A stretch of 64,000 nt of DNA from Dictyophora rubrovolvata (taxonomy: Eukaryota > Basidiomycota > Agaricomycetes > Phallales > Phallaceae), in the NCBI GenBank assembly GCA_029959195.1, contig CP114123.1:620001-684000 (forward strand), in the 5' to 3' direction. The notes below the pieces were generated by a model that ran no database searches, was not told the DNA's origin, and saw nothing but the letters and a program-made list of their open reading frames with translations. Below, piece by piece: positions 1 through 64,000 of the stretch. Numbering within the stretch: position 1 is the first letter of the stretch; every line of letters starts with the position of its first letter. The translations under genes and the position numbers were made by a program.

Positions 1-484
1 TACACACTGATGTCTATTACAGCTTCGAGATCTTTTCCGGAGCTATTATCCCCCATAGAAATTGACGATCCTTTAACTTGACTAAAGGAGAGACATTTGT
101 AGTGGTTAACGTTAAAGAGGCCCAGCGCATGCTGTACTCTAATGTACGGTTACCCGGCTAGTGAGAGAGACGAAAAGCCCATGTCTTCTGTTCATCTCAG
201 TTGAAGAAGCCAATGGATAAGCTTTAAGGTTCAAGGGGGAGAAATTGTTCGCACTCATCATCCAGGTTTCGTGACACGAGTGAATGAAATACAGAAGCAC
301 GTTATTTCTGGATTCACATCAGCAATATGATCCACAATTCATATCCGCATCAGTATTCCTTTTCTCCAGAATTATCAACCCAAACAGCCGTCGTATCGGA
401 TACTAAGACGCCCAGACGTTAGTTTTTAAACAATTTGGATTTTGAGTCAGCCATTCCAGCATTAAGTGAAGTCTATTGTACACT
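1..484. other. Upstream non-coding stretch
   Basis: No coding region was recognised here. It is the 5' flank of the membrane-protein gene that starts at 485. The C-rich run at 522-534 lies inside that gene, not in this stretch. Confidence 0.5.
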
Positions 485-1801
485 ATGTCCAACCTCCCGA
501 CTACAGATAATTTCACTCCTCCACCCCCCCCTCCTGGGCTCAATTACATAGCCGCAATAGAACCCTCAGTTAACCTGCTCATTATCGGTACAGCATGGTC
601 ATCAGCGCTCGTCCCTTTGTTGGTCGTTTTACTTGTATTCTCCACCAAAGAACTACGCAAGACCGCGGTGTTCAATCTGAACCTTATAGCTATACTCATG
701 GGACTCGCTATGGGTATATTGAACTATTATATCTTGGTAAGTGCGTCCATCATTTTGCTCTGACATGGGTCCAATTTATCTTTTACGAGGTCACCGCCAT
801 TCTGTCACCCTCCATACATGTCAGCAATACTTGTTTTATTATTTTTGGACTCCTCACGGGACTGGTTCCTCTGTTTACCGAATCTATCCTTCTTGTTCGT
901 GTCCTTGCAGTGTATCCTCCGAGGCGGCTGGGCATCCGTAAATCAGTGGCTATTTATCTACCAATTGTGCTGATGAAAATAGCACGCATCATCAATCTCT
1001 GTCTGTTCTGGCATGATTGGTTTGGAAAGCTAGGTACCGGAGGTAGCCCCGAGGCCCTGGGACAACAAGCATGGAATAAGCCATACCAAAAAATAGACTG
1101 GACCATTCAAGTTTTCGATAATGGGTAGGTGCTATATGATAACCATCATTTCGACGTTAAAGTGACAAGTAAAATGCAGATATGCATCAGTATTATTCCT
1201 GTTCCCACTGAATAAAGCTCGAAATGTTACCGTTCGTGTCACTAGCCGAAAGTCAAAGAGTAAGATCCCGAATATTGTAGTTAGCCTGGTTCGAAGAAGC
1301 TGCTGATGAAAATTCTCAGCGTCCTACACCTCACTCATCAACGATCTCTTTTGGATTGCGGTGTCAAACTTCGTTTTCCCGGTAATTCTTGCTGTAGCCG
1401 AGCTCATCTTTGCGATCAAAGATCCGATTTATTTACATGGGGCCTATGTCCTTTTCGTCAATATGTACGTCCAAATCATCGGTGTACTTCTGGCCACAAT
1501 TTGGTCAGCGGGTACAAAATGGACAAGCGAGTCGAAGCATCGCACAACTTCCTCTCGGCATCGGGTGGACACAGCTTTCTCCTTATCTCACCCTCAATTT
1601 GCTGTTGCATCGGGTACGGAGACTCAGGATACTCAGATTGATCATCGTAGTGAGCCCTTTGAAGCCGCCAGCAACAATGAGCCGACCTTCACGGGCCCTT
1701 TCCTGATGTCAAAACCTGGAGAAACAGAAATGACTGTGATGATGGAAAAGGAAGTCGTTGTGACGACTGACTCAATGAAGTATTCCGTGGAATTTCCATA
1801 A
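485..1801 (+). CDS. Predicted seven-transmembrane protein of unknown function
   Basis: The model has four exons, 485-736, 790-1124, 1180-1259 and 1320-1801, with GT-AG introns whose phases all agree, giving about 382 residues. The first ATG in the frame is 485. Seven hydrophobic segments are visible. The first two are in exon 1, and the third, with a long LLVRVLAVYPPRR-type end, is in exon 2. The fourth is also in exon 2, the fifth spans the exon 2-3 junction, and the last two are in exon 4. The C-terminal tail of about 110 residues is polar and rich in Ser, Thr and Glu, as expected for a cytosolic tail. The architecture resembles fungal GPCR-like proteins expanded in mushrooms, but no motif ties it to STE2, STE3 or cAMP receptors. 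Membrane location is inferred; ligand and role are unknown. Confidence 0.8.
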
Positions 1802-2413
1802 GGTGAACTTCTAGCTTGGTTTAATTCAACTCCAAAAATTTGGAGATTACATATCTGAGATCTCAGTGCGGTTACCTTTTCAATTTTGTGAAACAATATT
1901 AAGGAGTGTAGCTGTGTATGTACCATTAGTATATATGTGCCCATCAGAATCATCATAAAGTGACTAAATTGGAGGAAACAGAGTCCGTTGCTTTGGATGG
2001 GTGCTTTAATACTTGAAAAGTTGTTCGTGTTGAGTAAGTGTTGACTCTGGTGAGTACTAGCCACGCCATGACTAAGCGTAGATAGTATATAAGGAACTGT
2101 AGTCACACCGTCGTTCATCATCTCCAAAGTCCAGACGCTCCACCGACGCGAGGTTTGGGTATTGCTATGGAGACTTTCGAGTGGCTTCGAAAGACCCAGA
2201 TAGTACGTGAACAACACCCGCTTATAATACTGTACGTCTTTGCAACATCTTTGACTCATGCCTTGATAAATTTAAACAACAACTAACGAGGGTCTGTATA
2301 GAAATGCGTCTTTGTAGATATAATCAATAGCTAAGCGTTCAGAGTGCTAATGCACTAAACACAAACCATACGAGTACCTTGATCTTGAAAAATACAAAAA
2401 GAAACTTTGGCAC
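1802..2413. other. Convergent intergenic stretch
   Basis: This stretch lies between the ends of two convergent coding regions. A minus-strand open frame at 1642-2259 overlaps the last exon of the membrane-protein gene, lacks family features and is treated as a shadow. Nothing else was seen. Confidence 0.5.
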
Positions 2414-3292
2414 TCATTGAGCCCTGCTCTTCGCCGAGGAACACGTAGTTTTGATAAAATGAGCACACCGCTCTGCAACCATAATAGCAGGAACCATCGT
2501 GCGTGCCGCAATAATTTCGGGAAAAACACTAGTATCGGCCACTCTTAACCCCTGTACACCCCAAACACGCAATTCATCGTCCACCACCCCGCCTTCTTCC
2601 AAAGCACCCATACGACAAGTACAAGAGTAATGGTATGTCGTCCTCCCCTGTTTACGAATATATTGATTAATCTCTTCATTGCTCCCAGATTCCGGAACAA
2701 GAAGCTCTGTAAAATGTAAAAGAATAACCCTGTTTTTGTATCTGCTCTGCGAGTCGCTTCGCGAGTTTCACGCCCTTGCCAAGAACGCGGAGGTCTTCGG
2801 GTGCGGAGAAGAAGTTGAGGTCGACTTTGGGTCGTTCGTATGGGTCTGCACTTGCCAGACGTACTGATCCGATTGATTTGGGACGGAGGAGGCAGACCAT
2901 GAATGTGAAGACCCCTTTGCCCTTTGGTGGTTCGAATTTGGGATCGTCGACACTGGTGACAGTGACTGCTTTGAGTTCTATGTACGTCCGGAACGTTTTC
3001 TGGTTTTGAAATATCTAAATCTGTCGGTCCGTGTGATAGGAGTCGTGTGGAGAGGAAAAAGGCTATATGAACGAACGGAGAGCTGAAGAGACTGGGTTTA
3101 GAAAGGAGGTATTTGACTAGTTCGACGATAGCGACCAGTGGCTTTTTGGTTAGCACGTATAACGAATCGCGCAAAGGGATGGACCACATGACCGGAAGGT
3201 CGATGTGGTCTTTCTGCAAAACAAAATCGGAAAAAGAGGACGGAAGGAAGTAAACTAGGCTAGACGTACCAGTTTAGAGCCTACGCTGGGGC
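2414..3292 (-). pseudogene. 5'-truncated GMC oxidoreductase
   Basis: Only the C-terminal half of a glucose-methanol-choline oxidoreductase (aryl-alcohol or alcohol oxidase type) is present. On the minus strand, an exon near 3219-3000 reads DLPVMWSIPLRDS. It is followed by LLRPKSIGSVRLASADPYERP (a GMC_oxred_C hallmark, 2840-2900 region), then YHYSCTCRMGALEEGGVVDD and LRVADTSVFPE, ending at a stop at 2414. The reading frame must change near 2985 and near 2690 to follow the family pattern, and the second change has no plausible intron. The N-terminal FAD-binding half is absent: upstream of about 3292 the frames are closed. This is most likely a truncated, decaying gene copy. In intact relatives the enzyme is flavin-dependent and often secreted, supplying H2O2. 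Confidence 0.8.
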
Positions 3293-3647
3293 TATTGACG
3301 AATCAACATTCACGTTTCGGTTGAGTCGGAGAGTTGCATGGGTTGGCATGGGGTGAACTAAAGCCGTCTGCGAAGCCGGGTTTGCGTTTTCATTGGCAAT
3401 CTCAGAACGAAGTTATCAAGTAGCATTGTACCTGCATAGAGCGTAGAAGGGGACAGAAAATTGAGGGTGGGGTAAAGGGCGACTCTGCTTCCACATCAAT
3501 TGCTTCCGAGCGCCGGCATGGGATCCAGATGTTGCATATTGCAGCCTTGCAATTCAGACGTCAACATATTGAAACGTTTGATGGACTTGAGGATAGCCAC
3601 TGTGTGGGAAGGTTTTGGATTATTTTGTCGATTTGACTGCCAAGAGT
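3293..3647. other. Intergenic stretch
   Basis: No gene was recognised between the truncated oxidoreductase and the 3' end of the cystathionine gamma-synthase gene. It may include remains of the missing 5' half of the oxidoreductase, but no family motif was seen. Confidence 0.4.
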
Positions 3648-5560
3648 CTAAGAAATAGAACGCTTGTCAACAGCCGCCTCAGCTGCGTTTAATGCGGATC
3701 TACACCACTCAAACAGAGTGTCTTTATCTTCCATGCCCACGCTAATCCTAACCAGGTCTTCATCAACACCATACTGAGCCGTCCAGTCTAGCTCCCAATA
3801 GTGTGCTAAAACCGTGTACGGACACGTCAACGTAAAGTTCGTGCCCAGACTTGGGCCCTTGGCGCAAGGCAACGCATCGTAAAATGCATACGCAGCTTCT
3901 CTAGTCCTAAATTTGAGAGACACTAGTCCGCCAGAGTTTCCGCATTCCGCGCCATTTAACACTGGAAATTTATACGTGTCGTAAATCTCGCGTGTCTGGG
4001 ATAAAATATGTCTTTGATGACGCTTCGGGGTGAAGACATTTGCGTGTGGAGGAACTCGCATACGGTTTCAGCATTGTTGTTTATGGTGAGGGCTCGTTGA
4101 ACAAAGTTTCGCGAGTTGCGTTCCATGTGAATCGCATCCTCAGGCCAATAAAGATCTTCGTAGATCTCTTCCAGTTTGCTTTTGAGGACGGTATAATATC
4201 TGCCTTTAGAGTTGAGGGTGAGACTAAACATGACATCTTGTTATCTTTTGCTTTTAGATAAAGAGCTGAGATTGGTTTACCTTCCTCCCAGGACATGCGC
4301 AGCGCGGCTGAAGATCTTCGATAGACTAGTTGCAACAATGTCCACGAATGGAAGAACGTTGACATTAGCAAAGTTCCCAATTGTTTCATCTACTATGATA
4401 GGAAAAGTCATGACGATCTGCTATTTCACGGAGCCGACGGAGATCCACAGAGCGTAAGAGCGGGTTGGAAGGGAATTCACACAACAATGCCAAAACCTTG
4501 GGAGCATTGGGCGCTGACAACAAATCCTCTAACTCCAGAATACTAGCTTCGTTGCTGTCACCGAAGAAAATACATCCCGGACCCCATTTTTCAAGTACTT
4601 TGGAGTTATCTGTGTAGGGGAACCTGTCAGTGGGGACATGTTGTATTCAGACCGCTGTAGGCTGTCCACTTGAGTGGGAACGTACCCAAAGCAGACGCTC
4701 TTTGCGGGAGGAAATGTCGCCAAGAACAACTGGTGTGCTCTCCAAATAGCTGCTATTCCTGACGGGAATAAATAGACACCCTCTTCTGAGACTTGCCCAG
4801 GAGTGGAAATGGCCGGGCAAAACTCTTTGCGGCTTGAAGGAGATATGGCTTTGTCGTTAGACACTAAGCCGGCAATACGACAACGGATTGTACATTTGGC
4901 GAGTATTGCAGACTCTGCTGTCATTGGTAGGCATTGACCTTCTACGTATGGAAGCTCTGCTTCTGCCGAGGTCTGATTTTGTAAGCTGGAAATCTCCCCC
5001 AACGCAGCCAAAAATGCATCAGCCATGCGACTGGATATACCGAGGCCTACATGTTGCCAAAATTGCTTAGCTAGACGGAATGCGTCACTTGGGAATAAGG
5101 CGATATGAAGCTCAATCTCGGGAACAAATGCTGAAGCCGACGTTCCTGTAGTCTGCACTGTCCATTTTGCTAGTCGCACTTGAATACAATCTGGAGAGTG
5201 TCGAATCATAAAGTCACGGAAATGACTGGCGATATGATTCTTAGGGAATAGCATGCAACGCTCGTTCGGAACACCGAATTTGGCCTCGCAGATTTCAGAG
5301 AGCTATCCGGAGTCCAAGGAATATTTGATTTAAAGCCAATTTAAAGCTCAACAAAGATGAGAACAACCACACACCCTCTGGATGCTTCTATGAATCACAA
5401 ATGGCGGATATCCGGTCTTCATCGCGTCTATGCTCTTTTCGCCTTCTAGGTATCCTACATTGTGTACCCACTTCGGAAGAGAAACCGAGATAGCGTGTGG
5501 AAGTGCGAATGGGATAGACTCTCCCAGAGGAGGACATATCACATTTTTGTTGGCATCCAT
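3648..5560 (-). pseudogene. Cystathionine gamma-synthase, with two apparent frameshifts
   Basis: This belongs to the fungal cystathionine gamma-synthase family (PLP-dependent transsulfuration, cysteine to cystathionine; relatives are yeast STR2 and Neurospora met-7). Exons are 5560-5375, 5302-4686, 4623-4281 and 4223-3648. The start is the first ATG, giving MDANKNVICPPLGESIP. Family landmarks in order are [37 protein letters not shown], the PLP lysine in SLSK, the stretch WPEDAIHMERNS, and GPSLGTNFTLTCPYTVLAHY near the C-terminus. Two one-base shifts break the frame: an extra base in the A run at 4403-4406 (just before VDET) and a missing base at about 3998-4001. The length of about 573 residues is normal once these are ignored. 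It is either a recent pseudogene or carries two assembly errors; the rest of the protein is well preserved. Confidence 0.85.
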
Positions 5561-5775
5561 AGAAGATTGTGGGATGTACAAATTTGACAGCAATTGAGCG
5601 GAGTCTGACGTGAAACGTTGCGCTGCAAACGCCTAAGAAGCCTTACTTATGTAATCAGTTGAGCTGTATTACGTCAAAATGCGTAGCTCTATATGAAGTT
5701 CAAGGCCAATCTCAAGTCAATCTATGCAAAATCTATGAGCACTACAGAAACTGGAATTGTCCTACACGGCTACAA

Positions 5776-5798
5776 GGGCTATGTAGCCTACATAGCCC
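5776..5798. repeat. 23-base perfect palindrome
   Basis: The two arms, GGGCTATGTAG and CTACATAGCCC, are exact inverted copies around a single central base. It lies in non-coding DNA about 220 bases upstream of the cystathionine gamma-synthase start. It could form a hairpin or bind a dimeric protein; no function is shown. Confidence 0.5.
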
Positions 5799-8699
5799 AA
5801 CGTAGAGCGAGCTTTTTTTCCTGATGACCAACGCTTCAACATGTAGTATTGGAATTCCTAACCAAGATTTGCTCCTCACTTATGATATGGGGGCCTATCT
5901 TCAAGTACTTCTAATTTATCCGGAACGCTGAATCGTATTAATGATTCTTTTTAGCCGACATTCAGGCCCGCTGACGGCTCCAGTGCTCAACGATTCGTGT
6001 TCCAAGGATCCAGGGGTTTGGCTTAGAAAAAAGAGATTGAATTCTTCCTGACGCAACGACTATCAACAGCTATAAATACGTATTGAAGTCTCTTATTTCT
6101 TGTTTTTGAATTCCCGTTATCTCAAAGCCGGGTTATACATGTATCGCAGTTCGAAATCCCAAATTTGAAAACTTGTTAGTCGTATGACCACTCTGGCAAT
6201 GCAGTATGCCCTTGTCAACACCATGAAGAACCGAGACATCCTAGTCTAAGATGAGATCTAAAAATCGTCCATAGTAAACTTACCTTCGTCTAGTAACTGT
6301 TGTATCTCCGGAAGTGGTCCACAATGTCAGTGAGCTCCTTACGCTGTTAAAGTCGACAACAGTTCCGTTGTTTAATTCGTTGAAATCAGGATTGTGCCAC
6401 GGGACAAAATACTTGGATTTTGTATGGACACAGTGAAGCTTTCTCCCGCTATGCTATACCTCGCGACATTCCCCGCCCCAAGCTCAATCATAATCCAGCT
6501 GGGATGTTTCCAGACTCAAACTGCAAGCGGAGAGGATAAATTCTAGATCAATCCACGGAAACAACTCACCCTTTCACATTGAAGTGCTCGAGCGAACGGT
6601 CGACCTCAAAAATACGCTCTTGCTGAATCGTTTTCCGTCCCCGTTAAAGTTATCACCACAGCGTCTCATTTTGAATCTTGAAACCTGACGCATCCCTTGA
6701 GATCGTCGTTTACTCCATTCTTTCGAGCAGGTCAGGCACTTTTCCGTTGGGATCGCTTTTAGGTGTAGTCGCATGCCTGACTACATAATGTAGCATAACG
6801 CAGTTTTGATTTGGGGACCTAAATATTATGATCTGGCGAGTATGATTATAGCTGTCCGAGCAGTTCTGAAAAGTCTGAATTTGAGGATAATGCGATATAT
6901 AACACGTTACGTCGCTGTCGAGCGCGCCGAGCCTGACAGATCCAGATAGCCCAGTTCAAAGCTCGGATGCATTCACCGGTGCACAACGCTCAGAGGTTCG
7001 AATATTTAATTAAAAAGTGATGCGACCGTTGGCTTCAACTAGAATGAGGAAGGGATGGCAGCCTGAAAAGGTCTCAGCTTCAAGCAAGCGCTCGCATAAA
7101 AAAACTATATTGGCGCCGACATCCATACTTGCGCCCCGATGCTGCTCACAAAGCCCAAAGAACCTCGCTGTAGCACTTCGCTGTATTCGTCAAAAGTTTT
7201 CGCGGTTCGAGAATAACGAGCTAAAATGGTTACGAACCCAAAAACGTGACACAAACTCAGAAAATCAGGACTTGGAGACCACATCTGGCAGCGCTACCTG
7301 TTAAACCGAGTGTTATGATACAAACCATATAAATGAGATAGATCACGTCGAGTATTGTATGTATCGAAACTATCTAACAAGCTATTGCCATTAGCTCATG
7401 CCACCGTTTTGATGCTAGAACTTCGCCGAGTCTGAATTAGGAGACAGGGCATGACGACAAAATCACCCCAAGTGCGGCTTTTTTATTGCTTTTTTTCCAT
7501 TAATTCTATGGGCTCAATGCACCAATTGTTTTCAAAAAAAGATACCTCGAAGTTCGGTCAATTGTTTCAATTATCGGTAATTCTCTTCATTCTTTGTTGG
7601 CATGCTGCTTTGAACGACAACGAAAGGAACGTACCAAATTATATTCCCTCGACAAATAAAAGGTATCAATAGGAATCCAAGAAGCGCCTTATTGTTTGAA
7701 CAGCCTCGGGCTGGTGAGACCGGCGAAAAGCTCGAAGTGGGTCGGCCCAGTCGGGTCGACAATAGTCTACTTTTCCTCTAAAGCGTGACATGACTGCTTT
7801 TTAAGGTGTACAATTATCAGTAGAGGAAGAGGCATATAAAGTGCGATGGCATTCATCATTTTCGGACAGTTCAGTTTTTCAGTTCTCTGTCGTTCTTTCT
7901 CGCTTCAAGTCAATCGGCCTACAAGTGACAACTTCCCATACTTGCCTGAGCAGCCTTTCAGTTGTTCCGTTCTCAGTGCCACTCTTTCATGGTGGCGGAT
8001 TGGATAATGCAAGTCGTGCAGTACCTTTTGACTGTATACTTACTCTCTTTCAGATTATAGACCTACCTTACTATGTGGAATGTACATACCACGAGCAAGG
8101 TGGTGAATTAAAAATAAATTGCTTGTCAATTTACATACGTGAGTTTAGATAATGCCCGGTTGAAGGCAGTGACGCCACTGTACATGGTCCACACCGAGTT
8201 CCTTGTTCGTGAGTGCACAAGTGACCTACCTACTTACACTTCTTAGTGGCAGATTTATTTCACACGCGTTCGATTGCAATGAAGGGTCGAATAAAGTTTT
8301 ATATGAAAAGTTCGGGAACAAAGTTTAGGCATGACGTACAAAATGTGGACTACCCCAATTTAGACAAACAAGAGCATCCAATCGACATGTGTTATTTCAG
8401 TCTTTCAATCAAAGTAACACTACTCAAGTGTTGTTTCGCTATTTTAGGTATGTCCTTAATACTTCAACCCTGGGTATTACACGAAGCGATTTCTTGTTGA
8501 TAATATATGAAGCCCATCATGGGCTTCGACAAGCAAGGCGTCATCTACATTTCGGAGATTCTCCCTTTGAGAGATCTCATTTCTGGTCAATCAATAATTT
8601 TTAGATCTGTTTACATGCTGTTCTAGTTTTCGCGTAACGACGGCACACATTACGCGGTCTCCTGCTCCGAGTCCATACATGATCACTGTCGCGCCCCTC

Positions 8700-8706
8700 T
8701 ATAAAA
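8700..8706 (+). promoter_or_regulatory. TATA box of the zinc-finger-like gene
   Basis: The sequence TATAAAA lies 82-88 bases before the ATG at 8788. Transcription would be expected to start about 30 bases downstream, near 8730-8740. This supports 8788 as the first in-frame ATG. Confidence 0.5.
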
Positions 8707-8787
8707 CGGTCAATCTTCCATGTCCGGTTCACAAATTCTTCTTTGCCTCGAACGATTAACACTTACTTCTCCCGTCCAACCTCTCCA

Positions 8788-11410
8788 ATGTCTTACTCTT
8801 ACAAGGACACTACTTGGTCTGACCCCCTCGACATGCCTCTAGGGGCGTACGAAAGTCTTACTTTTGAGGACTTTGAAAACTACCTCGAGACCCAAACGGC
8901 CAACCCATATTCCTCCCCCAAACGCCCTCAACAACCCCAACCCATTGCATCAACATCCTCCCCAATCCCCACATCTGACTCTAACGCATACTCTTCGAGC
9001 ATCTACTTTGCTTCACGAGCCTCTTCACTTCCTGAGCTCTTCTGGACATCAGACGCGTTCCATCCTATTCCACATCCATCCCCGTTCGCCACCCCCCTCC
9101 TGGAGGATGACTACGCCTTTTTCGCCAATATAGACCTCCCGCCTCTTGATTCTAATCTCCCCAACGGTAAGGTTCATTAAATATATTCGCTTTCTCTTAT
9201 ACTCCTTTTAGTGGCGACCAATCCCCAAGTGCCCCACTCACCCGAACCGGTCGTCAGACATCCTCCCTCCAAAAAGAGACTCTGCACAAATGAAGAGTCT
9301 GAATGCCCCGATAACACGTCAAACGACGCGTCTTTTAATCACAAGCGTCGGAAGCTGTCTATTGATAGTCACCAGAACCTACCTGGTACGCTCATACACG
9401 TTATTCGTGTATTCTCATTCGTTAACGCCTCCTCTTATTCAGACGTCCCTCCTCCCACGAATTTTCACAACAGCAGCAGCAATGCGGTCTCTGACACCTG
9501 TAATAACTTTAGTGAGTTAAGATATTTGTCCACGTAGAAATTAAATGAAATGTGTTTAGACTTATCTGTTGGGAATGACAACGCTTTTCTTGCGAACATA
9601 GATCCATCGCTTCTCAATTCTAACCTCTTCAATGGTAAGTCTTATTATAAATAGTTCTCTTGATTTTTCTAACGTTTCTTTCAGTAACGACCAACCCCTC
9701 GATACCCCATGTGCCCGAGCCGGGCCGACACCTCTCTCCTCCCCCCAGAAATTTAAAAAGACCTTTCGCGAACGAGGAGCCCGACTTGATCAATGTGTCA
9801 AATGGCACATCAGCTAATCCTACCAAACGACACAAGCTGTCCACTGATCGTTATAAAGACCTATCCAGTATGTCCAAAACCTTTCTTGGGTGCCACGTTT
9901 CCTCATTCATTGGCGTATCGTGTTATCTCAGCCATCCCCCCTCCTCCGGGCTTCTTCGACAACAACAGCAGCAATGCAATCCCGGACATCGTGAATAATG
10001 GTTGTAAGTATGAATCAATTATATACTTCTGTCTTTATAATAATAATTGGGCGTGGTATTGGCAGACGTTCCGGCTTACGTTCCGGCTCCAACCTTATCC
10101 ACAAATGCAATACTGCCACAACCTTATCCAAACCCTAACATGTTTCATAGTATGTGCCATTGACAACCTTTAATGGTAATGTTTATCCCCTGACGCGTGT
10201 CGGACAGACGTTCCTGCCCCTTTCGTGAACACTTCACCTGCTCCTCCTGCCGCTAGGCCGCTCCCATCTGCTTATGTGCCTTCCACTCAACCTGGTTTCA
10301 ATGTCATGAGCAGAGCAAATAAATATCCCTCAGGATTGGTTGTCGACCCAAACAACTTATATACCGGTTAGTCCTAGGTTCCATCTCTCATGATTTTTTT
10401 ACTCACCTCTCATTTAGCTGCGGGAGATTGTAACAATTTTCCTTGGGGCCCGTTGTCATATTTGACACCGCCTGAAGTCGAAAATAGCCCCTTTGATCGG
10501 ATGCTTGGTCTTCCTGGTTCAAAAAACATTTATAGTGCGACTGGTAAGTGTTCTGTATTATTCTGAGGATGTCGATTAACTGGCGTGTCGTGCACAGCCC
10601 CCGGTGCCTCGGTACCAACTCTTGTTCCTGCCTTTTTGGGACAACAAGCACCAAGTGGAGTGCCACATAATAATGTAATATACACTGACACGTATGCAAA
10701 CAGTGAGTACCACCATTTACACAGAATAATATTAACGACTTTACTAAGATGCAGTGCACTCGGGTGTTGACATTTGTCAACACTCGAGACCCACCAACTC
10801 GATGTCGATGACAGGACATACAGCAAAGGCGAGTATGCCCAGTACTTGTATGCCCTCGACAAGGGCGGCATCAAGTGCTGAACCTATCTTGACTTATAAA
10901 TTTTATCAACCAACCCTGTCTCCTCCCTCTCCTCCCTCTCCTCCCACCCCAGCGTCGAGACCTACCCAAGCTCGCCCTAAACGACACGGCCCGCAACTCG
11001 TCCCGGCAAGACATCTCTGGAAACGGTGTGAAGACGGCACCTTTGTATGTCTATACAAAGGTCCAGCGAAGCCAGACGGATGCTGCGAATGTCCGACCAG
11101 TTTGAGAAACCTGGGCAGGCACATGCGCACCCATGCGTGCGCAGAGGACGGGATGTCCATTCCTCAGGCTGAAAAAATTGCCTTCAACGGCCTGCCAGAT
11201 GACCTGCGAATAAAAGTAGCCACTTGTTCTTTAGATGATGCAGAATTGCATCATTGTGCCTACTTTCGCAAGCATGGCAAACGCTGGGAGGAAGAGACGT
11301 TGAAGAGACCGGACGGTATGTTGCGGCAGCACGAAAACTGGAATCATCCGCCTGAGTATCGAAGGATACGGAAAGCAAAGTCTCGGAAGAAACGGAGCGC
11401 AAAGTCTTGA
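8788..11410 (+). CDS. Zinc-finger-like nuclear protein with duplicated exon block
   Basis: Eleven exons join cleanly into about 693 residues: 8788-9166, 9212-9385, 9443-9511, 9560-9634, 9685-9867, 9932-10003, 10066-10149, 10208-10366, 10418-10543, 10598-10702 and 10755-11410. All ten introns are phase 1, so every internal exon is symmetric. The end of exon 1 plus exons 2-3 resemble exons 4, 5 and 6. Examples are AFFANIDLPPLDSNL versus AFLANIDPSLLNSNL, KRRKLSIDSHQNL versus KRHKLSTDRYKDL, and DVPPPTNFHNSSSNA versus TIPPPPGFFDNNSSNA. The first 460 residues are low-complexity and Pro/Ser-rich. The last exon carries CCECPTSLRNLGRHMRTH, a C2H2-like finger with an unusually short C-to-H spacing, and a basic C-terminus (RKAKSRKKRSAKS). 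A DNA-binding nuclear protein is the likely role by inference; no named family is assigned. Confidence 0.85.
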
Positions 11411-12291
11411 CTATGCGCCTTTGCGAGCCGGTGACGACAATACTGTCATGAAACAAACTTGTCGCGGTCTATGTCTGTACATTTCTGTTTCCTCTTTGTA
11501 TTTAAATCCTTTGTCATCATCCAGTAGAATATCAGCAATCCTGTATAAGCACATACCATCATGTACCATTTTCATCCCCAATCATGTACTTTACCTTCAT
11601 CGTGTATTCCCATCCTCCTTGATAACAATCATTACCTTATTGTGACAACCCACCACAGAAGGAGAAACAAGAACTGGCCTTGACAAACCCTCACAATAAC
11701 AAGGCCTTTTATACACGTTTGCGTCGAAACAAAAAAAAAAGTCGAAAAACAATGGCTGAAAGGGTCCGTTGTATCGATCAGTTACGGACCCCTTGTCACG
11801 AGCCTTGTCATCTCGCGGCAAGTCACATGCGCCACCTAAGATTCCATATCAGGAATTAGCCAATCAAAAACCGAAGATACCGATCGGCGTGACAACGGCT
11901 CAAGACGTCAACTAGAGGCGTCTCGTGTCGCAGGAGCCCTTGCATGCAGGCCGTGTCGATCACCAACATACATATAAATAAAAACGTGCAAAAACAACAT
12001 GCAGATGAAAGAAAATTTTACGGGGGTGGAGAGCCCTTGCTGCATGCAAGGGAATTAAAAACATTGTACCTACAAAGTAGTCGTAGAAATAAATTGTAAG
12101 CATACATAAACCAGAAATGGGAGCTAAAAATGTCAGGGTCGTGAGATAGCATGGAAACAGCATGAATGACAATATGTTTAAAACCAGAAAAAAAAAAACA
12201 AGATCATTGATCCTTTACACGCCGTTGCTTCACTTGTCTCCGCATATATCGTCTAGCAATCTTCGGTCCAAACTAAAGGGGAATACCACAA
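11411..12291. other. Convergent intergenic stretch
   Basis: This is 3' flanking DNA of two convergent genes. Poly-A-like runs occur at 11731-11742 and 12188-12199. No further gene was recognised. The alternative last exon of the phosphatidylserine synthase (12272-12204) would fall inside it. Confidence 0.5.
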
Positions 12292-14376
12292 TCAGTACTC
12301 TTCAAATCTCATCCAGGGATTGCGCACCTTCACAGTAGGATATAAGAGTAGAAAGACGCCGCCTGAGGTCAATGACCACTTGACTCCCTTAGGGAAGGGG
12401 GTTGTAAATACTCCTCTTCCCCATTTGAAAACTAGAAGCAGTTCAGTGAGTACAGTCGTAAATAAGAGCCACCCATGTTGGCCCATGCGAATGGCGTTTC
12501 TACACAAGCGATGGTTGTTAAACCGATTGACAAAACTCAAAACAATACTAATACTACCTTGGGTCATTGATATATTGATACAATTCCCGCACCGCAGGTA
12601 AAGCGAACACAAAAATCGCTGCTAGTCGGGCAATTACGATAGGATGTTCTGGTTCCAACCATAGCAACCTAGAAAATATGAATATACAAACCTCAAAAGG
12701 GAAGGGGGAATTACGATTTAAGGTAAAACGGCGTTAGTTCTGCCGCAAGAAAAACGGCCAAGAGTAATACAACGGCGACATAATGCGTTAAAGAAGCCGT
12801 TCCCTCCCATTTGAACGTGGTGAAATCGCTTGGAGTAAATTGCTTAAAAACTCTCTTGGTTTTCGAACGGAACCCACGTGTCTGTCGTAAGCCACGCCAT
12901 GTATACCCCTAAATATCCGTTAACGAGATATTTTCGAACAAGGACCAATTAGCCGGCTCACTTTAACATTCAGGTATGCACACGTTTTCATGCCTAGTGA
13001 TTAAGTCATTAGATGAGTCACAAGCAAGGTAGATTAGGGGAAACGGACCTAAATATGTTCCAAGCCAGTTGCAAATTAGGACATCCAAAATCCACTTCGG
13101 CGCAAGTTAGCACGTTAATAATGATGACCAAAGACAAACCAACATGATCCCACCAACACTAGAGTTGAGCTCGTAAGAAAAGTAAATGTAACGATGACGT
13201 AACCATACTTCGGCAAAATTGGCTAGGTGATGTTGCAGACTGTATTCTGCAAGCTCGAAAGCGACACTCAAGATCTTTTACTGTATCAGCCGTTGGGGTA
13301 TAAAATATTGAAGTGACCTTACCCAACAAAACCAATAATCTCTAAGGATCAAGGCTTTGCCGTACCAGCCAAGGGCGTGTGCAAGGCAGAAAATATCCAA
13401 GGCATTCTGTAGAGAACCTTGGTTTCAACAATGTCTTGATCATATACTGTCAAAGCTCACCCAGACAGTCTTCAGTGAAAAGGTACAGTCTTCGGCATAG
13501 CTTCGTTCTATGAGTGGTACGCCCAAATTCGGGTCCAGTAAAGTCATCATTCCTCGTGCTGAAGGTAAGTCTTGGAACAGAAGGAAGACTAATAGCAGTT
13601 CATATGTCAGGTTGATCCCTAGAACAACTCGCCAAATTGCTTGATAACATACGAATGAGAAAATGCTGATAAGAGGGTGTTTTGTGCACTTACCTGGGTG
13701 TGGACGGATAAATGGCCCATCGCGGAATTGAACCATTGAGAATAGCAAGAATGATATAATCGACGCGTATACTCCTCTAAAAATATACTGTTTGCTATTT
13801 GTATTATAAGCCACGGCATAAGACGCCTACATTCGTTTTTTATCACGTCCTTCTTCAACTACATCGTCTGTGATTGCGACGTACGCTAGCGCTATTAGGG
13901 CAAGAGTTACGGTTGTGAGTGTTGCTGGTTTGTACAAAAATCTATTTCAAGTCAGAAGAGAATCATTTCATGGATGGAATGCCACACACTCTACACTTGT
14001 ATCCTTCTGCGCTGCAAAAGGTTCGATCTTCGTATAGGGTTCAGTACGATCGGCCTGGGCAAACACATGTAAGAATCAGATACAAAGCTGCATATCAAAC
14101 GAAAGAAAGCGGGAACCCGTACATCATACCCTATATAAGATCCGTTGAATATGAAGATGATTCCAACCAAAACCGAGCGGGCCGGAACTTACATCGTACT
14201 GGATTTCCGTCAATACCCGGAATCTCTGCAGGACCAATATCAGGATCCGGGATAACTTCTGTATCTGTTTCTTCAGCAGGTGATGTCGGAGATGTATAAC
14301 CTTCGTCGTTAACCCGTGAAGATGACACGGCCATGGTGGTTGGAGGCGAAGACTGGGATTTGGGCACGGTCGCCAT
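12292..14376 (-). CDS. Phosphatidylserine synthase, base-exchange (PTDSS) type
   Basis: This ER membrane enzyme would exchange the head group of existing phospholipids for serine (Pfam PSS family, as in animal PTDSS1/2). Thirteen exons fit in phase: 14376-14193, 14027-13997, 13941-13831, 13776-13694, 13639-13461, 13406-13323, 13274-13209, 13158-13144, 13094-13049, 12993-12962, 12908-12715, 12668-12558 and 12499-12292, about 447 residues. Landmarks in order are FLYKPATLT, FRDGPFIRPHPAIWR, LLDPNLGVPLIERSYAEDC, FCLAHALGWYGKALILRDYW, VAFELAEYSLQHHLANFAE, CWWDHWILDVLICNWLG and GYTWRGL. The 15-base exon 13158-13144 encodes CWWDH. Several hydrophobic helices follow. The acceptor at 14027 has a poor pyrimidine tract and the donor at 13143 (GTTGGT) is weak. 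A different last exon, 12272-12204 after a donor at 12327, is possible. The upstream gene is divergent. Confidence 0.9.
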
Positions 14377-14769
14377 TCGGGGGGAAGTGAGGGTTGGAAA
14401 AGCGCTAGCGCCCTTGGCACGTCACGGACACCACGACGGTCACAAACGTGTGCGGAATGATTCTCCTGTTCGGAGCCTAAAATGTGGCGCGTCGCGTCGC
14501 TGCTTTGCTCCTTTCCAAACCTCGACACAGGGCTGTTTTCACGCGTTTTCTTGTCTTCAGCGAGATCTTTCGAACTTGAACTTTTCCGGATGTGTTTCTC
14601 GTATCCCGAAAATCATCCTTCATTGATGAGCTGACCTTCGAACACACAACACAGACGGTCCACAATTATTACGTACACAATCTCAGCCGTCCACACAAGT
14701 CTATAAATATTAGAAAGGCATTGCTACAACTTGTCGTTTTTCCTTTTCTTTCGCGAACCAAATCTCAAA
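14377..14769. promoter_or_regulatory. Divergent promoter region
   Basis: This 393-base gap separates the starts of the phosphatidylserine synthase (minus) and the deaminase-domain gene (plus). A TATAAATA box for the plus gene lies at 14702-14709, about 60 bases before its ATG. No TATA box was seen on the minus side. Confidence 0.55.
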
Positions 14770-16131
14770 ATGGATTATGAAGATGATTTGAACGTGGCCG
14801 TCTCTTTGGCAGCAACAACTCTAGCTCAGCCCGCAAATGTCATAGACCACCTAGTCAACCACGACGAGTCAATCACAGATCCTATATTTATTCTCGATGC
14901 TATAGCTCATGTTTGCGCACGGGCCGTTGACGATACCTTTGCAGTTGCGTGCAGCGTAGACGTCGCCAAGAAAGAAGTTTACCTATTCGTGTCCGGCCGA
15001 AATGGTGTCGATGCATCCACAATAAGCCACCTCCGTAGAACATGGGATTTAATGAAGGAGATTTCGCTCTACTCGATTGAATCACAAAGAATGCGGGCTC
15101 GATTCCTAGACACGACAGCGTTAGACAGTACGATCGCAGAAGTTTATGCCTTTTTGTCGCGGGAAGTCTACTCGTTCGGGCTCCAGGCTTTTCGGGGGCG
15201 GTTTTTGTTCTGGGTGGAAGAACTACGCGGGTCTATTTTAAAGCAATCGATCTCTAGGCTTCCCCTTATTCCACTCTTTGATGATTTCTTTAAATTGATC
15301 GCGTCCATTATGGCGATCCACATGAGCATGGACAATATGGACCGGGCTGCTGGACCAAACGAACAGCGCTTGAATGACTTGATTTACCGCATAGACTCTA
15401 TGACTAGATTTGCATTTGATGTCCTTCAAACTCCTGGATTGTATGATACATGGTCAAGAGCCTTCAGATGGACAGGTACGCGCTCAAAAAGAGAATAAGT
15501 TTCTTGATTCTTTTTATGTTGTTTTTTTTTAGATAAATCTGTCCTCCGGAAAGCAATTCAAGAAATAACGTACACCCACCGAGTCACGCATCGACTTTTA
15601 TTCTACGCACATAACCCAGACTTCCCTGTATACCACATGTCACTCGTTATTATTCCAATAAACAGCTATACCCCATACATTACTTCCTGGCCGTCCTCAA
15701 CAGTAGAATGGCGCGCATTTCGCGAAACCGTTTATTCTCGTTTCAATTATATCTCTGGTTCAAACAAAACCGGATACCACCAAAAGAATCCATTGCCTTC
15801 TCAGTCTCTCGTTGTTCATCCAGAATGTGCGTTAATAGAATTCCTACATTGGGCAAGTATCCTCCTTGAATCGTCATTCATTCCACCGTTGGACCATATT
15901 GGGATGTCTGTACCTCCTTGTGCACCTTGTGACATATGGATTCGAGCTTACGTCGCACGGACTAAATATGCAGGAGAATTCAAAACTCGTTCGTCCAGTG
16001 GGCGATGGGAGCGAGATTGTGCTTTACCCCGCCTCGAGAAGAAGATTGAACAGCGTTTGGCTCAAGATGTTTTGAGCTACTTTTGTGTTCAAGAAGCAAG
16101 GCAAGGAAGGATTGGACAACGTTTTTTCTAA
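14770..16131 (+). CDS. OTT_1508-like deaminase-domain protein
   Basis: Two exons, 14770-15475 and 15533-16131, give about 434 residues. The N-terminal 230 residues are helical and unrecognised. The second exon carries a cytidine-deaminase-fold signature: HPE at about residues 331-333 and PPCAPC with cysteines at about 365 and 368, preceded by DHIGMSV. This spacing of a zinc-binding H-x-E and C-x2-C fits the OTT_1508-like deaminase family, which is expanded in mushrooms. The known fold predicts a zinc-dependent deaminase on a nucleotide or nucleic-acid base; the real substrate is unknown. The intron before exon 2 has a strong poly-T acceptor. The gene is transcribed divergently from the phosphatidylserine synthase. 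Confidence 0.75.
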
Positions 16132-16532
16132 GCTGTAGCGCTACTTATCTTTTCTTCAAACACATAGACTTTATATTATAAAATATCACCAATTGTATTC
16201 AATGAACAATGTCAACGAAGACTAAATTGAGAAACTTGTGTTTCTACTTAATACTAATTACTACTTACTTTATCTGACTTGGTCTGGTGACGGTGACCGA
16301 ACAGTCCAGTCTCTCCGGAAACTTGTACTTACTTCAGTTTGATAATCTTCCGACTAGCTAACAACATTTTCCATAATGCCAAAAAATGCACACTTGTATT
16401 CTTTTCGTCGTATGCCGGTTGTCATCGGCCCGGTGTGGGAAAAAAAACGGACGAAGCCGACGATTTGCATGATGACAAAGCAAAAGGTTCGAAAAGTACT
16501 GATTTAAAACTCTCGCGGGACCCTCGGGCAGC
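16132..16532. other. Intergenic stretch before the protease
   Basis: Terminator and promoter DNA between two plus-strand genes. No coding region was recognised and no clear TATA box was found near 16500. Confidence 0.45.
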
Positions 16533-19500
16533 ATGAGACACACATTTGTGCTCCTGTCCTCGTTCTGTGCAGTGGCTTTAGCCTCGCAGCGGCCTTTCAT
16601 AATGTCGAAGCACGTTGTTACCGAAGATCTCATCCCGTTCAAAGAAGGCGTTGATAGGTTCTCGCCGAAGGATCTTGTCCAGCTTGTCCGGCCTGGAACA
16701 GCTGTTGCAAGCCCTGATGGCGGCGTTGCTTTCTTATCTATCAGTGAATATAGCATCGAGACGAAAAAGTACGTCCTCGTCGATGTTATATCCGCTTTTC
16801 ATTCGTTCTTAGCATTGATTTTGCACAAGAAATGACAAGAAGATCCTCGTTTTTCCCATACAGCCTGGTCAGGCTTCCGCGGATAACCTCGCGAGCATTG
16901 CTGACGGACAGGCCATCTGGCTTGATTCGGAGACGATTGGCCACGTCGTTTCAAACGAGGAGGCCAAGGTGCAAGAGTTGTATGCCGTCAACATCAAACG
17001 CGAGAACTCCGGTTTTGTTTCAACCACATCATCTTCGCTCGTCGGTAGTTTTCCACTCGCGGATCTTGGAAATTTCAAATATTCCCCCCAAGCTGAAGCC
17101 TTGGTCTTCTCTACTTACGTCTGGCCAAATGGCGACAGTAAGCTAGCTGGTTTAACCGATTTGACAATTCATTCTTGATTGACTCTTTTTGCGCTATCAA
17201 TTCTTCGCAGTCCTCAAGGTGAAAGAAAATGATGAAGCGTATCAAAATCGCGGACATTCTGCTCAAGTTTATGATCGTCTCTTCGTCAGACACTGGGACA
17301 CTTGGAGGGGTCCCAAAACGCAAACACTCTTTTCTGTCACTTTGAAAAAGGTTGACGGGAAATGGAGCCTAGGCAACGATTACGTTTCTCCATTGAATAA
17401 CACTCAACATGTGGGTTTTTAATTGACACAAGACCGGATTGACTTAGACAACGTACCTACGCAGAGTACCCCTGTAGAGCCGTTTGGTGGGACAGATAAC
17501 TTTGATGTCTCAAGCGCTCATATTGTGTATACCACCAAGGATCCGAACGTTAACCCGGCTACGCATACTCGACAAGACATCTACATAGTCCCCATCAAAG
17601 GAGGCGAGCCCCCAAGGCGTCTTACGTCCGGTACACAAGGCGCTACCAATAGCCCGGTCTTTAACAAACAAGGAACCAAGATTGCCTGGACCGAAATGGC
17701 AGAGGACGGTTATGAAGCTGATAGGAAAGTAGACCTTTTCAGCGTCTCCCTTTGGTTTCTCTTATATTTGATTATTCATATAGAGCGAAGATTATCATTT
17801 ATGATCTGGAAAAAGACGTCCGGTTTACTCTGACTCCTCAATGGGATCGTTCTGCTTCTCAACTTACAGTAAGCGCAAATTTTTATTGATTTTTCATGTA
17901 TTTTTTGTATTTTAAACCCTTCATAGTTTTCTCCAGGGGGGGATAAACTCATATTCACCGCATCTGACCTTGCCAGAAACAAGATTTTCGCCATAGATGT
18001 CGTGGAAACACCTTCAACCACCGATGCTAATTTAACCGTCGCGGACCCTGTTGCACTGACGTCCTCTCACTCAGTATCTCACGTTCAACCTCTAGAGGAT
18101 GGTCGTATACTCTTCATGCGATCGTCATTCAAAAATCCAAGCGAAGTGTTCACATACTCGGAGAGTTCTTCCCCTAAGATTGAGCAAATCACTCGATTAT
18201 CAGAAGAGGGCTTACAAGGAAAAACATTGGATGCCGGAGAGGAGTTTTGGACCATCGGAGACAACGGGTTCAAGATCCAGTCTTGGGTACTGAAACCCCA
18301 CGGTTATGTTAAAGGATCGGGAAAGAAATGGCCTGTTGTGTTTATTGTCCACGGTGGACCACAAGGTAAAGCTTTTCAATCCTTTTGTGATATGCAGCCT
18401 AATAGAATATTACTAAGGTTCGAATGATGATTCCTGGTCCACAAGATGGAACCCCAATGGTACGTGGCGTCTGCAACCGCGGCGTATAACTTTTCATGTT
18501 ATCGAAACGTCCCCTAGTGTTTGCCCAACAAGGTTACTTTGTCGTTGCCCCGAATCCCACTGGATCAACAGGATTTGGACAAGGTTCGTCGGATTCTAAA
18601 CCATGTACTTTTTTTTTCTGTATAAACCTTGGGATTTTATCACAGAATTCACTGATCGGATTGCTCTTCACTGGGGTTCGAGACCTTTCAGTGACCTTAT
18701 CGCCGTTTGGAAAGCAGTGTTAAAGGCTTACCCAGACGTAAGCTTCCCTCGCAGTCCGAGGAAGAAACAAGAATGATTGAAGGATGTTGGTAGATTGATT
18801 CTAATCGTGCTGCTGGTGCTGGTGCAAGCTGGGGAGGTTACGCAATGAAGTGAGCCATACGTTTTATTATTCGTAGTGCCATTCACGTACGATTTTCATA
18901 GTTGGATTAACGGGCATCCAGAGTTTGGTTTCGGCTTCAAGGCGCTTGTATGTCATGACGGAGTGGGTATTCCTCTAACTTGAAGCGTGAACTCTTGACA
19001 CTATTCACTCATTTGCATTATCTTTTCTTGTTAGGTCTTTGACACAAGTTACAACGGATTTTCGACTGAAGAGCTGTACTTCGTATGTCTGAATTAGTGT
19101 GCTTTTGTTTTTCGAAAACGGGTTGAGTAAAATTTTTGAAGTTCAATCACGAATTCGGTGGTCCACCGTGGGATCAGGGCGAGGAACGTCTGTCTGAAAA
19201 GTAAAATCCTCATTCTTGATCTTTCTTCGGAAACAGTTGTTTAATTAAAGTATAGATGGAATCCTTCTCGATTCATCAATAAATTCTCTACGCCCGAGTT
19301 GCTTATTCACGGTTCACTCGACTACCGTTTGCCAGAAACAGAAAGTCTGAGTGTTTTCAATTCTCTTCAACAGTAAGTACCTACCATGTGCCCAACGCGG
19401 ACTAGATAGTTGCTAACTGCACTGCACTTATAGACGTGGTATTGACAGTCGACTCGTCATCTTCCCAGATGAGAACCACTGGGTACTGAAGCATGAGAAC

Positions 19501-19614
19501 AGGTTTGAAACTTGCTTTCAATGATTTCATTATAACTTACGTCTATCCATTTGCTGTAGTCTCAAATGGCATGAGGAGGTCCTAGGGTGGATAGCTAAAT
19601 ATGTTGAAGCGTGA
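16533..19614 (+). CDS. Dipeptidyl-peptidase 5-like secreted serine protease (S9)
   Basis: Sixteen exons join in phase to about 729 residues: 16533-16768, 16830-17137, 17211-17410, 17465-17728, 17791-17868, 17927-18365, 18418-18459, 18518-18583, 18646-18737, 18794-18849, 18902-18962, 19035-19082, 19142-19200, 19256-19372, 19434-19502 and 19560-19614. The N-terminus (MRHTFVLLSSFCAVALAS) is a signal peptide. A beta-propeller-like region follows, with blades such as FSPGGDKLIFTASD. The alpha/beta-hydrolase domain begins at VVFIVHGGPQG. The catalytic triad is visible: Ser587 in GASWGGYA, Asp672 in HGSLDYRLPE and His704 in PDENHWVLK. Family members cleave X-Ala or X-Pro-type dipeptides from peptide N-termini outside the cell. 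The gene looks intact; the very high intron density is typical of the clade. Confidence 0.93.
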
Positions 19615-20234
19615 GGAATGGATAGGAAAAGTGCGGAAATTACGTGTGCACTATATCTATATCAAATGTCATACAAACTGAATATTGAGTGAAAATGTTC
19701 GAGATAACCGGATCCACGAGTCCGTTTCGACGAATTTTTAACCATTCAATGCGGAGTGGGCAGCTGAAATTTGCTGTGGAGTCTCCAGCTTAGACTGCTT
19801 TGCAGGCCAATATTTAGCTCGAGACGTGAGGTGCTGACTACTTCGTTCGCTGGTTTGGATCACGTATGCTCCAGCCGGGGGCCGGGGGCGTTTTCGGGAC
19901 GGCTCAGTTGGATTGACTTCACCTTCGTTTCGTGGACTTGATTCCCGTTCTGCACGATCTTCAAGTTGTTTGATGTTGTATGATCAAAAAGGTTCTTACG
20001 CGATATTTGAACAGTCAATAACTCAAAGCTTCCTGTAGCCAATTCATGAACATTCTGCCACGGTCGATTCGTTGACACCGAAAATTAAACAACACACAAT
20101 TATACGTGCCATCACCATCAATTCTCGGAAGACAATGCGTGTACATCCATTAAACTAGCAATTTGTCCCACCGCGACAAGGGTGTAAATACAGTTCTTTG
20201 GTGTCTTGTGTTGATACCTTCTCAAAAGAAGGTT
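19615..20234. other. Intergenic stretch with copied gene fragment
   Basis: Between the protease and the first DUF6533 gene. It contains a decayed copy of part of the AT-hook gene (about 19690-19990) and, from about 20040, the 3' flank shared by the DUF6533 duplication units. Confidence 0.5.
19690..19990 (-). pseudogene. Decayed partial copy of the 43.5-kb AT-hook gene
   Basis: The plus-strand text here parallels 43890-44170. Shared blocks include CACGAGTCCGTTTCGACGAA, ACGGCTCAGTTGGATTGACT, and a CTGGTTTGGAT/CTGGTTTGAAT block. The order and orientation match the last exon of the AT-hook gene on the minus strand. The copy has insertions and deletions and no usable frame of length. It covers only the middle of that exon, so it is a gene fragment left by segmental or ectopic duplication. 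Confidence 0.75.
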
Positions 20235-21959
20235 TTATTCTTGAACGGGTCGGATGTCCATGTCATTCGTGGATTCAAGAATATCATCATGATCATGACC
20301 ATGATCGCCTCCTTCCTCCTCTTCTTCATCAGTGGACATTTCCACGAGAATAGATTGATGTGCGTATTGAAGAACATTAGAAAATTGGAGTGTCGGTAAG
20401 GATATGTTACTGGCTGTAATTTTGGCGGAGTTAAGGCGGCGAAGATCTAGTGTAAAATCGGCCACCAAAATACTCGACAGGCTTGGAATAAAAGTCGAAA
20501 ATGAGTACTCGACGTTCAATAAAACATGTTAGCCTTACGCATTTAAAAGAAAGCCCAAGTCTTCCTCTATGAAGGGAATGGAGGACTAGTATATTTAATG
20601 GCTGAACTTGATAGAAGAGATACAGTACTTACGTGCGCGTCTATAGCCTAAAAAGAAAAAAAGCATTTGTAGGCTAGGCTTTGCTACTTCAAATTTTCGA
20701 CTTACAAAAAAGATTGCATGCGTAGTGGAAAGAATAACGACATAGCTTACAAAGGACATGCACTTATGAGGTAGCCGTGACGAAATTTACATTAAGAGCT
20801 TACCAGCATCTTAATACACCTGCATATTGATTGTTAAACTCCATGTCCTTAGAATTCATAAAACTTACTCTGTTTCAAAACCAGAGAAACGAGACTATGG
20901 CTACTTCGAATTCCAGCTTGGCGCTTCAATTTCCATGTCCCCCAAACCTTCCAAATGCGAATGCCAAATATAATGATATCTGTGATAATGCTGACAATGT
21001 TTTGGACAAGCAAGATTATGTTTTTTTCAGCTGAAACATTCCAGACAAATGCCAAAAAATGAACATATTTAGAGCATACCACTGGAACTAGAGTGGAAAT
21101 TGAGATATGTATCTTTCAATCCAGAAGGGACAAAACATGCTGCTTGAAAGGCTGACCTTGTCACACACCCAGGAAATGTTATTGAAACTGGAAGAGGTGA
21201 TGTTAGCTATGCTTGGAATGCTCCAGAATTTGGAATTCATTCACCATACAAAATAACAGCCAATTGCGCAAGAAAACAAGAAGCTGAAGCTATAGCCAAG
21301 ATTTTTGCTCCTTTGCACAATGAATATGCCCGAGCAATCAACAAGCCTGAAATAGCTACGATACAGATGCCTTGAAGGTAAAGTAATAGCCAAGAGTCAC
21401 ATACCTTGGACACCAATATATGACAAAATTGACATATAGTTTCCTGCATTAGCGACCATATTGCAGGATCTTAAGGTTTCTTATTAGATCCAATCAATAT
21501 CCAGTATTACAGTCTCCTACCTTCCCGGCTATAGGGAGTTTGAAATAAGTTGAGCTTAAGAGTATGCAAATATAACAACTCACAGACATAAAATGAATGA
21601 AGAAGCCCAGTCCCACCCAAGCTAAGACCGCGTATCTTGCGAAAATGTATAACAACGTAAGCAGACTAAATGGCTTGAACCATATATGTTCTACTTCTTC
21701 TGGGAGCTTGAACAATGCAGCATAGAAAACAAGTGCTTCAAGTTGTGTTTTTTGGCGGAGTCTTTTCTTTGAAATTGGAATTTAGCTTGCTCACCTACAG
21801 AGTTTATTTGTATCAAGGTTAAGGTATATCTAATATCTCGCAGTTCAATAATAGGCATTGAATATCAGGAATGAAATGAACATACTCTTCATAAACACTT
21901 TGAATAAAAGTGTCTATCATCGCGGCAGATATGTTCCAGCTATCATCCATGCCATTCAT
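20235..21959 (-). CDS. DUF6533 membrane protein, copy 1
   Basis: Start at 21959 (MNGMDDSW), stop at 20235. The DUF6533 signature is clear: a short TM run, YAALFKLPEEVEHIWFKPFS, then YIFARYAVLAW. Next come a predicted 8-base micro-exon at 21528-21521 and an exon reading SCNMVANAGNYMSILSYIG. After these are GLLIARAYSLCKG, a TM exon (NIILLVQNIVSIITDIIIFG) ending WKLKRQAG, and a last TM region. The last exon reads ILVADFTLDLRRLNSAKI, with an acidic EEEEEGGDHGHDHDD tail. About eleven exons are needed; the ones I traced are phase-compatible, so this copy may be functional. The family is expanded in mushrooms with no established function. The copy is co-oriented with four others in this window. Confidence 0.75.
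21521..21528 (-). other. Predicted 8-base micro-exon, DUF6533 copy 1
   Basis: Read on the minus strand it is CCGGGAAG, preceded by a CTATAG acceptor and followed by GTAGGAG. Only this exon links the phase-0 end of the previous exon (about 21589) with the phase-2 start of the next one, which encodes SCNMVANA. The same position and pattern (NNNGGAAG) occurs in copies 2, 3 and 4. Confidence 0.55.
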
Positions 21960-22008
21960 ATTTTTAAGGGCAGCTTATGGGGATTTGATTTTCAACTTGA
22001 CCCAGGCT

Positions 22009-22029
22009 CATAAATACTATTGGGTCACC
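22009..22029 (-). promoter_or_regulatory. Conserved core-promoter motif of DUF6533 copies
   Basis: On the minus strand the text is an AATAGTATTTAT block about 50 bases before the ATG at 21959. The same block recurs at the same distance in copy 2 (about 35851-35865), copy 3 (about 47642-47656) and, slightly changed, copy 4 (about 52700-52712). The TATTTAT core could serve as a TATA element. Conservation beyond the coding region may simply reflect recent duplication. Confidence 0.5.
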
Positions 22030-25000
22030 ATACTACCTCAGTATCCTGAAATTAAACCAAAGAAACAAATGTGACTCCGGCTCCCAAGCGTCGCCATGAC
22101 TAAAAAAGAAAATAGGGGGCAACCCGCTCGAAGTTATCCCACGATCAACATTATAACTTAGCAGATGACTCGATCCCATATTTAAACAAAGGCCTTTCTT
22201 GCAGGACCAATCCCCTACGATGGTACCGGTATGCCATCGCCTCCCATAACATTCTAACTCAAGTTAAGTGAGCCCGAGACCCGTCCTTGAAGTCGCAGCA
22301 TGGTGTAGCGCTCCCAGACGCTCCCAGACAGGGGTAAATAGTACAGGGGCAGGTGTGAAAGTATGTATACAGGTCTAAACCTCGCTTTCTTCCGACCTAG
22401 CCGTAAGTAGTCTTATGTCTTTGCTGGAGGACATTGACAGGCAAGAAATATCCGGTCATATAATCTCACCATTGTCTCAATTGCACGTCGAACCCTGCGC
22501 GCAAGTGGGCGTGAGGGCCTCAAGTTAACTATACTGGTTGATGATCAGTTCTGTAGAAACTGAGTGCGGATCCGTGGCACTTGAGGCGTTGGTGCATTGC
22601 GAAATGCGTTCTCTTATAAGATGGATCAAAGTACCACATGGAGTGTTTCTACAGATGCGTTACGAGATTATTTCATTGACAACAATGCTTTAGATCCATC
22701 AGTCTGATGGTATATTCAAACTAAAACCACCCGAAAAGCTTGTGAGCAAGGCAACCACGTTGATATCAATGATCGGTGATTATGAACATGCGTGTTCCTC
22801 CGAAATATATTGCAAGATTCTACACATCTGCCGGACGTCATCTCCAAAGCCATAAATTCCAAGCTCTAGCAAATATATAGCCAAGCTTATGTGTAAGGAT
22901 ATCAAAACTGAATACTCATCTGTTGGGTTTGCTGCCTAATTCCGACGAAGCTCTCAATCCCACCATGGACACTGAAGATAATACGGCTGAGGAACACAAT
23001 CCTAAACTTTGCATTGACTGAGACTTCTACATTTTAGAATCGAGTATACAAACAAGGCCAATTAAGGTTGGCAACTGAAGACTGACATTCAGCAACCAGC
23101 ATTAATGTTTACTGAAAGACTGGAATCAATTTTCTCCCTGTCACTCATTTCAGGGGAAGACGGGTGGGTGAACTGTGGAGAGCAATCGAGAAACCTATTG
23201 AAAAAGAAGGGATACATAACCCGAATACTCACTGTATGAAATTGTGAGAGAACGAACCCGACGTGTGGAACCTTAAACTTCCCTTTATAAATTATATTCT
23301 GTTCCAATTCAAAGGGCACGATTATGACATCTGTCGAAGTGCCGCAGGAGAACCGACGTTCCTAGTTTGTTATCATGCTGAATTTCAAATAAGCGTCTCT
23401 TTGAAATATGAAATATGAATATCCTCGGAGGGATCCGTCTAAGATACTTTGAGCTCTTGGTTCCAAATGGAGACGCCTTCGTGCCGTGGAAAATAACATT
23501 GTCCGGGTCAGTAAAGTCGGCTTACTTTAATAAAATTTTATTCAAATCGGCTGATTTCCTTTCCTTTCTCATTATTAGTTCGTCGCTAGACCGAAAGAAG
23601 GCCTTGATTCGGAGCTCTTCCGTTTTGTCAGTGTTCAAGACTGACAAGCGGACTGTTGACTGTGGGGCAAACCGAACAATTTCTTGTTTGATGAATTTTT
23701 TGGATGTTTTGAGTATTTGAATACTATGTGTTTGTTCTAGTGAATGTAGTAACAGTAGTATAGCAGCGTGCCAGCGATCGTCGAGATGTCAAAAATTTTA
23801 AGCTCCGTCCAAAACGTTGACATGATCGCGATGAACATGAATTCGCAACGTTCGCAATGTACCTGGAAGATATGGGCGGCGACACGCCAAGCTGGTTTGC
23901 TGATTCTAGCCTAGTTTTTGAACAAAACAGAGATGGGTCCCTGTCGGTGTTGGTCCTGTCGAATACGACTTGCTGCCAGAAGTGAATGAAACGTATAAAA
24001 CTCTGTTGCAATTGTAACCTGACGCGCCTGACGCCACATCATGAATCATGATATGCAGGGACAGGATTATACCTTGGTTGGTATCAGGACCCTTGGCAGC
24101 TGACCCACCGTAGGCAGTGCTAAAAGCCTCTTTAGATCTAGAGGGAGCCAGAGATCTGCTACATCAAACCTAATAACAATGTGGATGGATGTCGCCGGTG
24201 TCAGCTGGAGTAAGCTCCACGTTTTATATCATTCATAAATTATTGACCAGTGTTAATATGTATACATATGATGAACAGGATTGATGACCACCCTGAGCTC
24301 AATTTCAACTTGAAGCGCTCTGAGCCAATTTACTAAGTGGGTACAACTTAGCTTTATATTCTATTCTTTTTGGTTAAGCATTAGTTTTTTTTGGCAATGT
24401 TCGACGCACATGTGTTACCACGAGTAGTGAATTGAGAAGTTTTGGAACGTACGGCCGCGGACTTGGCAGGGCGACCGGGCGACAACCCTTACCGTAGTAG
24501 GACATGTATGTGTGTACGTTACCTTTTCGTCGTGGTCTTCAAGCTTTAAGTATGTGATACTTAACAAAAAATTGTGAATCCTTAATTCTAACCATATGTG
24601 TAGTATGAACAACTTTTGTCACGAAGCTTTGTCGATTTTGCTTCCGCAACACGTTTGAGAATGCTAAAAAACGACGCCGTGTTGAGCCGTTCGGTAACAA
24701 AGACGTTTGGGATGATTCCACTTTGGACCCTGTATAGCCTCCTGCTATCATCCCGTGAAACGTTTGAGTTGAGGTGCATACCATGTGCAAAAACGTTCTT
24801 TTCCAATTTCTCCATGTCATCTTGCTTCGTGTGGGTGATTCAAAAGGTTTGCCATTCCGAGTCTCATTTACGATTTGCAACCTTTTCTTCGTACATAATG
24901 ATGAAGGTATCGGCTTCCCTGTCCCCGGTTAAGGCAGGACTGTGTCGGTTCGTATATCGGATGACCGGACGTCCTTTATTGTTGCTTCAGCCCCCTAAAG

Positions 25001-25412
25001 CTATGTCCGAGCTGTCTTTTAGATTGTTGAAATGAACAAAGGGACGCGTATATGAGCGAAATAATTCCGGCGGCTAAGCTCACAACGTCGGGTATGTACA
25101 TTGTTATTGAATTGGCACACTCCAAGCAGCGCTTGAATTCAATCTAATCAGAAAATTTGAAATAGCCCACCAGTTGAAATACTACTGACATACATACATA
25201 TGCATACGACACTCGATTTGGAATTTTGATATTCTTTTGTGGCCTTTAGGCTAGGCCTTACGTTACAGCGTCCGAATCATTGATTGAGTCACCTCGTTTT
25301 CAGCCTATAACCTTTTTGTGCCCAGTTAATAGGAGGAGCACGGCTAGGAAGGACCGAATCCCTGTCTATTTGACCGTGGCTGTGATATTAGGTTCCAGAG
25401 TTTGGTATACGT

Positions 25413-25418
25413 ATATAA
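25413..25418 (+). promoter_or_regulatory. TATA box of the manganese peroxidase gene
   Basis: TATAAA inside GTATATAAAGG lies about 122 bases before the ATG at 25540. The position is plausible for the peroxidase promoter, with a 5' leader of about 90 bases. Confidence 0.45.
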
Positions 25419-25539
25419 AGGTTCAGATCGACCTGATGCTATCCCTCAGCACTTTGTCGTGCTATCCCCTACACATAATTTACCGCCTAATTAGGCTCAA
25501 CCCAGCTCACTAGTAACGCACTTTCCTCATACAACAATC

Positions 25540-27032
25540 ATGTTATCAGTCTCCGGTCTTGTTGACCTTGTAGCAAAGGCTACTTTTTTCACGTCTACCT
25601 TCACTAGTGATGTCTTTACTAGTGATGGGCGTGTCAGATGCGCTGACGGAAATTTGGCTCCTCATGCTGCCTGTTGTCCTTTCTACGCTTTGCGAGACGA
25701 TCTCCAAGCCAACTTGTAATGTATCTCTTTGTTAGTAAAGGTTTTGTATTGACATTGGTTTTTGTTGATTAGGTTCGATAATCAATGTGGCGAAGACGTC
25801 CACGAGTCTCTCCGCTTGACTTTCCGTAAGTACCAGCTCTCTACTATTTAGACGTGAGATTGAACGTTTTCAGATGATGCGATCGGGTTCTCGTCCGCTC
25901 TTAAGCATGAAGGACACTTTCCGGGCGGGGGGGCAGACGGTTCAGTTTTGGTGTTCCCCGACATCGAACCAAACTTCCCCGCCAACCTTGGCATCAACGA
26001 CTCAGTCGACTCGCTCCTCCCTTTTTTAAACAAATACGAAGTCAGCGCCGGCGATCTCGTCCAATTTGCCGGTGCAGTCGGTATTACTAACTGCCCTGGT
26101 GCGCCGCGCCTCCAATTCTTAGCTGGTCGTCCCAATGCTACCGCGCCGAGTCCAATTGGCCTTGTCCCTGAACCCCAAGACTCCGTTGACAAGATCTTCC
26201 ATCGCTTCGCTGATGGAGGAGGATTTAAACCTCATGAAATCATTGCTCTTTTGGCTTCTCACAGTATTGCTCGCGCCGACCATGTTGAACCCACTTTGAA
26301 AGCTGTACCATTCGACACCACTCCCTTCACATTCGATACACAGTTTTTCCTTGAGGTCCTTTTGAAAGGAGTTGGATTCCCTGGAACTGGAGGCAACCCG
26401 GGTGGGTAAATTATTGGTTTCCTGAGGGCAGCAAATTGATTTATGTATAATACATGATAAATATAGGCGAGGTTCAGTCTCCCCTCCCAGTCGGGAATGG
26501 TGACGATGTTGGTGAATTGCGTTTGCAATCCGACTTTTCTCTTGCTCGCGGTAAGCTGAAGTTCTTCTACAAAATTATTGTTACATACGCTCATCACATC
26601 ACTCTTTTCTAGACCGTAGAACAGCATGCACCTGGCAAGGGTTCATCAACGAGCAAGAAAAGATGAGCAAAGCTTTCGCCGCCGCAATGGCCAAACTCGC
26701 CGTCAATGCTCAAGACGTCTCTAAATTGGTTGACTGTTCCGAAGTTATACCCAAAGCCACTCCACCCGTTTCCAAACCTGCTACGTACGTGTCTTTTTTT
26801 CTTGTTTAAAATCATTCTTTTTTGCTCACTATGTGTTGCAGTTACCCTGCTACCAAGAGTCGCGCCGATATTGAGAAAGCATGCTTCCTTCATCCGTTCC
26901 CAAAGTTGGCTACTGACCCCGGTCCCACCGAGACTGTAATCCCGTAAGTCCCGGTGACCCACGAATCCCTGTACGTTTGACTCAATCGATTACAGTCATT
27001 GCCCTAACGGCGAAGACGACTGCGATTCTTAA
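25540..27032 (+). CDS. Manganese peroxidase (class II, AA2)
   Basis: Seven exons fit in phase: 25540-25715, 25773-25825, 25874-26401, 26467-26550, 26613-26784, 26842-26943 and 26996-27032, about 383 residues. It is a heme peroxidase of the lignin-degrading class. The distal arginine and histidine are in LRLTFHDAIGFS (R73, H77), calcium-site residues are in GGGADGS, and the proximal histidine is H206 in ASHSIARAD. All three manganese-binding acids are present: E66 and E70 in GEDVHES, and D212. The surface catalytic tryptophan of lignin and versatile peroxidases is replaced (A201 in [10 protein letters not shown]). The enzyme should therefore oxidise Mn(II) to Mn(III). The N-terminus lacks a convincing signal peptide, which is odd for this secreted family; a missed upstream exon is possible. 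The C-terminal tail ([12 protein letters not shown]) has two extra cysteines. Confidence 0.93.
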
Positions 27033-27974
27033 GGACCTTTTTTGAACTTCATTTATTTATTTTCCTTCGCTAGAAACGAAGGGCTTTATTCCCCCCAAAT
27101 CCAAATTTTACCATTTGATCATATTAAACCCTGTTAGTATTCAGATCGATAGCAGAACACAGGGGCTTACGTTCGTTGAATAAACCCTAAATGTTATGTA
27201 ACAATGAATGATGTCGCGATGAAAAGCGAGTCTCGGAATGTGAATGTGATAGTCGTCAATCGAGGCGTTCCCGATGTGGATGCGCAATACGAGCCACGAA
27301 CAGAAAGCACTGGAAAAACTTTTCGTTCGCTACATAGAGACAAGTGTCAGATAGGCGAATAGCAAACGAAGATCAAACGTTCATACATTCCACGAGTAGT
27401 AATAAGTATGACGTAGTACGCCTGAAATGCGAAATATATGTATGTTGAAGTTTTTGCTAAACCAGATAGGAGTCCCATGCCTCGTTTCTAAGCACGTTTT
27501 GTACTTTCTTTACTTTCCATTGCCCCATGTTTTGACTATTTTTGGGAGATACATATGAAACCACACATGTATGCTCAGGCTTATTTCCTCAAAGCTTCAC
27601 AATGAAGGTTTTACAACTCTCAAGCTCAAATTTGATTTCAACAAACACTATTTACGTAACAAAGATCGATATACTTGCATGATGCAATGAGTATTATGGA
27701 AATATCGCGATTAGGTATTAAGAACATTGATTGGAGTAAACGTTCTAAGTTTATTCAATAACAGAAGGGCGTGCATTACTCAATTATGACCATGAAACGA
27801 AGAAGCATCGCCGATAGATTTGTACTGTTAAAAGAAATTGATCCCTATTTAAGCGGATTAGACGAGACGTGAATTCCATTATTTTTTTCTTGCAGTATAG
27901 ATGATTCCACCCCTCTTTCCATTCAAGGACAACTAACAAATATTTGCAAAGGATATCTTTTCTCTTGACGTCTA
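27033..27974. other. Intergenic stretch
   Basis: This is 3' flank of the peroxidase followed by the 3' flank of the decayed F-box gene. No coding region was recognised. Confidence 0.45.
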
Positions 27975-29514
27975 CTATGTAGCACACAAAGCATGACTGC
28001 GTTTATCGTATCTAATGGACTGTCCATTTCCACAATTAGATTGCAGAGACGGGGACAAGAAAAAGCGAAGGCAGTTATCGACCGGTAAGAGGTAAGACCA
28101 GGAGGTGCCCTCCGACGTCGACGTCGAGCGACCAGAATCGGTAGAAAAGTTATCTTCAGAATCGATAGGTATGAAGTCCAAATCGGGGTCTTGTATAGGT
28201 TCTTTTGTGTCAAAAGCTGCTACCCGTTCCGGATTCGGTACCAGTGCTGACAAACATACGGAAACTGAAGTTCATGCCTGATAGTTAGGCATTCCAGATT
28301 ATCTACTGAGCGGAGTATGGCTGAAATCATCGTGCAGTCCTTGTACAACAGAGGCATGCAAATATGATATATATATTTCAAGTGAGTGATAGTAGACGAT
28401 ACGATGATGGGCTGCAGCGAATCCCAGAGTTCCAGTAGTACCGATGGTTCTTCATAGGAATACTCGAGACAACTATCGTTAAATTGATAGAGCCGACGCC
28501 GTTTTGTTTTAGAAGAGTTTAATTAGATATATGGGTCCCTCATAGGTTAGTGTAATATTGAGGGACGTGAAATGTGCCTGGACACAAGCCGATCTAAGGA
28601 TACGACTCTTGGAGCTCAGACAGAAAATGTGCGCCAATATCCCATTTGGAGGTTAAGGGGAATTTTACGTATTCCAAAATCAGCTCCACTAGGTTGGTCG
28701 TGAGATGTGTAACGACTACGAGCCTTTGAAGACACAGCAGATCAACCATACGCCAAGAAGTCTCGAAGGGTACCTCTTTGTAACCCAAATCAGCGAAAAG
28801 CAATCTGAGGCGGGGCGGTAATTCAAGAAAATTGAGAAAATGTCGAAAATTAGGTCAGAGGGTTCGGGGAAGGAGGTGCACAGCTCGGGTAGATCATGGA
28901 ATAGAGGACAATTTAATTCCAGAAAGGCGAGATGTATGTTCTTGAGATTCGGCGCATCTCCCGAAAATAGCGTGTTCAGAAATATTTCGTCGATGGGAAG
29001 ATTGGAATGCAGAAAACAGAACGTCCGTAGTTGAGGCGCGGGTCGTTGAATGAACGACAAGACTTGTCGAACTGATGTTTGTAGTAAATGATAGGAAGTA
29101 TCGCGAAAATCTTTATCAATCCGGAGGTGTAATACTTTAAACCGATGGATTTCTTGGAAAATAGTGGAAAGCACATTTGATATGTCGTCGTAGGCCTTCA
29201 GCTCGTGGTAACCTCTAAACTTTAGTTTGACGTATACGTTCAATAAAGAAGAGCCAGATCGCCGAAGTAACTCCATTATCCTATCGTGTTTCATCTCCGG
29301 GATTACAAGACATGTCCAAATTGTAGAATCAGACAGAAGGGTACGTCTCCACGAGCGAGCGACAAACGTGGGATGCGACTACGGGGGGTGATATTGCATG
29401 AAGGTCTAATTGGGGTTCATTGTAATCCTCCGACTTCGGTATATATACGTAGGTGTAGAACATTATTTCTTTGAGAATTTCGCAAGGAAAGTGACTAAGC
29501 ACAGAACTAAGCAC
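27975..29514 (-). pseudogene. F-box/LRR-type protein, frame-broken
   Basis: On the minus strand an F-box-like N-terminus (LSHFPCEILKEIMFYTYVYI) continues to ASHVCRSL. It then resumes in another frame as RRTLLSDSTIWTCLVIPEM and runs into leucine-rich repeats (MELLRRSGSSLLNVYVKLKF, CPLFHDLPELC). Later parts are LPPRLRLLFADLGYKEVPFE (28800 region), SLQPIIVSSTITHLKYIYH (28400 region) and ALVPNPERVAAFD (28245 region). The first break coincides with a 4-base tandem duplication in GAGCGAGCG at 29353-29361. Further frame changes lie near 28815 and near 28255. The first exon lacks an upstream ATG in frame. Intact relatives are substrate adaptors of SCF ubiquitin ligases. This copy is probably a pseudogene. 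Confidence 0.7.
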
Positions 29515-30534
29515 AGACGGGGGCGGAGCGAAGGTTTTCGTTGAGAGCTTCGGGCCGCGAAACAGGGCTGTTCTTACAGTTGCTTACCAAACGTCACTGA
29601 ATGTCACACCACTTGACTGGAGAAATTCCGACGTCGAACATTGCCATATGTTGGTGTACATGTCATGGGTATTTGGATTCTCAATCTGGTTTCGGAAACC
29701 GCTACGGCTGGATGTGCCCCATACTTGGATTCCAACGAAATGGCGATGGAGACGATTGTGAAAACTTTTTCTGCACAGAAACGTTGTTATTATCTCAACT
29801 CCACGGGGATGATTGAATTGGTATGGCCGATTATTAACTTGCAAGGAACTTGAGCTAAATTGCTGATGGCGAAAGAGTTTGAATGACCAATAGTGGATAA
29901 TCCAAATAATAAGTTGCGTAGTAGTAGACAGGTGTAGAGGAGCATGTGGATATCACTGTTGAACCAAACGGAAGCCAATTATAACCAGTCAATCAGTCGA
30001 GTGAAATTCTGAGAGAAGCTCGCTAATTCCCAAAAGCATGAGCCATTGATGGGATTTATATAAATATATATTATGCCTACACGCACTCTTTTCGTCACAT
30101 CTCCGACCAGGGCGTGCTTTGATTGTATCTTCTGAGAGCTGCGCTTCGTCATATATAAAAATGAATAGTCCAGACATAGGCTCTGTACTCCACTTTGGGG
30201 AATACTAGCTCATGTATATATCTAAACTTGGCGATCATCCAATTGAATGAATGTACTTTTGCTGTACAAACCTGACGTTGTCAATGTCATTGACTTCCTC
30301 GTTGTCTGCTCTTCATTTAAGCCTTCCCTTCTTTGTATAGTGCCTAATTTTGGTTGATTGTCACTATTTGTTGTCCTCACATCGGAAGTCGAATATCTAA
30401 AAAAAGGCTCGTGTCGCGTGACTTCCGGTTCTTGCCACCTGTCGGGCGTCTAAATGCCAGTACAAAAAAAGCCAGCGCCTAACGCTGTGACATTCCCTAT
30501 CGTTTTTTTCTTCCTCGTTTTTCCCTCCCAAGCA
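29515..30534. other. Intergenic stretch
   Basis: Short frames on both strands at 29584-30177 overlap each other and show no family features. The last 100 bases are the promoter and leader of the GPI-protein gene. Confidence 0.45.
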
Positions 30535-31991
30535 ATGCCCTCCTCAAAACTTTTCATCGCTGGCCTCGTCGCCGCCATCCACTCGTTTACTTTCGTTTCT
30601 GCTGCTGAAGACCCTTTAATCACTCCTGCACCCTCACCACCCGACCACGACCTTGCTCGTCGTCAGGTCGCTGGTGGTCCGGGCACTCCCATCCTTTCAA
30701 CACTTCACTACCCATTCACGGACCTCCCCGAACAAGTCTACCCCTTCCAAGTTCTCCGTGGTCCTCAGTTCGGTTTCAATATCTGCAATGACACCACGCT
30801 CGGTCCTACTTCAAACTGTCAAACCCTCATTTTCAACGGTCCTGTAAGTTTTTCTCTCTTTCGGCTATCATTATTCTCACGCTTATCACGCTTCGTGTTT
30901 GTGCTTTGTTCTGTGATATAGGATGACTTTTGTCTTTGGGGATCTCCAACTGCGAACGGTCAGATTGGCGACGTCGAAGCCAAGGTCGTTGCCTACTGCA
31001 CAAAAAACACCCATGGCACACGTGTTATCCCCGATGGCGCTATCACAGGTCTCCAGGCATGCATACACAAACCTTGCTTTTTCCAAAATTCTCGGCGCTG
31101 ATTCCTTATGTAGTGGATTAATACTGAAGCTTACATCCAAGTCACGGGATTCATAAACAACTCAGCTATCGGTCTCGATCCTACCGACCAAGGAGGTGAA
31201 CTCGACCCCCATGGCGCCGATCTTCAAGGAAACCCTCTCGGCGGTGTCGTCTTCTCGAACGGAACCGCTGACGCGACTAATCATACCGAAACTCAAGTCT
31301 TCAACTGGAACACGTATGTGCTCATGCCGCTGTTCGGCGCTTTCTTAAATATATCTCGTCTAGATTCGTGGGTGGAGGTCAGTTCTGCTTCAAAGCATGC
31401 TTCAACTCGATCACTTCCCCCGACTACTGTGAGAACCGCTACGATCTCGTGGGATGCAGTTACAACATGCCATCGAACGCTAAAGATGGCGACTTCACAG
31501 AATGTGACGGTGACCTCCAAGACGTCGTCGGTACTTACACATCCGACGGACAAAGTACGTTGAAACGTTGTCCGTGTTTCCAGTTGCGTGACTCATCACT
31601 CTAACTTCTAGCCTTGACATGGTCAATGCCCGAATCTCTCACTGCTCCACCACCCTACACACCTCGCATACCCGCCTCATCTAACTGCAAAACCTTCCAA
31701 TCTACCGATCTATTCCCCGTAATTGCCACATCCTCTTCAGGGGTAAGTTCCTCCCCTTTACTCACTCGGTCCTCATCCTCATCACCATCGTCGTCACCAT
31801 CATCACCTTTTCAGTCCAACGCTGCCACAACAACTGGTGGTGCCACAGTAACCGGCTCTCCCGGCGCCACTGGCTCAAGATCCGGTTCCGCAGCTGGTGC
31901 TTCGAAGACCAACACAAGCGGTGCCATGAGCTTGTCCGCTTCGGTTGGGTTGATGGGTGTTATGGCTGGTATCGGTGCTGTTTTGCTTTAA
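30535..31991 (+). CDS. GPI-anchored glycoprotein, macrofage-activating-glycoprotein-like
   Basis: Six exons, 30535-30843, 30922-31056, 31114-31313, 31364-31554, 31612-31742 and 31815-31991, give about 380 residues. The N-terminus is a signal peptide (MPSSKLFIAGLVAAIHSFT). The body matches the agaricomycete family annotated as macrofage activating glycoprotein: YPFQVLRGPQFGFNICND, DDFCLWGSPTANGQIGD, AYCTKNTHGTRVIPDGA, AYIQVTGFINNSAIGLD, GGELDPHGADLQGNPLGG and FCFKACFNS. The C-terminus is Ser/Thr/Gly-rich and ends in a hydrophobic GPI signal (SASVGLMGVMAGIGAVLL). The intron 31057-31113 starts with GC instead of GT, and phase requires it. Cell-wall or cell-surface location is inferred; the biochemical function is unknown. 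Confidence 0.88.
31057..31113 (+). other. GC-AG intron
   Basis: The donor is CAG|GCATGC and the acceptor is TGTAG. With this 57-base intron the exons join as GLQ|WINTEAYIQ, which restores the family sequence. No GT donor nearby gives an open frame. Confidence 0.7.
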
Positions 31992-32372
31992 AGTGACGAT
32001 AATGGATTTTAGTACTATGAAAAATTGACCATATCCAAATACGGATACGGTAATTAGCACTTTATCCTCGGACACGATTCCACTCGATGGACCTTTTTTC
32101 TTTTTTATATCCCTTGCCTTTTGTTCCTTCGTACTTTCCGTCGCAAAAGTCCCTTTTTTTTGTTTACCTGTTTTTTGTTTAATTCCCTACGGTTTTGACG
32201 TACACGTTTTTACTTTTACTGCAAAAATATGAGTAAGGTCGGGTTCGGACGAATCGTTCAGTGTTCGGCTCGTCTGGATATAGCATTACCGAATAGAGAT
32301 GATATGATCATTTGACATAGGTTTCATTATATACTACTTTGAAGGAAAATATTATTTAATATGTTCGAGAGG
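31992..32372. other. Convergent intergenic stretch
   Basis: 3' flanks of two convergent genes, with T-rich runs around 32095-32175 that could belong to a 3' untranslated region. No gene was seen. Confidence 0.5.
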
Positions 32373-33372
32373 TCAACGTTTCTGCCTCTTTGTCACTTCA
32401 TCAATCGGTTCTGAAACCGTTAAAACCATTCCTTCCAAATAAACCCCACTGACAGGTTTAACTTTCGGAAAATGAACTCCATCCGCAAATTCACCACGTT
32501 CGAGGCTTTCGCCTCCGTCTTCTGAATCGTTGGCTGGTTTAACACTGATGATACTCGCTCTGCCTTTCGTAGTCAAATTATATGTGCGCCATTGGTTCGT
32601 CGAAATTTCGCTATAAGATTCTTGTAATCCTGGTAATGGAGGTTGAGTAGAAGTAAAATTCACGAATGGGATGTAGTCGGTGTTCAATGGAAAAGAAGGG
32701 ATGTAGCGGTATGGATTTAAAGTACATATAGCACTGAAGAATGGTGGGTTGGGTTTGGAACCGTCTATGTGGGGTTGTGAAACTTTGATGTGAACTCGTT
32801 TAGGCTCGGAGCGGTTTTTTTGTGGAGGGAGTTGAGTGAATGAAAATGTTGCGAGGTGTTTGGGGATGTTCCAGATGCGACGACCTTGATCAAATTTCAG
32901 AATTCGAAAAAAAACATAAAAAAGAAAAACTCTACCGTTATAGATCGAGGCTTCACTGGATACATAAATATTCGTTATCCGCAAATGGTTGTTACCCCCT
33001 GGTGTTTCAAACTGCCCCGGTACGTACGCTAATTCATCATACGGTCCTACAATATATACATACATACGATCAACCGACATCCGAATCTCAAATAAATGAC
33101 AAGCTCGTACCAACTGGAGAAGTATGATATCTTATAATAAGGACAAGCCCCGAACCCATTGTAACACCCCCCTTGAATTTTCCCGATTTCTCTTCATCTG
33201 CAAAGTCGCTTTGTGCCTCAAGTTGACCATATACACCCGGTGAGCGGTGGTTGACTCCTTTTGAATTCGAGGTTAGAATGAGATATGACTCGCCGGTTAA
33301 ATTCCAAGGAGGAGGGAAATAGGTTGGATGAGCGTGAGGATAAGAATCCGGGGAGTCAGCACTATCAGTCAT
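32373..33372 (-). CDS. Acetoacetate-decarboxylase-like protein
   Basis: Three exons, 33372-33111, 33046-32936 and 32884-32373, give about 294 residues. The start is the first ATG (MTDSADSPDSYP). Landmarks are PPPWNLTGESYLIL, MGSGLVLIIRYHTSPVGPYD, ELAYVPGQFETPGG, RITNIYVSSEASIYNGRRIW and NIPKHLATFSF. These match the fungal ADC-like fold family, in which the core forms a cone-shaped beta-barrel. The catalytic lysine context of bacterial acetoacetate decarboxylases is not evident, except possibly the Lys of NIPKHLA. Enzyme activity is therefore uncertain. The protein has no signal peptide and is probably cytosolic. Confidence 0.8.
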
Positions 33373-34075
33373 TGTGCTGGACTGGACGGACACAGACTAG
33401 TATTTTTTTTGCCTTCATCGTTTAAAAACTTTTACAATCGCATTCAGACCTTTTGATCTCCGAAACTATAAAGTTCAGTAGCTCCGCTTTTAGTCAAATT
33501 TAGTGAACGTCCTAATACATAGCCCGCACTGACAGGCACATGTACAAATTACAGCCGTTCCGGTCATATATGTAGGGCGGACTTTTTGGCTGGACCCGGG
33601 GCCAAAAAAGTCCGCCTTATAAGACCGCGGAACGGCTATAATTATCACATCATACATACATGCATGTCACACGTTAAAAATGTCGTTCATGCTAACGACT
33701 CGGATTCGTTGACGTCGGTTGCATTATGGATTTGTTCTTGTTCCAAGGCCGCCAATGAGCATCCGAGAGTCGAGACTGGAATTTCTGCTGACTCGGACAT
33801 GTAATATTTTTTTCAGCTTAGCACTGGATCCCATATTTGTTCGTGTTTCTCGATTTTTGCATGCACGTATGAACAAATTTTGGCCATGGTCGATTCATTG
33901 ACACCGGAAACTAAATAACATATGCACATCACAACCATGATCAGTTCTCGAGAGAAAATGCGCTGTACATTCATTAAATCAACAACCTGTCGTACCGCGA
34001 CGAGGGTATAAGGGGGGTAAATTGAAAATAAATACAAGTCTTTGGTGTCTTGTGCTGATATCTTGTCAAAAGAAT
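33373..34075. other. Intergenic stretch with hairpin element
   Basis: It contains a long inverted-repeat element at 33548-33643. A short block at 33716-33800 resembles 43255-43335, beside the AT-hook gene. From about 33880 it is the 3' flank of DUF6533 unit 2. No gene was seen. Confidence 0.5.
33548..33643. mobile_element. MITE-like hairpin element
   Basis: About 40-base arms face each other: ATTACAGCCGTTCCGG...GGCGGACTTTTTGGC on the left and its near-exact inverse on the right, with a core of about 14 bases (TGGACCCGGGG). The whole element is about 96 bases. Small size, long terminal inverted repeats and lack of coding capacity fit a foldback or MITE-type DNA element. The target duplication is unclear. 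Confidence 0.6.
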
Positions 34076-35800
34076 CTAAACGTTTGGTTCCTGAACGGGC
34101 TGGATGTCCACGTCATTCGCAGATCCGGGAATATCATCATGACCATGATCACCTCCTGCCTCCTCTTCTTCAGGAGTGGACATCTCCAGGAGAATGGATT
34201 GATGTGCGTGTTGAAGAACATTAGAAAATTGAAGCGTCGGTAAGGATATATTACTGGCTTCTATTTTGGCAGAGTTAAGGCGGCGAAGATCAAGTGTAAA
34301 ATCGGCCACTAAAATACTCGACAGGCTTGGAATAAAGTCAATAAAGGCGTACTGGACATTGAATAAAACATGTTAGACTTACCCATTTACTAGAACTTTG
34401 AAGATGAAGAACATGGAATTCTAGTAGGTTTAATAGTCGAACTTATTTAATGGAAGAGATACAGCACTTACATGTGCGTCTATAGCCTAAAAAGAGGAAA
34501 ACAACTTGTAGGCACATCTTTGTTACTTCAAATTTCCAACTTACAAATAAGATTGCGTGCGTGATGGAAAAAGCAATGACAAAGCTTACAAAAACACTTA
34601 TGAGACAGTCATAACGAAAAATTATTTTAGGGATTACCAGAATCTTAATATACCTGCATATTGATTATTAAACTCCATGTTCTTAGAATTCGTTAAAACT
34701 TACTCTGTTTTAGAACTATAGAAACGAGACTACGCCTACTTTGAATTCCAGCTTGGCGCATCAATTTCCATGTTCCCCAAACCTTCCAAATGCAAATGCC
34801 AAATATAATGACATCCGTGATAATGCTGACAATGTTTTGGCAAAGGGCGATTAAGTTGTTTCCAGCTGAAACATTTTAGACCAATACTGAAAAACGAATA
34901 TACACCATACCACTAGAATTGGGGTTGACAATGGAGATATCTGTCAGTGCAGAAGACACGACGAAATACTGACCCACTGGTCACACATCCGGGAAATCTT
35001 GTTACGCCTGGAAGAGGAAAATGTTAGCTACGCTTGTAATGCTCGAGAATTTGAAATTCCTTCACCATACAACATAGTGATCAATTGTGCAAGAAAACAA
35101 GAAGCTAAAGCCATAGTTAAGACTTTTGTTCCTTTGCATAATGAATATGCACGAGCAATCAACAAGCCTGAAATAACTACGATCTAGATGCCCCGGAAGT
35201 AATGTAATTGGAAAGGATCACAGACCTGGGACACCAATATCCGACAAAACCGCCATGGAGTTTGCTACATTAGCGTATATGTTGCAGGATCTTAAGGTTT
35301 TTTATTAGATTGGATCAATATTCAAGATTACAGTCTCATACCTTCCCAACTATAGGCAGTGTAAAGTGGATTTGAGCCTAAGAGTGGGCAGATGTCAAGG
35401 ATAATACTTATATTCAACGTACAGGCGCAATGTTTATGATCAAGTCGAGTCCTATAAAAGTTAAGACCGCATATCTTGCGAAGATGTATAACAAAGTAAG
35501 TAGACTAAATGGCTTGAACCATATATGTTCTATTTCTTCTGGAAGCTTGGACAGTGCAGCATATAAAACAAATGCTTGCGTTTTGTTATTGTTATTATGG
35601 AGTCCTTTCCTTTGAAACTCAAATTTAGTTTTCTCACTTAGAGAACTGGTGATGAGCCAGGTGGTGATATAGCTAATATTTTATGGTTGAATATCGTGAC
35701 TCGGAAGCAAGTGAACAGACACATACTCTTCATAAACCTCCTCAATCAAAGCATCTATCACCGCAGCGGATACATTCCATTTATCGTCCATGCCGTTCAT
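34076..35800 (-). CDS. DUF6533 membrane protein, copy 2
   Basis: Start at 35800 and stop at 34076, with the same exon plan as copy 1. The 8-base micro-exon lies at 35349-35342 (TTGGGAAG). The last exon reads ADFTLDLRRLNSAKI, then ASNISLPTLQFSNVLQHAHQ, and ends in an acidic EEEEAGGDHGHDD tail. The DUF6533 signature exon lies near 35480-35570. Frames are harder to follow in the middle TM exons than in copy 1, so intactness is uncertain. A degraded copy of the partner gene lies upstream at 36760-37750. Confidence 0.6.
35342..35349 (-). other. Predicted 8-base micro-exon, DUF6533 copy 2
   Basis: Minus-strand text TTGGGAAG between a GCCTATAG acceptor and a GTATGAG donor, at the position equivalent to the micro-exon of copy 1. 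Confidence 0.5.
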
Positions 35801-36759
35801 ATTATCACGGACAGCTTATGGGGAGTTATTCTTATACTTCACCTAGGCTGATAAATACTATTGCGTCACGATATTGCCTCAGGACCCTGAAATTACACCA
35901 AAAAGAACAAAAACCGGACTCCAGCTCCCGCGTCACCATGACTGATAAAGACAACAAGGGGCAACCCAAAACTGACACTATAGCTCAATAAATGATCCGG
36001 ATGTCCAAACAAAAGCCTTTCTTGAAAGGTCAAGCCACTACAATGGTACCGCCTACGCCACTACCACCCTATAATATTCTAACTGAGGTTCAACCCGAAG
36101 TGAGCCCGAAACTCGCCATTTGAAGTCGCCATGGGATAGCTTTTAGATGGGGTCTGGACACACTGGGGAAGGTATGGAAGTATAGGAAATTCAGGACCTT
36201 GACCTCAATGTTTCTAACTGATGGTCAGTTCGGTAGGGACTGAGCCCAGATTCGTAGCACTTGAGGTGCTGGTGCATTGCGAAGTGCATCCGATTGTGCG
36301 ATGGACCAAGTTACTACATGTTACTATGGACAAAGTGGGAGCGTATCATATCTGCAATAATGTTTTAGACTCATCAGCCTGATCGGTAAACTATTTGCGA
36401 ACCAAAATCACTTTACAAATTCCAGTAGCGAGGAAACCAGATGATATCAATGATTAATAAATCTGACCATGCGTTGCTGCATGATTTTACACATTCTTCG
36501 TAGCCATAACACTGTAGTAGGGTATATTTAGCCAACATTGTGTACGGGTAAAAACTTAATGCTCGTCCGTGCGAAAATAAAAAACATGAGAGCCATATGA
36601 TCCCGAAAGTTGTACATACTGAAAAATATCGCCCAATATTTGATTATAAAAAACAATAGAACAAAGAGCACTAATGTATTCGACATTAGCTTTATTGGTA
36701 TATTCAATTGTAGAGATGCCCTTTTAGACTTACATTGTCTTTTGCAGACATTAAACGTA
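35801..36759. other. Shared upstream block of DUF6533 unit 2
   Basis: Non-coding DNA that parallels the upstream blocks of copies 1, 3 and 4, including the conserved promoter motif near 35851. No gene was seen. Confidence 0.5.
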
Positions 36760-37750
36760 CGATGATTTCAGCAGTGGGCCCATTATTTTTACAGCCAAAC
36801 GGCGATGAAACCGCCAGTCGCGGTCATATTATCGGGACTGCCACCGACAGACAAGTAGTGGTTAACCCCGTTGCTAAATAATTTAAAGTAGTTCAATACA
36901 TCTGTTTCCTCGGGGAATGGACTGACCTGGTCTTGTTTAACCGCTCATGCATTGATATTCGTAATACAATTGAAATTCCCGAAGGCAGCGTCGCCCGAAA
37001 ACAAGGACCTGTTTTTCTTACAGAGCTGGTGTTAACAAAGGTACTTGCGATATTTATTTTGGGCTTATACGGATTATGAGTTTCTTATGGAAAACATACC
37101 GCCTTAGGTCATATTTGAAAGACAATGGGACTCGTCGAAGAGTATATTAAATATTGTGGCCCTGCTTAAGCCAAAACGGGAACATCCCGTAGGTGTCTCG
37201 ATGGACGCACTGCATAACGATCAGTACGGGTTTACGGGTCTATCGAAACGAAGGAACGTACGCAATGAACACGGCCAAGCTATTCTTAAATGACACGACT
37301 AAAAAAATAAAGGGTTTATATGATACACACGTATTGGCGGGCGGTCCGTTCTGTATCCAGTATCGAAAATGGTCGCACCGCTGAAAGTCCCTTCATTCGC
37401 GCCAACTTAAATGACTGCATTTCCGAGATCCAACAAACTTGATATTCTGCAGCTTTGCTAAGTACACAACAGAGAGGCAGATGCGCTACCCTTGCGTGGT
37501 GGTGCTCTTGACTCTTGAGATTCCAAAGTAAAGTTCGTATGGCGGGGATCTCCGGAAGGTCTGCATAGAACACGGCGTTTGATAACATCAATCGTTGATT
37601 GACGTGTACGCACTGTTCAGTTGCGTTGGCGGTTGCGATGTGAACTTTGTTCAAGGATTGTTCAAGGAACAATTCAAGGTCTGCACGCGTCGAGCGGAGT
37701 TTAGTCTGTCTTACGTAAGTCGTCTCTTTTTGCACCCAAAAATGATGCAC
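36760..37750 (-). pseudogene. Degraded copy of the module partner gene (unit 2)
   Basis: The minus strand carries pieces of the family better preserved at 54185-55484. One is the GVNHYLSVGGSPDNMTA block (last exon, near 36850), which is followed too early by a stop. Another is the region aligning with RYWIQNGPTANT near 37340. The 5' part (37390-37750) has an open frame including HVNQRLMLSNAVFYADLPEI that is shared with unit 3 but not with unit 4. Several frame interruptions make it a probable pseudogene. Confidence 0.55.
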
Positions 37751-39246
37751 CTCAGGTGAGCCGCTTTATCCGTTCAATCAACCGAAACGACTTACACCAA
37801 CAATTTCGCGATTTTGAAAGTTTGACGCGGTATGTTCTTTGTTGAGTTGAGCTTGTTTTGGTTTGCCCTGTCAGAGTGAGAAAGCAAAGGTACTGTGTCA
37901 GAAAGAACAATGGTTTTGAACGTATGATGTTTTTAGCCGTTTTCTATGGGAATACTTATAATTGTTGCTTTCATCACGCATCCATATCCGTCATTCTCGC
38001 CTTCAACCTTTCCTCATTTTCATTCTTCTCTTCAACTGCACCGCAATTGTCCCCGGACTTGCGATCAATCGCGCTAACTGGAGGACCAATTGACGTAAAC
38101 TTTACCCTTCACCACCACCAATACCGCTAGTTCAATCCAAAAACACGCATGCGAACGTTCTATTCGCGTTGATAGTTTCGTTCACATCACCATTTGCACA
38201 CCTATTCCCATTGTTTCAGCGGACCGAATATGTCTGGAACTGATAATTAATAGCAGTCAAACAAGCTCCAGAGTGTTGTTCGGCGTGGAGACGGAATAGC
38301 ACGAGCACGAGCCTGTTCACAAATTTGCCACACATAGCCCGCGCTGCGGTGCATTCAAAGAAGTGTTTTTTTAATAGCAATAGAAGGCTATCGTCGTTTC
38401 AAATTAGACCCGTTTGTGCCTGTTTCATGGCGCCTTCATCATTTAAAGTCTTTTACATCATGACACCGTGCACGAGATGCTGGCCAGTAATTGTGTGGAC
38501 ATCGCTGAAGACTTGATAGACGATGGTGCGAACGTTCCATATCGACTCGTTTTGTGCTTTGATATCTGTTTCGTTAGGTCGTGGGACGTGGAAGTATGTA
38601 TCATAAAAATAAAAATAGAACTTTGACGCTTGAAGTAAACGTCCACATGTTGGAAATGTTATTCGTGAACCATTCGGTTGACAACTCAGAACTCATCTTA
38701 GACACCTTAATCACGGCTGATATTTTCAACTTGTCGCATGCATATATAATTCGTAAGTGACCCGAATAGATTCGAAATCGCACGCTGTGAATGAGAAACT
38801 AAAGGTGTCCTTAAAACGTCACGGTTGTGCCGTTGAGCGCGAGACCGTTGACACGTTGACGAAATGGCCAAGGAAAGCCGAGCTGAATATATATAAAACG
38901 GTGATATATAGGAATTGAGCCCCCATCGATCATCGATGTGCGGTTTCAGATATAAAAGGCGTTCATTGATTAACTCCCCGTAATCTCTTTGCCCAACTAC
39001 ATATAACACGGGGTCGAACGTCGGTGAGGGTAGAAGCAGTCTTCCATGAATCTTTACATGGGCTGATTTTCTTCCCGACTATCTTCGGCATTTTTATCCG
39101 TCTTTGTTCAACAGGAAACATTATGGCGGAAGATCATGATAAGGTTCTAGATTGCGGAATATTAACGGTTCAGGCTGTGATGCTACCTCCAGTATTCTGC
39201 TCATCTGCCTGGTTTGGTCCTGGAGCTGGTTAAACGAAAAGAGGAA
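37751..39246. other. Long stretch without a recognised gene
   Basis: Duplication unit 2 continues to about 37880, matching 50030-50110. Beyond it only short frames occur. No RNA gene or coding family was recognised. Confidence 0.45.
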
Positions 39247-39864
39247 TTACTGGGGAATGGGGGCGCACAAAAAATATGCATTGTGTGCCATTCTTGGATA
39301 AATTGGCCGTGATATGACTGATGGTTGGTTGGTACTGCTGAACAACTCGGAGGCCCAGGGATCTTCGGGTTCAAGTTGTGCGGTTTCGTGGTTATTAAGA
39401 AACTCAACGTATGAATATTCCAGGTGAATGACATTAAGGTTCTTCAATAATTTACTTACACGACGCCATTGATCTATGCCTTCAAGCTCTTGATAAATTT
39501 GTCGAAAGGCAGCTTCTTCTACGTCGATGGCGTCGTCGGTGGGTTCCCCAAATGGAGAGAACTGGTATAACGACTGAATAACTTGAAGGGGATGCAATAC
39601 ACCCTCGGTTAGAACAGTGGTGGTTTCGTTAGGGCCAAATATATCATTATCCCCCCCACTCTGGAATCCTTTTCCATTGATTATACAGCACGATTCTATC
39701 ATATCTCTCATCCACCTCCGCCTTATTTCCTTGATTGACCAATCTTGGCACTTTGATCTTCCCTTGCGGGAAAGCTTTACCGGAGTCTTCCGAATTCGAC
39801 CTGCTAAGGTCATGGTACCAAGTGCTATACGCCTATCACACATGTCTCTATCGCACGTCACCAT
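39247..39864 (-). CDS. Uncharacterised ORF, 205 residues
   Basis: A single open frame from an ATG at 39864 to a stop at 39247. The composition looks protein-coding: IRRRWMRDMIESCCIINGKG, TTTVLTEGVLHPLQVIQSLY, EEAAFRQIYQELEGIDQWRR and KLLKNLNVIHLEYSYVEFL. I do not recognise a family. It has no TM segment or signal peptide, and the middle is rich in acidic helices. A GTAAGT donor inside the frame (near 39463) could mark an intron and change the C-terminus. An N-terminal extension by upstream exons is possible but was not found. Confidence 0.5.
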   Translation of the reverse strand: MVTCDRDMCDRRIALGTMTLAGRIRKTPVKLSRKGRSKCQDWSIKEIRRRWMRDMIESCCIINGKGFQSGGDNDIFGPNETTTVLTEGVLHPLQVIQSLYQFSPFGEPTDDAIDVEEAAFRQIYQELEGIDQWRRVSKLLKNLNVIHLEYSYVEFLNNHETAQLEPEDPWASELFSSTNQPSVISRPIYPRMAHNAYFLCAPIPQ

Positions 39865-40454
39865 ATCATCTCGACTTACATCTCAAAGGCTCGGAATTTA
39901 TATGGGACCTCCGCTCGTTCGTCCTAGTTTCTCGTTACTAAAAACCTACATCTTCGGGCTCTTTTTGGGGGAAACGGGTGATCCACGACGATGATGACCA
40001 GTCAATTCGCAAGGAACTCGTGAAATGGGAAAGACTAAAAGTGCTGACTTTGAAAGGGAGAAATATGGTGGATAAAACGGGTGATGTTTTTCAAAGATTA
40101 TACATGGCTGCCATGTTTCTCATCTATAGACATAGGATACACTATGGCATAACCAATTTGCTGATGCGATAGATGTCATAGGTTTTTCCTTGTCAAAGTT
40201 CGAAATTTTTTCCAACGAATTCTACAGGCGTCGACGGCGTATGGGCACAAAGCCATAACACTACATTGCAAGGGAATCCATATATTACAAGTCTGAACTA
40301 AAATGATTGTAGGCAGACAGTACTCAAAGCGAAACGCTTGTTTTCGAGTTGGTGACAAAAAAGTGGCCATCATAAGAAATGGCGAGAGGTGATAAGGATA
40401 CATCAAAGAAAAATCAAAGTAAGCAGCATATGCACAATCTTAGTAAATAATAAG
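39865..40454. other. Intergenic stretch
   Basis: No gene was recognised; short overlapping frames only. Confidence 0.4.
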
Positions 40455-41371
40455 TCAAAACGCTGGAACAGGCTTCCTTCGGATGCGATGCTTTGGTTTG
40501 GGATTCGGGTCTAAATTCGCTGAATCGCCTCCTATGGCACTTCCTACAGTGCCCGTGGGAAGAGGACGTAAAACATCTTCGTGAATGGGTGGGTGCCCAG
40601 GGTTAAGGCTACAGATCTGTTGTTTCATCAAAGCATCAATTGCTGCGTCGATGCCCATCATAATAGATCCGGGTCGGTAGTAAGTTCCCACCTGAGCAGT
40701 AATGAGTACGACTCTCTTAGAGATGAAAGAGAAAAGAAAAGAGAAACTGACTCCATCACTTGCTCTCCAAATGGGCTCGAGATATCTCAGCTGGCTGTCA
40801 AGGGAGGCTTGACGGCGCAATTCTTGCTTTTCCGGAGCCTGAGGATGGAAAGGAGTTAAGTGACGATGAAAAAGCAACGAATACTATTATAACCTACGTT
40901 GATGGCCGTCTCTGTACAACTAGCCTCTGTGAGACCGGACCCGGAACCACCAGATTCGGAAGGTTCAGATAGGGTGCTTGCTAATTTTTCAAAAGGTTGG
41001 GCTGAAGGCTGGTACGCCCCGGACGCTGTTCCTGTTGGTGTGCGTACACACGGAGGAGGTGAGACGATTTCAAAGTCAACACCGTCCAGGCGTACGACGT
41101 GTCCAACAGGGTAATAGGTCCAGGAAGAACCATAATCTTCTTCGTCTGTGTTTGGGGAGGAGGAACCCGTGGAGCCTCTTCTGCTTCCACTTTTCCTGAT
41201 CGTTTTAAAGAAACTGGAAACGTTCTTTGTGGGAAAAGTGTCGCTGAAGGAGAAGCTCCGCGTTAGGGAGAAGCGTCTACGTTTGGGATAGGGATAGGGA
41301 TTGGTGTTGGTATTGTCGCTTGAATCCTGTGAGGAGGAGGAGGAGGAACCGAAGCAATGGAATGTTGGCAT
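40455..41371 (-). CDS. Uncharacterised Ser-rich protein, 265 residues
   Basis: Three exons, 41371-40898, 40838-40752 and 40691-40455, join in phase to about 265 residues. The N-terminus is MPTFHCFGSSSSSSQDSSDN, followed by a basic-Ser patch (KRRRFSLTRSFSF) and a central GHVVRLDGVDFEIVSPPP stretch. The C-terminus is basic (KHRIRRKPVPAF). Two in-frame introns with good acceptors support a real gene. No known domain was recognised. An N-terminal MxxFxCF start could be acylated, but this is speculation. It lies just downstream of a promoter region shared with nothing else in the window. Confidence 0.65.
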
Positions 41372-42232
41372 TCAGGCTGGTACAAAGGGGTAGAATGGGA
41401 GATGTGATGCAGTACATGATTTCCGTCTCACCTTTTTAAAGGAAAACAAGGTGGACAAAGAACTATGTGGACTTGAATTGGTGTCCATATTGTCCTCAAT
41501 GACGACCTCATCCCTGGACAGATCAAAGGAACAAGGACTTAGATTAGTAGCGATGAACGATGAACTTGTTCCTTTATTTATGTCCAGCTAGATAGATCGT
41601 TAGAGCATAGATAATCCAAAAAAGGTTCCGACAGTCACAACGTATCTCGTCTCTTTTGTCCTTGACACAATAAACTACTTGTCTGATTCGTTTGTCCCCA
41701 TATGATTGCATAATGATTTCTCTGCCCAAGCTCAGCCTGGGTTGCGTTTAAGCACAAATCCGATGAACTCACTCATGGGTATTATGTATGTCTCCTCAGC
41801 TAATGATATGTGAATTGATTTTGTTCAGATTCGTTCTTGACTATATCATTGACATTTTTATTTATGTAACAGCTTCGATACACCGCCGGCGTCGGCGATC
41901 TATTCGCGCCAGGGCTATTTTCCTTAATTGCCAAGTACACTCTAGTCGTCTCGCGGACGCATCATATCGTTAATTCTTTGTGACCCTTTCCGTTGCAACA
42001 CCTACTAGTAGAGTCATATCCCACTAGTTTCCTTGTTAGTTTCCGCCGTCATCTCAGTAATTCCAACTCTTGGCGACAAATCTAAACTCAATATCGATAA
42101 AATATACTTATCATACAGATTTGAAGAGAGAGGGTGGAACAGCACGCACACCCGGAACAATTAAGAAGTAAAATGAACGCGCGAGTCGATCAATCTCTAC
42201 GTTATACTTGAGGATTCCATTGGTCTTCCGTC
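41372..42232. other. Intergenic stretch
   Basis: 5' flank of the Ser-rich protein gene and 3' flank of the reductase remnant. A 61-residue open frame at 41788-41973 lacks family features. No gene was recognised. Confidence 0.45.
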
Positions 42233-42560
42233 TCAAGCAGACACGCTACCGCATCCTTCACAGAAGTCTGCTAGGGTATAAATGCATCCAAACCCAGAAG
42301 TTGCCTTCAATGCCATCATGATGGAAACATCAACCGCATCTACTACTCGGCTCTTAATTTCAGGATACGTCCGAGCGATTTCCGCCGATACTTGTTCCCG
42401 TGAGAATGTCCCATTGCTCAACAAAATGCGGCGTCGGGGCTCGGGCGCTGTTGTCGATGGTGATCTTGTTGCTGACATGGCTAGAACGCAAGCCTTGGCG
42501 ACGTCTCACACGTCAACCACGTAGTCGGGAATGCTTTCCGGTAGATATGACGCCCGAGGA
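42233..42560 (-). pseudogene. NAD-dependent epimerase/ketoreductase C-terminal remnant
   Basis: The minus-strand text reads VVDV, a stop codon, then DVAKACVLAM, followed by PRRRILLSNGTFSREQV and IARTYPEIKSRVVD. This fits the C-terminal part of short-chain NAD(P)-dependent ketoreductases of the dihydroflavonol-4-reductase/cinnamoyl-CoA-reductase type (FVDVRDVARAHV, then R-x-L-L-S-x-G-x-F). The conserved Arg before DVA is a TGA stop here. The Rossmann N-terminal half is absent upstream. It is a gene fragment. Confidence 0.65.
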
Positions 42561-43541
42561 CGAGCAAAGAGGCTATACAGGATATAATTCGTGCTTAGCG
42601 TGATACCCTCTCAAATAATATGTTGAAACTTCGAGAATAATACAAATATGCTGGTAAAACTTGGGAGATCCGTCCTCAGATATACTAAACGCAGCGTGAT
42701 ATCATTCTTGAGCTTGACGACTTTTGAGGAATCTGTGGAAATAGAATCAAAGGTTGAAAGCCGCCCGAACATGAAAATCATACCATGTCTGAGGAGGCAT
42801 GACGATTTGGATTCAGAACGTGAGACTAGAGTTTACGTTGAACATTTGAACGACAGTAGTAGTTAAAAAGTGTTAATGATGGCTTGTTGGATATTGGAGT
42901 CAGAGTGGGGAAACAAGTTACGCCGGAATGAACGTATATTGAAGAGATTATCGTCATCGGACCGTCTTCTCCAAGTCTACTCCTGCTTCATTTCATTCTT
43001 GGGTTTTTCAATTTTGTCCGACGAATTACCCGACTGTTTGAAGAGTCAATCTAAAAAGGCCGCGAATAGACAGACGGCTCGGGAAAACAGCGTGGATTGG
43101 AAAAAAACATGGAGTCTGGAGACTGAGGTAAGTATGTGACTCGACCCTCGGGTAAGTCCGAACTTACTTGAACGTGCTGAATTTGCTGGCAGCCAATAGG
43201 CAGTCGCCGAGGGAGCGCGCACCTGTTCACCAAGCTCAGGTATCACTTTGTCAGTGGATTACGGTTGCATTATGGATTTATTTTGTTCAAATGTGCATCC
43301 GAAAGTCAAAGTTGATGCGCTCGGGGATGTTGATTCGTAAATAAATTAGTAAAGTTCTCGTTTCGTCATTTTCTTTTCTGAGTTTGATTCTTGTTGATTA
43401 TCTTTTGCACAGCCCGGATTATAGTTTACTATCTGTCGCCCTTAGTGGTGAAACTTACAATACCAGACCCTCGGAAAGAGCATCAAGGTGAATCCAAATT
43501 CAAAGCTAAAGGCCAGAAGAAAAAAAAACCAGGTTTTTTTT
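42561..43541. other. Intergenic stretch
   Basis: A plus-strand frame at 42870-43139 (90 residues) has no recognised features. A short block at 43255-43335 resembles 33716-33800. Otherwise empty. Confidence 0.4.
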
Positions 43542-44870
43542 TCAAAAGGCAGCTCTTTCTATTATTTCATGTTCATTTATAGATACAAAGCCGAAACATT
43601 CCTCCGGTTCTCTAAGTTCCAAAAGCGCTTCAACAAACTCATCTTGTGACATTGAAGGCTGCGGCTTATACTCCGCATCGAACACCGGTAATGGCAATGA
43701 AGTCAGTGATGGGTCCGAGTACGGTTCGAGTTCGGGATCGGGCCTCAAGAGTACGGGCGATAATGGTAGGCATGGAAGAGGTGGTTGGGTGGGAGGAGGG
43801 GGGGTAACCGTACGCGGTGATGTAGAAGGAAGAATGGGAGGTTTGGCGAGAGGTGATGATGGAAAATAGGAATAGCCAGGAGGGAGCGAAAATGTTCGGG
43901 ATAACCCCCGGGGCAATTTCGTGGAACCACGAGTCCGTTTCGACGAACCTTTGACTATTCGAGATATGGAGGATGCTGAGATTCGCTGCAGTGAAGTCTC
44001 CGACTGAGCCTGCCTTACGGGTTGAGGTTGGGAATTGCTAATATTTGACTCGGGACGCGAAGTACTGGTCAACCCGTCCACTGGTTTGAATCCCGTATGC
44101 TCGAGCCGGAAACGTTTTCGAAACGGCTCAGTTGGATTGACTTCACTTTCATTCGCTTGGCTTGACGCATACTGATCCCGCATGGTTGTGTGTGCTTTCC
44201 AATCCACGTTCGCTGGGACATTCTGCTGTGGCTGCCATGTTGATGGCGGCGCCGATACTGACGGTTGTATCGTTGAAGAGCCCGATGACATGCTGTAACA
44301 AAGTGAGTAACCTTTCCAATAAGATTGAAAAGAACCTCTTACGAATGTTGTGCAGCAGCATAATAACTTCCACGCCACGCATAGGGAGGAAACCCGGATG
44401 CAGACGCCGTTTGGGAAGATGCCGCCACATTGGCGACATGGGCTGTTCCGTATCCAAAGCCGGGATTGAGTCCCGGAATAGAGGGAATTTGAGGGATTGC
44501 TGGAACAGGTTTGGCAGGACGACCTCGTTTTTTGCGTCCAGTTACTGTTTGTCGAGGCTGACTCGGTGGCGCAGAAAATTGTGATGGTGTCGGGGCGACA
44601 TCGAAATGCAGTCCTGGTGGGTTTGTAAACGGAAAAGCAGGGGTGTTGGCGGTGCTTTCTGAAGTTCTGAAGTCCAAGGATAAGATAGTTTATAAGTAGA
44701 AGGTTCGAGAACGGTCTTACCTTGCAGGTGGTTGTACGAGTGGTTGTAGGGGTGGGATTTGGAACTTAGAAGTTGGAAGTGTGAGCGGGTTGATATATTG
44801 CTGTATTGGTGTATGTTTTGAATTATAATTATGCGGAAGATTAGCGGAAAACACATTTGCGTTTTGATCT
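43542..44870 (-). CDS. AT-hook-containing nuclear protein (N-terminus unresolved)
   Basis: Three exons are clear: 44870-44721, 44666-44343 and 44292-43542. The first begins after a good acceptor (CCCCTCCACAG), so at least one further exon with the start codon must lie upstream, probably between 44880 and 45230. The protein is Pro/Ser/Gln-rich: INPLTLPTSKFQIPPLQPLV, then an AT-hook-like GRKKRGRPAKP. A basic region SSKRTRGSTKLPRG follows, with a long Pro-rich run and an acidic C-terminus (DEFVEALLELREPEECFGF). Minor-groove DNA binding is inferred from the AT-hook. Part of the last exon has been copied to 19.7-20.0 kb. Confidence 0.7.
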
Positions 44871-45891
44871 CTGTGGAGGGGAATCAGCAAAACACGCGTT
44901 ATTAAATGATCAAGCCCAACTGAGACGCGTCGGACGCGTTATGGTGCAAACGTACAACTTCGCGTGTTCTGATACGTTGGAAGGCATTGATTAAGGGTAA
45001 GAAAGTGCGACAAATTGGGAACGAGAGTAGAGAGCTCGTGAAGAGGAAGAGCAGATGTCCGTTTTGTTGTAACGTCCTGCTCCCTTTTAACATTGGCCTA
45101 TGTTCGCGTTTTTTCATTCCTGTGGACACGCCCATGTCATTGTGGTCCTTGAGCATCGATTGTTGGACACGCGAACGCGTTGACAATTGTCCAAGCCCGT
45201 CCAAGCTTGGTGAGATCTTCTTATTCATGTTCAATATCGTGGTCGGATATCTCCCTAAATCTATGCATCGGGGCAGGAGGCTGCATCTCTATGATCATAA
45301 ATAAATAATGTTGGTGAAAGCAAAAGCACGGCCCCGGAAAATTCCGAGGCCGAAGTCCAGCCGGAACTGACTAACCTGAAACCCTCTAATAACTGCCAGC
45401 ACCAGTGGAAAAGAAAAAAGCATCCTCGATGGTCGCCTGGAGAACTTGAATTGCGGGGTCTTGTCGACGGGGTTTCTCTCATGTCCTAGAGTCAGATGTA
45501 TATTGTATTTTGAAAGCAAAGGATGATCCTAAGTAAAGATTAAATTATGTCGGGGAAAGCTCTACTATTAAACATATAAGAGGTAAGAACTTCCTAAGCT
45601 GATGGTGTCGAGGTCAGCACGAAAATCATCAGCGAGAGTACACCTTGTTTGCACGCAGCACCGCGCATCGCAGTTTGTATTTTTCTCCTTCTGTAAATAC
45701 CACCCATTCTCCAAAGAAAATAGGCTGTACATCCATTAAACTAGCAGCCTGTCGCGTTGCGACGAGGGTTTATTGAAAATAAATACAATTCTTTGGTACC
45801 CTGTGCTGATTAATTTGATATCCTCTCTCTAAAAAATTTGAACGTTTTAATCCTAAACGGACTGGATGTCTGTGTCATTTGCAGATCCAGC
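44871..45891. other. Upstream region of the AT-hook gene and 3' flank of DUF6533 unit 3
   Basis: A 110-residue minus-strand frame (44902-45234) may contain the missing first exon of the AT-hook gene. From about 45715 the DNA is the 3' flank shared by DUF6533 units. Confidence 0.4.
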
Positions 45892-47580
45892 CTAAATATC
45901 ATCATGACCACGACCACAATCACCTCCTTCCTCCTCTTCTTCAGGAGTGGCCATTTCCACGAGAATGGATTGGTGTGCGTGTTGAAGAATATCAGAAAAT
46001 TGGAGCGTCGGTAGGGATATGTTACTGGCTGTAATTTTGGCGGAGTTAAGGCGGGGAAGATCCAGTGTAAAATCAGCTACTAAAATGCCCGACAGGCTTG
46101 GGAACAAAAGTCAAGAAGGGAGCACTGGACATTTGATAAATTACGTTAGCCTTACGCATTTGTAAGAATATTGAAGTCATCTGCTATGAAGGGCACAGAG
46201 ATCTAGTAGGTTTAATGGTTGAACTTATTTAATGGAAGAGATACAGCACTTACATGTGCTTCGATAGCCTAAAAAGAGTAAAAAAAATTGAAGGCATGGT
46301 TTTGTTACTTCAAATTTTCGACTTACTAATAATATTGCGTGCGTGATGGAAAAAGCAACGACAAAGCTTACAAACACTTATGAGACAATCATAACGAAAA
46401 ATTACGTTAAGGGCTTAACCAGAATCTTAATATACCTGCATATTGATTATTAAACTCCATGGTCTTAGAATTCAATTTGTCAAAACCTACTCTGTTTTAG
46501 AACTATAGAAACAAGACTACGCCCACCCCGAATCCCAGCTTGGCGCTTTAATTTCCATGTCCCCAAACCTTCCAAATGCAAATGCCAAATATAATGACAT
46601 CCATGAAAATGCTGAAAATGTTTTGGAAAAGGGCGATTAAGTTGTTTCCAGCTGAAACATTTTAGACCAATGCTGAAGAATGAGCATGTACCGTACCACT
46701 GAAACTGAGGTTGACAATGGAGATGTCTGTCAGCGCAGAAGACACCACATGTTGTTGAAATGCTGACCTAGTCAAACATCCGGGAAATATTATTACGTCT
46801 GGAAGAGGCGGTGTTAGCTATGCTTAGAGTGCTCCAGAGTCTGAATTCCTTCACCACACAATGTAGCGATCAATTGCACAAGAAAACAAGAAGCTGAGGC
46901 CATAGTTAAAATCTTTGTTCCTTTGCACAACGAATACGCCCGGGCAACCAACAAGCCTGAAATGGCTACAATCTAGATGCCCTGGAAGTAATGTAATAGG
47001 AAAGGATCGGACCTTGGACACCAATATTTGACAAAATTCCCATGGAGTTTGCTGCGTTAGCATATACATTGCAGGATCTTAAGGTTTCCTATCAGATTGA
47101 ATCAATGTTCAAGATTACAGTCTCCTACCTTCCCGACTATAGGCAGTGTAAAATGAATTTGAGTCTAAGAGTAGGGCAGCTATCATTGACAAGGATAGTA
47201 CTTATACTCAACCTACAGGCACAAAGTTTAGGATGAAGTCGAGTCCTATACAAGTTAAAACCGCATATCGTGCGAAGATGTATAATAATGTAGGTGGGCT
47301 AAATGGCTTGAACCATATATGTTCTACTTCTTCTGGGAGCTTGGACAGCGCAGCATAGAAGACAAGTGCTTGTGTTTTTGTTATTATGGAGTCTTTTCTT
47401 TTGGAATTTGAATTTAGTTTGCTCACTTAGAGAACTGATAAGGAGCGAGATGGAGATGTGTCTGGTATTTCATGGTTAAAATAGGAGTTGAATACTGGGA
47501 ATGGAGCGAATAAACACATACTCTTCATAAACCTCCTCAATAAAAGTGTCCGCAGTGGATACATTCCAGTTATTGTCCAT
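45892..47580 (-). CDS. DUF6533 membrane protein, copy 3
   Basis: Same exon plan as copy 1. The signature exon reads AALSKLPEEVEHIWFKPFS and YIFARYAVLTC. The 8-base micro-exon lies at 47136-47129 (TCGGGAAG), and the last exon reads ILVADFTLDLPRLNSAKI. The ATG used by copies 1 and 2 is changed, so the first ATG is the one at 47580. A stop after HDDI (45892) removes about 15 C-terminal residues seen in the other copies. Coding potential is largely kept, but loss of the normal start suggests early decay. Confidence 0.6.
47129..47136 (-). other. Predicted 8-base micro-exon, DUF6533 copy 3
   Basis: Minus-strand text TCGGGAAG between a GCCTATAG acceptor and a GTAGGAG donor, equivalent to the micro-exon of copy 1. 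Confidence 0.5.
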
Positions 47581-49049
47581 GCTATTCGTATTGTCAAGGG
47601 CGGCTCATGGGGATTCGGTAACTCCATACTTCACCTAGGCTCATAAATACTATTGTGTCATGATGCTGCCTCAGTACCTTTAAATTACATTAAAAAGAAA
47701 AGAAAAGGGATACCGACTCCCAAGCGTCGCCATGACTAAAGAAAACAGGGGGTAACCCGCTCGTCATTCCACAATTGACATTATAGCTTAGCAGTTGGTT
47801 CGATCTCACATCCAAACAAAGGCCTTTCTTGTAGGGCCAAGCTTCTGCGGTGGTACCGCTACGCCACTGCCAGCCATGTCGTTCTAACTGAAGTTCTAAC
47901 CCAGCCCAAGACCAATCATTTGAAGTCGCAGCATAATATAGCTCTCAGACGGGGTAGATATTGCACAACGGGAAGGCATGAAGGACTAAACCTCACTCTT
48001 TCTTTTAACCCAGTTGTAAGTCATCCTATATCTTTGCTGAAGGTCATTGACAGACAAGAAATATAAGAGCATCTAACCTCTCCATTGTGTCTCAATTCCA
48101 CGTTGAATCCGGTGTGCAAGTAAGCATGAGGGTCTCAAATTAACTTCTTCAAGCTGGGCTGACTGATGATCGGTTCTGTAGAAACTGAGGACAGATCCGT
48201 GGCATTTGAGGCGTTGTTACATTCCGAAATGCGTGCTATTGCGAGATGGACCAAACTATCACATGCAGCGTTTCTATGGGTCCCTTACGTTATTATTGCA
48301 TGACAATGACAACAATACTTTAGATTCATCAGCCTGATGGAATACAACTATCTGCAAACTGAAACCACTGTCCGAGAAGTGAGCAAGGATCACAAGGAAG
48401 GGGGCTTCGATCATTTGGGGGCGACAAAGTGAGCTCAAAACCCATTATCTGAAATCGCAGCATGATATAGCTCTCGGGTTGAATTTAGACACCGGGCCAT
48501 GCTAGAGATATTTGGGATCATCTCGATTTCGCGTCGGGTGTCTGCATCAGGAGGCAGCAAACATTCATACGTGACTGATAAAAAATAATCGGTTCTGTAA
48601 GATGCTGGTTTATTACAAAATGCCCTTGAACTCGATTTTGAGATGGATCAAGTCCCCGCTTTCCATGAATACTTTACGAAGACTTTCCACGTCTACAACG
48701 ATCCATCAGCCTAACGGAGTAGATTATTAACCAGACTAAAATCACCTTTCGAAATCATATTTTCTCATTTATTTGACGTGTTGATATCAGTGATGAGCAA
48801 CTATGCATGTTCTTCCGGTGATGTCGCATGATGTTAAACATCCGTCGTCATCTTTAGAGTCATAAATAGGGTATATGTATAGTGAAGTACTATATGAAAA
48901 CCTAACACTCGCCTGTGCATAACTGAAAGAAAAACGAATCATGTTTCCCGCAACGTGTCCAGTTTTGGAATTGACGGCGCCTCATGATGCCTCAAGCACA
49001 AAAGCCAACAGTGAAAATGGCACTAATGCACTCGACATTAGCTTGTTGC
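47581..49049. other. Shared upstream block of DUF6533 unit 3
   Basis: Non-coding DNA closely matching 21960-22950 (unit 1), with the promoter motif at about 47642. Part of the block is repeated imperfectly near 48420-48880, as if duplicated within the unit. No gene was seen. Confidence 0.5.
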
Positions 49050-49870
49050 AGTATTAAATCGTAGATATGTCCTTTGCATAGCGGGCTATTAGATAAACCC
49101 CATTTTTATGGAGGTATACAAAACTTACGATAATAATTTCAGCAGCCGAGCCCCCCGTCGAGAACACACCGTTCTTGGTCATATCTCAAAGACAAAAAGA
49201 TATTCAATCGACTTGAATTGAGACAAAGAGTAAGCCCATCGAATATGATATCATTGTTCTCTGCGAATAATGGTGTCAGTACAATGATCAACAACTTGAG
49301 CCAAAACGGGACATACCAGAAGCGGACTTCTCGGCGTTGTAGAATAATCAGTATTGGCAAAGGATCGTCATAATGGAGGAACGCACGCACTGAACACAGC
49401 CGAGCTATTTCAAATGAGCATGATAGTGGACCATATGATGATACGCACGTATTGGGAGTTGGACCGTTTGGTGCCTTAATACCGTGAAAATGGTTGCTAT
49501 CATTGAGAGTATCCTCACACGTGCCAGTGACCGCATCTTAATTCAAAATGAATTACTACAATTTAAAGTAATACGACGAGGAAACAGATGCCCCGTGCGC
49601 GGCGGTGCATTTGATATCTGAACTAGCGGTTTCGTATGCCAGTGGGGACTTGGAAGGCTTGCGTAGGACGCGGAATAGGTCACAATGTTTGATAATATCT
49701 ACCCTTGTCAATTGTCACGCAAGCACAGTTGATCCAGCCTACAATGAACCGAGGGAGGGTGTTAGATCTTGCGCTGTAAACCTTGTTCGAGGACAGTTGA
49801 AGAGGGGCGCTGAAGCAATCCTGCACGCGTCGAGCGGAGTTTGGTCTATCTTACATAAGTCACCTTTTTT
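49050..49870 (-). pseudogene. Degraded copy of the module partner gene (unit 3)
   Basis: Blocks align with 54560-54960 of unit 4 and 37090-37700 of unit 2, including the exon with a DIIFDG-like stretch near 49245. Large parts of the last exons are missing and the frames are interrupted. It is clearly a decayed member of the partner family. Confidence 0.55.
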
Positions 49871-50973
49871 TGCACGCAAAAATGCCTCAACGCCTCACTG
49901 GATGTTCTATCCGTCATGGAAGCACAATTAATGCAGCCTACACACAATATCCGTTTCATCAATGGTTAATTCATCAATCCTGCTAACCTTATTCGAGATG
50001 CACCCAATATCGTAACCACTGTCAACCAACCGAAACGACTTACACCAACAGTTTCGCGACTTTTAACGTAGTTTTGACGCAGTATGTTTGCCATGTCAGA
50101 GTCTGGCCTTTTACGAGTAAACCTCGCTTAAGGATTCGCGAGCCTGACTAGTTGATATGCGCTCTCATAGAACAATTTAACACGGAGACTGGAATGACTT
50201 CGCCATCATTTTCGTAATTCTATCACAAGACTGTAGCGGAATTAAGAGAACAAGTGCCCTTGCAGTTTATTTCATCGATATGGAGTATGTACTCGATCTA
50301 CAAATTCTGGGTTCATGGATCTAGCTCATTGACTACCTCGGAAATGCACTTTGTGGAATACTCGAGACGCACCAACGTACATTGTCATGCATTCATGTCT
50401 TCCTAGGACCTGAGAAGCGAGCGATAGGTCTCACATGAGTGAATATGGCTACATTCATGTTCATGCTTACCTTCAGCCATCAGACTACAGCCACTAAATC
50501 TCTGAGAATTTCCAACACACGGAGAACGCGCCGTTTTTTGAAAGCTCGCTGCGCTGTTCCCAGTAATCGTCGAAGGTGCGGATAAGGATATCAAGGTATC
50601 TTGCATCGTAAGAGAGATTTGCCTAGTCTCAAAACACCTGATTGGACAAATTTGACGGGTGTGAGCGTGTATGTGTTTAAATCAATTTCATTGTTCGTGG
50701 GCGCAATGGGCTATACATAAATTCGGAGTAAAGATACGTGCTCTGTGCGCTAGGATATCAGAAACTAACCAACATCATCACTCATTATATTAGACTAGGA
50801 AACTGGTCAGAAGACAGATCCGATTCATCGCACATCCATCAAGCTAGTAGCAAACTGTTATACCCTACAAGAGTACATTAAGATAATTTAAATACGTCTA
50901 AATTCGGTTCTTTGAATAGTTCTGTGTTCCGATGACTTCCCGTGAAATCTAAGCATGAGCAGGCCAGTGAATG
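49871..50973. other. Junction between duplication units 3 and 4
   Basis: Unit 3 similarity ends near 50110 (shared with 37880 in unit 2) and the 3' flank of unit 4 starts near 50820. A 67-residue minus-strand frame at 50403-50606 is unrecognised. Confidence 0.45.
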
Positions 50974-52654
50974 TCAGTGTCGTTCACTGACAGATACGCA
51001 TGGTCTCCCGTCCTCCTCTGCACTGGCACTTCCTTCTTTGGGAATGGCTATTTCCACGAGAAGGCTTTGGTATGCACGTTGGAGGACATTAGAGGATTGA
51101 AGCGTCGGTAATGTTATATTACTGGCTTTAGCGGAGTTAAGGCGACGAAGATCTAATGTAAAATTGGCCACCAAAGCACCCGCCAGGTTTGAATTTACAG
51201 CCATGAAGGGAGTCCTCGACGTTGACGGTAGCATGTTAGCCTTGCGCGTACGAGCAAACGTTAAAGTCGTCCCCTGTGAAGAAGTTGAAGGGCCGGTGAG
51301 CTTGATGGTCGAGAGATAAAACGCTTACGCCTATAGTCTAGAAAAAGAATAACCATTCGGAGGTACGGTTTTGGTACTTTCAAAGTTCCAACTTACTAAT
51401 CTGATTACATGCGAGATGGAAGAAATAACGATAAAGCTACGAAAGGCTACACTTATGAGACAGTCGTAGTAACGAACATAAAGTGCTTACCCTAGACCTA
51501 TAAATTGACTGTTAAACTTTATGATCTTAAAAAATTGGCCGTGCACAACGTACACTGTTTTAGAACTACCGAGGTAAGACTTCGTCTATTTTGAATTCCA
51601 GCTTCGCGCTTCAATTTCCATAACTCCCAGAGTTTCCATACGAAAATGCTATGAAAAAAGATGTCTGCGGTAATGGTGAGAATGTTTTCGGCAAGCAAGA
51701 TCAAGTTGCCTTTAACTGAGATGTTCTATGAGGTGGGTGCTGGGGATTGACATGAAACATACCGCTGGGACTGGGATACATCGACAACTGAGATATCTGT
51801 TAATGCATAAGGGACACTGAAATGCTGACCTTGTCAAACATCCAGGAAATGCTATCATACCTGGAATAGGTAATATTAGCTATGCTCGGAATACTTTAGA
51901 ATTCGGAATGCCTTCACCATAGAAGGGAACAATCAGATGTGCAATAAAACAAAGAGCTAATGCTACAGGTAGAATTCTAGTTCCGGCATACAAGCAGCAC
52001 AACGAATATACCCGAGCAAACACTAAGCCTGTCAACAAAATTCAATCTACGTGCCCCGAAAATAAAATAGTGTTGGAGGACCACAGACCTTGGATACCAA
52101 TGTATGACAAGACTGTCATTGAGTTGGCTGCATTAGCAATCATATTGCAAGATCTTTGAAGTTTCTCATTGGATTTGATCAATATTAAAGGCTACAGTCC
52201 CCTACCTTCCTAGCTATAGACAGTTTAAATCTAAGAAAAGGTAGATAAATATCAAGTATACTTGTGCTCAACTCACAGGCACTAATTTGTTAGCTGTAAA
52301 GCTGAGCCCTTCCCCAATCAAGATCGCGTATCTTGCGAAGATGTACAATATTGTAGGCAGGCTAAATGGTTTGAGCCATATATACTCTATTTCTTCTGCG
52401 AGATTGGACAGCGCAGCGTAGAAAAGAAATGCTTGTGGCTTCGTATTATGGAGTCTTTTCTTTTGGAATTTAAATTTAAATTGCTCACCTAGAGAGCTTA
52501 TTTGTAACAAGGTGAAGATATATCTGATATCTTGCAGTTCAGTTACAGACATTGAATACCGGAGAATGGAGTGAACAAACACATACCGCTCATAATTTTC
52601 CTCGATAAGGGTGTCTATAATTGCGACGGTTACGTTATTGTTCATACTGGGCAT
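50974..52654 (-). CDS. DUF6533 membrane protein, copy 4
   Basis: Start at 52654 (MPSMNNNV), stop at 50974. The first exon ends with the codon beginning at YER and is spliced to YIFTLLQISSL. A second splice restores FYAALSNLAEEIEYIWLKPF and YIFARYAILIG (DUF6533 signature). The 8-base micro-exon is at 52214-52207 (CTAGGAAG), followed by SCNMIANAANSMTVLSYIG and GLVFARVYSLC. The last exon reads ALVANFTLDLRRLNSAK, with a shorter C-terminal tail than copies 1 and 2. The traced exons agree in phase. This is the most diverged of the four complete copies. Confidence 0.65.
52207..52214 (-). other. Predicted 8-base micro-exon, DUF6533 copy 4
   Basis: Minus-strand text CTAGGAAG between a GTCTATAG acceptor and a GTAGGGG donor, equivalent to the micro-exon of copy 1. 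Confidence 0.5.
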
Positions 52655-54184
52655 ATTATCGAGCGCAGCTTACGGAGGTTCCGATACTGCATTCAAGCTT
52701 TTAAATACTATTTATCATGTCCGAGTCATGCTACTATCTCAGTAGCCTGAGATTACACTAAAAGAAAAAGGGACTTCGGCTCTTGGGAGCAATGTCAGCC
52801 AAGGGTCCCGACTCCTGAGCCCGAGATTCATCATGTGAAATTGAAGTCGCAGCATGGTATACATGCTTCCAGAAAATTTGTCGCAAAAATCGGAATTAAT
52901 TTAGAAACCAAACCGGCTTCATTGTCTGGACGCGGCTATAATTTTATGTTAATTTTCATTCTCGCAATGTATAGAACCTTAAATTTTTTCCCCGAAATAC
53001 AAGTCTCCCTTTATTTTCGGATCCTTTTTCTAATGAATGGGCTGCAGCTGGCCTTGGCTGTGATCACGCTGAGACTCATTATCGATTAATCGCCAAGTGC
53101 CAACTTGCTCATTGAATTGCACGAAAAAGCGGCTCTATATAAAATCGACAATTCTGATGGATTTGAAAGGCATAAAAGTATAAGGTATCAGTGACCTTGA
53201 CTTCGCTGTTTCCTCTTATCCGCCATTTCAGCAAGCTCCTGCAAAACACTGACACCCGGTATTTTCTCGGCGGTATTAGTCGTAATTTGTTAGAATTCAT
53301 GTGAATACAATCTCACATTTCTCGTAGTTAATTAGTCTTCTCTTCTTGAGGTCCGACAGATAACGGAATGGTTAGAAGTTCTCAGAAGAAGTATTATCCT
53401 TATGGATAATACAAGCTACCGCCCAGACCTTCAACCAATCAATGTATTTAGTACCCAGTCTGTACGTCATTAGTCCTTGTCGTACCACAATACGCCTCCC
53501 TATCCTAGAGAGATCTCTTAAGTCTTGATTACCTCTCGTCTTAAGCTGATAAGCCTAACCCGCTCGTAATCTGACTCTCAATAAGTATAACCAACTCCCC
53601 ATGTCTTTGTTGGAGGTACCTCAGGAAAGAAATGTGAGAGCATCTACATCGCCAATTCCACAGCATGCGAGTAGAAATCAGCAAAGCTTTCATCAGCCCA
53701 TAGATGATCTCAATTGGACTTCCTATATATACCGATTGAGGGTGGGTTTTCTAAGCACGAGCCCTAGATCCGTGGCACCGGGGCCGTTGATACATTGCGA
53801 AACCCACTCGATTGTGAGCGAACTGATTGAAAACCAAAGCCGTCGTCCAAAATCAAAAGCGGAGAAACCATTTGATACCAACAATCGGTTATGATCATAT
53901 GTGGTTAACACTCTAGTAAGGTATATATATAGTCAAGCACTATGTATAAGGATATAAAAACTTAACGCTCGTCCGTGCATAAACAAAAGGACATAAGAAG
54001 CATACGACCCTGAAACTTGTCCAATTGTTGAAAAAAAGATAGCTCAAAATGCTTCAAGCACAAAAGCTAACAGTGAAAATAACACTAATGTACTCGACAT
54101 TAGTTTCGTTGTTGTGTCCAATCGTAGAGATGTCCTTTAGTGGGTTATTAAAGGAAACCTTATTTTCTTCTCCAGACATGAAAC
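52655..54184. other. Upstream block of DUF6533 unit 4, partly replaced
   Basis: The shared upstream block is interrupted by unrelated DNA at about 52850-53580 and resumes near 53590-54010. No gene was recognised; an 84-residue plus-strand frame at 52835-53089 has no features. Confidence 0.45.
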
Positions 54185-55484
54185 TTACGATGATGATTTT
54201 GCCAGCGGTCGACCTGTTATTTTTACGGTCAAAACGGCGATGAAACCGTCAATCGCGGTTATATTATCGGGGCCACCGCCAACGGACAAGTTGTGATTAA
54301 TCCCGGTGCTGAGTGATCAAAGGTGGTTCAATACATCTGTTTTCTCCAGGAATGGACTGCACTGACCTGGTCTTGTTTAGAATACCGCTCATGTATTGGA
54401 TATTCGTAGTATAATTGAAGCCTCCGAAGGAAGTGTCGCCAGAAAATGAGGTCTTGTTGCTGACAGAGCTGGTGTCAACAAAGGTGTTTGTGATATTGCC
54501 CACGAGCCAATCGCTATAATATTTTAGGCTTTAGTAGATTATAAGTTTTTCATGAAGAACATACCGCCCTAAGTCATATCTAAAACGACAATCAGCAATC
54601 AGACATTCAGTTAGCTTGTCATTAAAGAGTATACCCATTGAATATGATATCATGGTCGTCTGCAAGAAAAGGCGTTAATATAGCGATCAACGGCTTAAGC
54701 TAAAACGAGGACATACCGGAAGCGGGTTTCTCAATAGACGCGCTGTAAAACGATCAGCATTATTAAACAGGGACTGTCGATGCAGAGGAACGTACGCAAT
54801 GAACACGGCCGAGCTAATTTTCATATAAGCATAATAGAAGACTAAATGATTGATACAATACACACGTATTGGCAGTTGGTCCGTTTTGTATCCAATACCT
54901 AAAATGACCGCCACCGTTGAACGTCTCTTCACAAGTGCCAATTACTGCATTTCCGAAATCATAACGAATTACGGCAGTTTCGTTATCTAAAAATTATGTT
55001 AAAATAAACCTCAAGAGAAGTGTTATTGAGAACGTACGACCCCCATTTCCATCTCCTAAGTCTGCCATCTGATGACTCCCTAGGTGTTGACCAAGGCATT
55101 CGGTTGAATATTGGAATGAACTAGCAATGGATGTCAGTATTGAACGAGAGATTCTGGGCTATGCGTTCACTTGAAATAGTTCTTTAGCCCGCCATCGGTA
55201 TTTTGGTCTATGAGTACACCGTCATCTGAGTTCCCTGAGATGATAATATTTAACGGTTCGCCCAGACCGGCAGGGAAGGTTTCGAAACCAAACTAGTATA
55301 TTGATAAGAAGACTATTCAGCGGAAAAAAAGGAAGAAACTTACCGTTACCATCTCTCCTCCATGATTCAAAGGATTTACGAATCCTAAGGAGGTCGATAG
55401 GTGCGCACGACGTGATTTCATTGTAGTTTCGTTGTTTGTGAGGTGAAGAAAAGTTGTTAAAGTAGTTAGTATCCACGAGAAGAA
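54185..55484 (-). CDS. Module partner gene, best-preserved copy (unknown function)
   Basis: Ten exons can be traced: 55484-55344, 55292-55171, 55120-55041, 54986-54866, 54813-54796, 54742-54717, 54659-54635, 54579-54565, 54513-54367 and 54308-54185. From the second exon on, all phases agree. The protein reads NYFNNFSSPHKQRNYNEITS, RKSFESWRRDGN, GFETFPAGLGEPLNIIISGN, STECLGQHLGSHQMADLGDG, AVIGTCEETFNGGGHFRYW, SAVFIAASIEKPASDDHDII, DLGRDWLVGNITNTF, NKTSTGINHNLSVGGG and FIAVLTVKITGRP. Many N-x-S/T sites occur. I recognise this as a conserved agaricomycete hypothetical family without a known function. The first and second traced exons do not join in phase (one-base discrepancy), and the start codon exon was not found. 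It lies upstream of, and co-oriented with, DUF6533 copy 4. Confidence 0.65.
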
Positions 55485-56229
55485 CTAAAAATGATTGTTA
55501 GGATAAGGATTGTGACCGAGAATGGAGGAGAAGTAGGGAATGAGGGGGATAATAGGAAAGAGGGTGGTTTGGTAATTGTAGCTTTAGACGCCGACATGCA
55601 TAGTCCTTCGGCAATCGGCATATGTCGCCGAAGCACACGCTATACTGCTTGTTTTGTTTGAATGTTTCAAACCCTCAAACATTTTCACATTTGTAAGGAA
55701 ATAATCTTCCAACTTGTTTTATCTCATGGTTTTCCTTTTTTTTTAATGTCTTTTTTTTTCAAAAAGTTGAGCAATCGACAAGCGCTTCTCATGATAAGAT
55801 AATGGATTATTATTAACCAGAGATTATTCATATCCAAAGGAGTTATAAATAGGTTTTAGGGCAGTACATAAATAAATCCGTGCCAACGCACATGAACAAC
55901 ATAGCCAAGTCACGTTTTATCTGGACCAAACTCGTTGTTTAAAAATGCATTAGTATCTGGATTTGAACGGGTCGCAAAAGTATGTGACTGACCTGAACAA
56001 AGATTGGACAAAGGGTATTGGACAAAGGATATTGGTTGTTACGCATTGCAAGCGACGTCTGGCTGTCCGCACGCCCAGAGTTAGAATAATGAGCAAGGCC
56101 AATTGGAGAAGACTTTTATTGCTACATAGTGATCTCAAATGAATGTCAAAATCAATAGCAACAACACCCAGATAATCTGAAATTCTTAGTGATGTTCGGA
56201 AAACATAGGCTATAAAAAAGGCTAACGAC
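55485..56229. other. Upstream flank of the partner gene
   Basis: The first exon of the partner gene is probably here; an ATG near 55606 on the minus strand is a candidate but does not splice in phase. Otherwise nothing was recognised. Confidence 0.4.
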
Positions 56230-56690
56230 GATTCAAAGTCGCAGTGAAGAATGGTAGCCAAACGGCCTTACCTGATAAGCAAGAGGCAGATACAGACGGT
56301 GACGCAAGCGGGCCTGTCAAGAAGAAAACGGGTGCTATCAAAGAAGCCAGCGGAATCCACAAGCCCACCTGGCGCGGTATTTGGCGGTGGAGTTCCCCTT
56401 GCTATTGAGGTACCTAATTGAGATGCCAACAAACAGCAGTTGGTTATTAACATATCATCATCTCAGGACTCGACCACAGGATTGAAGTCGTCTGTGACTG
56501 TTGACAGCTCTCTGTCGCCCTCGTTGCCATCTCCGAGGAATACCTCTCTATCGATCCGTCGCTTGCAGATTTTTTTCAGTACGACTTTACTACTCCGACG
56601 CATTTCAACAGTAAGGCCGACTTCCTTCGTCCCCCTTCTCCTGATGTTCCACTCGACATTACGATCACAAACGCCAGTTGTCCATTATAT
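56230..56690 (+). pseudogene. Inverted partial copy of the CCCH zinc-finger gene
   Basis: The plus strand here parallels the minus strand of 58640-58180. Shared blocks include AAGAAAACGGGTGCTATCAA, GGAATCCACAAGCC and CAGGACTCGACCACAGGAT. These blocks are followed by the counterpart of the SPEEYLSIDPSLADL coding stretch. The frame is interrupted several times and only the middle of exon 4 is represented. It sits 3' of the parent gene in opposite orientation, so it arose by an inverted local duplication. Confidence 0.8.
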
Positions 56691-57627
56691 CGTCACCTCA
56701 AGATTCGACGACGGGATCGTAGTCACATACAAAGAGTATATTCGTTCTTGAAGTCAAATAATTGCGAACGCAAGCCTGAATGATAGGCCGCCAGCAACTG
56801 GTCTCTATCAGTTGTATTACGCCAGTGGGTTCGTCCCAAGAGTGGCCGAGCAGGTGAAGACCTTGCAAAGCCACTTTTGTTTTTCGCAATCTACCACAAT
56901 TGTTCGTCTTCAAAAAGCGGTGAAGAGCCAACATTAACGAATCAGTTTTCATTGAAAGACTGCAGCTGCGATGGCAACTATGTAAGGATCTGCGGACGGG
57001 GCCCATAACCTCGGAAGGCATCCAGTTGTTTATCGATAATGCCTGTATCTAAGGATATGACGATTTAGTATTGACGGCGAGTATTTGTTGATATTAATCG
57101 GTCAAACTGGTTGAAGGCTGTAGGGCTGTTGGGACGTCCGACAACTTTAAAGCGACAAGCTCGTTGTCGCAGTATGACCATGGCACGACCACATTTAGCT
57201 TTTAGAAATAGAGTGAACCACGTGTTCACGTCTATGGGTCATTTAAAAGGTATACCGGGATGTCGAGAAAAAAATACAATCAGACAATATGGAGAGTTGA
57301 AAGCAAGTCGAAACAAGAGGGCCTAAAGGGTCTCGGAATTGCTGTGACGGAACGTGACACGACCATGGCACCATATGCACGTGCTCCGTAGACAAAAAAC
57401 GCGCGCGGCGCCTTCTATATTCATTTTTATTTCCTGCGTTTCTTGTATACTTGATTTGAATTCCCATTATCATACATGTATAAGTACATCCACGTTATAA
57501 GAAACACCCTTTCGAATTCGGATCATAATGATAACAGCGTGAAGATTCCCAACCAGATATGCTTTCCGCAGATTTCCTCAAAAAATAGAAGACAAAAATA
57601 AAGTCGAAAGTAATCTAAGATGAAAAG
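56691..57627. other. Intergenic stretch
   Basis: Between the inverted gene fragment and the 3' end of the CCCH gene. No gene was recognised. Confidence 0.45.
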
Positions 57628-59601
57628 TCAAGGACTTTCCGCAGGCAAGCGAGGCAACAGCTAAAACAAAAAGAATGGTTAAGATACTTGCAAGTAGCTA
57701 CATACGAGACACGACATACCGGAACTTGAATAGAACTACCACTCCAAGGCGTGGGAGGTGTAGAATGAGGACGTTGAATCTCATCTATAACACAGAAGGC
57801 GTAACTCTTCACAGACTTAATCTGTTCCTCCTCTTCAACAAAATCCTCGGGCGAATCGTCAACGGCATCGTTTGCATAATGCTCGCTTGACTCCGCAACG
57901 GGCTCCATCTCATCCGGACCTAAAGAGTGGCGAGTCGTATGCGGGAAAGGCGTTGTTCCAGGATTTCCTTTCACAATGTCGATAGATGAACGCGACTTGC
58001 GAAGAGATGGCACATGAATCGTCAACTGCGGCTTGGGCCGGTATTTTTCGCGGCGCAAATCAGGAGAAATGTCGAATCGTTCCGGACTACCTTCTCGCAT
58101 TTGACGAATGATATCGTCACCCGTTAGAGGAACGCGTTTTTTCGGTCCATGGTGTGTAGGGAAGTCGAACAATTCTGGACTGCCCATGGTAATGTCGAGT
58201 GGAACATCCGGAGATGGGGGACGAAGGAAGTCTGACTGATTGTTGAAATGCGTCGGAGTAGCAAAGTCGTAGTGAGAAAGATCCGCAAGTGACGGATCGA
58301 TAGAGAGGTATTCCTCGGGAGAGAGTAACGAGATTGTTGACGGCGACGGAGAACTGTCAACAGTCACAGAGGACTGAGATCCGGTGGTCGAGTCCTGAGA
58401 TGATATGTTGATAACAAACTGCTGTTTGTTAGCACCTCGTTTAGGCGCTGCAACTGCAAGTGGAACTCCACCGCCGAGTACGCGCCAGGTCGGTTTGTGA
58501 ATTCCGCTGGCCTCTTTGATAGCGCCTGTTTTCTTCTTGACAGGCCTACCGCGTTGTTGTTTCGCATCACCATCTGCATCTGCCTCTTTCTTATCTGGTG
58601 AAGGCGTTTTATCGTCATTCTTCACTGCGACTTTGAATCGTCGCGCCGTCGTTTTAGGCTTGTGAATACTAGAGCATTGATGATCGGTAAATACTCCCTG
58701 TTTCAGTGCCATGATGGACTCACAATCGACATGTACTTCCGTGAGAACATTCACCATCCATTTCGAAATTACTGCATGGAACTGTTGGTGTGAAGTGGTC
58801 AGACTGGTGGTTATAGGCCGCACAAGGATTAACATACCAGACTGATGATTAGCTGACTTGGCTGGGTGTTCCTTGGAAACCACAGGAGAAACGATGTTCG
58901 AACGAGATGTCAATGCGGCTACGTTAAAGTAGTCTAACGGAACGGAAGCAGGATAGACAGAGAGAGGAGCTAGGAGCTCTGGAGGGTGAATAAACTGGCA
59001 TTTATCGCCGAATCTGCATAATCCAAGAAAGTAGTTTTTGCATGGTTGTGCTATTAGAGTGAATGTTGAGAAACGTAATTGGGAGCGGAATCAAAGCCAA
59101 AGACTTACTTCTGAACTTTGGATGAACTTCTCCGTCCTTTTCTTTACCCCAATCAGGGTCCAAATCACGTACATCCGGTACACTTTCCCAGCCTCCTGCA
59201 GGAGCAGGTGGCATTTCCGATGAGCCAGGCATGGGCCGAGCATCAACGGGATGCTTGAAGTTGCACCATCGACCAGACTTGCACCCCTTGATATCCAGGT
59301 AAAAACGACATGGCTTCGTACGTCGCAGAGAAGGCGCGGAATGAGCAGGCGGAATGTGTGGTAACAAGTGGGGTTGGCGTTCGTGACAAGACAAAGGCAC
59401 GGTTTGTACCGCTGCCATCAGAGAGGAATGGGTTGAAGAAAGGTTGGATGGTTGGGTCGGTCTCTTGAAGGACATCGGCACGAAAGGCGACGACGTTGGG
59501 AATGGGTTGCATGGGCTGGCCGCGTTGGGATCATATGAAGGAGACATGGGATCGTAGGAGGAAGTGTTGTTGACGAGGTTCAAGGTGAGAGGTCTAGTCA
59601 T
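57628..59601 (-). CDS. CCCH zinc-finger protein
   Basis: Five exons, 59601-59109, 59050-58838, 58781-58724, 58668-57720 and 57660-57628, give about 581 residues. The first finger is C98-x8-C107-x5-C113-x3-H117 and the second is C168-x7-C176-x5-C182-x3-H186. A third finger appears only after splicing exon 2 to 3 to 4: C238-x8-R247-x5-C253-x3-H257, with arginine where the second cysteine is expected. Downstream are an AT-hook-like QQRGRPVKKKTG, a Ser/Pro-rich region with SPEEYLSIDPSLADLSHYD, and an acidic stretch (VEEEEQIKS). Proteins with this layout usually bind RNA. Nuclear or cytoplasmic RNA regulation is inferred, not shown. Part of exon 4 is copied in inverse orientation at 56.2-56.7 kb. 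Confidence 0.87.
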
Positions 59602-61153
59602 GTCACAAGGGGAGACGTAATATATGGATGATCTGAAGACAAAGGTGCCGTGCGGTGGCTTTCGGTTTTATAACAAGAGATTCAAAAACAACAAATGATC
59701 TGAGAAAAGAAGTTGAGACAGGCCTGGTTTTATACATACGTGCCTTGGACACAATAAAGCAATTTGCCCGTGAGAATGCTAAGCGACCGTCCTTTATTGT
59801 TATCCGTACGAAGGCCAAATAAGGGTGGCGTCTACAGAAACATCCATGACCAAGTCCACATCACGGGCCGTTCCGTTTGCAACAATTGTGCGATCTAGAC
59901 GCTTCCATTGACCTTGAAGACGATGTCTACGTGTAATGACTACCCTACACAGTGACTTGAGAAACAATTTTTTTCGAAGAGAATGGTCAATAATCGTACC
60001 AGAATCATACCTAAGAATAGCTCAGCTAGCTAAATATTTGATCTTTTTTGTCCCGAAGTCCATCTATTGTTCGCCCCAAGGTGGCCATTGTTGGGCAGAC
60101 AAAAGAAACTAGCCGAGGCCCGTGACATGTGTTACATTTGGTCACGTCACCGCAACGTTACTATTTCCGTCCTTTTTGTTGTGTTGCCATCTAAGAGTGG
60201 ATATTCCCGTCGATTCCTAACCAAGCTTAAAGCAACGAATGTTTCATGTCATATGAATCCAGAAAACACCCTGGATAATTTTAATTTGGACTACGTGGAA
60301 AAGACAGATCTCTATCTGGATGATGAAGTTCTTGCGGCGGTCAAACCTCAGTCCTACTTACTTCAAATAGACAGTTCAATTCACTGAGGAATTCAGTTGT
60401 TTTGCTTTAATTTATCTGGTCCACTGAAGCAAAACGAATTTGGACCCCGAGGCTCGAAGCCCCATGCACATACTTGAGCCTTGGACTGTCCTTTTGTTTC
60501 TACGGTACGCTGAACGCGGCTCCGTTGACCGAAATATTGTCCCTGGACTTCACGCTTCTGGCTATTTATTATGTTTATTACTTTATATGTGACCATTGCT
60601 CAAATCGGACGAAACAATTATGCTTTTCCTGGTTAAGTGTCTCTCATGGACGACAGGGACGAGAAGATCAAATCCCTCAAGCATTTTCTAGACGACATTG
60701 GAGGATTTTGACAAGGACATTGGATTAAGGCAAGGACTCTATCAAATTCAAATTCAAACAGACAAATTTTCTTTTGTGAAATCTGAGGGAGGTTCACTAC
60801 AATTGCTTCACGAAACGACAGGCAAAGGACACTGATGTTGATCTTCGACAGCCACTTTATCTACTATAAATATTCGTAATCTGGTCAAATAAGCGTGTAG
60901 TGAACTCTGCTGGCACTCAGGAAGACGACATTCTGAGCTACGAGAAAAACAATTAGACAGCTGATCATGACGCGTCCCGACGCGGTGCGAGCGACTCGTG
61001 CCATGGCTGGCTTAGGGGTCCAATAGCCGATAATTCTCACGCTCACGCCGACTGATAACTCAACTCACGCCATGCACACGCAATAACGAGACACGGACCT
61101 GTGTGCCTTCTCCTAAATATACTTCTTGAGTTCTTACGCCACAACCAAGTACC
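59602..61153. other. Divergent intergenic stretch
   Basis: Between the starts of the CCCH and heme oxygenase genes. A 106-residue plus-strand frame at 60067-60387 (ending QSYLLQIDSSIH) is unrecognised and may be a fragment. No other coding evidence was seen. Confidence 0.45.
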
Positions 61154-62277
61154 ATGTCTGTCTCTTCTGTAAGTTTGCTGCTTGCCAGTCGACGCAATAT
61201 TACTTTGAGAACTTACTAGAACGTTGCAGATTCCAGAAAGCTTGGACATGACTCAAGATGCTGCAACTTTACTACGTCTGGGGACTGCTGAAGCTCATGA
61301 AAAGGCTGAGCAAAGCGTTGGAGCGAAGCTTTTGACGAGTGGCGGGCTATCTAGAGAAAGCTATATTTGCTTTCTGGTTGTACTGTGGCTTGTTTACTCG
61401 TAAGTCTTCTTCCCTAATATCGCTGAGGGACGATGAAACAAACCTCGCTTCCTCTTCAAGTACTTTAGAAGAAGCCCTTGATGCTCACAGCTCCGATCCT
61501 ATAATTTCTCCTACGTACAATCCTAGACTCCTCTCCCGAACATCTGCTCTATCCGCAGACATCGCATACTTTCTGCAAACTCCAGAGACAGAATGGAAAG
61601 ATCATCCTTTGATATCGTCATTCTACCGGAATCCACCTTCTGAAGTAAACGATTACGTCACATCCATCCGATCTGCTGCATCTTCTGATCGTTCAAGACT
61701 GCTAGCGCACGCGTACGTCAGGTACTTGGGCGACCTCAGTGGCGGGCAGGTCATTAAACGTCGCATACGAAAGGCCTATGGTTTAGTGGAAGAAGGACTT
61801 TCCGGAACTCAATTTTACGATTTTGAGAAGCTGAAGGGAAGAGGACAGGCCAACATTGGAGACATGCGGACTATAAAAGTATGGTACCGAGATGGATTGA
61901 ACAAGGGCATTGGAGACGACCTGGTGCGAAAAGGTAACGCTCTTGCTGTATTCACTTTCATCGCTTCACTCTCTGATATTTCTATTTCAATATTTCAAGC
62001 GATTCTTGTTGAGGAAGCTAACGTCGCTTTCCGCCTTAACGAAGGGATTCTCAGTCTTTTGCAAGAGGCGGAGGCTGAAAATCGTGCCAGCCCGGATAAG
62101 ACCCGACATACCCCTAAATCCAACCAGAAATCCGTCCCAGTGGCACAGGTATTTTCTTTGGTTTTGTTGGCGGCAGGGTTACATGTCGTGCTCCAATTGG
62201 GTGGTTTTGGAAGTCATACCAGCCATTTCAGCCAATGGATGCGCATCCAGAAATGGGTTTCGGATATTTTTGGTTGA
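61154..62277 (+). CDS. Heme oxygenase, tail-anchored
   Basis: Four exons, 61154-61168, 61230-61399, 61461-61933 and 62000-62277, give about 311 residues. Exon 1 encodes only MSVSS; an alternative start is the ATG of MTQDAAT in exon 2. The enzyme would open heme to biliverdin, CO and Fe(II) with electrons from a reductase. The proximal heme ligand is His28 in GTAEAHEKAEQ. The distal-helix signature YLGDLSGGQ lies at about residues 150-158, followed by VIKRRIRKAYGL. The C-terminus has one hydrophobic helix (VFSLVLLAAGLHVVLQLGG), as in tail-anchored ER heme oxygenases such as yeast Hmx1. It may serve heme turnover or iron recovery; no regulatory site was recognised. Confidence 0.92.
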
Positions 62278-62893
62278 AGCTATGTATGCATTTGATATTT
62301 GGGTCTCTGATGTTGTTGATATGATTTACCTGTATTGTCATCGCTAGCTAATTTCCTCTAAATTTATGACCTCTCATATGAATACACGGCTTTTCTGACG
62401 TCAAAGAACGTGTGACGTCGCGACTTGTCACAGACTCACAGTTTGCGTTCTGCGAAAGTGATTCGTGCCGTGACCTCGCAGTCCTTGCTTGCAGCTATGG
62501 AAGGGAAAGATTCGAGAGAAAAAAGCCCCCTTACGCGGTTTTTTGGGTGTAGATCAGCGGCGGCATTTACCAGTTTGTTCATGATAGTTTGATCGCAGCA
62601 TTTCGACTAGGAAAATCGGCTTTGTTGGATTGAACGAAATCACGAACGATCATGGTTTCGATTATATTTTATCTGAAATCAAATCAATATGAAACAAAGC
62701 TATAACTTGAATTTGAATCTGATCAAAAAAGAGTGTCTAGACCTGAAGCTTATTGGAAAAGATCGATGTATAAGGAAAGAACATAGCAAGAAAAAAACAA
62801 TAGCATCTCGAAAAAATCACAATGACAGGCGGCTAAGATAAAGTGTCAACCAATTTGGCTGATCACCAAGTAAAAATCACATACAAAAATGTT
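62278..62893. other. Convergent intergenic stretch
   Basis: 3' flanks of the heme oxygenase gene and of DUF6533 copy 5. No gene was seen. Confidence 0.45.
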
Positions 62894-64000
62894 CTAGACC
62901 CCAGCAACTTGAATGTCATCCGTGGATCCAGGTAAATTATCATGGCCATTGTCTCCAGCTTCCTCCTCCATATTTCTCTCTCCAGGAGTGGCCATTTCCA
63001 CAAGGAAGGATTGGTGCACATGTTGCAGAACATTCGAAAATTGAAGTGGTGGTAAAGACATTTGGCTAGCTTCAATTTTAGCTGAATTAAGATGACGAAG
63101 ATCAAGAGTGAAATTGGCCACTAGAGTTGCTGACAGACTTGTGGAAGGTTAGTGATAAGAGGATATGGGATTGAAACATCAACCTTACACATTTCGCATA
63201 AAATCATAACTCTGTGACACAAGAAACTGGGAGGACTGATCGGGTTTATTTAATGAACATGATGTGTGAGAACAAAGTAATCACACCTACGAGCTAGGAA
63301 AATCAGCTCAAACTTGTCCTTTATATGACTAAAAGCTTACCCAAAGTTGTATGGGTATACTGGCAACAGTAATGGTGATAACAAAGCTTGTAAAACCATA
63401 ACTTAAGAGATGATTGACATGCAAACTGAGTGCCTACCAACATCTTAGTATACCTGCAAGTCGCTCAATAAATCTTCTTTTAAAGCTCACCCAAACTTAC
63501 TTTGTGTAAGAAGCATGGAAATGAGGCTATTACTACCCCAAATTCCATTGTTGCATTTAAGTCTCCATATACTCCAAACTTTCCACACGCAAATTCCGAA
63601 TATAAGCAAATCTGTGGAAACGGCCATGATATCACTGATAAAGCTAATTAAGGGCAGTTTGGCTGACACATGCAAGTTTAGAATGAATCAAACACTCAGA
63701 AATGAGCATGAGCTGCCATACTAGGGCTTGCGTCGCTTCAAAGTTCGTTAATGCATGGGAATCTGAAGATTCTGCATGAACTACAGACCTTGTAGTGCAT
63801 CCCGGAAATGCTATTACCACTACCAATGAAGAGTAAGGTAATTAGCTTCACAATGATTATCAGGTTCTTACAAAACAAATTTAAACTAAGGCCAGCAAAA
63901 AAACCAAATGCTAAAGCTGAAACGAGGATTTTATTTCCTTGGCATATTGAATATGCTCGAATGACCAATAAGCCTAAGGTGATTATTACATAAATGCCTT
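62894..64000 (-). CDS. DUF6533 membrane protein, copy 5 (cut by window end)
   Basis: Only the C-terminal half is in the window. The last exon reads ANFTLDLRHLNSAKIEASQM, then FSNVLQHVHQSFLVEMATPG, and ends DDIQVAGV at 62894. An upstream TM exon (near 63487-63640) reads FISDIMAVSTDLLIFGICVW and VWSIWRLKCNNG. Another, near 63870-63970, reads VIRAYSICQGNKILVSALAF and corresponds to the LIARAYSLCKG exon of copy 1. The N-terminus, signature exon and any micro-exon lie beyond 64000. It is diverged from the others but keeps the same exon order and orientation. Confidence 0.65.

Follow-up and report, generated by a model that had tools for sequence, protein, structure and literature searches.

A tandemly duplicated exon block in a gene with uniform phase-1 introns from a dispersed family of Dictyophora rubrovolvata

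The locus and its gene

The window analysed here is a 64,000-nucleotide stretch of the Dictyophora rubrovolvata genome (C7:620001-684000 of 28.2 Mb in 11 contigs). Its forward strand carries a gene whose whole coding region (8788..11410) comprises 11 exons and 10 phase-1 introns, encodes 693 amino acids and ends in a TGA stop. All features of this gene described below lie on the same strand. The N-terminal part contains two tandem copies of a block of exon sequence. Block 1 opens with the final ~20 codons of exon 1 (8788..9166), which read DDYAFFANIDLPPLDSNLPN, and continues through exon 2 (9212..9385), with its basic cluster KKR...KRRKLS, and exon 3 (9443..9511). Block 2 consists of exon 4 (9560..9634), exon 5 (9685..9867), which is a copy of exon 2, and exon 6 (9932..10003), which is a copy of exon 3. 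Exon 4 is a probable hybrid: its first ~11 nt are similar to the start of the post-block exon, and the remainder resembles the end of exon 1. Exons 7, 8, 9 and 10 follow at 10066-10149, 10208-10366, 10418-10543 and 10598-10702. Together with introns 7-9 they form a stretch (10066..10702) that is single copy in both kinds of paralogue described below and shows no sign of homology with the exons of the block. The C-terminal domain is encoded by the intron-free exon 11 (10755..11410, stop included).

All 10 introns have GT-AG ends and are 45-64 nt long. Intron 1 (9167..9211) has its counterpart in intron 4 (9635-9684), and intron 2 (9386..9442) is homologous to intron 5 (9868-9931). A homology-blind gene finder recovered the start at 8788 and, in one setting, the stop at 11410. 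The same finder left intron 2, which is 57 nt long and free of in-frame stops, unspliced; we retained it as an intron because its counterpart in the paralogue L058 is 61 nt long.

Elsewhere in the window we found a gene for a peroxidase of the fungal class-II type (25540-27032; PF00141 with the fungal extension PF11895; mixed intron phases in an ab initio model) and a haem oxygenase gene at 61248-62277. Together with the short introns, this gene content would suit a basidiomycete of the white-rot type. Rfam and tRNA scans of the window gave no matches. The segment 5840-7222 is part of another dispersed duplication, with copies mainly at C6:2.38-2.45 Mb (78% at C6:2444591); those on C4 are shorter. 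Other contigs carry 13 matches to a short dispersed repeat at 11907-12069, with identities of 74-92%. The 161-bp segment 13451-13611 is 99% identical to the minus strand of C7:451093-451253, and the latter directly adjoins C7:451254-452698, a 72% match to window positions 6325-7776.

Intron phase across the gene family

Paralogues were modelled with a purpose-written spliced protein-to-DNA aligner that favours no phase over another, and either the window protein or L062 served as guide. Aligned to the window protein, L058 (C6:2.451 Mb) and L059 (C6:2.381 Mb) each have 11 exons and 10 phase-1 introns, and their internal exons differ in length from those of the window gene by multiples of 3, whereas their introns do not. 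The original prediction that every intron of the gene is in phase 1 is thus borne out, with 10/10 here and the same structure in two paralogues. Seven more distant paralogues (L060-L066) have 8 exons and 7 phase-1 introns each, and the remote L067, for which the model was built by hand, has 5 exons and 4 introns, all four in phase 1. In the final models of these 11 genes 83 of 83 introns are in phase 1 (30 + 49 + 4), a count that omits the decayed or fragmentary L068, L069 and L070. When the window protein served as query in a first pass, L060, L063 and L067 showed one phase-2 intron each among the matches listed; all three disappeared with a closer query (L060, L063) or with hand modelling (L067).

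The family also includes recent and decayed copies. L061, L062 and L063, located on two contigs, are recent dispersed segmental duplications, with 92-94% identity across almost the full length of the flanks retrieved. In L068 (C7:1083 kb), a decayed copy of the single-block type, the part that runs in L062 from the exon 1 end to approximately exon 6 is missing, and the C-terminal frame contains six stops. In the decayed L069 (C9:482 kb) a piece resembling window 7085-7468 abuts one resembling 9265-9516 (exons 2-3), and the junction between them looks as it would after a deletion.

Uniform phase could arise as an artefact of gene models in which junctions are picked by eye and by mutual homology. 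The guidance of the paralogue models by the window protein or L062 speaks for this, as does the limited agreement with the homology-blind finder (second-order coding model, trained on the window minus this gene, used at settings -10 and -8). The finder matched exactly only 51/83 or 57/83 of the modelled family introns, and at its strictest setting (penalty -12) the window gene was not listed at a score above 10. However, at the 11 family loci 66 of the 73 introns that it predicted at setting -10, and 95 of 123 at setting -8, are in phase 1, versus 9/22 and 20/53 in the rest of the window (Fisher P-value 5e-6 at the stricter setting, for introns that are not independent of one another). By these predictions the rest of the window has no phase-1 bias of the family kind. 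Hence the uniform phase is not due to homology-guided modelling alone. Moreover, indels between paralogues are in frame in exons but not in introns, and an artefact appears to us hardly credible.

Having phase-1 introns on both sides, all internal exons are symmetric and frame-neutral, as had been predicted, and of the 55 ways to join two exons of the window gene, none creates a stop codon at the junction. One could expect such symmetry to have been selected because skipping then yields many in-frame isoforms, every internal exon being skippable without a frame change. Yet phase-1 introns that were simply inherited yield identical frame neutrality, and we consider selection for isoforms very unlikely.

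Since paralogues inherit their introns and introns 4-6 copy introns 1-3, the family holds only about seven independent intron positions. The phase-1 share in Cryptococcus neoformans is given as 30.7% in Table 1 of PMC1574350. With this share, or with those predicted for the rest of the window (20/53 and 9/22), the chance of seven phase-1 introns in a row is 2.6e-4 to 1.9e-3 per gene. In a set of thousands of multi-intron genes such a run would not be very rare, and the gene was singled out for that feature. For introns of a basidiomycete amylase gene, PMC3584928 describes a slight, non-significant excess of phase 1. We suggest that the uniform phase mainly reflects about seven old introns that were in phase 1 by happenstance and were passed down as genes and segments duplicated.

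The duplicated exon block

Shuffling of the exon peptides of the window gene revealed three related pairs, namely the end of exon 1 with exon 4 (z 5.9), exon 2 with exon 5 (z 13.0) and exon 3 with exon 6 (z 8.4), each at P-value 0.001, the floor of 1000 shuffles. Among the remaining 52 of the 55 exon pairs compared, the best P-value was 0.003 (exons 5 and 6), and none is convincingly related. An older serial duplication, suggested by the VPxP starts of exons 3, 6, 7, 8 and 10 and treating these as one repeat, was unsupported by the exon-pair shuffles. Exons 2 and 5 are 174 and 183 nt long and exons 3 and 6 are 69 and 72 nt long, all multiples of 3, and corresponding introns (1/4, 2/5, 3/6) are equal in phase in all three pairs. 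The predicted match of the end of exon 1 and exons 2-3 with exons 4-6 thus stands for sequence and for phase but not for length, which is similar and not identical. A general repeat finder detected only part of the duplication (51 nt at 73%, at 9467 and 9959).

Two tandem blocks were found in three genes (the window gene, L058 and L059) and a single block in seven (L060-L066). The similarity extends to some of the introns. Introns 2 and 5 resemble each other in every two-block gene (z 3.5, 10.6 and 8.2). For introns 1 and 4 the resemblance is significant in L058 (z 3.2) and L059 (z 4.5) but not in the window gene (z -0.0), and between introns 3 and 6 similarity is undetectable in all three genes (z -1.0, 0.7 and -0.4). 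The 126 control pairs had a mean z of 0.05 and a maximum of 4.05. A search of the genome of this fungus found no block sequence outside the family and its decayed remnants, the counts being lower bounds.

Age, ancestry and selection

In trees of the blocks, built with and without introns, the block-1 copies, the block-2 copies and the single blocks separate with supports of 96-100. As the copies group by block, the duplication predates the split of the three two-block genes. In block exons, dS is 0.92-1.47 between blocks versus 0.23-0.52 between genes. Identity between block 1 and block 2 within a gene (0.64-0.70) is close to that between these blocks and the single ones (0.59-0.67), which suggests that the duplication and the divergence from the single-block genes are of about the same age. 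A tree of the C-terminal region rooted on L067 places two-block and single-block genes as sister clades (supports 95 and 97). Such a topology would fit either the gain of a block in one clade or an older gain followed by loss, and gain is only the shorter account.

Among the three two-block genes dN/dS is 0.27-0.73 in all 15 region-by-pair comparisons, both blocks included, and five whole-gene comparisons of single-block genes gave 0.35-0.48. The sequences thus point to a single, old duplication that took place in the common ancestor of the three two-block genes and has been maintained under purifying selection. The proposal of an exon-block duplication in a fungal protein of regulatory type has held up well: paralogues with a single block exist, some introns of the two copies are homologous and both copies are under purifying selection.

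Probable breakpoints and proposed mechanism of the duplication

The left boundary of the block lies inside exon 1 and not at an intron. Exon 1 lacks an acceptor, whereas its copy in exon 4 is preceded by one. Exon 4 opens with ACTTATCWGTT, 11 nt that agree with the head of the post-block exon at 7/11 positions in five of the seven single-block genes (4 and 5 positions in the other two), versus 1-4/11 for the in-register counterparts in exon 1; agreement at 7/11 or better is reached at ~1% of places in the locus. As the origin of the acceptor of intron 3 we compared a cryptic acceptor from exon-1 sequence with a copied acceptor, and the final 30 nt of intron 3 fit neither well. A copied acceptor is favoured by the 11-nt head of exon 4 only.

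We suggest that a single event of unequal exchange or replication slippage, in the ancestor of the three two-block genes, would have produced the tandem copy. The copied unit would begin within exon 1 and end just past intron 3, a few bases into the next exon. The copied intron 3 would then have supplied an acceptor and the few bases of the next exon, so turning the end of exon 1 into an internal exon, the hybrid exon 4. Splice sites would have been carried along with the copy, and the frame would have been kept if the spliced unit was a multiple of three, as it is now (330 nt). Because both breakpoints are probably exonic, it would be the length of the spliced unit and not phase symmetry that preserved the frame, to which symmetry would be irrelevant. 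The view that phase-1 symmetry enabled the duplication is unsupported, given the boundary inside exon 1 and an exon 4 head that resembles the post-block exon.

The same observations bear on an origin by exon shuffling of the animal style, in which the N-terminal half was built up as phase 1-1 exons were repeatedly inserted and duplicated and the triplet was added last, through recombination between introns. The symmetry of all internal exons in the final models and the 55/55 joins without a junction stop are what such an origin would leave. Six remote zinc-finger relatives were found and four of them, two-exon genes, were read; in 4/4 the intron directly before the zinc-finger exon is in phase 1, as if this were a founder phase. 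However, significant homology among the 55 exon pairs is confined to the three block pairs, the block starts inside exon 1, and L072 and L073 have additional predicted upstream introns in phase 2 or 1, phase 2 appearing in some settings. We therefore regard exon shuffling as unlikely. A broader proposal, that the N-terminal regulatory half of the family's proteins is encoded by an array of cassettes, all in phase 1, which expanded as exons duplicated and yields several in-frame isoforms through skipping, so that an animal-style system exists outside animals, seems to us decidedly improbable.

Predicted protein and promoter

Exon 11 encodes two sets of Cys and His residues at about 11048-11347, C-x10-C-x12-H-x3-H and C-x9-C-x24-H, and a stretch RNLxRHMRxH. 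C34, C45, H58 and H62, as well as C93, C103 and H128, are invariant in all nine aligned members. PF13909 gave weak matches in 7/9 members (best E 8.7e-6) and PF00096 in 4/9, while the window protein itself reached no Pfam family at cut-off (11.8-12.5 bits for PF13909 versus 27 required). In the PDB, zinc-finger proteins come closest in sequence, with E values no better than 0.041. A single-sequence structure prediction of the C-terminus had a mean pLDDT of 44.8 and was unfit for structure search. The N-terminal half is long, spread over many short exons and probably disordered. From these features we infer that the protein is probably a nuclear DNA-binding regulator.

The block includes an acidic/hydrophobic motif together with a basic cluster of the KR...KRRKLS type, both conserved across 13 block copies. 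The second block adds another acidic/hydrophobic motif (similar to DNAFLANIDPSLL) and another KR...KRRKLS cluster, and most likely this addition would act through dose, on activation or on nuclear import. Upstream of the gene, a region at 8230..8787 is conserved between the window gene and nine paralogues, with a TATAAAA at about 8700-8706. The ~520 bp before the start codon are 66-83% identical in the family, at least as high as parts of the coding sequence. This conservation, together with the TATA-like box, fits genes that are live.

Overall, we suggest that the gene is very probably a member of a dispersed family with inherited phase-1 introns and one tandem copy of an exon block, encoding a zinc-finger-like nuclear regulator in which the extra block would act by dose.

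Comparison with known systems

The Cys/His pairs, the RNLxRHMRxH helix and the weak Pfam and PDB matches liken the window protein to C2H2 zinc-finger proteins (PF00096, PF13909). Canonical C2H2 fingers have a Cys-Cys spacing of 2-4. The window protein differs in its spacing of 10 and in a score below the Pfam cut-off.

Tandem exon duplication is well known (Kondrashov and Koonin 2001, as cited in PMC3064661), and the window gene is a further instance of it; a search of the open-licence PMC literature found no report of exon duplication in Agaricomycetes. The gene shares with such cases the adjacent homologous blocks and the equal intron phases, and the corresponding introns are similar in part (2/5 in 3/3 genes, 1/4 in 2/3, 3/6 in 0/3). 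It differs in that the block starts within the first exon and spans three exons. With both a two-block and a one-block form of a fungal gene present in one genome, the duplication steps become directly readable, including the conversion of the end of a first exon into an internal exon.

Symmetric 1-1 exons are a hallmark of animal exon shuffling (Patthy), with a minor role elsewhere, according to PMC6335736. As with the modules treated there, the block in the window gene is flanked by introns of the same phase, so that copying or skipping keeps the frame. Unlike those modules, which are extracellular, the window protein is fungal, probably nuclear and probably disordered. Its block is also absent from unrelated genes in a search of its own genome, and its breakpoints are probably exonic. 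The likeness to the animal mode that had been proposed is thus formal only, with block sequence confined, in a search of this genome, to the family and decayed remnants of it. Where introns have simply been inherited, a uniform phase counts for little as evidence of exon shuffling.
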